Assembly: GCA_030830965.1 (NCBI GenBank)
Contig: JAURLX010000016.1
Location: 1 to 50,540 of the forward strand
Reading direction: 5' to 3'
DNA length: 50,540 bases
Source: Verrucomicrobiota bacterium
Lineage (GTDB): Bacteria; Verrucomicrobiota; Verrucomicrobiia; Opitutales; UBA953
Shown here: positions 1 through 50,540 of the stretch, one piece after another
How positions within the stretch are numbered: position 1 is the first letter of the stretch
How the letters are laid out: each line of letters starts with the position of its first letter
Made by a program: the position numbers and the translations under genes
The notes under the pieces: model-generated
What the model was told of the DNA's origin: nothing
Databases searched by the model: none
Seen by the model: only the letters and a program-made list of their open reading frames with translations

Positions 1-501
1 CCAGAGGCGTCCCGCGCCGGCCACGGCGGCCGTGACGATGTTCAGGCCCTTGAGGGCGTCGGTCTGCCGGTCGAAAACGCCGTCTCCGTCGGTGTCCTCG
101 AGCACGCTGACGATGTCGGCGCCTTTCTCCCCGAGGGGCGGGGGGGCGGGCACCTTGTCGAACTGGGCGCGGAGATGCTGGTCGTAGGCGACGATCTTTA
201 GGCCGGCGGGGAAGGGATATTGGCGGAACTGCACGATCCACATCCGCCCCTGGGAGTCCCAGCTGCCGTGGATGGGCTGCGTGAGGGCCGGCTCGTGCGC
301 CATGAGGTCGATCGTCAGTCCTGGACGCAGGGTGAAGCGCCTGAGGGAATCCTGCGGAGAGGAGGGCGGGGTGTCGTCGGCCTGCACGCCGCGTCCTTTG
401 AAGGTCTTGGCCGTTTCCAGCACCTTCTCATTGTCGGCGAACGGTCCGTCCGCGCCGAGGAGGCAGGTGGCGAGCAGGAGGTGGGCGGCGGTCAATCTCA
501 C
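1..501 (-). CDS. PVC-type membrane-bound dehydrogenase, N-terminal part (runs off the left edge)
   Basis: An open frame of 167 codons starts at a GTG (501-499) and runs to base 1 without a stop. The N-terminus (VRLTAAHLLLATCLLGADG) is a short signal peptide. The mature part, with segments such as HEPALTQPIHGSWDSQGRMW and VLEDTDGDGVFDRQTD, resembles the start of the PVC-group dehydrogenases, which carry a sorbosone-dehydrogenase-like propeller and usually a C-terminal c-type heme domain outside this window. The GTG overlaps the TGA of the sialidase-like gene by four bases (GTGA), so it is probably the last visible member of the operon beginning at 4382. The family call is confident; the substrate is unknown. 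Confidence 0.8.
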   Translation of the reverse strand, partial: MRLTAAHLLLATCLLGADGPFADNEKVLETAKTFKGRGVQADDTPPSSPQDSLRRFTLRPGLTIDLMAHEPALTQPIHGSWDSQGRMWIVQFRQYPFPAGLKIVAYDQHLRAQFDKVPAPPPLGEKGADIVSVLEDTDGDGVFDRQTDALKGLNIVTAAVAGAGRLW

Positions 502-1697
502 CGGTTGATCCAGTTCGGGTCGGGCTCGTTCCAGGTGAGCCTGGCGATGAACACCGCGTTGTTCGAGCCCCGCGCGGTGCACTTGGTGTGATCGTACGGG
601 TTAGGCGGAAGGGTCTGCATCCATTCCGTGACGGTCACCCAGGTCTCGGCCGGGCCCGCCTCGCCGACGCCGAAATTGCCGAGTCGCGCACCACGTTCGG
701 GCACCAGCACGCGCTCGGTGGCACGCTTCACCTGCAGCGCCGACCGGTCGACCTCGGCGATGAACAGCGGCGCACGATGCCGGAACACATGGTCGTTGTT
801 AGCGCCGCGCCGGGTGTAGACGAGGAACAGGCGGTCGAGGTGGGTCACCCAGTGGGCCTGCGTGTTGTAGCTGCCGAGGTCGGACCCGTCGTCGAAGGTC
901 CACTTCCTGGGAGTCGAGAAATCCAGTCCGTCGTCGCTTACGGCCACGTAAGCGGCGAGGTCGTGCCGCAGGGTCAGGTAGTACTTTCCTCCGACGACGG
1001 CGAGGGAAGGCTCGCCGGCCCCGCGGGCGCCGGGGATGCGGATTTCGGACCCGATGCTGCGCAAGGTCAGGCGGCTTCCGTCGAAGGCGCAGCGGACGAC
1101 GCAGACCCGGTATTCCTTCTCGCCCTTGGGCGCGAAGTAGATCGGCAGCAGGATGTCGCCGTCCGGCAGGTCGACGCGCTGCGTGCAGCCCGCGCCGGAG
1201 CTGTGGAAGCGGACGGGGTCGGGCATCGCGAGGGTGTCGTAACGGCTCCAGCTCCGGCTGGCCGGGTCGTAGACGGAGTAGACGGTGGACCGCGGCCGGT
1301 TAGGCATCACCTTGCCATCCTTGTATCGGGCATCGTGGCCGGTGCCGAGCAGCTTGCCGGACTTGGCGTGCCACTTTGGCCAGAAATCGCAGGGGGTGAC
1401 GGTGACGTCGCCTTCCGTCCGGTGTCCGAGGGTCTTCTCGTGGATGGTCGGGGTCGACCAGGTCCTGCCGCGGTCTTCGGAGCGGAACTCGGAGATCGGA
1501 CCGAAGAGGTCGCTGCCCTTGAGGGTGAGTTTCTGCAGGGTGATGACCGCCGTCCGCTCCGTTCCGTGCAGGAAGCCTGGCCGGGCGTGCACCCAGCAGG
1601 TGACGCCGTCAAAGCCCTCGGAGACGACGCTGAGTGCGATCTCCGGATCTTCGGCCCGCAGTGCGGAGCACAGCAGCAGGACCGCGAGGGCTCTCAC
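498..1697 (-). CDS. Secreted sialidase-superfamily (BNR/Asp-box) protein
   Basis: This 399-residue protein starts at a GTG and has a signal peptide (MRALAVLLLCSALRAEDPE). An Asp-box (SEDRGRTWS, residues 73-81) and further blade-like segments (AYVAVSDDGLDFSTPRKW, GAGEPSLAVVGGKYYLTLRH) point to a six-bladed sialidase-type propeller. I cannot verify the full arginine triad or the nucleophilic Tyr/Glu pair of a true GH33 sialidase, so exo-sialidase activity is a hypothesis; many PVC homologues are annotated only as sialidase or exo-alpha-sialidase family. It overlaps the sulfatase upstream (GTGA at 1694-1697) and the dehydrogenase downstream, so the three genes are probably translationally coupled and act on one glycan outside the cytoplasm. 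Confidence 0.8.
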   Translation of the reverse strand: MRALAVLLLCSALRAEDPEIALSVVSEGFDGVTCWVHARPGFLHGTERTAVITLQKLTLKGSDLFGPISEFRSEDRGRTWSTPTIHEKTLGHRTEGDVTVTPCDFWPKWHAKSGKLLGTGHDARYKDGKVMPNRPRSTVYSVYDPASRSWSRYDTLAMPDPVRFHSSGAGCTQRVDLPDGDILLPIYFAPKGEKEYRVCVVRCAFDGSRLTLRSIGSEIRIPGARGAGEPSLAVVGGKYYLTLRHDLAAYVAVSDDGLDFSTPRKWTFDDGSDLGSYNTQAHWVTHLDRLFLVYTRRGANNDHVFRHRAPLFIAEVDRSALQVKRATERVLVPERGARLGNFGVGEAGPAETWVTVTEWMQTLPPNPYDHTKCTARGSNNAVFIARLTWNEPDPNWINR

Positions 1698-3484
1698 TTC
1701 AGGATGAGGGTGATCCGCCGCAGTTCCATCACGGTCTTGCCCGGCATCTCCACCGCCCGGATCGTCAGCTCGCCGGCTCCCTCGGCCAAATCGATGTCGC
1801 CGAGGCGGACGGACTTGAACTCACGCATGACCGATTCGCCGTTGTTGCGGGGGAAGACGTCCTGCTCGAGCAGGGGAGGGTACCAGCCTTCGGCGATCCG
1901 GGCACGCAGGGCGGATCCGCCGAAGCGCACCTCGACCATGGAGCCGGCGTCGGCGGGAGGGCAGGCGTAGTCGATCCAGACCTCATAACGTCCGTCGTTC
2001 ACGACCTCGATGTTCCAGGACGGGTGGGCCTCCTGGGTGGTCCATTTGACGAAATAAGACGAGTTGGGTGCGCGTGAACTGCGTTCAAGTCCGCCCTTGG
2101 GTGTGCCGTCACGAGCCGGGAGCATTGTGATGGGGAACTCCCGGTATCCCACTTGGATCGGACGCGGATCGACGGCGTTGCCGGGGCCGCCCTTGGCCTT
2201 GCCTTTGCCCTTGGGCTGAGCCGGGGCCATCCCGACGTCCTTGCGCCATGATTCGGCGGCGGTGCGGAGCTCGGCGGCGACCGCCGGCTGGGCGTCCTGC
2301 ACGGGCTTGGTCTGTCCGGGGTCGGCGACCATGTCGAAGAGGTTGCCTTCTGCGTCAAGGCGATGGGTCTGCGAGCGCACGCTGACGCGGTCGGCCCACG
2401 TGTTGAAGATCAGGCGAGGCGCCCAGTCGGCGTCCTTGCCGCGCAGCAGCAGCGGGGAAAGGTCACGTCCGTCGAAGGGGCGGTCGCCGGCACGCTGGAC
2501 GCCGGTGAGGGCGAGGAGGGTCGGGCAGAGGTCCACGGCGCCGGCGATGCGGTCGACCTGCGCGCCGGCCTCGATGCGTCCGGGCCAGCGCACGAGCAGC
2601 GGCGAGCGCACGCCGCCTTCATCGGTGGTCCCCTTGACCCCCTTCATGCCGTCCGTCCAGCGGTGCCCGTTGGGCCCGTTGTCGGAGAAGTAGACCACGA
2701 TGGTGTCGCGTTCGAGCCCGAGCTCGCCGAGCTTGGCGAGGATCCGTCCGATGTTGCCGTCCAGGTTCTCCATCATGGCCATCACGCAGCGGGTCTGAGG
2801 CTCGATCTCAGCGGCGGCGTTCGTCGCACGCTGGGTGAGCGCAAGGTCCTTGAACTTGTCCCAGTGCTTGGCGGGCACGGACCACGGCGAATGCGGGATT
2901 GTGAAGGGCACGTAGCAGAGGAAGGGGCGCTCCCGGTTGCGTTCGATGAACTGGATGGCGCGATCGGTGAGGACGTCCACGATGTAGCCCTTCGACTTCT
3001 CCATGACCCCGTTGCGTTCAAGGGGCGCGTCGAAGTACTCGCCCCAGTGGCCGGAGGTGTAGCCGGTGAAGGTGTCGAAGCCGCGCGCAAGGGGATGGTA
3101 GGGCCACTGGCTGCCGTTGTGCCACTTGCCGAAGATGCCGGTGACGTATCCGGCGGCCTTGAGGGCGTCCGCCACGGTCTTCTCACCGGGGTTAAGGCGC
3201 TCCTGGCCCGTGGACACGCCGTAGACGCCGAGCCGACGATGCCAGCGTCCGGTGAGGAACTCGGCGCGCGTCGGCGAACAGACGGGCTGCACGAAGAAGC
3301 GGTCGAAGCGCGCCCCGTCCTTCGCCAGCGAGTCGATGTTCGGGGTGGAAAGCTGGCGGTTGCCGTTGTGCGAATAGTCGCCCCAGCCGGCGTCGTCGGC
3401 CAGCAGGACGATGACGTTGGGCTGACGGGCGGCCAGTCCGGCGGCGGTCAGCAGGAAGAGGAGGGCGGCGGCGCAGAGGCGCAT
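1694..3484 (-). CDS. Secreted arylsulfatase-family sulfatase with C-terminal beta-rich domain
   Basis: A 596-residue FGly-type sulfatase with a signal peptide (residues 1-19). The metal-binding start LLADDAGWGDY carries D30-D31. The maturation signature is C69-S-P-T-R73-A-E-F-L-T-G-R80, in which Cys69 would be converted to formylglycine. The motif YFSDNGPNG gives the usual Asp-Asn metal ligands. After the catalytic domain a Lys/Gly-rich linker leads to a roughly 140-residue C-terminal domain (around FVKWTTQEAHPSW) resembling the carbohydrate-binding-like tail found on many PVC sulfatases. It follows the esterase gene by one base and overlaps the sialidase-like gene by four. Sulfate ester hydrolysis on a glycan is the family role; the exact substrate cannot be read from sequence. 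Confidence 0.92.
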   Translation of the reverse strand: MRLCAAALLFLLTAAGLAARQPNVIVLLADDAGWGDYSHNGNRQLSTPNIDSLAKDGARFDRFFVQPVCSPTRAEFLTGRWHRRLGVYGVSTGQERLNPGEKTVADALKAAGYVTGIFGKWHNGSQWPYHPLARGFDTFTGYTSGHWGEYFDAPLERNGVMEKSKGYIVDVLTDRAIQFIERNRERPFLCYVPFTIPHSPWSVPAKHWDKFKDLALTQRATNAAAEIEPQTRCVMAMMENLDGNIGRILAKLGELGLERDTIVVYFSDNGPNGHRWTDGMKGVKGTTDEGGVRSPLLVRWPGRIEAGAQVDRIAGAVDLCPTLLALTGVQRAGDRPFDGRDLSPLLLRGKDADWAPRLIFNTWADRVSVRSQTHRLDAEGNLFDMVADPGQTKPVQDAQPAVAAELRTAAESWRKDVGMAPAQPKGKGKAKGGPGNAVDPRPIQVGYREFPITMLPARDGTPKGGLERSSRAPNSSYFVKWTTQEAHPSWNIEVVNDGRYEVWIDYACPPADAGSMVEVRFGGSALRARIAEGWYPPLLEQDVFPRNNGESVMREFKSVRLGDIDLAEGAGELTIRAVEMPGKTVMELRRITLILK

Positions 3485-3485
3485 T

Positions 3486-4382
3486 TCAGCGGGTCTTGGG
3501 AGCGATGTAGCCGAGGGAGGTCAGGAAGGCGTCCGTGGCCGCCAGCGTCTCGTCATACTTCGTCTTGTTGAAGAAGCCGTGCGGTTGCCCTTCGAAGCCG
3601 ACCAGCTCGCAGCGGCTGCCGACGGACTTCATCACCTCGGCGAACTTCTCCACGGTCGTGTAAGGCACCGTCGTGTCGGCCTTCCCGTGGAAGATGATGG
3701 TCGGAGGGGCGCCTTTCTTGACGTGATGGAGGGGCGAGATCTCCACGGGCTCGCAGCCGAAGCGCGCCTTGTCGAGGCCGGCGCCGAAGCCTTTGAGGTC
3801 GAGGCCGGGGAAGGGCGCCATGACGGTGCCCGGATTGAACAGCACGAGGGCGTCCGGGACGCACGAGACGTTCTTGTCGTCCGTGGCCGTGTCCAACCCT
3901 GGCAGGGTTGCGACCGCCGCGGCGAGATGCCCCCCCGCGGAGCCGCCGCCGGCCGCGATGCGCGAGGGATCGATGCCGAGTCGCCCGGCGTTGGCGCGCA
4001 CCCAGCGCACGCAGGCCTTGGCGTCCGACACGCAGTCGGCGGGTTTGGCGTCCTGACGCGACTTGACGCGGTAGTCGGCGACGATGGCGACCATGCCGCG
4101 CGCGGCGAGGTGGCGGCTCTGTCCCTCGAACTGCGTGGGCGAGCCGGAAGTCCAGCCGCCGCCGAAGAAGAACACGATGGCCGGCAGGGGCTTGTCCGTC
4201 ATCTTCTGTCTGGAATCGAAGATCCAGACCTTGAGCTCGGTCTCCCCGACTTTGCGGTAGGTCTCGACCTTGGTCCCCTCGATGACGGGCGGGTAGCTGC
4301 CGGACTTCTTTGCGGCTTTCTTGGTCTGGGCGGGTACGGCGAGGCTGAGCGCGACCGCCAGGAGGATGAAGAGCTGCTTCAT
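3486..4382 (-). CDS. Secreted alpha/beta hydrolase (BD-FAE/HSL-like esterase)
   Basis: A 298-residue protein with a signal peptide (MKQLFILLAVALSLAVPAQT). It shows an oxyanion-hole loop FFFGGGW (71-77), a nucleophile elbow GGGSAGG with Ser148, a probable Asp236 in FHGKADTTVP, and His268 in GQPHGFF. This is the complete triad of the carbohydrate-esterase/hormone-sensitive-lipase branch. As first gene of the operon it lies one base ahead of the sulfatase, so it may remove acyl groups that block sulfatase or glycosidase access. Deacylation of glycans is inferred from context; the catalytic class is clear. Confidence 0.88.
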   Translation of the reverse strand: MKQLFILLAVALSLAVPAQTKKAAKKSGSYPPVIEGTKVETYRKVGETELKVWIFDSRQKMTDKPLPAIVFFFGGGWTSGSPTQFEGQSRHLAARGMVAIVADYRVKSRQDAKPADCVSDAKACVRWVRANAGRLGIDPSRIAAGGGSAGGHLAAAVATLPGLDTATDDKNVSCVPDALVLFNPGTVMAPFPGLDLKGFGAGLDKARFGCEPVEISPLHHVKKGAPPTIIFHGKADTTVPYTTVEKFAEVMKSVGSRCELVGFEGQPHGFFNKTKYDETLAATDAFLTSLGYIAPKTR

Positions 4383-4474
4383 GGGGTGCCGTCTTGTTAG
4401 GAAGGTCGTCGCCCGGGGGCAACCGATGAATCCTAAACATTTGCGGCGGGTGACCGACGGGTCAGGCTTGCGTC

Positions 4475-5233
4475 ATGCCCCGCTCCGTCCTCCTGCTCGT
4501 TTCCGCACTCCTTTCCGGCTGCGCCGCGAATACGGGGCCCGAGGTGGTCTGTGCGGGGTCCTATCCGCGCCATCTCCAGGGGTTGTGCACGGACGGGGCA
4601 TCGGTCTACTGGAGTTGGACGGACACCCTCGTGCGGACGGACCGGACCGGTCGCGTCCTCGTGAGCGCGCCCGCTCCCTCCCACCAAGGCGACTTGTGCC
4701 TGGCGGGCGGAAGGGTGTACGTGGCGGTCAATCTCGGGGAGTTCAACCGGCCGGCGGGCCGGGCCGACAGTTGGATCCACGTGCATGACGCGACCACGCT
4801 GCGGCTGATCTCACGGCATCCGGCGCCCGAGGCGGTGCACGGGGCGGGCGGTATCGCGCACCGGGACGGCAGCTTCTTCGTGGTGGGCGGTCTGCCTCCG
4901 GACGTGCCCGAGAACTACGTCTACGAGTATGACGTCGGCCTGCGGTTCAAGCGAAGGCACGTGCTCGCCTCGGGCCCCACGTTGATGGGGATTCAGACTG
5001 TCGCCTGGGCCCATGGTTCGTGGTGGTTCGGCTGCTACGGTGAACCGAAGGTGCTGCTGCGCGCGGACCGCGATTTCCGAATCACGGGCAGGTGGCACTT
5101 CGACGCATCCTTGGGGGTCGAGGAAGGTCCGGACGGCAACCTGCTCGTCGGCTCCAACAGCCGAGGGTCCGATCAGTCGCACGTCGGCCGGATGCGGTCG
5201 GTCAGGATCGCCGACCTCGGGCCTTCGCTCTGA
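4475..5233 (+). CDS. Lipoprotein with beta-propeller-like repeats
   Basis: A 252-residue protein transcribed divergently from the esterase operon, 92 bp away. The N-terminus MPRSVLLLVSALLSGC has a lipobox ending at Cys16. The remainder is built of blade-like segments (GLCTDGASVYWSWTDTLVRT, GDLCLAGGRVYVAVNLGEF, GGIAHRDGSFFVVGGLP, VEEGPDGNLLVGSNS), the style of a small NHL/YVTN-like propeller. No catalytic residues are apparent. It faces the large DUF1080 fusion gene convergently. The function is unknown; a membrane-anchored binding protein is the simplest reading. Confidence 0.72.
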   Translation: MPRSVLLLVSALLSGCAANTGPEVVCAGSYPRHLQGLCTDGASVYWSWTDTLVRTDRTGRVLVSAPAPSHQGDLCLAGGRVYVAVNLGEFNRPAGRADSWIHVHDATTLRLISRHPAPEAVHGAGGIAHRDGSFFVVGGLPPDVPENYVYEYDVGLRFKRRHVLASGPTLMGIQTVAWAHGSWWFGCYGEPKVLLRADRDFRITGRWHFDASLGVEEGPDGNLLVGSNSRGSDQSHVGRMRSVRIADLGPSL

Positions 5234-5263
5234 GGGGAGGTCCGCCCGGGAGGGGCGCCGCGT

Positions 5264-8200
5264 TCACTTCTTGAACGCGGGCCCTTCGGCGTTGCCGCCG
5301 CTGAGGGCGAAGGCGAGCAGGTCGAGGATCTCCTCCTTGGTGAGCATGCTCAGGAGCATCGGGGGCATGGGCGAGACCTTGGAGACCTCGATGCTCTTCA
5401 CCTGCTTGCGGTCGACGCCGACGCGCTGGTCGGGGTCGGTGAGGTCGGTGTTGATCTGCACGGTGTCGCCGTTGAGGTTCACGATCACGCCGGTCACGGT
5501 CGTTCCGTCCTCCTTGGTCACGACGACCGGGGCGAACTGCTCGTTGATCTCCTTGCTGGGGTTGATGATCTGGTCGAGGAGGTCGTGCGGGCTGTAGCGT
5601 CCGCCCGCGCCCGTGAGGTCGGGGCCGTTCATGCCCCCGGCGTTGCCGAAACGGTGGCAGGTGTAGCAGGCTGCGGCGGTGAACATGCGACGTCCGGTCT
5701 CGAAGTCGCGCCCCTTGAGTCCGCCAGCCGCGGCCGCGCTGAGCTCCTCGAGGGTCCAGTTCTTCGGGGTGCGTCCGGCGAAGATTGCGCCGACGTTCTC
5801 GTACGCGGATTTCACGGGCGGGTTCTTGGCCAGGGCGACGAGCTTCTCGTGGCGGGCGTTCTCCTCGGGGGTGAAGGTCGCGAGGGAGTCGTTGCGGATG
5901 AACTCGACGAACTTGGTGAAGCTCGAGCCGCCGCGGTAGCTGGCGGCCTTGACGAACCAGTTGAGCTGGGCCTCGCGCAGTTCGGGCGTCCAGCCGGACT
6001 TCAGCATGCGCAGGCTGCGCATGATCTCCATTTCCGGTTCCTGGCTGCCATACTTGGCCACGAGGGCCATGGCCTTGCCGGCGAGCTTCGAGGACTGGAG
6101 GTGCGAGAGGGTCTCGGTCAGCAGCCAGTTCACCTCGAAGGCTGAGTCGGGGTAGGCGGCGTCGTACTGCGCGGCGACCTTGGCCGCGAGGGCGGCGTCC
6201 GGATCCCCGCCCCGATGCAGCGCCAGCTGGGCGACGCGGGCGTGCAGGATCTTCTGCTCGCGGGTCAGGGCGGCGAAGTCGGTCGCGAGGAGCACGCCGA
6301 GCACGCGATCACGCAGGGCGGCCTGGGCCGGGGTGGGGTCGGCCTTGTTCAGGGGGACGCCGGTGCGCGGGTCAGGCCTGGCAGCCTTTTCGGTGTGGTA
6401 AGGGCAGGGGAGGCCTTGGCGGGTGAGCGCAAGGAGCGCCTCCAAGCGGGCGGTCACGTCCTTCTCTCCGAGGGCGCGATCGGTCCAGGAGTCGTGAGGC
6501 TGGTGTTCCAGGACGACGCGCGCGGCGCTGCGCAGCCACCGGTCGGGTGACGAGAGGTGCGGCCAGGCAGCGTCGATCGCCTTCGGGTCCTGCTTGCCGT
6601 GGAAACGTTCGAGGGCCTTGCGGGCGAGGACTGAGGCGGCGGGCGTCGGCGCGTCGACCTTGACGGCGGCGGTCGGTTCCTTGCCGGCATAGGTCACGCG
6701 ATAGAGGCCCGACTGTACGCGGCGGCCACCGATGGCGAAGTACATCGCACCGTCGCCGGGATGGATCATGACGTCGGTCACGGGCAGGGGCGCGCCGGTC
6801 ACGAACTCCTCCTTGGTGCCGGCATAGGTGGCTCCGTCGGGCCGGAGGTGCACGGCGTAGATCTTGCCCCAGCTCCAGTCCAGGATGTAGAGGGCGTCCT
6901 GATATTTGGCCGGGAACTTGGCGCCGTAGCCGAAGGCGATGCCGGTGGGCGAGCCGGGGCCGATGTTGACCGTGCCGGGCAGGCTGTCGGGGTAGAATTC
7001 CGGATACTTGCCCGCGCCGTTGCGCCAGCCGTATTCGCCCCCGCTGACGACGTGGTTCACGCGGGTGGGTCGGTACCACGGCGTGTTGAAGTCATACTCC
7101 ATGTCCGCGTCGTACGTGAACAGGTCGCCGGCCCGGTTGAGGGCGCCGCCGTAGATGTTGCGGAAGCCGCTGGCGAAGGTCTCGAAGGTTTTGCCGTCCT
7201 TGCTCACGCGGTACACGATGCCCCCCGGCGCGATCACGTGGCGGTTGTGTCCGCGTCCGTCCGGCATGCGGGGCAGGAGGTGGTCGTCGCCCCAGAGCGG
7301 AGCGACGGGGGAGGTCGACGCGGTCTCGGTCTTCACGGCGTTGTTGCCGCAGATGAGGTAGAAGCCCTCTCCGTCCGGCGTGAGCAGGACCTTGTGTACG
7401 CCGTGGTCGCCGCCTGATTCGATGCCGCGCAGGAGCTCGACCTTCTCGGGGAGGTCGTCGCCGTCGGCGTCGCTGATGCGGTACAGCCCGCTGGGGATCT
7501 TCCGCTCGTAGTCATTGACGCCGACGTAGAGGGCCCCGAACGCCCAGGTCATGCCGTTGATGGCGCGGATCTGCGCCGGCATCTTCTTCACGGCGGAGGG
7601 GGCCAGGGGCCTGCCGGGGGCCGGCGCGTCGAAACGGTAGAGGGCGCCGTACTGGTCGCTGGCGTAGATCCGGCCCTTGTCGTCGGCGCAGAGGGCGACC
7701 CATGAGCCCTGGTCTCCGCCGGGGACGGAATAGAGCAGCTCCACCTTGAAGCCGGCGGGCGCCTTGATGAGGTTGACCGGGGTGGCGCGGTTCTGGCCCA
7801 CGACGGGGCCGACGGCGGCAGGACGCGAGGCCTTCTTGGCCGGCGCCTTCTTCGCAGGGGTCTTGGGCGCAGGTCCCTTCGGAGCCGCGGCCTTGGCCTT
7901 CGCTTTCGCGGCCGGGTTCTCGATGCGTTGGGCGTCGCTCGGGATGGGGCTCTTGTCGAGGGTGACCAAGGGTTCATCGGGCAGCTCCTTGAGCATCACG
8001 TCCTTGATCTGCACGACCATGGCCGGACCCTTGTGCACCTGGAAGGCGAGGAGTCCTTCGAGGTCGCGCTCCTTGGCGTCGTGGTCGGTCAGTTCGATGG
8101 TGACCTTGCCGTCGACTTTGTGGACGAGGCGGTTGCCCCGGGCGATCACGGTGTACTCGTGCCACTCGGTGAAGTCGACCTTCACGGGGTCGCGCTCAGC

Positions 8201-8647
8201 GGCCAGCCACTTGCCGCCCTTGTCATCGACAATCACGGTCTGCCCGTTCTGGACGAGGATGCCGCGGCCGCGCTCGTCGTAGACCATGCCGTTATAAGGC
8301 GCGTTGGCGTGGATGTCGCACTGGTAGCCGGCGATGACCCACTTGCCGGCCTCGGGAAGTTCCTTGCTGCGGTATTGGATGCCGGAGTTGCTGGCGGAGC
8401 ACTTGACCTTGGCGCGCAGCTCGAAGTTCTTCAGGACGCCGCCCCGCCAGATGATGAACTGGTTGAAGGCGAGGTGGTCGGGGCCCTTGGTCCGGCCGGT
8501 GATGGAGCCGTCCTCGACGCTCCACAGCTCGGGATTGCCGTCCCAGCCGGTCAGGTCCTTGCCGTTGAAGAGGGGGCGGAAGCCGTCCTGCGCCGTCAGG
8601 GACGAAGCGCAGAGTGACAGCATGAGGCAGGCAAGGGCGAGTCGCAT
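5264..8647 (-). CDS. DUF1080 / PVC dehydrogenase / c-type heme fusion protein
   Basis: An exported protein of 1127 residues. Residues 1-19 are a signal peptide. Residues about 22-224 are a DUF1080 (3-keto-disaccharide hydrolase, concanavalin-like) domain (PLFNGKDLTGWDG). Residues about 245-285 are a low-complexity Ala/Lys/Pro linker. Residues about 290-660 are a sorbosone-dehydrogenase-like propeller (APAGFKVELLYSVPGGDQGS). An alpha-helical HEAT-like stretch follows. The C-terminus is a PVC-type heme domain with CYTCH at 994-998 and the usual continuation NGPDLTGAGGRYSPHDLLDQ. The layout suggests a periplasmic glycan-binding or oxidising enzyme that passes electrons to a covalently bound heme. 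It is monocistronic by spacing (98 bp from the upstream sulfatase). The domain assignments are strong; the reaction is not established. Confidence 0.9.
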   Translation of the reverse strand: MRLALACLMLSLCASSLTAQDGFRPLFNGKDLTGWDGNPELWSVEDGSITGRTKGPDHLAFNQFIIWRGGVLKNFELRAKVKCSASNSGIQYRSKELPEAGKWVIAGYQCDIHANAPYNGMVYDERGRGILVQNGQTVIVDDKGGKWLAAERDPVKVDFTEWHEYTVIARGNRLVHKVDGKVTIELTDHDAKERDLEGLLAFQVHKGPAMVVQIKDVMLKELPDEPLVTLDKSPIPSDAQRIENPAAKAKAKAAAPKGPAPKTPAKKAPAKKASRPAAVGPVVGQNRATPVNLIKAPAGFKVELLYSVPGGDQGSWVALCADDKGRIYASDQYGALYRFDAPAPGRPLAPSAVKKMPAQIRAINGMTWAFGALYVGVNDYERKIPSGLYRISDADGDDLPEKVELLRGIESGGDHGVHKVLLTPDGEGFYLICGNNAVKTETASTSPVAPLWGDDHLLPRMPDGRGHNRHVIAPGGIVYRVSKDGKTFETFASGFRNIYGGALNRAGDLFTYDADMEYDFNTPWYRPTRVNHVVSGGEYGWRNGAGKYPEFYPDSLPGTVNIGPGSPTGIAFGYGAKFPAKYQDALYILDWSWGKIYAVHLRPDGATYAGTKEEFVTGAPLPVTDVMIHPGDGAMYFAIGGRRVQSGLYRVTYAGKEPTAAVKVDAPTPAASVLARKALERFHGKQDPKAIDAAWPHLSSPDRWLRSAARVVLEHQPHDSWTDRALGEKDVTARLEALLALTRQGLPCPYHTEKAARPDPRTGVPLNKADPTPAQAALRDRVLGVLLATDFAALTREQKILHARVAQLALHRGGDPDAALAAKVAAQYDAAYPDSAFEVNWLLTETLSHLQSSKLAGKAMALVAKYGSQEPEMEIMRSLRMLKSGWTPELREAQLNWFVKAASYRGGSSFTKFVEFIRNDSLATFTPEENARHEKLVALAKNPPVKSAYENVGAIFAGRTPKNWTLEELSAAAAGGLKGRDFETGRRMFTAAACYTCHRFGNAGGMNGPDLTGAGGRYSPHDLLDQIINPSKEINEQFAPVVVTKEDGTTVTGVIVNLNGDTVQINTDLTDPDQRVGVDRKQVKSIEVSKVSPMPPMLLSMLTKEEILDLLAFALSGGNAEGPAFKK

Positions 8648-8745
8648 GGGTCGAGGGGGTCAGTCACGGATAGGCTGCCCCCGCCTGAGTGCAACAGATT
8701 AGGGGGCCGGCCCGCCGGGTCGCCTCCTCCAATTCCGCTCGATTA

Positions 8746-10407
8746 TCAGCGACCCTGGTTGACGTACTCGTCGCGGCTCACGTCCCCGCTCTTGTCCTTG
8801 TCGAACTTGATGAAGTTCTGGGCGGCCTGCTCGGGCTCGCGCTGGTTGCGCATGAACTCCGCGCGGTCGAGCTTACCGTCCTTGTTGGCGTCGCGCCCGT
8901 CGAACATGGCGCCGCGGTCGCGGCTGGCGGCCTTGGGGTCGGCCTTCTTCTTGCCGCCTTTCCCCTTGGCCGCGCCCTGGGTCGGTCCGGGGGCGATGGG
9001 GGGCGGGAGGAACTTGGACAGCTTGGCGATGACTTCGGCATGCTCGGGTCGACCGGCGACGTTCACGGTCTCGTGCGGGTCGTTGGCTTCGTCGTAGAGC
9101 TCCGTGGCGTGAATGCCGTTGGTCGCGCGGTCGCGCCAGAGGGTGAGGCGCCAGCGGTCGTCTCGGATGCTGTAGCCCATGAGCGATTTGCCGGCGTCTT
9201 GGCGAGGGTACTGGCTGATGGCGACCGGACGGACCGAGGCGGCCGCGTCGTCCAGCACGGGGCGCAGGCTGACGCCTTCGACGTCCTTGGGCCTGGGCAG
9301 TCCGCAGACGTCCGCAAGGGTGGGGTAGATGTCGATGAACTCCGCGAGGGAGAGGCTGCGTCTTCCGGCGGCCTTCTGTCCGGGCACGCTGATCAGCAGG
9401 GGGGCGCGTGCGGCGAGTTCGAAGTTGGTGTGCTTGTGCCACAGTCCGTGCTCGCCGAGCTGCCAGCCGTGATCGCCCCAGAGGACGACGACGGTGTTCC
9501 CGGCGAGGCCTTCCTTTTCGAGGGCGTCGAGCACCAGGCCGACCTGGGCGTCCATGTAGCTGGCCGCGGCGTAGTAGCCGTGTCGCAGGCGGCGACCGAG
9601 CTCGTCGGAGATGGGTCCGGACTTGGGTATGTCAGAATAGGTGCGGAGCTCTCCGTTGGTGTGGCCGACGAAACCGGGCGCGTCCTTGGGCAGCTGCCTG
9701 AACTCAGGGACGTAGATCTTCGCGGGGTCGTAGAGATCCCAGTACTTCTTGGGCGCGACGAAAGGCAGGTGAGGCTTGGCCATGCCCACGGCGAGGAAGA
9801 AGGGCTGCCCTTTCTTCTTCAGCGCGGCGAGCGTCTCGACCGCGAGGCGCGCGGTCTTTCCGTCGGTGTAGGTGTCGTCCGGCACGTCGGCCGACTCCAC
9901 GGCCGGGCCACGGGCGCGTCCCTTGCCGTCCTTGTTCTTCGGGTCCTGGGCCGCCTTCACGCCCTCGGGCGAGGCGTACTGGGCCGCCTTCGGCGTCTGC
10001 CAAGGGGTCGACCAGGTGGGCGCGTCGTCGAAGCCGTTGTGGAAGATCTTGCCCATCCCCTGCACGAAGTAACCGTTGTTCTTGAAGTGCTGCCCGATGG
10101 TCACGGCGTCGGGCAGGGCGGTGCGGAAATGGGTCTCGAGGTCCCAGACGCGGGTCGCGTCGGGACGTCGTCCGGTCATCAGGGACGAACGCGAGGGACT
10201 GCAGACGGCCTGCTGGCAGTAGGCCCGATCGAAGGTCGTGCCTCGGGCGGCGATGCGGTCGAGGTTGGGCGTGCGGATGACGTCGGAGCCGGAGGCCAGC
10301 GCCTCGGGGCGAAGGTCGTCCACGGCGAAGAAGAGGACATTGAGGGGGCGGTCGGCGGCGCAGAGTGCGGCGGCGAGCCCGATCAGGGGGAGGGCGCGGC
10401 GAATCAT
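8746..10407 (-). CDS. Sulfatase (iduronate-2-sulfatase/choline-sulfatase-like) with C-terminal EF-hands
   Basis: A 553-residue secreted sulfatase. The signal peptide is followed by LNVLFFAVDDLRPE with D30-D31. The FGly signature is C69-S-P-S-R73-S-S-L-M-T-G-R80, followed by RPDATRVWDLETHFR as in iduronate-2-sulfatase-like proteins. The metal site VVLWGDHGWQLGEHGLW is intact. The last 50 residues hold two EF-hand loops, DANKDGKLDRAEF (from 506) and DKDKSGDVSRDEY (from 536), a calcium-binding addition seen on some PVC sulfatases. A Lys/Gly-rich linker separates the two parts. The gene stands alone between the RND operon and the DUF1080 fusion. The substrate is unknown; the catalytic class is certain from the motif. 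Confidence 0.93.
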   Translation of the reverse strand: MIRRALPLIGLAAALCAADRPLNVLFFAVDDLRPEALASGSDVIRTPNLDRIAARGTTFDRAYCQQAVCSPSRSSLMTGRRPDATRVWDLETHFRTALPDAVTIGQHFKNNGYFVQGMGKIFHNGFDDAPTWSTPWQTPKAAQYASPEGVKAAQDPKNKDGKGRARGPAVESADVPDDTYTDGKTARLAVETLAALKKKGQPFFLAVGMAKPHLPFVAPKKYWDLYDPAKIYVPEFRQLPKDAPGFVGHTNGELRTYSDIPKSGPISDELGRRLRHGYYAAASYMDAQVGLVLDALEKEGLAGNTVVVLWGDHGWQLGEHGLWHKHTNFELAARAPLLISVPGQKAAGRRSLSLAEFIDIYPTLADVCGLPRPKDVEGVSLRPVLDDAAASVRPVAISQYPRQDAGKSLMGYSIRDDRWRLTLWRDRATNGIHATELYDEANDPHETVNVAGRPEHAEVIAKLSKFLPPPIAPGPTQGAAKGKGGKKKADPKAASRDRGAMFDGRDANKDGKLDRAEFMRNQREPEQAAQNFIKFDKDKSGDVSRDEYVNQGR

Positions 10408-10465
10408 GGGGGTGGGCCATCCATGGCCCCGACGGGGCGGATTGGCAACCGCTACCTCGGCCGCC

Positions 10466-11752
10466 TCACTCTCCGACGGCCGCTTTCAGTCGGTGGCGCG
10501 CCTTGTTGAGGTCGGCGATGGTGCGCACGGCCTCCAGTCGGGCCTGCACGGCGTCCTGCTGGGACTGCAGGGTCTCCAGGACGGCGCCCACGGCGAAATC
10601 ACGCCGCTGGGTCGACAGTTTCAGGCCTTCTTCCGCGGACTTGAGTCCGACCTCGGCCGCCCGTACGGCCGCCGAAGTGGCATGCACGGAGGCATGGGCC
10701 TCCACGACTTCGCGGGTGACGGCGTCACGGATGCGTTCGATGCCCAGCTTGCCCTGCGCGGCCGCGGCTTCCGCCGCCCGCACGCGCGAGGAGTCCAGGA
10801 GGCCGCCGGCGCCGATGCGCCAGAAGAGGGTGACCTGCGTGTCGGTGCTGCGTCCCCAGTCCTGCCGGGCCGAGCTCGGGCTTCCGCCCAGCCCGCCGCC
10901 GAAGACCTGCGCGCCGAGGGTCGGCCAGAGTGGGGCGTACTTGGCGCCCGCGAGGTTCTCCTGCGCGGCATGGTCCAGGCGCTCGGCCTCGGCGATCTCC
11001 GGACGTTTCGCCAGCGCGGTCTGCACGAGTGCGTCGAGTTTGACGGCCAGTCCGGTGCCGGGAACGTTGATCGCGACGGGACGTCGGTCGGCGGGGATCA
11101 GGTCTTCCTGCAAGGGCAGGCGTACGACTTCGGCGAGTCGGGCCGCCGCGGCACGGCGTGCCTCATAGGCCTTCTGGCGGCGGACTTCGGCACGCGTGAC
11201 CTGCGCGAAGGCGCGGTGCTCGTCGCCCTTCGAGGCGAGGCCGGCCGCGACGGCTGCCTTGACCTGATGATGAAGGTCGCCTGCAAGTCCGACGGCTTCA
11301 TTCAGGAGGTCCGCCTCGGCCTGGGCGGCGCAGAGTTCGAAATAGGCCTCGGAAGCGGCCAGGAGGATGCGGCGACGCTCCGATTCGAGGCGGTGCTCGG
11401 CCGCGAGGGTCACCTGCTTGGCCGCGAGGCGACGGTAGGTGGATTCTCCGATCTCAAGCGAGAGCTGGAGGGTCGCTCCGGCGCCGAAAGAGTTCTTGGT
11501 GATGTCGGTGACGTTACCGACGATGTCCTGCAGCTGTCCGGAATGGTTGCGGTAGGTGATGCCAGGCGCGATGACAGGGAACATCTGCCACAGGGTGCCG
11601 TCCTCGCGCGCCCGGGCCTCGGCTAGGCGTTCCTGCGCGATGCGCACTTCGACAGAATCGGCTCCGGCCAGCCGCAGGACGGCGGGCAGGTCGATCCTCT
11701 CCGCGCGGAGCGAGGCGGCGAAGCAGGCGATGAAAAGGAGGGCGCGCATCAC
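10466..11752 (-). CDS. TolC-family outer-membrane efflux protein
   Basis: An OEP-family protein of about 428 residues. The signal peptide is MRALLFIACFAASLRA. Long amphipathic coiled helices follow in two repeats (ERLAEARAREDGTLWQMFP; ALAKRPEIAEAERLDHAAQE), with the typical late helix LQSQQDAVQARLEAVRTIAD. The start is GTG-ATG (11752 or 11749) and touches the TGA of the adaptor gene, so the two are coupled. It supplies the outer-membrane channel for the adaptor and RND pump encoded just upstream. No substrate can be read from it. Confidence 0.9.
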   Translation of the reverse strand: MMRALLFIACFAASLRAERIDLPAVLRLAGADSVEVRIAQERLAEARAREDGTLWQMFPVIAPGITYRNHSGQLQDIVGNVTDITKNSFGAGATLQLSLEIGESTYRRLAAKQVTLAAEHRLESERRRILLAASEAYFELCAAQAEADLLNEAVGLAGDLHHQVKAAVAAGLASKGDEHRAFAQVTRAEVRRQKAYEARRAAAARLAEVVRLPLQEDLIPADRRPVAINVPGTGLAVKLDALVQTALAKRPEIAEAERLDHAAQENLAGAKYAPLWPTLGAQVFGGGLGGSPSSARQDWGRSTDTQVTLFWRIGAGGLLDSSRVRAAEAAAAQGKLGIERIRDAVTREVVEAHASVHATSAAVRAAEVGLKSAEEGLKLSTQRRDFAVGAVLETLQSQQDAVQARLEAVRTIADLNKARHRLKAAVGE

Positions 11753-12771
11753 TTGGCGATGGTCACGGGCTGTCCGTCGACGAGGGCGGCGCCGGCGGTC
11801 ACGATCACGGTCTCGGCTGCGGTGACTCCCTCGAGGACTTCGAGGTTCGTCCCGTCGTTGAAGCCGTGCTTGAGCACGCGGCGGCGGGCCTTCCCGTCCT
11901 GGAGGACGAAGGCGACGGCGGTGGTCTTCTCAAAGGTGATGGCCGAGAGGGGTAGGACGGCGGCGCCGGCGTGGGTCTCGACCCCGAGCTTCACCTTGGC
12001 GAACATGCCGGCCTTGAGGGCGCCGTCGGCGTTGGCGACCTCGGCCTCGGCCAGCAGGGTCTTGCTGGCGGGGTCGAGGGCCTCGGAATGGCGGGTCAGG
12101 CGGGCCGCGACGGGCTTGGTGCGCGCGGTGTCCACGGCGATGAGGAAGGGCTGTCCTACGGCGACGAGGGACGACTCATACTCCGGGACGGAGGCCTGCA
12201 CGCGCACTTTGGCGGAGTCGGTCAGGGTCACGATGGACGCCTGTCCGGCCGCGGCGCCGGTGGCCGCGGGCACGAAGGCGCCTTCGTCGACGAAGCGCTT
12301 CGTGACGGTGGCGTCGAAGGGCGCGGTGATGCGGGCGTGGGCGAGGAGGGCCTCAAGGCGTGCGGTCTCGGCCTTGGCGGCGGTGGCGCGGGACTCGGCC
12401 GCATCGAGGGCCTGCTTGACGACGAGGTCGGGCGCCTGCTTCGCGGCGTCACGGGCGCGTGCGGCGTCCCGCTCGGCGAGGGCGGATTCGGCCCGGGCTC
12501 GGAGGAGGTCGGCGGAGAGTTCGGGGGACTCGAGTTCGGCCAGGACCTGTCCGGCCTTTACCTTGTCGCCGATCTCGACGCGGATGGCCTTCACGTGGCC
12601 GGCGACCTTGGCGGTCAAGGTGACCTGCCGGTACGGGCGTACTTCGCCGAGAAGCTCGACGCTGCGTGTGACGTCCGCCTTGGTGAGGGCGGTCGTCTTG
12701 AATTCGGCCGCGTCGGCGGCGCACGCCAGGACGGCGAGGAGGAGCGTCAGGTCACGCTTGATGGGGCGCAT
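11749..12771 (-). CDS. RND efflux periplasmic adaptor (HlyD/membrane-fusion family)
   Basis: A 340-residue adaptor. I place the start at the ATG at 12771 (MRPIKRDLTLLLAVLACAADA, a clean signal peptide) rather than at the longer frame from 12930, whose extra 53 residues have Pro/Ser/Cys-rich composition and lie opposite the end of the pump gene in another frame. Lipoyl/barrel-sandwich halves flank a helical hairpin: AKVAGHVKAIRVEIGDKVKA before it and ALLAHARITAPFDATVTKRF after it. The start overlaps the RND pump gene by 20 bp and the end overlaps the TolC gene, giving the order pump-adaptor-channel. Confidence 0.9.
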   Translation of the reverse strand: MRPIKRDLTLLLAVLACAADAAEFKTTALTKADVTRSVELLGEVRPYRQVTLTAKVAGHVKAIRVEIGDKVKAGQVLAELESPELSADLLRARAESALAERDAARARDAAKQAPDLVVKQALDAAESRATAAKAETARLEALLAHARITAPFDATVTKRFVDEGAFVPAATGAAAGQASIVTLTDSAKVRVQASVPEYESSLVAVGQPFLIAVDTARTKPVAARLTRHSEALDPASKTLLAEAEVANADGALKAGMFAKVKLGVETHAGAAVLPLSAITFEKTTAVAFVLQDGKARRRVLKHGFNDGTNLEVLEGVTAAETVIVTAGAALVDGQPVTIAK

Positions 12772-15700
12772 GGTGGGTGCTGGAAGGGTCGTCGGGATCG
12801 AGGGAAGGTGAGACGGCCGCGCGTCCGCGGTGCAGCGCCGCATAGGCGGCGGGCACGAGGAGCAACGTGGCGGGGGTGCCGAGGAGCAGACCCCCGATGA
12901 CGGCGCGTCCGAGGGGTGCGGTCTGCTCACCCGCCTCGGTCAGGCCGAGGGCCATGGGGAGCATGCCCGCGAGCATGGCGCCGGCGGTCATCAGGACGGC
13001 GCGCAGGCGGGAGCGCCCGGCCTCTTCGGCGGCGGCGTCGGCGGTGAGTCCGGCCCTGCGATGCTCCTCGGCGGCGGTGACGAGGAGGATGCAGTTGGCG
13101 ACGGAGACGCCTACGGCCATGATCAGGCCGATGTAGCTCTCGATGTTCAGGGTCGATCCGGTGAACAGAAGTAGAGCGGCGCCTCCCACGAGGACGGCGG
13201 GGATCGGCACGAGCACGGCTACGGCGGCGCGAATGTTCTGGAAGGAGGCGGTGAGGAGGAGCGCGATGACGGCGAGGGCGGCGATCAACCCCGTTCGAAG
13301 TCCGTCCAGCAGCTCGCGCATGGGCGCGACCTGCCCGCGGACATCGACCTTCACCTTGGCGGGCGGGGCGCCCGCGGCGGCGACGGCGGCATCCACCTTC
13401 TCCGCGAGGGTGCCGAGGTCGGATCCATGGAAGTTCGCGGTCAGGGTGACGAGGCGCTGCATGTTGTAGCGGTCATACTGCGCGACGGCGGTGGAAGGCT
13501 TGAGGGTGGCGACGGATCGCAGGAGGACGGGGCCGCGGTCGGCGCCGGCGGGACCGACGGGGAGGTTGGCGATGTCCTCGGCGCTCTTCACGGCGGCGGC
13601 GGGCACCTGCACCTGGACCTGGTAGGCGACGCCGCTCTTGGGGTCGGCCCAGTAGTTGGACAGGATGAAGCGGGTGGAGAAGGTCCCGGCGACGACGGAA
13701 CGCGCGGCCTCGGCGTGACGGAGGCCGAGGCGTCCGGCCTTCTCGCGGTCGATGTTCACTTCAAGGACGGGGTAGTCGAGGGTCTGGGCGAACTGCAGGT
13801 CGCGCAGTTCAGGGATCTTGACCAGCTCTCCGCGCACTTTCTCGGCGTGCGCGCGGTTGTCGGCGAGGCCTGGGCCGCTGACGGCGATCTCGATCGGGGT
13901 GGACGCGCCGAAGCTCATCACGCGGCTGACGATGTCGGCCGGCTCAAAGGAGGCGCGCACGCCGGGCAGCTCCTTGGCGAAACGTGCGCGGAGGCGCTCC
14001 TTGGCGGCGGCGAGGTCCGCTTTGGCGCCTTCCTTGAGCTGCACCTGCAGGGTCGCCTCGTCGGTGCCGCTGTTCCACGCGTGCACGAGGTTCACGGGAT
14101 AGTTCGGCGCATGGACGCCGACAAGCCCGAGGGTGGTGCCGACGTTGGCGGGTCCGAGCTCGGCCTTGATGAGGTCCAGCGCGCGGATGGCGATGGATTC
14201 GGTCACGTCGAGACGAGTGCCGGGCGCGGCGCGCAGGCGAACCTGCAGCTGTCCATGGTCGGCCGCGGGGAAGATGTCCTTGCCGAGTCCGGGCACCAAG
14301 AACCAGCCGAGGGCCGCTGCGGCGACGATGCCGGTGAGGGCGGCGATGCCGGGGCTGCGCAGGACGGGCGCAAGGAGGCTGCGGTAGAAGGCCGCCAAGG
14401 GCGCCATGAAGCCGGCGTCGCCATGCGAGCCCCCGCGCGGCAGGAGCCAGGCGGCCAGGACGGGCAGGAGGGTCGAGGAAAGGACGTAGGAGGCCGCCAT
14501 GCTGAAGCCGACCGCGAGGGAGATGGGCACGAACAGGGCGCGCGCGGCTCCCTCCATGAAGAAGGAGGGGATGAACACGGCCACGACGCACAGCATCGCT
14601 AGGAGACGGGGCACGGCGGTCGCGGCCACGGCGTTGCGCACGGCCACGGGCGGCGGGAGTCCCTTGGCCAGCTCCTGGTGTACGGCCTCGATGGCCACGG
14701 TCGCCTCATCGACGAGGATGCCGACGGCGAGGGCGAGTCCGCCCAAGGTCATGAGGTTGATGGTCTGGCCGCAGAGCCAGAGTCCGGTCACCGCGGTCAG
14801 GAGCGCGAGGGGGATGTTGACGACGACGATTAGGGTGCTGCGCACGTCGCGTAGGAAGGCCAGCACCATGAGTCCGGTCAGCACGGCGCCGAGAATCGCC
14901 TCGAGCAGGAGGTCGTCGATGGCCCGACGGACGACGGGGCTCTGGTCCATCTCGTAGCTGACCTTGACGTCCTCGGGCACGGCGGCCTGGAAGCGCGCGA
15001 GGTTCGATTTCACATGACCGACGACGTCGAGGGTCGAGGCGTCGGCGCGCTTGGTCACGGGGATGTAGACGGTGCGACGGCCGTCGGCCAGGGCGTGGCT
15101 GGTCACGACGTCGGCCCCGTCGACGACGGTGGCGACGTCGCGCAGGAGCACGGCCGCGCCGGCGCCCGGCCTGATCGGCACGGTCTCAAGCTCCCGGATG
15201 CTCTTCACCGTGGCGTTGATGGGCACCTGCAGGTTGAGGTCGCCCTGCGCGAGGTTGCCGGTCGGGGCGATGGTGTTGGCGCCGGCCAGGGCGGTCGCGA
15301 CCTCCTCGGGCGTCACGCCGACGCTGCGCAGGCGGTCAGGGTCGAGGTTCACGAGGATGGTGCGGGCGCTGCCGCCGAAGGGCGGCGGGGCCGACACGCC
15401 GGGCAGGGTGGCGAAGAGGGGGCGGACGGTGTTCAGCGCGACGTCCTGCAGCTGCGCAACGCTGCGGGTCGGGCTGGTGAAGACGAGCTGTCCGACGGCC
15501 ACGCTGCCGCCGTCGAAGCGCATGATGAAGGGCGGCACGGTGCCGGGCGGCATCATCGCGCGGGAACGGTTCACGTAGCCCACGACCTCGCTCATGGCCT
15601 GCGCCATGTCGGTGCCGGGATGGAACTGCAGCTTCATCACCGCGGCGCCCTGGATGTTGCGCGACTCCACGTGCTCAATGCCGGTGATGTAGAGGAAGTG

Positions 15701-15907
15701 GTACTCGTAGAAGAACGTGAGGAAGCCTTCCATCTGCGCGGCGTCCATGCCGCCGTAGGGCTGCGCGACGTAGACAGTCGGGACGTTGAGGGGCGGGAAG
15801 ACGTCCTTGGGCATGCGCCGGACGGCGACCACGGAGGTCAGCACGAGGGCGACGACGGCCGCCACGACGGTGACGGGGCGGCGCAGGGCGGCTTGGAGCA
15901 GGCTCAT
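12752..15907 (-). CDS. RND-family efflux transporter, inner-membrane pump (AcrB/HAE superfamily)
   Basis: I place the start at ATG 15907 (MSLLQAALRRPVTVVAAVV), giving 1051 residues, the normal length for the family; the longer frame adds nine residues without RND character. The sequence has TM1, a periplasmic porter domain, a TM2-6 block (around 335-500), a second porter domain, and a TM8-12 block (LRTGLIAALAVIALLLTASF onward). The TM4 proton-relay region reads GILVDEATVAIE with D400-E401 where AcrB has Asp-Asp. It heads a three-gene export operon with adaptor and TolC channel. The substrate is unknown; drugs, metals or lipids cannot be separated from sequence alone. Confidence 0.92.
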   Translation of the reverse strand: MSLLQAALRRPVTVVAAVVALVLTSVVAVRRMPKDVFPPLNVPTVYVAQPYGGMDAAQMEGFLTFFYEYHFLYITGIEHVESRNIQGAAVMKLQFHPGTDMAQAMSEVVGYVNRSRAMMPPGTVPPFIMRFDGGSVAVGQLVFTSPTRSVAQLQDVALNTVRPLFATLPGVSAPPPFGGSARTILVNLDPDRLRSVGVTPEEVATALAGANTIAPTGNLAQGDLNLQVPINATVKSIRELETVPIRPGAGAAVLLRDVATVVDGADVVTSHALADGRRTVYIPVTKRADASTLDVVGHVKSNLARFQAAVPEDVKVSYEMDQSPVVRRAIDDLLLEAILGAVLTGLMVLAFLRDVRSTLIVVVNIPLALLTAVTGLWLCGQTINLMTLGGLALAVGILVDEATVAIEAVHQELAKGLPPPVAVRNAVAATAVPRLLAMLCVVAVFIPSFFMEGAARALFVPISLAVGFSMAASYVLSSTLLPVLAAWLLPRGGSHGDAGFMAPLAAFYRSLLAPVLRSPGIAALTGIVAAAALGWFLVPGLGKDIFPAADHGQLQVRLRAAPGTRLDVTESIAIRALDLIKAELGPANVGTTLGLVGVHAPNYPVNLVHAWNSGTDEATLQVQLKEGAKADLAAAKERLRARFAKELPGVRASFEPADIVSRVMSFGASTPIEIAVSGPGLADNRAHAEKVRGELVKIPELRDLQFAQTLDYPVLEVNIDREKAGRLGLRHAEAARSVVAGTFSTRFILSNYWADPKSGVAYQVQVQVPAAAVKSAEDIANLPVGPAGADRGPVLLRSVATLKPSTAVAQYDRYNMQRLVTLTANFHGSDLGTLAEKVDAAVAAAGAPPAKVKVDVRGQVAPMRELLDGLRTGLIAALAVIALLLTASFQNIRAAVAVLVPIPAVLVGGAALLLFTGSTLNIESYIGLIMAVGVSVANCILLVTAAEEHRRAGLTADAAAEEAGRSRLRAVLMTAGAMLAGMLPMALGLTEAGEQTAPLGRAVIGGLLLGTPATLLLVPAAYAALHRGRAAVSPSLDPDDPSSTHHAPHQA

Positions 15908-15980
15908 GGGGCTCCGACAGGCAACCCCCGGCATCCGAACGAGTCAACCGAAGGAACTGTCACGAATGCGTCACGACCGC

Positions 15981-17402
15981 TCAGGCTAGGAGCTCCTTAA
16001 GGACCCGGCAGGGCTCCACTCCGGTCAGTTTGGCGTCCAGGCCCTGAAATTTGTAGGTGAAGCGGGCGTGGTCCACCCCCAGCAGGTGCAGCATGGTGGC
16101 GTGCAGGTCGTGGACGGTGGATACGCCGTCCACGGCGGCGTAGCCGAGTTCGTCGGTGGCTCCGGTCTGGAAGCCGCGCTTGAGGCCGGCCCCGGCCAGC
16201 CAGACGGACATGGCCTTGTTGTGATGGTCGCGTCCGACGGGCCCCTTGTTGCCCTGCTTCATGGGGGTGCGGCCGAACTCGCCGGACCACACGATCAAGG
16301 TGTCTTCGAACATGCCGAGTCGCTTCAGATCGGTGATCAGCGCCATGCACGCGCGGTCGACCTCCTTGGCGCGCAAGGGCAATTCCTCCTTCAGGAGGCT
16401 GTGGTGGTCCCAGTCACGGTGATAGAGCTGGATGAAGCGCACGCCTCGCTCGGCGAGACGGCGGGCGAGGAGGCAGTTGGAAGCGAATGAGCCGTCGCCG
16501 GGCTCGCAGCCGTAGAGCGCGAGGGTCCTCGGATCTTCTCCGCGCACGTCCATGAGCTCCGGCACGCTGGCCTGCATGCGGAAGGCCATCTCGTACTGGG
16601 AGACGCGGGTCGCGATCTCGGGGTCGTCGACGACGCCGGCGCGACGGCGGTTGAGCGTGTTGACGGCCTCGACGTCCGCGCCCTGGGCGTCTCGGCTTAC
16701 GCCCGCCGGGCTGCCGAGATAGAGCACGGGGTCGCCGGAAGAACGCAGCTGCACGCCCTGATGCCTCGAGGGCAGGAAGCCGCTGCTCCACTGGCGGGCG
16801 GCGATGGGCTGGGGCGACCGTCCCTTGCCGGTGGAGGTGAGGACGACGAAGCCGGGAAGATCCTCGGCCTCGGTGCCGAGTCCGTATGTCACCCAGGAGC
16901 CCATGGAGGGACGCCCGGCGATCTGGGACCCGGTGTTCATGAACATGTGCGCGGGGTCGTGGTTGATCGCGTCGGTGGTCATCGACCGTACGAGACAGAT
17001 GTCGTCGCACACGGAGCCGATGTGCGGCAGGAGCTCCGACAGCTCCATGCCGGCCCGGCCGTGGCGGCTGAACTTGAACTGGGGGCCCTGGCAGAGGAGC
17101 TTCTGGCCTTGGAGCTGCGCGAGCTGCTGTCCGCGGGTGAAGCTCTCGGGCATGGGCCGGTCATGCATCTCGGCCAGCTTCGGCTTGTGGTCGAAGAGCT
17201 CGAGCTGCGAGGGGCCGCCCGCCATGGTCAGCCAGATGACACGCTTCGCCTTGGCGGGATGGTGCGGGTGCCCGATCGCGCCCGGCGCGGCCCGGACGTC
17301 GCGGGTCAGCAGGGAGGCTAGGGCGGCCGCGCCCACGCCGCCACCCGCGCCGCGGAGGAAAGCGCGACGCCGGAGGGTGCGATGGTGCGCCTCCGGGCTC
17401 AC
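15981..17402 (-). CDS. DUF1501 family protein, Tat-exported (copy A)
   Basis: A 473-residue protein starting at GTG, with a twin-arginine leader (RRRAFLRGAGGGVGAAALAS). DUF1501 belongs to the alkaline-phosphatase superfamily. The usual landmarks are KRVIWLTMAGGPSQLELFDH, INHDPAHMFMNTGSQIAGRP, IQLYHRDWDHHS, VWSGEFGRTPM, GRDHHNKAMSVWLAG and a C-terminal FTYKFQGLDAKLTGVEP. There is no C-x-P-x-R FGly motif, so it should not be called a classic sulfatase. It is the last gene of the minus-strand cluster, overlaps copy B by a GTGA, and is a clear tandem paralogue of it. In PVC bacteria DUF1501 genes typically pair with DUF1549/DUF1553 proteins, as here. The activity is not established. Confidence 0.9.
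   Translation of the reverse strand: MSPEAHHRTLRRRAFLRGAGGGVGAAALASLLTRDVRAAPGAIGHPHHPAKAKRVIWLTMAGGPSQLELFDHKPKLAEMHDRPMPESFTRGQQLAQLQGQKLLCQGPQFKFSRHGRAGMELSELLPHIGSVCDDICLVRSMTTDAINHDPAHMFMNTGSQIAGRPSMGSWVTYGLGTEAEDLPGFVVLTSTGKGRSPQPIAARQWSSGFLPSRHQGVQLRSSGDPVLYLGSPAGVSRDAQGADVEAVNTLNRRRAGVVDDPEIATRVSQYEMAFRMQASVPELMDVRGEDPRTLALYGCEPGDGSFASNCLLARRLAERGVRFIQLYHRDWDHHSLLKEELPLRAKEVDRACMALITDLKRLGMFEDTLIVWSGEFGRTPMKQGNKGPVGRDHHNKAMSVWLAGAGLKRGFQTGATDELGYAAVDGVSTVHDLHATMLHLLGVDHARFTYKFQGLDAKLTGVEPCRVLKELLA
16915..16994. repeat. 80-bp direct repeat within DUF1501 copy A
   Basis: This segment is identical base for base to 18324-18403 in DUF1501 copy B. It encodes the block around INHDPAHMFMNTGSQIAGRP. 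Flanking regions of the two genes are similar but diverged. Confidence 0.85.
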
Positions 17403-18811
17403 GTGAGGATGCTGGCGACGGGCTTCGCGGGCTCGACGCCGGTCAGCTTGGCGTCGAGGCCCTGGAACTTGTAGGTGAAGCGTTCATGGTCCACGCCCAG
17501 GCAGCGCAGCATGGTGGCGTGCAGGTCATGCACGGTGCAGACGTCCTTGATCGCGGCGTAGCCGAGTTCGTCGGTCTCGCCGTGCACGATCCCGCCACGG
17601 ACGCCGCCGCCGGCCAGCCACACGGACATGGCCTTGTTGTGATGGTCGCGCCCGCTGCCGCCCTGGGACATCGGCGTGCGGCCGAACTCGCCGGCCCAGA
17701 CGATGAGGGTCTCGTCCAGCATGCCCCGTCGCTTCAGGTCGGTGATGAGCGCCATGCAGGCGCGGTCGATCTCCTGCGCCTTGAGCGCGACGCCGTCCTT
17801 CACGCCGCCGTGGTGGTCCCAGTCCTTGTGATAGAGCTGGATGAAGCGCACGCCGCGTTCGGCGAGACGGCGGGCGAGGAGGCAGTTGGAGGCGAAGGTG
17901 CCATCGCCGGGGACGCAGCCGTAGAGCTCAAGGGTGCGCGCGTCCTCATCCTTGAGGTCCATGAGCCCGGGCACGCCGGCCTGCATGCGGAAGGCCATCT
18001 CGTATTGCGCGATGCGGGTCGCGATCTCTGGGTCGGCGACGAGGCCATCGCGACGCCGGTTCAGTTCGGCGACGGCGGCGATGTCCGCGCCCTGGAGATC
18101 CCGGGTGACGCCGGCCGGGCTGCCGAGGTAGAGCACCGGGTCGCCCTTCGAGCGCAGCTGGACGCCCTGGTGGCGCGAGGGGAGGAAGCCGCTGCTCCAC
18201 TGGCGCGCGGCGATGGGCTGGTTCTGCCCGCCCTTGCCGAGGGAGGTCAGGACGACGAAGCCGGGCAGGTCGTGCGCCTCGGAGCCGAGTCCGTAGGTCA
18301 CCCAGGAGCCCATCGAGGGGCGTCCGGCGATCTGGGACCCGGTGTTCATGAACATGTGCGCGGGGTCGTGGTTGATCGCGTCGGTGGTCATCGACCGTAC
18401 GAGGGCGATGTCGCCGAGGACGGAGCCGATGTGCGGGAAAAGTTCGCAGATCTCGGCGCCTTGCCGGCCGAAGCGGGAGAACTTGTGCTGAGGGGCGAAG
18501 CACTTGAGCTGCTGGCCTTGGAGCTGGGCGAGCTGCTGGCCCTTGGTCATGCTCTCGGGCATGGGCTGGCCGTGCATCTCGGCCAGCTTCGGTTTCGGGT
18601 CGAAGGTCTCGAGGTGCGAGGGTCCGCCGGCCATCGAGAGCCAGATGACGCGCTTCGCCCTCGCCTTGTGATGGGTCGCGCCGAGGACGCCGGTTTCGGC
18701 GCCGCGCGCCGCCAGGGAGGCGAGCGCGAGCGCGCCGACGCCCTGGGTGGCGCGTCCGAGGAAGGCGCGCCGGGTGACGGCGGACAGGATCTCGGACGGA
18801 AGGTCAGTCAC
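17399..18811 (-). CDS. DUF1501 family protein, Tat-exported (copy B)
   Basis: A 470-residue protein starting at GTG, with a Tat-type leader (VTRRAFLGRATQGVGALALA). It shares every DUF1501 landmark with copy A, including INHDPAHMFMNTGSQIAGRP, LYHKDWDHHGG, VWAGEFGRTPMSQG and GRDHHNKAMSVWLAG. It overlaps the PSD1 gene upstream by 8 bp and copy A downstream by 4 bp, so the three are very likely co-translated. An 80-bp stretch is identical between copies A and B, which indicates recent duplication or gene conversion. A periplasmic hydrolase or phosphatase-fold role is inferred from the fold family only. Confidence 0.9.
   Translation of the reverse strand: MTDLPSEILSAVTRRAFLGRATQGVGALALASLAARGAETGVLGATHHKARAKRVIWLSMAGGPSHLETFDPKPKLAEMHGQPMPESMTKGQQLAQLQGQQLKCFAPQHKFSRFGRQGAEICELFPHIGSVLGDIALVRSMTTDAINHDPAHMFMNTGSQIAGRPSMGSWVTYGLGSEAHDLPGFVVLTSLGKGGQNQPIAARQWSSGFLPSRHQGVQLRSKGDPVLYLGSPAGVTRDLQGADIAAVAELNRRRDGLVADPEIATRIAQYEMAFRMQAGVPGLMDLKDEDARTLELYGCVPGDGTFASNCLLARRLAERGVRFIQLYHKDWDHHGGVKDGVALKAQEIDRACMALITDLKRRGMLDETLIVWAGEFGRTPMSQGGSGRDHHNKAMSVWLAGGGVRGGIVHGETDELGYAAIKDVCTVHDLHATMLRCLGVDHERFTYKFQGLDAKLTGVEPAKPVASILT
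18324..18403. repeat. 80-bp direct repeat within DUF1501 copy B
   Basis: This is the partner of 16915-16994, about 1.4 kb away in the same orientation. Identity this long inside otherwise diverged paralogues suggests gene conversion or strong local constraint. Confidence 0.85.
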
Positions 18812-21299
18812 GGGTGACGGTCTCGTGGAGATTGAGGAGGACGCGGGCGGCGTGGGTCCAGGCGGCGAGCTCGACGGGGTCGCTCTCTTTCGGCGCAGGA
18901 GTCAGTCCGACCTGCAGGAGTTTCTTCGCGGATTCAGGGTCGGCGCGATAGGCGGCCCGTCTGTCGGTCAGGACCTTGCGCAAGGTGCCGAGCTCGGTGG
19001 CGTCGGGTTCGCGCTGGAGGGCGCGGCGCCAGGCCCAGCGCAGGCGCGCGTCGTCGTCGCCGGCCTGGGCGGAGGCCGCCGCTCCGAAGGCACGGGCGGC
19101 CTCGACGTAGGTCGGGTCGTTCAGAAGCACGAGGGCCTGCTGCGGGATGTTCGACCGGGTGCGCTCCGTGCAGGATTCCTCACGGCTCGGCGCGTCGAAC
19201 GCCAGGAGGCTGGGATGCAGGAAGGTGCGCTGCCACCAGACATAGAGCCCGCGGCGGTGCTGCGCTTCGCCCTGGTCGTGCATGTATTCGCGCACGGGGA
19301 AGTTCAGGTTCTCCCAGTAGCGTTCGGGCTGGTAGGGCTTCACGCTGGGGCCGCCGACCTTCGGCACGAGGAGCCCGGACACGGCGAGGGCGTTGTCGCG
19401 AACGAACTCGGCGTCGAGACGGAAGGGCGTCTGGCGGGCCAGGGCGCGGTTGTAGGGGTCGGCCTCGCGCTGCGCGGGCGTCGCGGTCGAGGCGCGACGG
19501 TAGGCGCGGCTGTTCACGACGATGCGCACCATGCGCTTCAGATCCCAGCTGCCGTCCATGAACTCGACGGCGAGCCAGTCGAGGAGCGGCAGGTTGGGCG
19601 GGAGCTCTCCCTGGGCGCCGAGGTCCCCGGGGTTCTTGCTCAGCGCGGTGCCGAAGAACTGCATCCAGAGCCGGTTCATGGTCACACGCGCGGTCAGGGG
19701 GTTTTCGCGCGAGACGAGCCACTGCGCGAGGTCGAGCCGGTTAGGTTCGCGACCCTCGAACTTCGGCTGGGGGAGGTAGTGGGGTAGGGCGGCCTTCACG
19801 ATCTCGCCCGACTCGTCCATCCAGTTGCCGCGAGGCAGGATGCGCACGGTCCGGGTCTTCGCGGCTTTGGTGGTGACCAGGGTCTTGGGGATGGAGGCGC
19901 GGAAAGCGTCATGGGACTTCTGGGCCGTGACGACTGCGTTTCGCTCGGCCTTGAGGGCTTCGGGGTGGAGGGAGAGGTAGTAGTTGCGTAGGACGGCCTT
20001 GTCGGCGGCGGTCCGCTTGTCCGCCGGCTTCTTCAGGATGGGCGCGGCCTGGGCGGCCAGCTTGGCGTCGGGATCCTTGCGCTTGGCCTTGGCCTTCTTG
20101 GCCGGGGTTTCCGGTGCGGTGAAATCCTTCTCCCAGCTCTGGATCGCCGCCGTCAGGGAAGGGTAGGCCGACTCGAGCCTCTTACGCGCCTGCGTCACGG
20201 CGGCGGCGAGCTCGGCCAGACGGGCGTCCTGCTCCGGCGTGGACACCAGGACGCCCTCCTCGCGCTTGCCGATGTCCGGCTCGTGCACGTCGGCGAAGAA
20301 CGCGCCGAGGGAGTAGAAATCCCGCATGGAGATCGGGTCGAACTTGTGGTCGTGGCACTGGGCGCAGCCGGTGGTCTGGCCCAGCCAGGCGGCCCCGACG
20401 GCGCGCACGCGGTCGGTCAGCATGCGCTGTTGGTAGTCCTTGGCCTGAGCGCCGCCCTCCTCGGTGGTGAGCAGGAGGCGATTGAAGCCGGAGCCGATGA
20501 GCGCCTCGCGGCCGCCGTCCGGCAGGAGGTCGCCCGCCACCTGCTCGAGGGTGAAACGGTCGAAGGGCTTGTTGTCGTTGAAGCTGCGGATGACCCAGTC
20601 GCGGTAAGGCCAGACGTTGCGCGGGGTGTCGCTGTGATAGCCGATGGTGTCGGCGAAGCGCACGACGTCGAGCCAGGTCACGGCCATGCGTTCGCCGTAG
20701 TGGGGGCTGGCCAGCAGCCGCTCGACGAGGCGGGCGTAGGCGTCGGGCGAGGCGTCCTGTACGAAGGCGTCCACTTCTTCCGGCGTGGGGGGCAGTCCGA
20801 GAAGATCGAGATGCAGGCGGCGGGCCAGAGTGCGGCGGTCTGCCTCGGGGCCAGGCGTCAGTCCGAGCTGCTTCAGCCCGGCTTCGACGAGGTGGTCGAC
20901 GCCCTCGGATCCGGCGGGCGCGTCGGGCTTTACGGGCGGCTCATAGGACCAGTGCTGGCGATACTCGGCTCCTTGCGCGATCCACTTGCGCAGGATGGCC
21001 TTCTGACGGTCATCGAGCTTCTTGTGCGAATCAGCCGGAGGCATGCGTTCCTCGGGGTCCTCGGCGTCCAGGCGCAGGGAGAGTTCGCTCTCCTCGACCT
21101 TCCCGGGGACGAAAGCCTCCTTGGCGAGGGCCGCGTCCCTCAGGTCGAGACGCAGCTTGGCCTTGCGGTGGCTGGCGTCAGGTCCGTGGCAGTAGAAGCA
21201 GTTCTCGGAGAGGATGGGGCGGACGTCGCGGTTGAAGTCCACCTTGTCAGGGAGAGGGGCCGCGGTCGAAGCGGCAAGGAACAGGGACAGCAGGGGCAT
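18804..21299 (-). CDS. PSD1 and planctomycete cytochrome C domain protein (PSCyt1-DUF1549-DUF1553)
   Basis: An 831-residue exported protein. After a short signal peptide comes a PSCyt1 heme-type motif C34-F-Y-C37-H38 (NCFYCHGPDASHRKAKLRLD) and the partner segment RMPPADSHKKL. DUF1549 spans about 136-345 (LHLDLLGLPPTPEEVDAFV; WLDVVRFADTIGYHSD) and contains a second CxxCH, C312-A-Q-C315-H316 in TGCAQCHDHKFDP. A charged Lys/Ala insert lies around residues 400-430. DUF1553 fills the C-terminal third (NPLTARVTMNRLWMQFFG; SNIPQQALVLLNDPTYVEAA). It overlaps DUF1501 copy B by 8 bp. The two CxxCH motifs suggest covalent heme, but function in this family is not experimentally settled. Confidence 0.92.
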   Translation of the reverse strand: MPLLSLFLAASTAAPLPDKVDFNRDVRPILSENCFYCHGPDASHRKAKLRLDLRDAALAKEAFVPGKVEESELSLRLDAEDPEERMPPADSHKKLDDRQKAILRKWIAQGAEYRQHWSYEPPVKPDAPAGSEGVDHLVEAGLKQLGLTPGPEADRRTLARRLHLDLLGLPPTPEEVDAFVQDASPDAYARLVERLLASPHYGERMAVTWLDVVRFADTIGYHSDTPRNVWPYRDWVIRSFNDNKPFDRFTLEQVAGDLLPDGGREALIGSGFNRLLLTTEEGGAQAKDYQQRMLTDRVRAVGAAWLGQTTGCAQCHDHKFDPISMRDFYSLGAFFADVHEPDIGKREEGVLVSTPEQDARLAELAAAVTQARKRLESAYPSLTAAIQSWEKDFTAPETPAKKAKAKRKDPDAKLAAQAAPILKKPADKRTAADKAVLRNYYLSLHPEALKAERNAVVTAQKSHDAFRASIPKTLVTTKAAKTRTVRILPRGNWMDESGEIVKAALPHYLPQPKFEGREPNRLDLAQWLVSRENPLTARVTMNRLWMQFFGTALSKNPGDLGAQGELPPNLPLLDWLAVEFMDGSWDLKRMVRIVVNSRAYRRASTATPAQREADPYNRALARQTPFRLDAEFVRDNALAVSGLLVPKVGGPSVKPYQPERYWENLNFPVREYMHDQGEAQHRRGLYVWWQRTFLHPSLLAFDAPSREESCTERTRSNIPQQALVLLNDPTYVEAARAFGAAASAQAGDDDARLRWAWRRALQREPDATELGTLRKVLTDRRAAYRADPESAKKLLQVGLTPAPKESDPVELAAWTHAARVLLNLHETVTRD

Positions 21300-21359
21300 G
21301 GGCTTGCGGGCAAACTAAGCCAGCGCCGGGGGGGATAAAGTACAAATGCCCGGCCGGGC

Positions 21360-22787
21360 CTATCCCAGCAATCCTTTGACGACCTTTGCCGGCTCGACGC
21401 CGGTGAGGCGGAAGTCGAGGCCCTGGTGGCGGTAGGTGAGGCGCTCATGGTCGACGCCGAGGAGGTGCAGGACGGTGGCGTGCAGGTCTCGCACGTGCAC
21501 CGGATCGGTCGCGACGTTGTAGCTGAAGTCGTCCGTCGAGCCGTGGGTGTGGCCGGCCTTCACGCCGCCGCCCGCCATCCACATGGTGAAGCAACGGGGA
21601 TGGTGGTCGCGCCCGGCCTCGGGGCTGTCCCACTTGCCTTGACCGGCGACGCCGCGTCCGAACTCCCCGCCCCAGACGACGAGGGTGTCGTCGAGGAGTC
21701 CGCGGCGCTTGAGGTCTGTGACGAGCGCGGCGCTGGGCTGGTCGGTGTCGCGGCAGCGGGCGGTGCACCATGAGGTGAGTCGGCTGTGATGGTCCCAGTC
21801 GGGATGGAAGAGCTGCACGAAGCGCACGCCCCGCTCGATCAGGCGCCGGGCGAGGATGCAGTTGGCGGCATAGCTGCCGGGGCGTCGCGAATCGGGACCG
21901 TAGAGCTCGAAGACTTCGTCGGGCTCGTCGGAGAGGTCGGTCAGCTCGGGCACGCTGGCCTGCATGCGGAAAGCCATCTCATACTGTCGGATGCGGGTCG
22001 CGACCTCGGGGTCGCCGGTCCGCTCCAGGGTGCCTCGGTTCAGCTCGGCGAGTCCGTCCAGCATTTCGCGTCGGAGTCCACGGGGCAGGCCCTCGGGATC
22101 GCGCAGGTAGAGCACGGGGTCCTTGGCGCTGCGGAGCTTCACGCCCTGATGACTGGAAGGCAGGAAGCCGCTGCCCCAGTAGTGGTCGTAGAGGGGCTGG
22201 TCGCTCGGCCGCTGCATGCGGGAGAGGAGGACGAGGTAGTCGGGCAGGTCCTTGTTCTCGCTGCCCAGTCCGTAGCTGGCCCATGCGCCGATGCTCGGCC
22301 GGCCGGGAATCTGGTTGCCGGTGAGGAACTGGGTCATGGCCGGGGCATGGTTGATCTGGTCGGTGTGCATCGACTTGATGAAGCACAGGTCGTCCGCGAT
22401 CTTCCGGAGACGGGGCAGCCATTCGCCGATGGTCGCGCCGGACTTGCCGCAACGCTCGAACTGGGTCGCGCCCGGCTTGATCAGCTGGCGCTGGTTCGAG
22501 GTCATCGTGGTCAGGCGCTGCCCGCGTCGGACGGACTCGGGGAGTTCGGTACCGGCGAACTTGGTCAGGCCGGGCTTGTGGTCGAACAGCTCGATCTGGG
22601 AAGGCCCGCCGGACTGGGTCAGGAAGATGACGCGCCTAGCCTTGGCGGCATGATGGGGCAGGGCGGGCAGTCCGGGCTTCTGCGCCGCGGCCGCGGCGCG
22701 GGCGGCGAGGGTGCCGAAGGCCATGGCCCCGAGGGACAGGCCGGCCTGCTGGACGAACGTACGGCGGTGGAGGCGGAAGGGGTCCAT
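21360..22787 (-). CDS. DUF1501 family protein, Tat-exported (copy C)
   Basis: A 475-residue protein with the leader LHRRTFVQQAGLSLGAMAFG. It carries DUF1501 motifs (RRVIFLTQSGGPSQIELFDH, INHAPAMTQFLTGNQIPGRP, LFHPDWDHHSRL, VWGGEFGRGVAGQG, GRDHHPRCFTMWMAGGG). It is more divergent than copies A and B: the central motif has AMTQFLTGNQ where they have AHMFMNTGSQ, and FGRGV replaces FGRTP. This suggests a separate subfamily with a different substrate. It follows the propeller gene by 2 bp and sits 60 bp before the second PSD1 gene. There is no FGly signature. Confidence 0.9.
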   Translation of the reverse strand: MDPFRLHRRTFVQQAGLSLGAMAFGTLAARAAAAAQKPGLPALPHHAAKARRVIFLTQSGGPSQIELFDHKPGLTKFAGTELPESVRRGQRLTTMTSNQRQLIKPGATQFERCGKSGATIGEWLPRLRKIADDLCFIKSMHTDQINHAPAMTQFLTGNQIPGRPSIGAWASYGLGSENKDLPDYLVLLSRMQRPSDQPLYDHYWGSGFLPSSHQGVKLRSAKDPVLYLRDPEGLPRGLRREMLDGLAELNRGTLERTGDPEVATRIRQYEMAFRMQASVPELTDLSDEPDEVFELYGPDSRRPGSYAANCILARRLIERGVRFVQLFHPDWDHHSRLTSWCTARCRDTDQPSAALVTDLKRRGLLDDTLVVWGGEFGRGVAGQGKWDSPEAGRDHHPRCFTMWMAGGGVKAGHTHGSTDDFSYNVATDPVHVRDLHATVLHLLGVDHERLTYRHQGLDFRLTGVEPAKVVKGLLG

Positions 22788-22789
22788 GG

Positions 22790-23854
22790 TCAGGAGAGTT
22801 TACGGAGGCGGATGGGATAGGTGGAGCCGCTGTTCCATTGGCAGACGATGAGGTCGCCATCGGTCAGGACGCACACGTCGTGGCAGTTGTTGAAGACGGG
22901 GAGATCCTGTAGCATGGGCTTGAGGCGTCCGTCCTCATATTTCGGTTCCTGTCCGCCGGGGTTGGAGACGACCTGGTCGCGGTCGTCGAGGATGGTGACG
23001 AAGCCGCGGCCCTGCCACATGCGGTGGTCGTCGGGCTTCGCTCCGAAGCACACGCCGGAATAGAGGTGGCGGCCGGAGATGACCGGACGGGAGACGTAGG
23101 CGCCGGGGAGGTAGACGCCGCGGACGTGCTTTCCGTCGAGGGTGAACCAGTTGAATTCGTTCCGGACGCGTTCGGTGCACACGAGCAGGGGCTCCGGTCC
23201 GCGGTCGTCGATCGCCACGCCATGCGCCTGCATGAACTTGCCGGGGTTGGTGGGCTGGGTGCTCTTGCCGCCGAATTTACCGAGGTACTTTCCGTCCCGG
23301 TCGAAGCGCAGGATGAACTGCGAGCCGTAGCCATCGGCCACGTGGATGTCGCCCTTCGCATCCACGGCGACCTCGGTCGGGTTGTAGGGTTCGTTCGCCC
23401 CGTAGGCTCCGCATTTGCGCGGGTCGGGCAGCTCGAGCACGGGCCTGCCGTCGAGGGTGCACTTCACGATGCGACCGGAATTCGCGGTGAGGTAGGCGTG
23501 TTCGACGCCGTCGGCGCCCTTGGCGAGCGTGAGTCCGTGTCCGGTCTTCAGCCCGAGGCTCCAGACGGTCAGCACTCTGCCTTCGGTGTCGAAGACGAGG
23601 ACGTCGTGCTTGGGGTGGTTCGTGATGAGGAAGAGGCGACCGTCGGAAGACTGGCACATTTCGTGGCAGTCCTTGACAGCATGTGCGGCGGGGTCCGCCT
23701 GGCACCAGAGCTTGTCCACGCGGTAGCGGAACGCGCCATGGCCGATCACGGCGCCATGATGGGCGGGCTCGGGCTTGCCTTGCGCCAGCAGGCGCGGCGC
23801 CGCCAGCGCTGTCAGGCTGCTGGCGAGGAAGGAACGTCGGGAGAGAGGGGACAT
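22790..23854 (-). CDS. Tat-exported NHL-like beta-propeller protein
   Basis: A 354-residue protein with a Tat leader (LSRRSFLASSLTALAAPRLL). Blade segments recur: CHEMCQSSDGRLFLITNHPK, ALPDPRK-type loops, EVAVDAKGDIHVADGYGSQF, RFDRDGKYLGKFGGKSTQP, AHGVAIDDRGPEPLLVCTER, NCHDVCVLTDGDLIVCQWNS. This is the six-bladed NHL / peptidyl-alpha-hydroxyglycine lyase-like fold frequent in PVC genomes. It lies between a PSD1 gene (94 bp upstream) and DUF1501 copy C (2 bp downstream), so it is probably part of the same secreted system, perhaps binding or processing its substrate. No catalytic residues can be assigned with confidence. Confidence 0.82.
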   Translation of the reverse strand: MSPLSRRSFLASSLTALAAPRLLAQGKPEPAHHGAVIGHGAFRYRVDKLWCQADPAAHAVKDCHEMCQSSDGRLFLITNHPKHDVLVFDTEGRVLTVWSLGLKTGHGLTLAKGADGVEHAYLTANSGRIVKCTLDGRPVLELPDPRKCGAYGANEPYNPTEVAVDAKGDIHVADGYGSQFILRFDRDGKYLGKFGGKSTQPTNPGKFMQAHGVAIDDRGPEPLLVCTERVRNEFNWFTLDGKHVRGVYLPGAYVSRPVISGRHLYSGVCFGAKPDDHRMWQGRGFVTILDDRDQVVSNPGGQEPKYEDGRLKPMLQDLPVFNNCHDVCVLTDGDLIVCQWNSGSTYPIRLRKLS

Positions 23855-23948
23855 TGTAAGGAGATGGCAGATGACGGATGGCTGAAAGAAGATGAATTAG
23901 TCCGCTTGTCCCTGTGTCACCTTGCCCACGTGCCCCCTCGTGCTTCTT

Positions 23949-26900
23949 TCACTCATGCGTGATCGCCTCATCGAGGTTGAGGACGAGGCTCGCCACCAGG
24001 GTCCAGGCGGCGAGTTCGGCGGGATCGACGCCGGCCGGGATCCGGCGCTGGCCGACGTCGAGGAACTTGACGGCGGCGGCCGGGTCGCTGCGGTAGGTTT
24101 CCCTGGCCTTCATGAGGGTGGAGCCGATGAGCGCGGCTTCCCGGTCGCCGACCTCGCGCGTGAGCACCTTGCGGCAGAGGGACTGGATGCGGGTCGAATC
24201 GCCGCGCTCCTTGAGCGCGGCGGCCGCGAGGGCCTGCGAGGCCTCGAGGAACGTGGCGTCGTTCATCAGGGTCAGGGCCTGCAGGGGGGTGTTGGTCCGG
24301 GGCAGCCGGACTTCGCAGGTGCGACGCTGCGCGGTGTCGAAGAGGAAGGTCGGCGCGATGGAGCGTCGCCAGAAGGCGTACAGGGTGCGGCGATATTGGG
24401 CGGGACCCTCGCTGGACTCATACTTGAAGCGGCCCATGAAGAGCTCCTCCCACACGCCGTCGGGCTGGTGCGGCCTCACGGGCGGCCCGCCGAGGACGGG
24501 ATGCAGGAGTCCGGAGGCGCGCAGGGCGGCGTCGCGCAGCATCCAGCTGGGCATCCGGTACCGTGAGCCGCGCGCGAGGAGCCGGTTGTCCGGATCCTTG
24601 GCGAGCAGAGCGGGGGTGACGGAAGAGTCCTGACGGTAGGTCTCGCTAGTCACGATCAGGCGGAGGAGCCGCTTGACGTCCCAGCCGTTCTCTCGGAAGT
24701 CGACGGCCAGCCAGTCGAGGAGCTCGGGATGGCTGGGGCGCTCACCCTGCAGACCGAAGTCTTCGACGCTGCGGACGATGCCGTTGCTGAACAGGAGCTG
24801 CCAGAGGTGGTTCACGGCGACGCGGGCGGCCAGCGGGTTCTCGGGCGCGGTGATCCAACGGGCGAGCCCGGCCCGGTCCTTGGGCAGTTGCTGAGGCCAG
24901 GGCAGCACGGCCGCGGGCGCGTCAGGGCCGACCTTGTCGCCATGCTTGTCCCAGACGCCTCGGACGAGGACGAAGGAGTCACGCGGCTGCTTGCGCTCCG
25001 CCAGCACCATGACGTTCACCTTGCCGGCCCGCGCCTTGATGTCGTCGAAGTCCCTCTGCGCCCGGTCCAAGGCCGCCCGCGCCTCGCGGTAGGGGCGATG
25101 GTCCGCCAGGAACTGGCTGAAGAGGTCCTCGCGGAGCTTCGGGTCCGTCGCTCCGGTCGCCTTGGCGAGACGCTCCAGCGGGGTGACGCCGACGGACGCC
25201 ACGGCGGGTCCGGCTTCGTCGGTCACGGAAAGGCGGAATCGTCCGATGTTGCGGTCGCCGAGGGTGGAGCGCTGGCGCAGCTCGACGATCATCTCCTCGT
25301 CGGTTCCGAGGGTCAGCGGCTCGGCCAATCGGTAGACGGCGGTGTGCGGTGCCTTCTTGTCGGCGCCGATGGTGGTCCAGCCGTTGCGGGGGTCGTCGTC
25401 GAGCGTGTCCTTCACGTCGCCATAGTTGCCGTTCTTCTTCTTGTCGGCCCCGACGTCCGCGACGGCGGAATCAAGGGCGATGTCCCGGATGAGTGAGTTG
25501 CCGCGGGTGCGGACCTGGACTTTGAGGTCGGTGAGCAGGAACTCGCCGTCCTTGCCGCGCGAGAGCGCGCCCTCGGTGTGCGAAGGGTGGGGAAGCACCT
25601 CGAGGCGCAGGCCCGCGATGCGTCGGCCACGCGGGGTGGTGATGAAGCGGTATTCGTCCTGATTGGGATGCGGTCCGGAAGCCTGCACGGCGAGGTCGGG
25701 CTCCTGGGTCAGGATGGTGCCCTCGGCAGTTTCCAAGGTCTCGGCCTTGATGGGACGCCAGCTGACGTGCCCGCCGGCGACGCGCGCGGTCGCCTGCTTG
25801 AGCCAGTCCGCGAAGGGAGTCTCGGCCGCCTTGCGTGCCACCGCTTCCGCGGGCTTGGCCGCCTCGATCAGCGACTTGGCCTCGTCGAGCGCACGCGCCG
25901 CGAAGGGCGACTGATAGGGCATGAAGGGCTTGGCTCCGCCGCCGGCCTTGCCGTCCTCATCGATGCTGTTGAAGAAAGCGGTCAGCGAATAGTAGTCGGA
26001 CTGCGAGACGGGGTCGAATTTGTGCGAATGGCACTGGCAGCAGGCGAGGGTGAGTCCGAGCCAGGTGGAGCCGACGGTGTTCACGCGGTCGATGACGTAG
26101 TCGACGCGCGACTCCTCGGGGTCGCGGCCGCCCTCGCCGTTGGTCATGTGGTTCCGGTGGAAGGCGGTGGCGAGCTTCTGCTCGGGCGTGGCGCCGGGGA
26201 GGAGGTCGCCGGCGAACTGCTCCAGGGTGAACCGGTCGTAAGGCAGGTTGCGGTTGAAGGCGTCGACGACCCAGTCGCGCCAGGGCCAGTTGTTGCGGGT
26301 GGCGTCGGACTGGAAGCCGTCGGTGTCGGCGTAGCGCGCGGCGTCGAGCCACCACATGGCCAGGCGCTCGCCGTAATGCGGGGAGGCGAGGGCGCGATCG
26401 ACCATCCGCTCATAGGCTCCGGGCGCCTTGTCGTTGAGGAAGGCCGAAGCCTCTTCCGGGGTGGGCGGCAGGCCGGTGAGGTCGAGGTGCACGCGTCGCA
26501 CGAGCATATGAGCGGGCGCCTGCGGCGAAGGCTTCAGGCCCACCTTGGCGAGTCGGGCACGGATGAAGGCGTCGACGGGATGTCCTTCGACCTGGCGCTT
26601 CACCGGCGGCTCGAAGGCCCAGTGCTTCCCCCATTTGGCGCCCTCGGCGATCCAGCGCCGGAGGACGTCGACCTCCTCCGGCTTCAACCGAGGTTTGTGC
26701 GACTTCGGCGGCGGCATCACCTCGTCGGAGTCCTGGCTGACAATGCGTGCGATGAGGTCGCTGCGCCGAGGGTCGCCGGGCACGACCGCACGCACGCCGT
26801 CGTTCTCCGTGGTGGCGCCTTCGAAGGTGTCGAGACGGAGGTCGCCCTTGCGGTGCGACTCGTCCGGGCCGTGACAGGAGAGGCAGTTCTCCGAAAGGAT

Positions 26901-26990
26901 GGGCAGGACGTCGCGGCTGAAGCTCACGGGCTCGGCCGCCCAGGCGAGGGCGGCGAAGAGGAGGGGCACGGACGGGGTCAGCCGGGACAT
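23949..26990 (-). CDS. PSD1 and planctomycete cytochrome C domain protein (long form)
   Basis: I place the start at ATG 26990 (MSRLTPSVPLLFAALAWAAE, signal peptide), giving 1013 residues; the frame from 27068 would run through the divergent promoter and into the AraC gene. PSCyt1 carries C36-L-S-C39-H40 and VMPPPKSHKPRLKPEE. DUF1549 follows (about 140-350; LHLD-type VHLDLTGLPPTPEEASAF, WWLDAARYADTDGF) with a second CxxCH, C317-C-Q-C320-H321. A beta-rich, galactose-binding-like insert occupies the middle (from about residue 445, near WRPIKAETLETAEG), and DUF1553 is C-terminal (NPLAARVAVNHLWQLLFSNG). It is the first gene of the minus-strand cluster and diverges from the AraC regulator. Confidence 0.92.
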   Translation of the reverse strand: MSRLTPSVPLLFAALAWAAEPVSFSRDVLPILSENCLSCHGPDESHRKGDLRLDTFEGATTENDGVRAVVPGDPRRSDLIARIVSQDSDEVMPPPKSHKPRLKPEEVDVLRRWIAEGAKWGKHWAFEPPVKRQVEGHPVDAFIRARLAKVGLKPSPQAPAHMLVRRVHLDLTGLPPTPEEASAFLNDKAPGAYERMVDRALASPHYGERLAMWWLDAARYADTDGFQSDATRNNWPWRDWVVDAFNRNLPYDRFTLEQFAGDLLPGATPEQKLATAFHRNHMTNGEGGRDPEESRVDYVIDRVNTVGSTWLGLTLACCQCHSHKFDPVSQSDYYSLTAFFNSIDEDGKAGGGAKPFMPYQSPFAARALDEAKSLIEAAKPAEAVARKAAETPFADWLKQATARVAGGHVSWRPIKAETLETAEGTILTQEPDLAVQASGPHPNQDEYRFITTPRGRRIAGLRLEVLPHPSHTEGALSRGKDGEFLLTDLKVQVRTRGNSLIRDIALDSAVADVGADKKKNGNYGDVKDTLDDDPRNGWTTIGADKKAPHTAVYRLAEPLTLGTDEEMIVELRQRSTLGDRNIGRFRLSVTDEAGPAVASVGVTPLERLAKATGATDPKLREDLFSQFLADHRPYREARAALDRAQRDFDDIKARAGKVNVMVLAERKQPRDSFVLVRGVWDKHGDKVGPDAPAAVLPWPQQLPKDRAGLARWITAPENPLAARVAVNHLWQLLFSNGIVRSVEDFGLQGERPSHPELLDWLAVDFRENGWDVKRLLRLIVTSETYRQDSSVTPALLAKDPDNRLLARGSRYRMPSWMLRDAALRASGLLHPVLGGPPVRPHQPDGVWEELFMGRFKYESSEGPAQYRRTLYAFWRRSIAPTFLFDTAQRRTCEVRLPRTNTPLQALTLMNDATFLEASQALAAAALKERGDSTRIQSLCRKVLTREVGDREAALIGSTLMKARETYRSDPAAAVKFLDVGQRRIPAGVDPAELAAWTLVASLVLNLDEAITHE

Positions 26991-27060
26991 GGGAGGATTA
27001 TCCCTCCTGCCCGAGGTTTTTAAATGGCGGACGTCCGGCAGTCGGTTGTAGTATCCAACC
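26991..27060. promoter_or_regulatory. Divergent promoter/operator region between PSD1 and AraC genes
   Basis: A 70-bp gap between two divergent starts. On the minus strand a -10-like GATAAT (26997-27002) lies six bases before the PSD1 ATG. On the plus strand a -10-like TAGTAT (27049-27054) lies six bases before the AraC ATG. The AraC-side hexamer sits in an inverted repeat GGTTG-N7-CAACC (27044-27060). Neither start has a Shine-Dalgarno sequence. No good -35 hexamer is visible, as is common for activator-dependent promoters. The assignment is by inspection only. Confidence 0.4.
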
Positions 27061-27918
27061 ATGTCCAAGGGGCCTGAGACGCGTTTCCTGGTGTCGCTGC
27101 ACTCGACGCCGGCACCTGCCCACCAGGACGTGTTCTACACGGTGCCACGGGCGGGGCACCTGCAGGCCTCGCCCTCCCACCGCATCAGTCGCGACCGCTA
27201 TCCGGGTCACGAGCTGATCCTCTGCCTCTCTGGCCGCGCTTGGACGCGCGTCGCAGGACGGACGCACGCCATCAGGCCTGGCGACTTCGTGTGGCTCAAC
27301 TGCCACCATCCGCATGAGCATTGGGCGGAGCCTTCGGACCCTTGGGAGGCGATGTGGGTCCGTGCCGAAGGTCCGCAGCTCGCGAAGCTGTCCGAGCTCA
27401 TGTCGGTCCGCGCCGCTCCGGTCATCGCGGGTGTCGACCGCAAGGAGGCGGTCGCGGCGTTCAAGGAGGCGTTCCGTCTCGTGGCCGACCGTGCTCCCGA
27501 GTCTCCGGCCCGTCTCCATGCCGTCGTGGCCCGGTTGCTTGCCGTGGTCTGCGCCGCCCGAGCCCGGTCCGGCGACGCCGCACCCGACGTCCCTCCCGCG
27601 CTCGCCAAGGTCGTCGAGCGGATGCGGCTGTTCTATTTTGAGAAGCATACGCTCGAGGGTCTGGCTAGGCTCGCCGGTCTGAGCCCCACGCATTTCACAC
27701 GCGTCTTCCGGGCCGCTTTCGGCACGAGCCCGATCGACTGGCTGCGTCGGGAGCGCATCAGCCAGGCGAAGCGCCGGCTCGCCGGCAGTGACGATGAGAT
27801 CAAGGAGATCGCCGCGCAGGTCGGGTTCTCCGACCGTTATTTCTTCAGCAAGGACTTCAAACGTCACACCGGCATGACCCCGGGCCAGTATCGCGCCCGC
27901 GAGCAGGGCGGGGAGTAG
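27061..27918 (+). CDS. AraC-family transcriptional regulator with N-terminal cupin domain
   Basis: A 285-residue protein. The N-terminal half is a cupin-type sensor (GHELILCLSGRAWTRVAGRT, IRPGDFVWLNCHHPHEHWA), as in sugar-responsive AraC proteins. The C-terminal 95 residues hold the double helix-turn-helix: LEGLARLAGLSPTHFTRVFR, then the linker helix and IKEIAAQVGFSDRYFFSKDF followed by KRHTGMTPGQYR. It is divergent from the six-gene PSD1/DUF1501 cluster with only 70 bp between starts, so it is the obvious candidate activator of that cluster. The effector is unknown; a glycan breakdown product is an inference from context. Confidence 0.92.
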   Translation: MSKGPETRFLVSLHSTPAPAHQDVFYTVPRAGHLQASPSHRISRDRYPGHELILCLSGRAWTRVAGRTHAIRPGDFVWLNCHHPHEHWAEPSDPWEAMWVRAEGPQLAKLSELMSVRAAPVIAGVDRKEAVAAFKEAFRLVADRAPESPARLHAVVARLLAVVCAARARSGDAAPDVPPALAKVVERMRLFYFEKHTLEGLARLAGLSPTHFTRVFRAAFGTSPIDWLRRERISQAKRRLAGSDDEIKEIAAQVGFSDRYFFSKDFKRHTGMTPGQYRAREQGGE

Positions 27919-27942
27919 CCGGAGCCCCGGCCGTAGCCCGGC

Positions 27943-29334
27943 TCACACCCTCCATCCGTCCCGGTATTCCTTGCGCACAAGGGCGTTGGCGGCCTTGTGG
28001 TTGGCGATCCGGAGGGCGGCGGCGTCCCACTTGAGGGAGGCGCCGGGGAAGCGTGAGGCGATGGTGCCGAGCAGTACGGCCTCGGTCAGAGGCCCGGCGT
28101 AGGCGAAATTGTCGGTGCACTCGACGCCAGTCAGGGCGGCGTCCACCCAGCCATGGTAATGGTTGAGGCTCTCCTCGGCCCGGATGTCGGCGATCTTGAT
28201 CGCCGGAACCTTCTCACCCCGGTCGAGGGCGCGCTTGCGGCGGGCCTCCTCTCCGGGGGTCAAGGTGGCGCCGTACTTCTCCTCCGGCAGCAGCACGGGC
28301 GTGCCGACGTGAGGGAGGAGCAGTACGCCGTCTGTGCCGACGAACATCGATCCGCCGTCGAAGAGCTTCTTACCCTTGGGGAGCTGCGCGAGCGAGGCTT
28401 CGGGTTTTCGGCCGCCGTCATGCCAGGTCATGGTGATGGTGTCGCCCGCGGTGTATTTCGTGCCGGGGTAGACGTAGGTGATGGTCTCGGCGGAGCACCA
28501 GGTCTGCGCGTTCACGCCGACGCTGTCGGCCTTGATCGTGAGGGGCTTGGTGAGTTCGAGCGCGCAGAAGACGGGATCGTAGATGTGGCAGCCGAAGTCG
28601 CCGAGGGTGCCGCAGCCGAAGTCCAGCCAGTCGCGCCACTTGAACGGATGATAGACGTCGGGCGCGAAGGGTCGGGACGGCGCGACGCCGAGCCAGAGGT
28701 CCCAGGAGAGGCCCTTTGGCACGGGCGCGGTGCTGGGGGGCAGGCCGGTGAGGTTGGTGTAGCGGTTGCCGGGATTGGGGTGCCAGGAGTGCACTTCCTT
28801 CACCTTGCCGATGCGACCGGACTGGATGAGCTTCACCGCGGTGCGGTACTCGGTGCGCGAGTGGATCTGGTTGCCCATGCGCGTCTGCACGCCCATGCGG
28901 GCGGCCTCCTCGGTGAGCAGGCGGGCTTCCGCGACGGAATGGGTCAGAGGCTTCTGCAGGTAGACGTGCTTGCGCCTGCGCATCGCCAGGAGGGCGGGCA
29001 GGGCGTGCATATGGTCCGGAGTCGAGACGGTCACGGCGTCGAACGTGTCGCCGAGCTTTTCATACATCTCGCGGAAGTCGGCGTAGTGCGGGGTGCCGGG
29101 AAAGGCCGCGTCCGCTCCGCCGAACCGGCTGGTGTCGATGTCGCAGAAGGCGACGTACTTGGCTTTGGGGTGGGAGCCGACCTCGCGCACGTCGGAGAGC
29201 CCCTTGTTGCTCACGCCGACGGCTGCGATCTGCAGGCGGGAGTTGACGTTCTGGCAGCTGACGAGGGCGGGGAAGCCGGCGACGGCGACCGCGGAGGTCT
29301 GGACGAAACGACGGCGTGAGAGGGGATTGCTCAT
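27943..29334 (-). CDS. Gfo/Idh/MocA-family oxidoreductase, Tat-exported
   Basis: A 463-residue protein with a Tat leader (LSRRRFVQTSAVAVAGFPAL) and then a Rossmann segment (LQIAAVGVSNKGLSDVREVG). The family core follows with VTVSTPDHMHALPALLAMRR, KHVYLQKPLTHSVAEARLL and the C-terminal dimerisation sheet. LQKPLTHS corresponds to the E-K-P motif, with Gln in place of the usual Glu, as in many PVC members. Exported Gfo/Idh proteins carry tightly bound NAD(P) and act on sugars; some are glycosidases by a redox mechanism. It is convergent with the AraC gene (24 bp gap). The substrate is unknown. Confidence 0.88.
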   Translation of the reverse strand: MSNPLSRRRFVQTSAVAVAGFPALVSCQNVNSRLQIAAVGVSNKGLSDVREVGSHPKAKYVAFCDIDTSRFGGADAAFPGTPHYADFREMYEKLGDTFDAVTVSTPDHMHALPALLAMRRRKHVYLQKPLTHSVAEARLLTEEAARMGVQTRMGNQIHSRTEYRTAVKLIQSGRIGKVKEVHSWHPNPGNRYTNLTGLPPSTAPVPKGLSWDLWLGVAPSRPFAPDVYHPFKWRDWLDFGCGTLGDFGCHIYDPVFCALELTKPLTIKADSVGVNAQTWCSAETITYVYPGTKYTAGDTITMTWHDGGRKPEASLAQLPKGKKLFDGGSMFVGTDGVLLLPHVGTPVLLPEEKYGATLTPGEEARRKRALDRGEKVPAIKIADIRAEESLNHYHGWVDAALTGVECTDNFAYAGPLTEAVLLGTIASRFPGASLKWDAAALRIANHKAANALVRKEYRDGWRV

Positions 29335-29472
29335 GGGGGTGGATTCTTATGGTGCTGAGCCGTCCGCTGTGCAAAGGCGTTAATGTGTCGAAAATGAGCG
29401 AAACGATGACCTTCGTTGGCCTCAGGGAGAATGAGGCAGGTCGTCATTGATCGCGAGCTCCTGCCTTGGGCA

Positions 29473-29496
29473 GGGCTGACCGCCCTCAGTCAGCCC
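29473..29496. repeat. Palindromic element downstream of the serine hydrolase gene (copy 1 of 2)
   Basis: GGGCTGAC (29473-29480) pairs with GTCAGCCC (29489-29496) around an 8-nt loop. It lies two bases beyond the stop of the hydrolase gene and may terminate its transcript, although no T-tract follows on the minus strand. Nearly the same sequence occurs at 47240-47261 in another intergenic spot, so it may instead be a dispersed REP-like repeat. Confidence 0.55.
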
Positions 29497-29498
29497 CC

Positions 29499-30719
29499 TC
29501 ACTTCCCGTACGTCTCCAAGGCGGCCTTCTGGAAGGTACGGCGGGCTTCGCTGGCGTCAGAGTTGGGGAAGTTGGCCCGCTGTACGAGCAGCACGTAGGC
29601 GCGCTGACGGACGGGATCGATCCACATCTGGGTGCCATGCATGCCGCCATGTCCGAAGGAGCCCGCGCTTAGGCTCTCGGTCACGCCCTGCGGGTCGCGC
29701 ACGATGTGAAAGCCGAGCCCCATGGCCATCCCGGGGGTGAAGCTGACCTTGGACATGTCTCCGAGCTGGTTGCGGGTCATCAGGGCGACGGTTTCCGGCT
29801 TGAGGATGCGGCGGCCTTCGAATTCGCCCTGGTTGAGCATCAGCCGGCAGAAGCGCGCGATGTCCTCACCGGTCGACCAAAGGCCGCCCGCTGGGATCGC
29901 CGTGCGCGAGGGGTCGCTGTAGGGCTCGCGGAAGGTGTGCGTCCGACCGAGGACCAGACGGCCGCTCTCCTTGTCCCGGGCGTAGGGCAGGGCGCGCCGG
30001 CCGAGCTCCTGGTCATCGGGCCAGAAGGTGGTCGAGGTCATGCCCAGCGGTTCGAGCAGGCGTGTCTCGAGGAAATCGGAGTAGGGCATCCCGGAGACGA
30101 CCTCGACGATCCGTCCGAGCGTGTTGATGCCGGGGTTGTTGTACGACCATTGGGAGCCGGGCTCGTACCGCAGGGGCTGGCTCGCGTAGAAGTCGCACAT
30201 CTTCTCCAATGACAGCGTGTCGCTCGGCTGGCCGGCCGGGGTGGCGTAGGCCGTGGTCAACCCCGAGGTGTGCGTGAGGAGGTCCTTCACCGTGATGGGC
30301 CGGGCCGGATCGACGAGCTTCCCGTCCTTGAGCAGTTTCTGCCCCTTGAAGGCGGGCAGGAACTTGGCGACCGGGTCGTCCAGGGAGACCTTGCCCTCCT
30401 CGGCGAGCATCATCACGCAGGCTGCGGTCATGGGCTTCGTCATCGACGCGATCCAGAAGACGGAGTCCTTGCGCATGGGGCGGGAGGCGCCGATGTCGGC
30501 CAGGCCGAAGGCCTCCATGCCGAGGACGCCGTCCGGCCCCGTCACGACCGTGACTGCTCCGGAGAACTCGTTGGCCTCGATCTGGTCGGAGAGGGCGAAC
30601 GCCATCACGGCGTTCTGCTCCTCGAGATTCACCCTGGTCGATGCTCCGCCCGGCTGCTCGCAGCCTGTCAGCAGCAGCCCGGCGATCAGGATGCACGCCG
30701 TCCTGTGAAGTCGTCCCAT
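29499..30719 (-). CDS. Lipoprotein serine hydrolase of the beta-lactamase (class C/EstB) fold
   Basis: A 406-residue protein with a lipobox LLTGC (Cys20). The catalytic motifs of the beta-lactamase/DD-peptidase/esterase fold are complete: S92-M-T-K95 (WIASMTKPMTAA), Y193-N-N195 (WSYNNPGIN), and a C-terminal HGG (GSFGHGGMHG). Members of this group are esterases, D-aminopeptidases or PBP-like enzymes, and true beta-lactamase activity is uncommon, so I do not call resistance. It is anchored at the outer or inner membrane facing the periplasm. A palindromic element directly follows the gene. Its neighbours do not specify a substrate. Confidence 0.9.
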   Translation of the reverse strand: MGRLHRTACILIAGLLLTGCEQPGGASTRVNLEEQNAVMAFALSDQIEANEFSGAVTVVTGPDGVLGMEAFGLADIGASRPMRKDSVFWIASMTKPMTAACVMMLAEEGKVSLDDPVAKFLPAFKGQKLLKDGKLVDPARPITVKDLLTHTSGLTTAYATPAGQPSDTLSLEKMCDFYASQPLRYEPGSQWSYNNPGINTLGRIVEVVSGMPYSDFLETRLLEPLGMTSTTFWPDDQELGRRALPYARDKESGRLVLGRTHTFREPYSDPSRTAIPAGGLWSTGEDIARFCRLMLNQGEFEGRRILKPETVALMTRNQLGDMSKVSFTPGMAMGLGFHIVRDPQGVTESLSAGSFGHGGMHGTQMWIDPVRQRAYVLLVQRANFPNSDASEARRTFQKAALETYGK

Positions 30720-30782
30720 GGCCTTAGGATGCCCCGCGGGAGCAGGGAGGGCAAGGTCGCAGAGGCGCCCCCGCCGAGGCGC

Positions 30783-32042
30783 CTATCTCCCGTCGTCCGA
30801 CGCGAGCACCTCGCCGCCCCTGGTAGGGTCAAAATCACCGTTCCACTTGGACACCACCAGGGTCGCCGCGGCGTTGCCGATGAAGTTGGTGATGGCCCGG
30901 GATTCGGAAAGGAAGCGGTCTACCCCGAGGATGAGCGCCATGCCCGCCACGGGCAGCTGGTCGGTGGCGGCCAGGGTCGCCGCCAGGGTCACGAAGCCGC
31001 TGCCGGTGATGCCGGCGGCGCCCTTCGAGGTGATCAGCAGGATCACGAGCAGGGACAGTTGCTGGCCGAGGTCCATGGGGGTGTCGGTGGCCTGCGCGAT
31101 GAACAACGCCGCCATGGTCAGGTAGATGCAGGTCCCGTCGAGGTTGAAGGAGTAGCCGGCCGGCACGACAAGTCCCACGGTCTGGCGGGCGCAGCCGGCG
31201 CGCTCCAGTTTCTCCATCAGGGCGGGGAGCGCGGGCTCCGACGAGGAGCAGCCCAGCACGACGAGCAGCTCCTCCTTCAGGAGCTTGAGCAGCTTCCACA
31301 GGCTGAATCCGCAGGCGCGGAGGATGAGCCCGACGGCGAGGAAGATGAAGGCGGCGGAGGTCAGGTAGACGCAGGCGATGAGCTGGGCCATCTTGGCGAT
31401 GGCGCCCAGTCCGTACTGGCCGACGGTGAAGGCCATCGCGCCCGCCGCGGCGGCCGGCGCGAGGCGGGTGACGAACGCCACGATGCCGAAGAAGACCCGG
31501 GACACGTCGTTGAGCAGGTTCATGACGGGCCGGCCGTGCTCGCCGAGCCGCCCGAGGGCCGCGCCGAAGAGCAGCGCGACCACGAGGATCTGCAGGACGT
31601 CACCTTGGGCGAAGGCGCCGACGAAACTCCGGGGGATGAGATGGAGCAGGAAGTCCGCCGCCCCGCCCGAATGCCGCGCGGCCTCGGCGTAGCCGCTCAC
31701 GGATTTCGCGTCGAGGGAGGCGACGTCGACATGCAGGCCTTCGCCTGGTCTGACCAGGTTCGCGACCACGAGGCCGATGACGAGCGCCAGGGTGGTCGCC
31801 GCCTCGAAGTAGACGAAGGCCTTCAGGCCGACCTTGCCCGCCTTCCGGAGGTCGCCCATCCCGGCCATGCCGATGACCACCGTCGTGAAGATGATCGGGC
31901 CGATGAGCATCTTCATCAGGGCGATGAAGGCGTCGCCGACGGGCTTGAGGCTCACGCCGGCCTCGGGGCTGAAGTGGCCGATCGTGACGCCCAAGGCGAT
32001 CCCGATGAGGACTTGGACGTAGAGCAGCTTGAGGTAGCGCAT
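30783..32042 (-). CDS. dctA: C4-dicarboxylate/amino acid:cation symporter (DctA type)
   Basis: A 419-residue membrane protein of the DAACS family. Diagnostic segments are LGCSSSEPALPALMEKLERA (serine-rich hairpin HP1), VPAGYSFNLDGTCIYLTMAA (the NLDGT-type TM7), ITGSGFVTLAATLAATDQLP and VDRFLSESRAITNFIGNAAA (HP2/TM8). These match DctA more closely than the glutamate-specific GltP. It would import succinate, fumarate or malate with protons or sodium. It stands alone, with 63 bp to the hydrolase and 82 bp to the SGNH gene, all on the same strand. No DctB/DctR regulator is nearby. Confidence 0.88.
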   Translation of the reverse strand: MRYLKLLYVQVLIGIALGVTIGHFSPEAGVSLKPVGDAFIALMKMLIGPIIFTTVVIGMAGMGDLRKAGKVGLKAFVYFEAATTLALVIGLVVANLVRPGEGLHVDVASLDAKSVSGYAEAARHSGGAADFLLHLIPRSFVGAFAQGDVLQILVVALLFGAALGRLGEHGRPVMNLLNDVSRVFFGIVAFVTRLAPAAAAGAMAFTVGQYGLGAIAKMAQLIACVYLTSAAFIFLAVGLILRACGFSLWKLLKLLKEELLVVLGCSSSEPALPALMEKLERAGCARQTVGLVVPAGYSFNLDGTCIYLTMAALFIAQATDTPMDLGQQLSLLVILLITSKGAAGITGSGFVTLAATLAATDQLPVAGMALILGVDRFLSESRAITNFIGNAAATLVVSKWNGDFDPTRGGEVLASDDGR

Positions 32043-32124
32043 GGGGCGTTCTTGTGTCTACGCCCCGGCGTCTCCTCCGCAATCTTTCGCCGCGCCGTCC
32101 GCGCGCCGCCCGTTCAGCCGGTCG

Positions 32125-33210
32125 TCATCTGCCGACATACCACCCTTTGGAGAAAGGCGAGGTCGTCAGGAATTGTTCGAGCTGCTCCGCGACTTTCTGG
32201 CGGCCCGCCGGGGAGGGGTGCGTTCCGTCGGGGCCGAAGTCCTCGGGCTTCCAGACCAGTCCGTCCGAGGCCCTGGGCCTCAGGCCGTCCGCCCAAAGGT
32301 AGGGCCCCCAGACCAGCACGGGCGCACCGGGCTTGAGGCCTCCGTCCTTCAGTTGGTCCATGATCGTCCAGCGCACCGCGAACGCGCTCTCGTAGGCATG
32401 GGGCTCTGGGTTGAGTCCGGTCCGCGCGTGGCCGGCGTAGATGCGGCTGGAGAAAAAGACCAGCCGGACTCCGGGACAGTGCTTCCGTAGCGCGGCGAGG
32501 TCCTGCGCGATGTAGTCCTTCAGGCGCGCCGCCTCGGCGGGGAAGGGCGAGCGGGGGCCGGGAAACGCTTGCTTGAACCAGACCGCCTGCACCTGCGGGG
32601 CGGAGACGCCCGCCTTCTGCAGTCTCTGCGCGATGACTTTCCAGAAGCCGGCCTCGGGATCGGCGATCCGATCCGCCGACTGGCCGCCCTGGGCGCCGTC
32701 CACCAGTACGACGTTCTTGGCTCGGGCCCCTCGCTGGTCGGACAATGTCTGGAACGCGCTGAACTCCTGGGTCGTGTTGGACATCCCGATCGAGAGCAGG
32801 ACGATGCGCCCGGTCTCGGAGGGCTTGCCGGCCGGGTCGAGCGGGCGGATGCCCGCCGCGGCCTGCGTCGCGGCCTCCGCAAGCTTGGGCGGCGGGACGT
32901 TCGCGCCTTCGCCGTAGAGTCCGCCCGATTCTCCGCGATGATCCGATTTGAGCTCGGTCAGCGGCGTCATCCCCGTCGAGGTCACGGCGCTTTTCGCCGG
33001 TTCGGCGTCCTTGCGTCCGGAGCCGCGCGCGCGTTCGGCCTTCGCGCGTTCGAGGTAGGCGCGCTCGGACGCCGTCAGGGTCTCCCCGGCCTGCTCCCGG
33101 CGGAGATAGCCGCGCGCTTTTTCGAAGTCGACAGGCCCGGCGTCTTTGGTCTGGGCGGAGAGCGTGATCTGCAGCGCCAGCAGGCAGATTAGCGCGGAGA
33201 TCACACGCAT
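32125..33210 (-). CDS. Secreted SGNH/GDSL-like hydrolase
   Basis: I place the start at ATG 33210, where a signal peptide begins (MRVISALICLLALQITLSAQ), giving 361 residues; the longer frame to 33426 runs into the end of the tgt fusion gene. A charged, helical N-terminal segment (EKARGYLRREQAGETLTASE) is followed by an SGNH-like core. VLLSIGMSNTTQEF replaces the GDSL block with Ser in GMSNT, VLVDGAQGGQSADR is the Gly block, and GPDGTHPSPAGRQKVAEQL carries the block V Asp and His. Ester hydrolysis on a glycan or lipid is likely, but the divergent block I lowers certainty. Confidence 0.72.
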   Translation of the reverse strand: MRVISALICLLALQITLSAQTKDAGPVDFEKARGYLRREQAGETLTASERAYLERAKAERARGSGRKDAEPAKSAVTSTGMTPLTELKSDHRGESGGLYGEGANVPPPKLAEAATQAAAGIRPLDPAGKPSETGRIVLLSIGMSNTTQEFSAFQTLSDQRGARAKNVVLVDGAQGGQSADRIADPEAGFWKVIAQRLQKAGVSAPQVQAVWFKQAFPGPRSPFPAEAARLKDYIAQDLAALRKHCPGVRLVFFSSRIYAGHARTGLNPEPHAYESAFAVRWTIMDQLKDGGLKPGAPVLVWGPYLWADGLRPRASDGLVWKPEDFGPDGTHPSPAGRQKVAEQLEQFLTTSPFSKGWYVGR

Positions 33211-33292
33211 GAAGGCATCATGCGAAGCCCGCAGTCTCGCGGCAATGTCATTGTCGGGCCTGTCATCGGTCGTGACCACTCCTGCCGAGGGG

Positions 33293-35329
33293 TCAGCCCT
33301 GGGCGAACTGCGGGTGTCCTTCGATCCTCGCCTCGAGCTCGGCACGCTCGGCGTCCCCCAGCCCCTCGGGGAACCTGGCCGACGAACGACGCCATTTGTC
33401 GAGCCACTCGCGTCCGAGGAGGGCATAGCGACAGGGGCGGACGTAGCCGGGCGTCAGGGCCACGATGGTCTCTTTCTTCACGCCGGTGCCGGTGCCGATC
33501 GCGACGTGGAAGCCGGCGTCGAGCAGGGCGACGCGCACCGCGGTGGAGGCGGAGTAGGTGAAAAGCTCCGCGGGCCTCCGTGGGTCGCACAGGCTGAAGA
33601 GGCGCCGGAACTGGCCCGGGGTCCAGCAGGCGGTGTCGGTCTTGTGCGAGAAGAAGTCGAAGAAGATGAGGTCGGGGGCGGAGGAGGATCCGCCGACGGT
33701 CTGCCAGAAGTCGCCGACATGCAGCTCCCAGCTGAGGCCTTCGAACTGGCGGGACTGCCAGGCATGCCGGGCGAGGATCGCATCGGGCCCGGAGTGGCGT
33801 AGGTATTCGAAGCGGTTCTTGTGCGTGAGCGCGAGCCGTAGGGAGTCGAGGTCGTTCTCGAAGCTGATGACACGCATCCGTCGCACCGGCCCCTTGGCGG
33901 CCTCGGCTTCGTAGCATTCGATCGCGGCCATGGCGTTGGCGGCGGCTCCCAGCCCGACGTCCCAGACGACGAGCGGATCGACATCTGCGGGTCCGCGACC
34001 GGGGGGCAGGGCGAGGCGTCCGGCGAGTCCGGATTGGTCGACGTACAGCGCCCTGGCTTCGACCATGGGAGGGGTGTGCGAATGCATGATCTCGCCCGAG
34101 GAGACCTGACGGATGCTCGCGAAACCCTCGTCGGCGAGGTGCACTTCGTAGTCGCCGAGTTTCCGTGGCCGACGCTCCTTGCCGACTTTCGGGGGCACCG
34201 ACGGGTTGTCGACGTCCTCCTCCTGCAGGAAGGCGCGCTTCTCGTGGTAGAGAGGGAGGAACCGGTCTTCGAGGACGCTCTGTCGGATCTCCCGCATGAG
34301 CTGATGGTAGAACCAGATGTTGTGACGGCCGATCAAGGTCCAGCCCAGCGGCTCCTGGGTCTTGGTCAGGTGATGCAGGTAGCCGCGCGAATGCCTGGCG
34401 CACACGGGGCAGCCGCACGCCGGGTCCAGCTTCTCCTCCGAGAACTTGTAGGCCGACCGGCGCAGCTGCAGGATGCCGCGGGAGGTGTAGGCGGTCCCGA
34501 ACTGCGCGACTTTGTTGGGGATGATGCAGTCGAACATGTCGACGCCGCGGTGCACGGCCTCGAGCAGGTCGAGCGGCGTCCCGACCCCCATGAGGTAGCG
34601 CGGCCGGTCCGCAGGGAGCATCGCGGCCGCCGCCTCGCAGGTGTCCTCGCGCTCGCTCTTGCCCTCGCCGACCGCGAGCCCGCCGATGGCGAAGCCGTCG
34701 AAGGGCAGCTGGGTGAGCCCTTCGGCGCTCTCCCTGCGGAGGTCGGGGTAGAGGGCGCCTTGCACGATCGCGAACATGGCCTGCGGGGAGTCACCACGCG
34801 CCTTGAGGCTGCGTACGGCCCAGCGGTGGGTGATGTCGAGGGCGGCCTTGGCCGTGGTCCGGTCGGCCGTCGAGGGGATGCACTGGTCGAGGACCATCAT
34901 GATGTCGCTGCCGATGGCGACCTGGGTGCCAATGCTGGTCTCGGGGCTCAGCAGGTGGATCTTGCCGTCGACGTAGCTGCGGAACTCGGCGCCTTCCTCC
35001 TTCATGCTCCGGGCGTGGGGCAGGGAGAAGATCTGGAAGCCGCCTGAGTCGGTCAGGAAGGACTTCTCCCAGCCGGTGAACTTGTGGATGCCGCCGAGGC
35101 GCCGGAAGACCTCGGGGCCGGGCCGCAGGAGAAGGTGATAGGTGTTGGCGAGAAGTATCTGCGAGCCGGACTCGAGGAGCGACTCGAAGGTCTGCGCCTT
35201 CACCGTGGCCTGGGTGCCCACGGGCATGAACAGCGGCGTCTGCACCTCGTTGTGCAGGGTGCGGAAGGTCGCCGCCCGCGCCCGCGATCCGGAAGCGGTT
35301 TTCTCGAGGGTGAACTTCAGGCGGGACAT
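33293..35329 (-). CDS. tgt: Fusion of tRNA-guanine transglycosylase (Tgt) and MnmD-type (DUF752) tRNA methyltransferase
   Basis: I place the start at ATG 35329 (MSRLKFTLEK), giving 678 residues. Residues 1 to about 375 are a complete bacterial Tgt: TDSGGFQIFS with D94, FAIGGLAVGEGK, GVDMFDC with the probable nucleophile D267, and zinc ligands C305-G-C307-P-V-C310 with H336. Residues about 395-635 match the methyltransferase half of MnmC/MnmD: SSGEIMHSHTPPMVEAR, WDVGLGAAANAMAAIE (SAM site), LIFFDFFSHKTDTACWTPGQF with D558, and TYSASTAVRVALLDAGFHV. Tgt inserts preQ1 at G34, and MnmD methylates nm5U34 to mnm5U34. There is no FAD-oxidase (MnmC1) part. The tRNA-contact segment reads PNKVAQFG instead of the usual PTRNARNG. 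The two domains share one uninterrupted frame. Confidence 0.9.
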   Translation of the reverse strand: MSRLKFTLEKTASGSRARAATFRTLHNEVQTPLFMPVGTQATVKAQTFESLLESGSQILLANTYHLLLRPGPEVFRRLGGIHKFTGWEKSFLTDSGGFQIFSLPHARSMKEEGAEFRSYVDGKIHLLSPETSIGTQVAIGSDIMMVLDQCIPSTADRTTAKAALDITHRWAVRSLKARGDSPQAMFAIVQGALYPDLRRESAEGLTQLPFDGFAIGGLAVGEGKSEREDTCEAAAAMLPADRPRYLMGVGTPLDLLEAVHRGVDMFDCIIPNKVAQFGTAYTSRGILQLRRSAYKFSEEKLDPACGCPVCARHSRGYLHHLTKTQEPLGWTLIGRHNIWFYHQLMREIRQSVLEDRFLPLYHEKRAFLQEEDVDNPSVPPKVGKERRPRKLGDYEVHLADEGFASIRQVSSGEIMHSHTPPMVEARALYVDQSGLAGRLALPPGRGPADVDPLVVWDVGLGAAANAMAAIECYEAEAAKGPVRRMRVISFENDLDSLRLALTHKNRFEYLRHSGPDAILARHAWQSRQFEGLSWELHVGDFWQTVGGSSSAPDLIFFDFFSHKTDTACWTPGQFRRLFSLCDPRRPAELFTYSASTAVRVALLDAGFHVAIGTGTGVKKETIVALTPGYVRPCRYALLGREWLDKWRRSSARFPEGLGDAERAELEARIEGHPQFAQG

Positions 35330-35525
35330 GCTACGCCCTTGGTGTGCGAGTCTTCCTCCGAGGGCAAACGGATTAGACGCAGGGCCCGGATCTGCGCGGC
35401 GTCGGCTCCAGCGACGCGGCCCGCGCGGATGCCGCAAGGGATCCGCCGACGGCCTTGCTGCAGAACGGCGCGACAGGTCTCGCTTGCAGGGAAGGTCCGC
35501 CCGGGCCATTGGAGGGTATTCCGTC

Positions 35526-36272
35526 ATGCGCACCCAACTCCCCCTGCTCCTGGTCTCCGCCTGCCTCGCCGCCGCCCCGGTTCCGGAGGCCTCCATCGCC
35601 CGCAAGGGCGAGCTGCTGTTCTCGGACGATTTCTCGGGCGCGCAGCCCGACGCACGCTGGGTCAGGGTCGTCCCGACTTTCTCCGTCGACGGCGGCGTCC
35701 TCCGCGGGGTGCAGACACGGGTGAAGGACGAGCCGACCAAGGACGGCAAGGGCGTCGTCAAGGCTCATGCGGCCGTGCATGGTCTCAACGTCCCCACGAA
35801 GGACAGCGTGGTCGAAGTCAAGGTGCGCTTCGACGGCGCCACGATGATGGACGTCGAGCTGGACGACCGGGAATACACGGGGGCCCACTACGGGCACATC
35901 TGCCGGGCCCAGCTCCGCATCGATCCGAAGTCCGGCAAGGGCTCCGTGGTCATTATCGACGAGAAGGAGGGCGGCATGCGCAACGACATCCGCGCCATGA
36001 AGGATGACCCTTCCAAGAAGGGCGCGATGGCGAAGCTGCTCGTGGGCCGTTCCGCGAGCTTCCCGGCCGAAGTGGTCAAGGGCAAGTGGCACGCGCTCAC
36101 GGTCGAGATCGTGGGCGACCAGATTCGCGTCGTGCTGGACGGCAAGCCTGTGGCCTACCTGAAGTCTCCCGGCATCGCCCATGCCACGAAGAGCCGCTAT
36201 GAATTCGGAGTGGCCGGGCCGGGCGGGGTGTTCGACGACCTCAAGGTCTACGCCGCTTCGCCGGCTAACTGA
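35526..36272 (+). CDS. Secreted DUF1080/lamin G-like protein
   Basis: A 248-residue protein. The start at 35526 gives a signal peptide (MRTQLPLLLVSACLAAAP); an upstream in-frame extension to 35142 would lie opposite the tgt fusion gene and is rejected. The mature protein is a single concanavalin/DUF1080-like beta-sandwich: LLFSDDFSGAQPDARWVRVV, VVEVKVRFDGATMMDVELDD, GKWHALTVEIVGDQIRVVLD, and an ending FGVAGPGGVFDDLKVY. Such domains bind or hydrolyse saccharides. It diverges from tgt across 196 bp in which I see no RNA gene or clear regulatory element. Confidence 0.75.
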   Translation: MRTQLPLLLVSACLAAAPVPEASIARKGELLFSDDFSGAQPDARWVRVVPTFSVDGGVLRGVQTRVKDEPTKDGKGVVKAHAAVHGLNVPTKDSVVEVKVRFDGATMMDVELDDREYTGAHYGHICRAQLRIDPKSGKGSVVIIDEKEGGMRNDIRAMKDDPSKKGAMAKLLVGRSASFPAEVVKGKWHALTVEIVGDQIRVVLDGKPVAYLKSPGIAHATKSRYEFGVAGPGGVFDDLKVYAASPAN

Positions 36273-36346
36273 GCCGGCTGCGTGGCGGCTGCGGCGGCGG
36301 TTGCGCCGCCCTTGCCATCCTCGCCCCGGCGGGCAGAATCAATGAC

Positions 36347-37642
36347 ATGAAAAGGGAGGCACTCGAGGGCGTGATGCAGCGAGCGGCACGGCTCGCCCAG
36401 GACGGCGAGGTCGAGAAGGCCGAGGCCACCTATGAGAAGGCCCTCCGTGAGTCCGAGGTCAGCTCGGTCGCGGAGGTCGACTACGTGCTGGGCGAATACG
36501 CCGAGTTTCTCGGGCACGTCGGCCGTCACCCCCGCGCCATCGAGTTCAGCCGGCTGCGCTGCAACCTGAGGGGGCAGCACGCGCCCGAGCGCAGCGAGGT
36601 CTTCGTGGCCGGCCTCATCGACCTGGCCACGGCCTGCCGGCGCGGCGACGAGAACGAGGAGGCGGAGAAGGCGCTGCATCAGGCCATCGCGATCATGGAG
36701 GAGGACGAGCCGTCGTTCCGCCGCACGCTCAGCAACGCGCTGCTCTGCCTCTCCTACCACCAGCGCGAGACGAAGCGGCACGAGGCGTGTCTCGAGTCCT
36801 GCGAGCGGGCCCTGCGGCTGCGGCTCGAAGACGACGATGAGTGCCCGCCGCTGGAATTGGCCCGTTGCCAGATGGCGGTGGCCCGCGCCGCCATCCACCC
36901 GGGCCGCCTGGCGCGCTGCCGTGAGATGCTGGAGGCGTGCCTGCCCGTCCTCGAGCGTCTCGGCGAGGAGGAGGACGAGCCGGCGGTGGTCAGCGGCATG
37001 GAGAACATGGCCGACCTGCTGGAGCTCGAGGGCCGGATCGACGAGGCCAAGGCCTGGGCCGCGCGTGGCGTGGCGCGCATCCTCGCCAAGCCCGATCCGG
37101 CCAAGTTCGGGATCCTCACCCGGCTGCGCCGCCAGCTCGGCGGCTACTGCGAGACGCTGGGCGACTACGCCGAGGGGGACGAGCAGCGCCGCATCTCCCA
37201 CCTCGAGCATGTCGAGCGCTTCGGCGATGACCATCTGGAGACCGTCGGCGCGCTGCAGGTCCGTGCCAACTACCTGGTGGGACGTCTCCGTTACGCCGAG
37301 GCGGAGCCCCTGCTTCGCCGGGTCCTGGATGACTCGCTCCGTCTGCTCAAGGCGGACGACGTCGACCTCAGCCGTCCTTACAACAACATGGGGTTCTGCC
37401 TGCTGCATCTCGATCGGCTCGAGGAGGCGGAGGCGATGCTGGACCGTTCGGGGCTGATCCTGTCCGGGAACGACGACCCGTTGAAGCTGGCCTTCCACGA
37501 CAAGAATCTCGGCATCCTGCGCAGCAAGCAGGGCCGGCCCGAAGAGGCCGACGTCCATTTCCGCAAGGCGCTTGCCGTCTTCAAGTCCAAGGGTCCCGGC
37601 ATGGCCGCCTTCGTGGCCGAGATCGAGCGCTGGATGCGCTGA
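36347..37642 (+). CDS. TPR-repeat protein, cytoplasmic
   Basis: A 431-residue protein without a signal peptide. It is rich in 34-residue helical pairs (VMQRAARLAQDGEVEKAEAT, KALHQAIAIMEEDEPSFRRT, PYNNMGFCLLHLDRLEEAEA, EEADVHFRKALAVFKSKGPG) and strongly acidic/basic, as is typical of tetratricopeptide scaffolds. It follows the lamin G-like gene by 74 bp on the same strand. No enzymatic domain is visible. The function is unknown; a protein-interaction adaptor is the family-level inference. Confidence 0.8.
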   Translation: MKREALEGVMQRAARLAQDGEVEKAEATYEKALRESEVSSVAEVDYVLGEYAEFLGHVGRHPRAIEFSRLRCNLRGQHAPERSEVFVAGLIDLATACRRGDENEEAEKALHQAIAIMEEDEPSFRRTLSNALLCLSYHQRETKRHEACLESCERALRLRLEDDDECPPLELARCQMAVARAAIHPGRLARCREMLEACLPVLERLGEEEDEPAVVSGMENMADLLELEGRIDEAKAWAARGVARILAKPDPAKFGILTRLRRQLGGYCETLGDYAEGDEQRRISHLEHVERFGDDHLETVGALQVRANYLVGRLRYAEAEPLLRRVLDDSLRLLKADDVDLSRPYNNMGFCLLHLDRLEEAEAMLDRSGLILSGNDDPLKLAFHDKNLGILRSKQGRPEEADVHFRKALAVFKSKGPGMAAFVAEIERWMR

Positions 37643-37653
37643 GGAGTCGGCTG

Positions 37654-38082
37654 CTAGTATCGCCTGCAGGTCAGCCCGACGCCCAGGAGCAGCAGGATGC
37701 CGCCCAGCAGGCAGCCGGCTCCCCATTCCAGGCTGGTCACATTCTTCGTGAAATCGGTGAGCAGGCCGCCCAGCGTGCCGGTGAGCTGGTCGGCCAGGTC
37801 GCTGACCACGGGGATGCGTACGCTTTCCTCACGACGAATGAAGAGGGAGGCTAAGGTGCCTGTCGCGCCGAGCCCGGTCAGGAGGAGCCATCCCGTGCGT
37901 CCGACCGCGGAAAGCAGGAGGGACAGGGCGGCGATGCCGAGCAGCAGGTGGAATCGGCCGGTCGACACGTCGTCGAGCTGGATCTCGACCAGCATCGTGC
38001 GGACGAGGGGCCCGACCGCGCCGGCTCCGAGCAGGACCGAGGCGACGATACCGACCGCCCGTGGGACGTACGCCGTCGCCAT
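37654..38082 (-). CDS. Small membrane protein, unknown function
   Basis: A 142-residue protein with about four hydrophobic segments: AVGIVASVLLGAGAVGPLV at the N-terminus, FHLLLGIAALSLLLSAVG, TGWLLLTGLGATGTLASLF, and AGCLLGGILLLLGVGLTC just before the C-terminal CRRY. A soluble stretch (about 85-120) separates the third and fourth. I do not recognise the family. It starts three bases after the stop of the DUF4870-like gene, so the two are co-transcribed. It converges on the TPR gene with an 11-bp gap. Confidence 0.65.
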   Translation of the reverse strand: MATAYVPRAVGIVASVLLGAGAVGPLVRTMLVEIQLDDVSTGRFHLLLGIAALSLLLSAVGRTGWLLLTGLGATGTLASLFIRREESVRIPVVSDLADQLTGTLGGLLTDFTKNVTSLEWGAGCLLGGILLLLGVGLTCRRY

Positions 38083-38085
38083 GCC

Positions 38086-38445
38086 TTACTTCACCAGCCG
38101 GAGGATCGCGGGATAACGGTAGATCTTGCCCTCGGTGGCACGGATCAGGCCGATGATGCCGAGCACCAGCACGGCCACGCCGAGGGCGATCAGCATCAGG
38201 ATGCCGATGCCGATGCAGGAGAGCAGGCCGGAGGCGAGGGCGTAGATCAGGACACTGATCTGGAAGTTCAGGTGCTCCTTCCCGGCCTTGTTGATGAAGG
38301 CGCTCTCGTCCTTCTTGATCAGCCAGATGATCAGCGTGGAGATGATGCCGAAACCGACCAGCGAAAGCACGTGCATGATGAGCGCCAGGTTCTTTTCGTC
38401 GGAGCTCGGGACGGGGTCCGCTTCTTGTAGCACAGGAGGTTCCAT
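38086..38445 (-). CDS. DUF4870/Tic20-like membrane protein
   Basis: A 119-residue protein. A soluble N-terminus is followed by three hydrophobic helices with the pattern of the DUF4870 family: NLALIMHVLSLVGFGIISTL, then IIWLIKKDESAFINKAGKEH and LNFQISVLIYALASGLLSCI, then IALGVAVLVLGIIGLIRATE and EGKIYRYPAILRLVK. The INKAGKEHLNFQ segment is characteristic of the family. The role is unknown. It is co-transcribed with the small membrane protein downstream. A possible -35 TTGAAA lies upstream but the -10 is weak. Confidence 0.78.
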   Translation of the reverse strand: MEPPVLQEADPVPSSDEKNLALIMHVLSLVGFGIISTLIIWLIKKDESAFINKAGKEHLNFQISVLIYALASGLLSCIGIGILMLIALGVAVLVLGIIGLIRATEGKIYRYPAILRLVK

Positions 38446-38487
38446 GCCTGACCTATGCTGGCTTCATGGGATGTTTCAACACATCTT

Positions 38488-38514
38488 CGGAGGCGGCCCG
38501 TCGCGAGGCCTCCG
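38488..38514 (-). terminator. Possible terminator hairpin after lexA
   Basis: CGGAGGC (38488-38494) can pair with GCCTCCG (38508-38514) across a 13-nt loop. It lies seven bases past the lexA stop and ahead of the DUF4870 start on the same strand. No T-tract follows on the minus strand, so it is a weak candidate only. Confidence 0.3.
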
Positions 38515-38520
38515 CCCGAT

Positions 38521-39183
38521 TTAGCCGATCTTCTTCATGACCTGCCTGGCGATGCCCTGGATGGTCAGCGAGGAGGTCGGGATGAGGTTCGGATAATTCG
38601 CGTTCTCTGCTTTGAGGAAGACCTTGTTGCCCTGCTTGATCAGGCGCTTGAGGGTGGTCTCGCCGTCGATGAGGGCGGCCACGATATCCCCGTGCTTGGG
38701 CACGCCGGGCTCCACGATGACGGTGTCACCGTCATGGATGTCGGCATCGATCATGGAATCGCCTCTCACGCGCAGCGCGAAGGACTGCGGGGGGCGTCGC
38801 CTGGCCCCGGCGGGGATCTGGGCCTGCATCTCCTGGACGGCGCCGGACGATTCGGTGAAATCGGGGAAGCCCGCGGCGATCGAGCCGAGCACGCGGACAC
38901 CCTCGAGTTCCAGCGCGTCCTCGCCGGGGCCCTCGTAGCGGATAACGACCTCGGAAAGGTCCTCGGTCGCCGGGGCGGTGATCTTGTAGGCGCGGGCGGC
39001 GCCCGGGATGCGCTGGATGACGCCCTTGCGCTCCAGGGCCTGGAGATGTCCGAACACCGCATTGGTGGAGGCGAACCGGAACTTGGCCTGGATGTCCCGG
39101 ATGCTGGGCCAGTAAGAATGCCTGGCGACGTGGTCCTTCATGTATTGGAGGATGGCGGCCTGCTTCTTGGTGAGTGCTTCCAT
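38521..39183 (-). CDS. lexA: LexA repressor, SOS regulator
   Basis: I place the start at ATG 39183 (MEALTKKQAAILQYM), giving 220 residues. The ATG at 39201 would add six residues but lies inside the operator, between the two LexA boxes. The winged helix is residues 1-65 (SYWPSIRDIQAKFRFASTNA, VFGHLQALERKGVIQR). The self-cleavage site is A104-G105 (SIAAGFPDF). The Ser-Lys dyad is S143 (GDSM) and K179 (TTLKRL). All parts of a working LexA are present. RecA-stimulated autocleavage would derepress DNA-repair genes. Its promoter carries two tandem GAAC-N4-GTTC-type boxes, so autoregulation is expected. Confidence 0.95.
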   Translation of the reverse strand: MEALTKKQAAILQYMKDHVARHSYWPSIRDIQAKFRFASTNAVFGHLQALERKGVIQRIPGAARAYKITAPATEDLSEVVIRYEGPGEDALELEGVRVLGSIAAGFPDFTESSGAVQEMQAQIPAGARRRPPQSFALRVRGDSMIDADIHDGDTVIVEPGVPKHGDIVAALIDGETTLKRLIKQGNKVFLKAENANYPNLIPTSSLTIQGIARQVMKKIG

Positions 39184-39186
39184 GGT

Positions 39187-39198
39187 GAACGGATGTTC
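39187..39198. promoter_or_regulatory. LexA box 1, perfect GAAC-N4-GTTC
   Basis: GAACGGATGTTC is an exact GAAC-N4-GTTC palindrome, the core of the Bacillus-type (DinR) LexA box. It ends three bases from the lexA ATG and overlaps the predicted -10 region. Confidence 0.8.
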
Positions 39199-39221
39199 CA
39201 TGAATAGATGTTCACTGTCAA
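39193..39221 (-). promoter_or_regulatory. lexA promoter
   Basis: On the minus strand a perfect -35 TTGACA (39221-39216) is followed after 17 bp by GAACAT (39198-39193; 3 of 6 matches to TATAAT). The -10 to ATG(39183) distance is nine bases, so the transcript would have almost no 5' leader. Both LexA boxes overlap the spacer and -10, a classic repression geometry. Confidence 0.6.
39202..39213. promoter_or_regulatory. LexA box 2, GAAT-N4-GTTC (one half-site mismatch)
   Basis: GAATAGATGTTC differs from the palindromic consensus at one base of one half-site. It starts 15 bp from box 1 and lies in the spacer of the predicted lexA promoter. Confidence 0.7.
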
Positions 39222-39284
39222 GAACCCCCTTTCCAGCAGGGGGGTGATTCCTTTTTCAGGCCTCCATCCCCTGGTTATCCCACG

Positions 39285-39307
39285 AAAAAGGCCGCTTATG
39301 CGGCCTT
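39285..39307 (-). terminator. Rho-independent terminator of the LpoB-type operon
   Basis: Read on the minus strand, AAGGCCGC-ATAA-GCGGCCTT forms a perfect 8-bp stem with a 4-nt loop and runs into a T5 tract (39289-39285). It lies 21 bp after the stop of the LpoB-like gene. Confidence 0.88.
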
Positions 39308-39328
39308 GTCCGGGGCTTCTTCGGCCGC

Positions 39329-39919
39329 TCAGAAGCCGACCTGGTTGCGGGTGCCCTGCTTGGTGATGATCTTTTCCTCTTCCCAGTCGGCCAGTCCGGT
39401 TTTGACGTTGGTCAGGCTCAGCTGGAACACGAAGGAGGTCTGACGTACGTTCCCCGCGGCGGCGCGGGTCTCGATTATCTTCCCCGAGAGGGTGAAGTCG
39501 GGGAGGATTGGCTTCGCCTGTTCGCCTCCGAGGAATGCCGCGTTGCGACGGGCTTCGGCCGCGGCGAGGTCGGCCGGGCCGCCGAAGCCGGCCGCCTTGG
39601 CCACGCCGACCTTGCCGCTGCGGGTCAGCGAGACGGTGATCTTCTTGGTCAGGAGGTCGGTGTCGAAGTTGACCGCGGTGTCGTTGGTCAGGTTGCCCAT
39701 CATGAAAATCGGACGCTGTCCGCTGCGGCTTGCGCCCGCGAAGGCGGGCGAGTCGTAGAGCGACTGGAGCATCGCGTCCGCGGCGTTGGCGAAGTCCTGG
39801 ATGTCGATCTGGTCGAGGGAGACGATGCCGGCGCCCTTGTTGGGGTCGACGTAGACGGCCTGCTGGGTCTGGCAGCCGGTGAAGGCCGCGAGGGTCAGGA
39901 GAGGGAGGAGCTTGTTCAT
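39329..39919 (-). CDS. LpoB-like lipoprotein (penicillin-binding protein activator)
   Basis: A 196-residue lipoprotein with the lipobox LAAFTGC (Cys16). The mature domain follows the LpoB/YcfM pattern: SLDQIDIQDFANAADAMLQS, RPIFMMGNLTNDTAVNFDTD, LLTKKITVSLTRSGKVGVA, and the closing strand SFVFQLSLTNVKTGLADWEE. In enterobacteria LpoB is an outer-membrane lipoprotein that reaches through the peptidoglycan to activate PBP1B. It is the last gene of a four-gene operon with YcfL- and COG3014-like proteins and is followed by an intrinsic terminator. The PBP partner is not in the window. Confidence 0.8.
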   Translation of the reverse strand: MNKLLPLLTLAAFTGCQTQQAVYVDPNKGAGIVSLDQIDIQDFANAADAMLQSLYDSPAFAGASRSGQRPIFMMGNLTNDTAVNFDTDLLTKKITVSLTRSGKVGVAKAAGFGGPADLAAAEARRNAAFLGGEQAKPILPDFTLSGKIIETRAAAGNVRQTSFVFQLSLTNVKTGLADWEEEKIITKQGTRNQVGF

Positions 39920-39930
39920 GATGGTTCAGT

Positions 39931-40332
39931 TCAGCGGGTTTCGGAGATGATGATCCGGTACTTCTTGGCGCGGGGGCTGGTGGCCACGGCCGAGAAGTTG
40001 GTGGTGCCGACGGGCAGGGTGACCTGCCGGGCGACTTCAATCACGCCGGGGAGCGGCGCACCCTCGGCATCCAGCCAGACGACGGTGTACTTGGCGTGCT
40101 GCTGGTTTCGCGTGGTGTTCCGTAGCGAGAAGATGACCTTGAGCGACGAGCCGTCCTCGGCGATCGCGGTCCGCACATCGACGGGCTGGGCGGCTTCCGC
40201 CAAGGTGGAGTTGGACGAGCTGTACTCGAAGCCCGGTATGCCTTCCTGTCCTGAAGCCTCGTTGGGCGTGCCAGGCTGGGTGCAGGCGATGAGGGTGAAG
40301 GCCGCGAGGGCCGGGAGAATCTGGGTTTTCAT
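39931..40332 (-). CDS. YcfL-like (DUF1425) lipoprotein
   Basis: A 133-residue protein with a lipobox-like LAAFTLIAC (Cys17). The mature domain has the YcfL pattern: an N-terminal strand (VDVRTAIAEDGSSLKVIFSL), RNTTRNQQHAKYTVVWLDAE, GAPLPGVIEVARQVTLPVGT, and the C-terminal AVATSPRAKKYRIIISE. In E. coli ycfL lies directly upstream of lpoB, and the same order is kept here (11-bp gap). It overlaps the COG3014-like gene by 4 bp (ATGA). The biochemical role is unknown; the context points to cell-wall synthesis control. Confidence 0.75.
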   Translation of the reverse strand: MKTQILPALAAFTLIACTQPGTPNEASGQEGIPGFEYSSSNSTLAEAAQPVDVRTAIAEDGSSLKVIFSLRNTTRNQQHAKYTVVWLDAEGAPLPGVIEVARQVTLPVGTTNFSAVATSPRAKKYRIIISETR

Positions 40333-41765
40333 CGGGATTTGAGGACGGTGGTCTGGACGGAGAACGGGCCGCCGGCGGCGGGCGTCCGGCAGCTGAGGAT
40401 CACGGCGCGGGCATCAGGAAGCTTCTGCTTCACGGTGCTGGCGCCGTCGACGCAAAGTCCGATTTCGGAGCCGGCCGGAACGACCAGTCGCGCCAGGGTG
40501 ATCCGCTTGGGCAGGGTGGACCAGTTGCGCAGGTCGGCCTGGGCGGACTGCGTGGTGTAGACGTTGGTGGCCACGAGGGTCGCCAGCGAGAGGAAGCTGC
40601 CGCCGAGACCGCCGCTCCGGTTCGCCGACTCCTGCGCCGCCTTGTTGGCCGCGTAGGCGGCGATGCCCTTGACCACGGCGCTGCCGATCGCCCGGTTGCG
40701 CGCGATGGGGTATTCGTCGTTGAACTCCTGCGCCGCGAGGGCGTCGACGTTCACGATCTCCTCGCCCCGCTGCGTGACGGATCCGGCGGAGACCGTGATC
40801 TCGGCCTGTCCGGGCACGGGGTGCAGCTCGGGCAGGGCCACCGACACGATGGGCGCGCTGGTGTCGAGGAGGATGAACGGGAAGGTGAACTTGTTCTCGG
40901 TCCAGAGGGGCGAACGCCCCGATTCGTGCAGGACGTAGACGATGGTCTCGCCGGGGGCGGAGGGGGCGCGGCCGGAGGCGGCGTCCGCCAGGTCGGCCTT
41001 CACGGCGGAGCAGCCGGGCGCGAGCACGGAGGCCAGCTCGAGGGACTTGCGCGCGCGCTCGACGTCGCCCGCTCCTTCCGCGCGGTGCAGGAAGAAGGCT
41101 CCGTGCAGCCAGGAGGTGAAGGGGTTGACGTAGTCCTTGTAGGCGGGGAGGTCCTTGATCAGGGCCTTGGCCGCCGCGCTGGCCGCGACGACGGCGTCAT
41201 TGCGCGCCGCTTCGCTCGAACGGGCGTCGGCCACGGAGGCCGCGGCGCCTTCCTCCGAGGCTATCCTCGCCTTCTCGGTGGCGAGCCGACGGGCGTCCTC
41301 CTGTCGGAATAGCGCCCGGTTCATCGCCACGCGCGCCTTGGCCCCTTCGCCCGACTGCAGGAGGCAGAGCGCCTGGTAGGTGGCGGCCAGGGTCCGGTCG
41401 TAGGCGCGGCCGCGGTAGGGCAGGGCGTAAGGGTTGCTGAACGCGGAGATGCCCTCGGCGCTGAGGGAGACCTCGGGCGCGGCGTCGTAGGCGGAGAAGA
41501 GCGATTCGGCCTCCTCCATGGTGCGCGCGGCCTCGGCCGGCCTGTCGCTGGCGCGTTGCACAGAGGCGAGCTTGAGCTTGTGGATGACGGCGTCGTTGGG
41601 CTGCGCCTCGGCGGCCAGCGCGGTCGCGGCCTCTAGCGAGGCCGCGTAGTCGCCGACGGCGAACGTCTCGTCCACCAGCGCCGCCTGGTTCGCGAAGTCG
41701 GACGTGCAGCCGGAAACACCGGCGAGTGCCGCCAGGAGCAACGATTTCAGGGCGCGCGCGGCCAT
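40329..41765 (-). CDS. COG3014-like lipoprotein with N-terminal helical repeats
   Basis: A 478-residue protein with a lipobox LAGVSGC (Cys20). The N-terminal half is TPR-like (VGDYAASLEAATALAAEAQP, LAATYQALCLLQSGEGAKAR, VAMNRALFRQEDARRL). The C-terminal half is beta-rich (GETIVYVLHESGRSPLWTEN, SVALPELHPVPGQAEITVSA) and contains a hydrophobic IGSAVVKGIAAYAANKAAQE segment. This is the arrangement of the uncharacterised COG3014 family, which in several Gram-negative genomes sits beside LpoB- and YcfL-like genes as it does here. It is preceded 7 bp upstream by the PEGA-like gene. A relic of its N-terminal region lies at 43119-43161. Confidence 0.72.
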   Translation of the reverse strand: MAARALKSLLLAALAGVSGCTSDFANQAALVDETFAVGDYAASLEAATALAAEAQPNDAVIHKLKLASVQRASDRPAEAARTMEEAESLFSAYDAAPEVSLSAEGISAFSNPYALPYRGRAYDRTLAATYQALCLLQSGEGAKARVAMNRALFRQEDARRLATEKARIASEEGAAASVADARSSEAARNDAVVAASAAAKALIKDLPAYKDYVNPFTSWLHGAFFLHRAEGAGDVERARKSLELASVLAPGCSAVKADLADAASGRAPSAPGETIVYVLHESGRSPLWTENKFTFPFILLDTSAPIVSVALPELHPVPGQAEITVSAGSVTQRGEEIVNVDALAAQEFNDEYPIARNRAIGSAVVKGIAAYAANKAAQESANRSGGLGGSFLSLATLVATNVYTTQSAQADLRNWSTLPKRITLARLVVPAGSEIGLCVDGASTVKQKLPDARAVILSCRTPAAGGPFSVQTTVLKSR

Positions 41766-41772
41766 GTTCCGT

Positions 41773-42903
41773 TCAGCGGATGATGACGGTGCTGTCGGGC
41801 AGCTTCTTCGCGTCGACCTTGGTGTCGGACTTTTCGTCGATCTTGTTGTCGACCTTCACGTCCATCTTGAAGCCGCTCTGCGCGAGCATCTGCGCCTCGG
41901 CACGCACGCGGGCCACTTGGGCGTCGGTCAGCTTGGTGCCGATCTTCAGGGCCTCGAGGTACGAGATCTGTTCACGCCAGCGGGTGAGCGCGGCGTCGTC
42001 AGGCCGAATGACGGGGTGCAGCTTCAGGTTCTTGTTCACGCGCACCCTCTGGGTCCAGGGCTCGAAGCCGTTGCGCTGCAAGGAGACGGTGTGCAGGCCT
42101 TCCGGGAGGTAGAGCGGCTCGTCGCCGGAGACCGTGCCGACGGTGATGCCGTCGACGACCAGGGTGAAGCCGGTCAGCTTGACCTGCAGGCTCTCCGGGC
42201 TGCGGCGCACGATGTTGTCCTTGTCGATGACGATCGAGGGGAAGGAAAGGTCGTCGGCGACGATGGAGACGGGCACGGGGATGTCGTTCGCGTTGCGCGC
42301 AGGAGCCTTGGTGAAGGCCGCGGCGATGGCCTCGCCGGCCTTGGCGGCGATGCTGTCGGCCAGGGCGGACGACTGCTCGTCGGCGGGGATCACGGGGTCG
42401 TTCAGGGAGAAGTCCTTGGCCTCGCCGGAAGCGACGGCGGCGTTGGCTCTGGCCACGTCGATCACGCGCCAGGACAGGGTGGCGGCCATGCGGCGCTGCT
42501 CCTGGCCGAAGACGGTCGCGGTGGCGGTGCTGAACTGTGCGACGGTGACATCGATGAGGTACACCGCCCCGCGCCCGCGCGCCTCGATGATCATCTGGGG
42601 TTCGGTCTGGGCGGGGTTCTCGGTCGGGGAGATGGAGACGCCCGAACCGGAGGCCTTGGAGGCCAGCTTGGGGGCGATGAGGTTGGCGAAGGCGGCGGCG
42701 TTCTGCGACGAGGCACGCATGACGAGGAGGCCGGAGCGGTCGGAGGGCTGAGGCTGCTTCACGTCGACTTCGATGGTGACGGTGGTCTTGGACTTGTTGC
42801 CCGCCTCCTCCGTCTTGGTGTTGGTCTGCACCTGGGTGTTCTGGGCCAGGACAGGGGACAGGGTCGCGCTGATTGCGATCAGGGTGCAGAGGATCGATTT
42901 CAT
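41773..42903 (-). CDS. Periplasmic protein with PEGA-like domain
   Basis: A 376-residue protein with a signal peptide (MKSILCTLIAISATLSPVLA). The middle (about 60-200) resembles a periplasmic secondary-messenger or CsgG-like alpha/beta unit (AVYLIDVTVAQFSTATATVF, QRRMAATLSWRVIDVARANA). Near residues 245-295 lies a PEGA-type strand set (VVDGITVGTVSGDEPLYLPE, GLHTVSLQRNGFEPW). The C-terminus is charged and repetitive (VDNKIDEKSDTKVDAKKLPD). As first gene of the LpoB-type operon it may be an extra component of a PBP-activating envelope complex; that is inference from position. The family assignment is partial. Confidence 0.65.
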   Translation of the reverse strand: MKSILCTLIAISATLSPVLAQNTQVQTNTKTEEAGNKSKTTVTIEVDVKQPQPSDRSGLLVMRASSQNAAAFANLIAPKLASKASGSGVSISPTENPAQTEPQMIIEARGRGAVYLIDVTVAQFSTATATVFGQEQRRMAATLSWRVIDVARANAAVASGEAKDFSLNDPVIPADEQSSALADSIAAKAGEAIAAAFTKAPARNANDIPVPVSIVADDLSFPSIVIDKDNIVRRSPESLQVKLTGFTLVVDGITVGTVSGDEPLYLPEGLHTVSLQRNGFEPWTQRVRVNKNLKLHPVIRPDDAALTRWREQISYLEALKIGTKLTDAQVARVRAEAQMLAQSGFKMDVKVDNKIDEKSDTKVDAKKLPDSTVIIR

Positions 42904-43072
42904 CGGGTTTTTCTCATTCTTTCCGCCGTGACGGTCAGAGCAACGGCATTTTGAGACTGAAAGCCGTATGCCCCTTCTGCAAATCGCCCGCTTTTCAGCA
43001 GGCAGCTGCCTTGCGCGGCATCCCGATCCAGCCGCCCTTCATCTGCATCTCCCATCCGAACCCCTGCCTCCG

Positions 43073-43100
43073 TCCCTAGCCCTGTCCCTGCCCCTCTCAG
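43073..43100 (+). repeat. C-rich CCCTGY repeat (copy 1 of 2)
   Basis: A 28-bp block built of CCCTGT/CCCTGC hexamers matches 47295-47322 at 24 of 28 positions on the same strand. Both copies are intergenic. Confidence 0.45.
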
Positions 43101-43118
43101 CGCCCATGTCCCGGCGGT

Positions 43119-43161
43119 CTCTAGGGAGGCCGCGTAGTCGCCGATGGCGAAGGTCTCTTCG
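43119..43161 (-). pseudogene. Relic of the COG3014-like lipoprotein gene
   Basis: These 43 bases match 41631-41673, inside the intact COG3014-like gene, with about five mismatches. On the minus strand they read LEETFAIGDYAASLE against VDETFAVGDYAASLE of the intact protein. Counting back, a Cys codon falls exactly where the lipobox Cys20 of the intact protein would be, with no gap. There is no signal peptide before it, and downstream the frame enters the C-rich repeat. It looks like what is left of a tandem duplicate. Confidence 0.65.
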
Positions 43162-43263
43162 AGATCCTTGCCCCGCGGGGTCGTCTGCGGTCGGCAGGCG
43201 GCGCAACTTCCCCCTCGCCCCCCGCGGTTTCAAGTCCACACTCCGGCCCAGTTCATTGTGAGC

Positions 43264-46232
<2,969 letters not shown>

Positions 46233-46262
46233 TCCCTCCTCCTTGGGCATATCGCCGCGTCT

Positions 46263-47213
46263 ATGCCGAACCGCGACGACGACAAAGACCCCAAGAGGAA
46301 CGACTCCCGGCCCGACCGCGAGGGACCCATCAGCCGCAATCTGCGGGCCTTCATGAGCCAGCGCCGCGAGAAACTTCGCCGCGAGGCCGACGCCATTTTG
46401 CTCCGCTCCACGCCGGAGATCATCGCCTCCCGTGAAAAGCACCGCCACCGGCTCGAGGTCCTTGCGGCCCAGCTGCTCAAGGCCGCCCACTTGCGTCTAA
46501 CGGACCAGTATCACATCTGCCGGAACATCAACCCTGCGGGCCTTGAGCGCCACGGCATGGAGGAGACATACGCCATCAGGCGCCCCGGCCTCCACCGCAT
46601 CGACTGGGATCTCGTGGCGAACTTCCGCGGCATCACCCGGCGGGAGCTCGAGAAGGCGAAGCCCGACTGGGTCATCGTGCGCGGCGCCTTCTTCGGTCTC
46701 GCGGGCGTCCTGCTCAGCGGACGCGACCGGGGTTCGGCGGAGTACACGCTGCATCAGGGCTACCGGCTCATGCAGGCAAGGCACGGCCAGCACGCCCGGC
46801 CGGTCATCGCTTTCGCCGCCAAGGCGGTGGCCTGGTGTCTGGCCCGCAAGCTGTATCCGGCCGCGTCACGCTTCGCCGAGGCGCTCCAGTTCACCCTCGG
46901 CGGCTACCTGCCGAAGCAGGATCCCCGTCTCGTCCATGTCTGGATGCGCCTGGCGGAGTGCTATCGGCTGGCCGGAAGTTTCGATCGCGCCGTCGCTGCG
47001 GCTCTCGAGGCCTGGACCGTCGTCGCGGCCTGCAAGGGCAGGGCGCCGGACGTCGCGCCCCTCATCCTTGTGGCCCGGCTCCAGCTTGTCCTCGGGCGGT
47101 TCAAGGAGGTCGCTGAGGCTGCGTCGCTCGTGATCAAGGTCGCCGTCGCCTGCGGATTCGCCCAGACCGAGCACGCCCACGACGCCCGCAGCCTGCTGTC
47201 AGAAGTCACCTGA
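46263..47213 (+). CDS. Helical-repeat protein of unknown function
   Basis: A 316-residue cytoplasmic protein. The first 60 residues are highly charged (NRDDDKDPKRNDSRPDREGP). From about residue 140 a run of TPR-like helix pairs follows (ARPVIAFAAKAVAWCLARKL, YPAASRFAEALQFTLGGYLP, RLVHVWMRLAECYRLAGSFD, RAVAAALEAWTVVAACKGRA, LILVARLQLVLGRFKEVAEA). I do not recognise a family beyond this. It diverges from the methyltransferase gene and converges on the helicase gene, separated from it by a palindromic element. Confidence 0.7.
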   Translation: MPNRDDDKDPKRNDSRPDREGPISRNLRAFMSQRREKLRREADAILLRSTPEIIASREKHRHRLEVLAAQLLKAAHLRLTDQYHICRNINPAGLERHGMEETYAIRRPGLHRIDWDLVANFRGITRRELEKAKPDWVIVRGAFFGLAGVLLSGRDRGSAEYTLHQGYRLMQARHGQHARPVIAFAAKAVAWCLARKLYPAASRFAEALQFTLGGYLPKQDPRLVHVWMRLAECYRLAGSFDRAVAAALEAWTVVAACKGRAPDVAPLILVARLQLVLGRFKEVAEAASLVIKVAVACGFAQTEHAHDARSLLSEVT

Positions 47214-47239
47214 CCCCGCGCCCCCAACAGCGCTGGTAG

Positions 47240-47261
47240 GGCTGACCGCCCTCGGTCAGCC
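47240..47261. repeat. Palindromic element, perfect 9-bp stem (copy 2 of 2)
   Basis: GGCTGACCG (47240-47248), loop CCCT, CGGTCAGCC (47253-47261). It lies between two convergent genes and could be a bidirectional terminator, but there is no T-tract. It matches the element at 29473-29496 over about 24 bp with one difference. Confidence 0.6.
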
Positions 47262-47294
47262 GCCTTCGCAGCCAGCCTCTGGCCTCAGTTGCGC

Positions 47295-47322
47295 TCCCTA
47301 ACCCTGCCCCTGTCCCTCGCAG
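47295..47322 (+). repeat. C-rich CCCTGY repeat (copy 2 of 2)
   Basis: A 28-bp CCCTGC/CCCTGT block matching 43073-43100 at 24 of 28 positions. It ends five bases before the stop of the helicase-nuclease gene. Confidence 0.45.
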
Positions 47323-47327
47323 TCGCC

Positions 47328-50300
47328 TCAGCACTCCACCAGCGCCCCTGTGCGTACATGCACCAGTACACACCTGACCTTCCCCGCCTCCAGTCCGCAC
47401 AGCTTAGCCACGGCGATGCGGTAAAGGTCCATCTGCCCCTGATACATTTCTTTGAGGTGCTCCAGGGAGCAGTCGTTGGTCTTGTAGTCGATGACGGTCG
47501 CGGACTCCCCGGGGATCACCTGCACGCGGTCGAACACGGCGTTGATCACCTTGCCCTCATGCATGAGGGTCGCCTTGCGCTCATTCCACAGCACGGCGCC
47601 ATCGGTCTTGCGTAGCAGCTCGGCCACGGGCTTCGACTTCAGGCAGGCCGCGATGGCCTCCGCGGCCTCGTCATAAAGGTCCGGAATCTCGACCGGCCAC
47701 GCCCTGCGTTCCAAGTCCCTCAGGAAGGCCTCGGCATCCCATTCGAGGTGGTTGAACAGCTCGTGGACGAGGGTCCCGTACACTTTGCCTCGGGCGACGT
47801 CCTTGCCGGGCTTCCAGCCCCCCGCAAAGGGCTTGCCAGACTTCGAGGGTCTGAGGCGTTCGGTCCGCTGCACGGGGGTCAGGACGCTGATGTCCCGGAC
47901 TGCCTGCGCCTCGCTCACGGTCTCGGTCTTCGCGGCCGCCGCCCCGATCCAGTCGTCGGACCCCTGGCTGAACATGATCTCGGCCTCGCAGGCCCCGCGC
48001 AGGTGCACTTTCTTTCCCTTGATACCCGCGCCGTCGGTGCCGCCCAGGATCGCCTCGACCAGGGTGGCGAAATCATACTTCCGCTCGAGTTTCTCGTTAG
48101 TGAGGTCCTCCCTGAGCTCGGGCTTCAGCTCATCGGTCACCAGCACGAGTCTCCGGATCGCCCGGGTCATGCCGACATACAGCCGGCAGAGGTTTTCGTA
48201 CGCCGCCGCAGTCCGCTCCTCGGTCAGCACGGCGTTCAGGGTGCCGGGGTCGGCCTCGCACACGGCGGTCTTGGGCCGGGTCAGCACCCATTCAGGGGTG
48301 AACTCGGCATCGGTCTTCACCAGGGGGTCCTTCATCCGCACCTGCGCGATCTTCTGCTTATCGCTGTTAAGGCAGGGCAGGTAGACGGCGGTGTATTGCA
48401 GACCCTTGGAACGATGGATGGTCAGGACCTGCACCGACCTCGGGTCGGCGGTGTCGCGCAAGGACGACTTTTCGAGATGGGTCGCGAATCGGGCGAGGTC
48501 GCGTCGCTCGTCCTCATCGAATTTCACCGCCAAGGCCAGGATCTGCTGCACGCGCTTGGCCAGGAATCGCTCGGCGTTGGTCTCGCCGTCCGGCATCCGG
48601 CCCCTGAGGAGCTCCTGTAGGAGGGCCTCTCCGCCCCGCTCATAGAAGACCTCCGCCATCCTGAGCCTCGCGGGTTCCCAGCCTCCGCACGCGTCGACAT
48701 ACGCCTTCGCGCTCGGGGACATCTCCGCCATGCCCTTGCTGAGGCGGTCGGTCGGATGGGCGGCGTTCTTGATCAGCGACACGACCCCGGCGGTGAAGGG
48801 GTTGTCCATGGCGATCTCTGCCGCCGCCTCGTCCGCCGCCTCGATGCCCATGCGTCGGAGCTGCTCGGTGATCTCGGCGGCCTGCTCGTTCTTCGAGACC
48901 AGCACGGCGCAGGTGATCCCAGGCTTCAGGAGGTTGTTGCCGTCAAGCAGGCCCGAATGCCGGATGTGCGCCCCGATCCACTTGGCCTGACAGGCCGCCT
49001 TGCCGGTGTCCTCATCCCCTTCGTCGCCTTCCTTGGCCTCGACCGTCTCCTCAAGGTTGTTTAGGCGCACCCAGAGGGCCTCGCCGGACTCCGGACGGTC
49101 GGGGTTCTTGGACTCGTGGTCGCCCCAGACTGCGCCCCACTTGGCCGCAGCTTCGGTCGAAAAGAATCTTCCGTGCGGCTCCAGGTCGCCAAGGAGCCTG
49201 TTGACCATGTCGACGACCGGACGGGCGCATCGACGGGTGTAGTCGCGTCGGTTGTTGCCAGTCTTGGGAATCTTAGCGTCCACCATCCGCAGCAGCTCAG
49301 GGTTGCCCGCCCGCCAGCCATACAGGCTCTGCTTGAGATCCCCGACGAAGAACGTCGTCCGCCACTCGGTCTTCTGGTCTCTTTCTTCATAAATCTCGGT
49401 CAGGTTCTTCTCCAAAACCTTCCACTGCCGGGTGCTGGTGTCCTGGAACTCGTCAAAGAGCCAGTGCTTCACGCTGCAGTCCAGGCGGTAGTCGATGTCG
49501 AACTTGCCCTCGGCATCCAGCAGCAGGGTGACGTTGTCGCTAAAAGTCAGGCGGCCGCGCTGCCGGATCTCCCGGTCGTAGATTTCGTCGTATCGCTCCA
49601 GGAGGCGATACATGGCCTTGGTCTGCGCGAGTTTTTCCTGAAGGGCGATGGAGTAGGCGGTCCTCCCGAGCACGCGCAGGTTGTCGCATGCAGCGACGGG
49701 CAGGTGGATGGGCCTGCCCTTCTCCCCGGCGGGATAGATCAGCGTGATGTCGTCGCCTGTCTTTCCGAGGATGATGGGCCTCAGGCGGCCCTCGAGGTTG
49801 TCCCAAATGGAGGGCTTCAGGTCCGAGGCGCCTTTCATGTCGCCGATGGCTTCAGCGACGCCGGCCAGGCTCTTCATCAGGGTCTTGTGGAAGTCAGCTC
49901 CGGACAGCCACGCCAGCAGGTCTCCCGCCGCTTTCTTGGTCTCCGCCCCGCTCGGTCTCCTGAAGATCTCCGGCACGCCCTGCTTCCAGATGGTCTCGGC
50001 CACGCCCCATTTGGCGTCCTCCCGGGCGAGGGTGATCAGGTCCTGCAGCTTGGCCGCGGTCTCGGCGAGCCCCTTCAGGGGGGTGGCCACTTCCTTGCCC
50101 TGATTCAGGGAGCGCAGGAGGCCCCAGATTTCATCGATCTGCTCGGGGGCGGTCTCCGCCATCATCTGGGCGATGACCTGGGTGCGGATGTCCTCGGCCT
50201 CGACTTCGCTGATGTTCCGGATGCTGCCGCCGTCGAGTCCGACTTCGGTCGGATTGTTGGTCACGAGCCGCGCGAAGAAGCTGTCCAGGGTCCCCAAGGT

Positions 50301-50540
50301 CAGGCGCTGCATGGACAGCAGGGTCTTGCGCAGGAGCTCCCTGAAGAACGCGGCGTCGCAGGTCTCAGGCAGGTCGAGGCGATCCGGCCTGCGCAGGTCG
50401 GCGGCCTCTTTCTCACTGGAGGCGGCCTTGGCGAGTTTCTCCAAGGTCCGGGCCATGAACTCCGCCGCGGCCGCCCGGGTGAAGGTCAGGGCGACGATCT
50501 GCTCGGGTCTGACTTCTCCCTCGCGGAGTTTCTGGCAGGC
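47328..50540 (-). CDS. AddA/RecB-type UvrD helicase-nuclease (5' end beyond the right edge)
   Basis: The frame stays open from the stop at 47328 to the window edge (1070 residues), and the visible first residues include helicase motif Ia (QIVALTFTRAAAAEFMART), so the Met at 50456 is internal and the Walker A region lies outside. Further motifs are II KHWLFDEFQDTSTRQW, III TTFFVGDLKQSLYGWRAGNP, V VLTIHRSKGLQYTAVYLP and VI YVGMTRAIRRLVLV. The C-terminal RecB-like PD-(D/E)xK nuclease is intact (GTLVHELFNHLEW; VFDRVQVIPGE; TVIDYKTND; YQGQMDLYRIAV). It would process double-strand breaks for RecA, probably with an AddB-like partner upstream of the window. Confidence 0.92.
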   Translation of the reverse strand, partial: ACQKLREGEVRPEQIVALTFTRAAAAEFMARTLEKLAKAASSEKEAADLRRPDRLDLPETCDAAFFRELLRKTLLSMQRLTLGTLDSFFARLVTNNPTEVGLDGGSIRNISEVEAEDIRTQVIAQMMAETAPEQIDEIWGLLRSLNQGKEVATPLKGLAETAAKLQDLITLAREDAKWGVAETIWKQGVPEIFRRPSGAETKKAAGDLLAWLSGADFHKTLMKSLAGVAEAIGDMKGASDLKPSIWDNLEGRLRPIILGKTGDDITLIYPAGEKGRPIHLPVAACDNLRVLGRTAYSIALQEKLAQTKAMYRLLERYDEIYDREIRQRGRLTFSDNVTLLLDAEGKFDIDYRLDCSVKHWLFDEFQDTSTRQWKVLEKNLTEIYEERDQKTEWRTTFFVGDLKQSLYGWRAGNPELLRMVDAKIPKTGNNRRDYTRRCARPVVDMVNRLLGDLEPHGRFFSTEAAAKWGAVWGDHESKNPDRPESGEALWVRLNNLEETVEAKEGDEGDEDTGKAACQAKWIGAHIRHSGLLDGNNLLKPGITCAVLVSKNEQAAEITEQLRRMGIEAADEAAAEIAMDNPFTAGVVSLIKNAAHPTDRLSKGMAEMSPSAKAYVDACGGWEPARLRMAEVFYERGGEALLQELLRGRMPDGETNAERFLAKRVQQILALAVKFDEDERRDLARFATHLEKSSLRDTADPRSVQVLTIHRSKGLQYTAVYLPCLNSDKQKIAQVRMKDPLVKTDAEFTPEWVLTRPKTAVCEADPGTLNAVLTEERTAAAYENLCRLYVGMTRAIRRLVLVTDELKPELREDLTNEKLERKYDFATLVEAILGGTDGAGIKGKKVHLRGACEAEIMFSQGSDDWIGAAAAKTETVSEAQAVRDISVLTPVQRTERLRPSKSGKPFAGGWKPGKDVARGKVYGTLVHELFNHLEWDAEAFLRDLERRAWPVEIPDLYDEAAEAIAACLKSKPVAELLRKTDGAVLWNERKATLMHEGKVINAVFDRVQVIPGESATVIDYKTNDCSLEHLKEMYQGQMDLYRIAVAKLCGLEAGKVRCVLVHVRTGALVEC

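Follow-up and report, generated by a model that had tools for sequence, protein, structure and literature searches.

A 50,540-nucleotide stretch of Verrucomicrobiota DNA (assembly GCA_030830965.1, contig JAURLX010000016.1), referred to below as the window, carries a gene in which a tRNA-guanine transglycosylase (Tgt) is joined to a methyltransferase domain with the fold of MnmC2. The Tgt part, here called Tgt2, is a paralogue that is encoded alongside an ordinary Tgt. The reading we favor, at a probability of roughly 0.4, is that Tgt2 has been neofunctionalized and carries out the first of two steps, its own methyltransferase domain carrying out the second, so that preQ1 is inserted and then N-methylated. 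What the sequences themselves show is the fusion, its kept and replaced residues, the paralogy, the fold and the distribution. We infer preQ1 as the base, a change of target RNA and methylation of that base as follows. The Tgt2 domain would exchange a guanine in an RNA loop for preQ1 (7-aminomethyl-7-deazaguanine). The site is probably the tRNA wobble base G34, and the tRNAs addressed probably differ from the GUN set or extend beyond it. The MnmC2-like domain would then move the methyl group of SAM onto the primary amine of the preQ1 aminomethyl group. The product would be 7-(methylaminomethyl)-7-deazaguanosine, and once its amine is methylated the base should no longer be open to conversion by QueA toward queuosine.

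The gene was found at 33293-35329, as given in an earlier reading made from the sequence only. It encodes 678 residues plus a stop codon, with the ATG at 35329 and the stop ending at 33293; the plus strand of this interval is broken by stops, whereas the minus strand is a single open frame (Table 1). The sequence-only reading had described a Tgt with its zinc site and catalytic Asp motifs, followed by an MnmD-type domain with a SAM site and D558, and domain searches upheld this description. Pfam TGT matched residues 16-364 (E 1.8e-136, 455 bits) and the catalytic, zinc and preQ1-pocket residues checked were present; Methyltransf_30 matched residues 530-625 (E 2.2e-12, 47.4 bits against a cut-off of 22), and D558 aligned with the catalytic Asp. 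The NCBIfam model Q_tRNA_tgt scored 426 bits (cut-off 307), and tRNA_MNMC2 scored 59.6 bits, under its cut-off of 136. The Pfam search of the fusion protein showed no FAD-domain family, and no DpdA model was among its seven NCBIfam matches up to E 1.

Table 1. Features of the fusion gene in the window.
Feature	Coordinates	Strand	Basis
Whole gene, Tgt paralogue plus MnmC2/MnmD-like methyltransferase	33293..35329	minus	ORF, Pfam, NCBIfam
Tgt domain, residues 1-372 (Pfam TGT 16-364)	34214..35329	minus	Pfam, alignment
Nucleophile D267 (Z. mobilis D280)	34529..34531	minus	alignment; 99/99 fusions
K273 to Q276, replacing the canonical Arg286/Arg289 pair	34502..34513	minus	alignment
Zinc site C305, C307, C310, H336	34322..34417	minus	alignment; 98/98 readable fusions
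Linker, residues 373-390 (378-385 of low model confidence)	34160..34213	minus	structure model
Methyltransferase domain, residues ~391-630, MnmC2 fold	33440..34159	minus	Pfam, alignment, model, fold search
SAM-binding loop DVGLGAAAN, residues 457-465	33935..33961	minus	alignment
Active-site loop D558-W569, DFFSHKTDTACW	33623..33658	minus	alignment
Conserved C-terminal tail, residues 637-675, LLGxxWLxxWxRS...HPQF	33305..33421	minus	alignment

The solved structures closest in sequence to the Tgt part were T. maritima Tgt (2ash), followed by Z. mobilis Tgt. For the methyltransferase part they were A. aeolicus MnmC2 and E. coli MnmC, both weak matches (E 0.0036 to 0.017). The methyltransferase modeled alone had a mean pLDDT of 89.5 and a pTM of 0.89, and in a Foldseek search with this model MnmC2 (3vyw) came out on top of 1059 matches (E 6.8e-13). 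The full-length model had a pTM of 0.56, so the mutual placement of the two domains was left unused, and the structure matches listed for it were Tgt chains only. A neighboring minus-strand ORF without a Pfam match (32125-33426) reaches, in its longest reading, into the 3' part of the fusion gene; its true start probably lies downstream, near a signal-peptide-like stretch.

How widespread the fusion is, a point on which the sequence-only reading took no position, can now be answered in part. Within Verrucomicrobiota it was found in 25 of 387 genomes, three of them with a shortened methyltransferase, taking as the fusion a match of at least 770 bits; the next best match scored 364 bits, and 376 of the 387 genomes had some match. 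PF05430 matched (E 0.001) in 120 of the 387 genomes, and 22 of these 120 are the fusion. When 84,980 species genomes were scanned by pattern, 339 stretches were returned, 324 of which encode relatives of the methyltransferase domain, and the best 80 of these were read. Seventy-three encode the methyltransferase in frame with a Tgt, five leave the contig end, one frame is broken (L072) and one methyltransferase is free-standing (L127). An assembly or sequencing frameshift joining two genes, which the sequence-only reading had considered, would account for the broken frame at one locus of the 80. Its probability is negligible, and it was ruled out by the recurrence of the fused frame in the 25 genomes and at the 73 loci, five of the remaining seven loci being those that leave the contig end.

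By record title, the best 80 loci belong mainly to Opitutae, Spartobacteria/Chthoniobacterales and Verrucomicrobiales, and the carriers include the cultured strain Chthoniobacter flavus Ellin428 (L104). Beyond these groups the fusion was found in Holophagales (L109), Thermoanaerobaculia (L138), Kofleriaceae (L140) and Oligoflexia (L132); within the phylum of the Holophagales carrier, a relative was found in 3 of 297 genomes. No match pointing to a mobile origin was found among viral contigs, plasmids or phages. A Tgt-MnmD fusion was not described among the matches listed in the openly licensed PMC literature (CC0/CC BY/CC BY-SA). Fusions of Tgt to transporters are on record (PMC11130926).

The fused Tgt was an additional copy in nearly every genome that carries it. 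A canonical Tgt accompanied the fusion in 33 of 34 fusion-bearing genomes, indicating that Tgt2 is not needed for ordinary queuosine. All 25 Verrucomicrobiota fusion genomes hold an ordinary Tgt (TIGR00430 was found in 29/29 genomes searched), as do eight of nine further fusion genomes, the ninth (G390) having shown the fused copy alone. The window's own genome is among those with both, and its ordinary Tgt (G000:C12:80208-81308) had been missed by the sequence-only reading. Many ordinary Tgts of Opitutales and relatives, such as that of the window genome (L050), are without the CxCxxC zinc ligands; the motif was present in 4/26 ordinary Tgts of a first set and 16/39 of a wider set, while the fused Tgt2 keeps its zinc ligands.

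When 30 fused Tgt domains were placed in a tree with 39 canonical ones, the two groups separated with support 100 and the fused domains formed one clade, in an analysis by a quick method in which the 30 were hand-chosen from 99 fused sequences to cover the range and long branches meet at the split. The stem branch of the fused clade was long, at 0.93 changes per column. The sequences of the window genus grouped with family f14 and others in a fork of 11 rows (support 94), apart from family f3 of their own order, and the Acidobacteriota, Kofleriaceae and Oligoflexia sequences were nested within the fused clade. Horizontal transfer of the fusion is likely, although an old duplication followed by losses may instead lie behind the spread.

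The residues of Tgt2 were compared with those of the Z. mobilis enzyme, whose D102, D156, C158, Q203, G230, V233, E235 and D280 correspond to D94, D148, C150, Q190, G217, V220, E222 and D267 of the window protein. All eight were invariant in 99/99 fused Tgts, and the zinc ligands C318, C320, C323 and H349 (Z. mobilis numbers, as below) were kept in 98/98 readable fusions. Other positions were replaced. Arg286 and Arg289, which we take to contact U33/U35, were present in 39/39 canonical Tgts; among the 98 readable fusions there was no Arg at 286, where all had Q, K, S or A, and one Arg at 289, where 97 had Q or K. The pair may be a defining feature of bacterial Tgt, and in the fused Tgts it is gone. 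Position 157 was E in 36 and I in 3 of the 39 canonical enzymes and Q or H in 99/99 fused ones, and position 127 was H in 39/39 canonical and Y in 97/99 fused Tgts. Published work shows that C158 and V233 govern whether preQ1 or queuine is used (PMC3660597) and places Arg286 in the wall of the ribose-34/phosphate-35 pocket in the twisted Tgt dimer (PMC5395182). Since the pocket and catalytic residues are invariant and Arg286/Arg289, 157 and 127 are replaced, the base chemistry of Tgt2 looks unchanged and other parts, likely those on the RNA side, appear to have been altered.

The methyltransferase domain shows a similar combination of kept and altered residues. In the weak matches to the MnmC2 of A. 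aeolicus and the MnmC of E. coli (E 0.0036 to 0.014), D558 aligned with the Asp of DxF[SA]PxKNPxxW; the loop of the window protein departs from DxF[SA]PxxNPxxW, keeping D558 and W569 and reading DFFSHKTDTACW. The catalytic Asp, the next Ser and the Trp were invariant in 96/96 fused domains, [KR][TS] stood at Asp+5/+6 in 88 and Pro at Asp+4 in none. The loop Asn (Asp+7) was present in 13/96 fused domains as against 30/30 relatives of other architectures, and Asn-Pro in 6/96 (L071, L073, L074, L075, L109, L137) as against 24/30, these relatives being the best-scoring 30 of the PF05430 matches from 120 Verrucomicrobiota genomes. Three free-standing outgroup relatives (L172-L174) keep SPxRNPxMW. 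The contrast with both kinds of relative indicates that the pocket was changed in the fused line. In the SAM loop, D457, G459, L460, G461, A462, A463 and N465 showed no variation among the 22 full-length fusions of the first alignment. Mean column identity was 59% for the methyltransferase part and 69% for the whole protein.

In a tree of 42 methyltransferase domains, the fused and free-standing relatives grouped together (support 99), apart from the MnmL- and MnmC-type domains; long branches meet in this tree, and its rows were labeled from length and by eye, the labels checked with a model being those of L147 and L154 and, by way of G194 and G317, that of the MnmC kind. The fused type of methyltransferase also occurs free-standing, at L127, L206 and L172-L174, and the copy at L127 (7953-8867, genome G396) was nested within the fusion clade. 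The free-standing-form genomes tested (G396, G295, G333, G369) have a canonical Tgt only, G396 with an additional 38-residue Tgt fragment elsewhere. Conversely, one genus includes three genomes (G187, L020; G199, L023; G190, L026) in which Tgt2 is kept and the methyltransferase stops before the catalytic loop, with its SAM loop changed and an unrelated frame coming after.

Several observations were made on related loci. Downstream of L173, on the same strand, lies a gene that by eye resembles the wobble 2'-O-methyltransferase TrmL, which hints weakly that the free-standing form may work on U34. Two fusion genomes have a second, weak PF05430 match of ~22 bits (L177 in G274; L178 at G102:C5:620000-627000). 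Elsewhere in the phylum, in G055, G150 and G147, an MnmC2-type methyltransferase stands behind a radical SAM protein in one frame of ~590-635 aa, with TIGR01212, which we take to be MnmL, over its cut-off. Such MnmL-MnmD-type fusions were seen at L147, L154 and G147:C119; other PF05430 rows have similar lengths, and a Cys motif of the radical SAM kind was found in 13/30 loci of the other-architecture relatives.

The pathway genes were counted with curated cut-offs in the 35 genomes that have a fused-type methyltransferase. MnmC1 (TIGR03197) exceeded its cut-off in 0/35, the window's own genome, an 87% complete MAG, included; this agrees with the absence noted in the sequence-only reading. Matches below the cut-off occurred in 38 of 40 genomes searched, the best of them 89.5 bits (G387) against 174.2. 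MnmL (TIGR01212) was over the cut-off in one genome (G388), with matches below it in 50 of 54 genomes searched, the best at ~44.2-45.6 bits against 180. We read the sub-cut-off matches to both families as other radical SAM/FAD proteins. MnmG was over the cut-off in 31/35 (the exceptions being the window genome, G351 with a partial match, G387 and G389), QueF in 31/35 (no match in G322, G389 and G390; below the cut-off in G387) and QueA in 34/35. The QueF and QueA counts imply that preQ1 should be available in most carriers. MnmG and QueA are missing from the window genome, probably because of gaps in the assembly, since both of its congeners have both genes. The Holophagales and Thermoanaerobaculia genomes G387 and G389 encode QueA and a canonical Tgt in addition to the fusion, but in both of them MnmG and QueF fail to reach the cut-off.

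The genes around the fusion in the window encode a beta-lactamase-family protein, a dicarboxylate symporter, a TPR protein, a DUF4870 protein and LexA. Across the 80 loci no shared neighbor recurred at more than 22, many of the recurring frames being antisense or unrelated, and no conserved neighbor links the fusion to 7-deazaguanine genes. Neither a preQ1 riboswitch nor any other Rfam family reached its gathering score in the window and seven further loci, and the window contains no tRNA genes.

The reaction of MnmC2 is the methylation of a primary amine, that of an aminomethyl group carried by a wobble base. The favored reading, methylation of inserted preQ1, was suggested by the resemblance between the CH2NH2 on C5 of nm5U34 and the CH2NH2 on C7 of preQ1-34, which lie on matching edges of the wobble base. 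Such a chain of reactions would explain why the partner is a Tgt, why that Tgt is a second copy, why it is partly changed and why the methyltransferase loop differs. Several results weaken it. The domains are separable, as the free-standing and shortened forms show, and if methylation needs Tgt2, a methyltransferase on its own would be useless unless the canonical Tgt supplies the preQ1. MnmG in 31/35 genomes makes nm5U by the ammonium route possible in most of them, QueF is missing or below the cut-off in four, six fused loops still read Asn-Pro, and conserved 7-deazaguanine neighbors are lacking. The tallies of MnmG, QueF and QueA fail to separate preQ1 methylation from two independent wobble activities in most genomes.

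The possibility was considered that one chain holds two separate activities, with Tgt2 inserting preQ1 at G34 of some tRNAs and the methyltransferase converting nm5(s2)U34 to mnm5(s2)U34 in others. MnmEG yields nm5U directly with ammonium and the MnmC domains act independently (PMC3936742). By this route nm5U may come straight from MnmEG and MnmC1 would be unneeded, so that the lack of MnmC1 and MnmL (0/35 and 1/35) weakens a U34 role without abolishing it, and the MnmG count leaves room for one. Separate activities are also consistent with the MnmC2 fold and catalytic Asp, with the separate loss of the two domains, and with the existence of free-standing relatives, three of them with an MnmC2-like loop. 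Against them stand the MnmC2 score of 59.6 bits under a cut-off of 136, the loop Asn in 13/96 fused domains, and two fusion carriers, G387 and G389, without MnmG (and likewise without QueF) over the cut-off; moreover, an altered second Tgt as the partner is left unexplained. On balance we regard this explanation, the main rival, as rather unlikely. It takes in the proposal of the sequence-only reading, a single enzyme that inspects anticodon loops for both modifications. That reading was right on the architecture, both fold families and the lack of MnmC1; its proposal may hold but is in our view not the best fit, since the fused Tgt is extra beside the canonical one, its Arg pair is gone and the methyltransferase loop differs.

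Alternatively, Tgt2 and the methyltransferase could act on another position or nucleic acid, such as a non-wobble G, another RNA or DNA. DpdA and archaeal TGT have targets of their own, and replacement of both Arg residues on the anticodon-loop side in nearly all fusions, together with the long stem branch, would suit such a shift, which we consider improbable. It is more improbable still that the methyltransferase domain is mainly RNA-binding or structural, its chemistry being dispensable, while Tgt2 carries out Q34 modification of the ordinary or a widened kind. The one genus whose three genomes keep Tgt2 without the catalytic half of the methyltransferase would be accounted for; however, the Asp, Ser and Trp of the active site are invariant in all 96 fused domains, as are seven SAM-loop residues in the full-length fusions first aligned, and a column identity of 59% in this part, as against 69% overall, also counts against a merely structural role.

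A narrower form of preQ1 methylation, in which the fusion is a two-step wobble-base maker whose Tgt2 places preQ1 outside the GUN set for the fused domain to methylate, as a side branch of the queuosine pathway, is put forward as a doubtful possibility. To our knowledge 7-(methylaminomethyl)-7-deazaguanosine is not known from tRNA, and nothing was found on mdPreQ1 in the openly licensed PMC literature. If preQ1 methylation is correct, a widespread and little-studied phylum would hold an unrecorded and directly testable tRNA modification. A methyltransferase of modified uridine would have been turned to a modified purine with the same side group, and a Tgt would have been freed of the usual anticodon rule, which would be relevant to Tgt-based RNA labeling tools.

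The fusion resembles several known systems in part. It shares with bacterial Tgt (TIGR00430) the whole fold, the catalytic Asp pair, the zinc site and the preQ1 pocket including C158 and V233, and differs in being a second copy in the genome, in the replacement of Arg286/Arg289 and other residues, and in a C-terminal methyltransferase part of ~290 residues. As in DpdA and phage 7-deazaguanine tailoring, a Tgt-like base exchange would be followed by tailoring of a 7-deazaguanine, and Cui reportedly described methylated preQ1 in phage DNA in 2023; the fusion genes, however, are cellular and close to tRNA Tgt, with no phage relatives found. With MnmC2/MnmD (DUF752, PF05430; A. aeolicus MnmC2, 3vyw) it has in common the fold, the catalytic Asp, the SAM-loop Asn and the order of motifs. 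It differs from them in having no MnmC1 partner and being joined to a Tgt, in the changed active-site loop, in an extra conserved tail and in falling below the NCBIfam MnmC2 cut-off. A parallel in architecture is offered by MnmC (MnmC2-MnmC1) and the MnmL-MnmD proteins of other Verrucomicrobiota, in which an MnmC2-type methyltransferase is likewise joined to another tRNA-modifying enzyme. In MnmC and MnmL-MnmD the partner makes the nm5U substrate of the methyltransferase, whereas the Tgt partner would make a different aminomethyl base.
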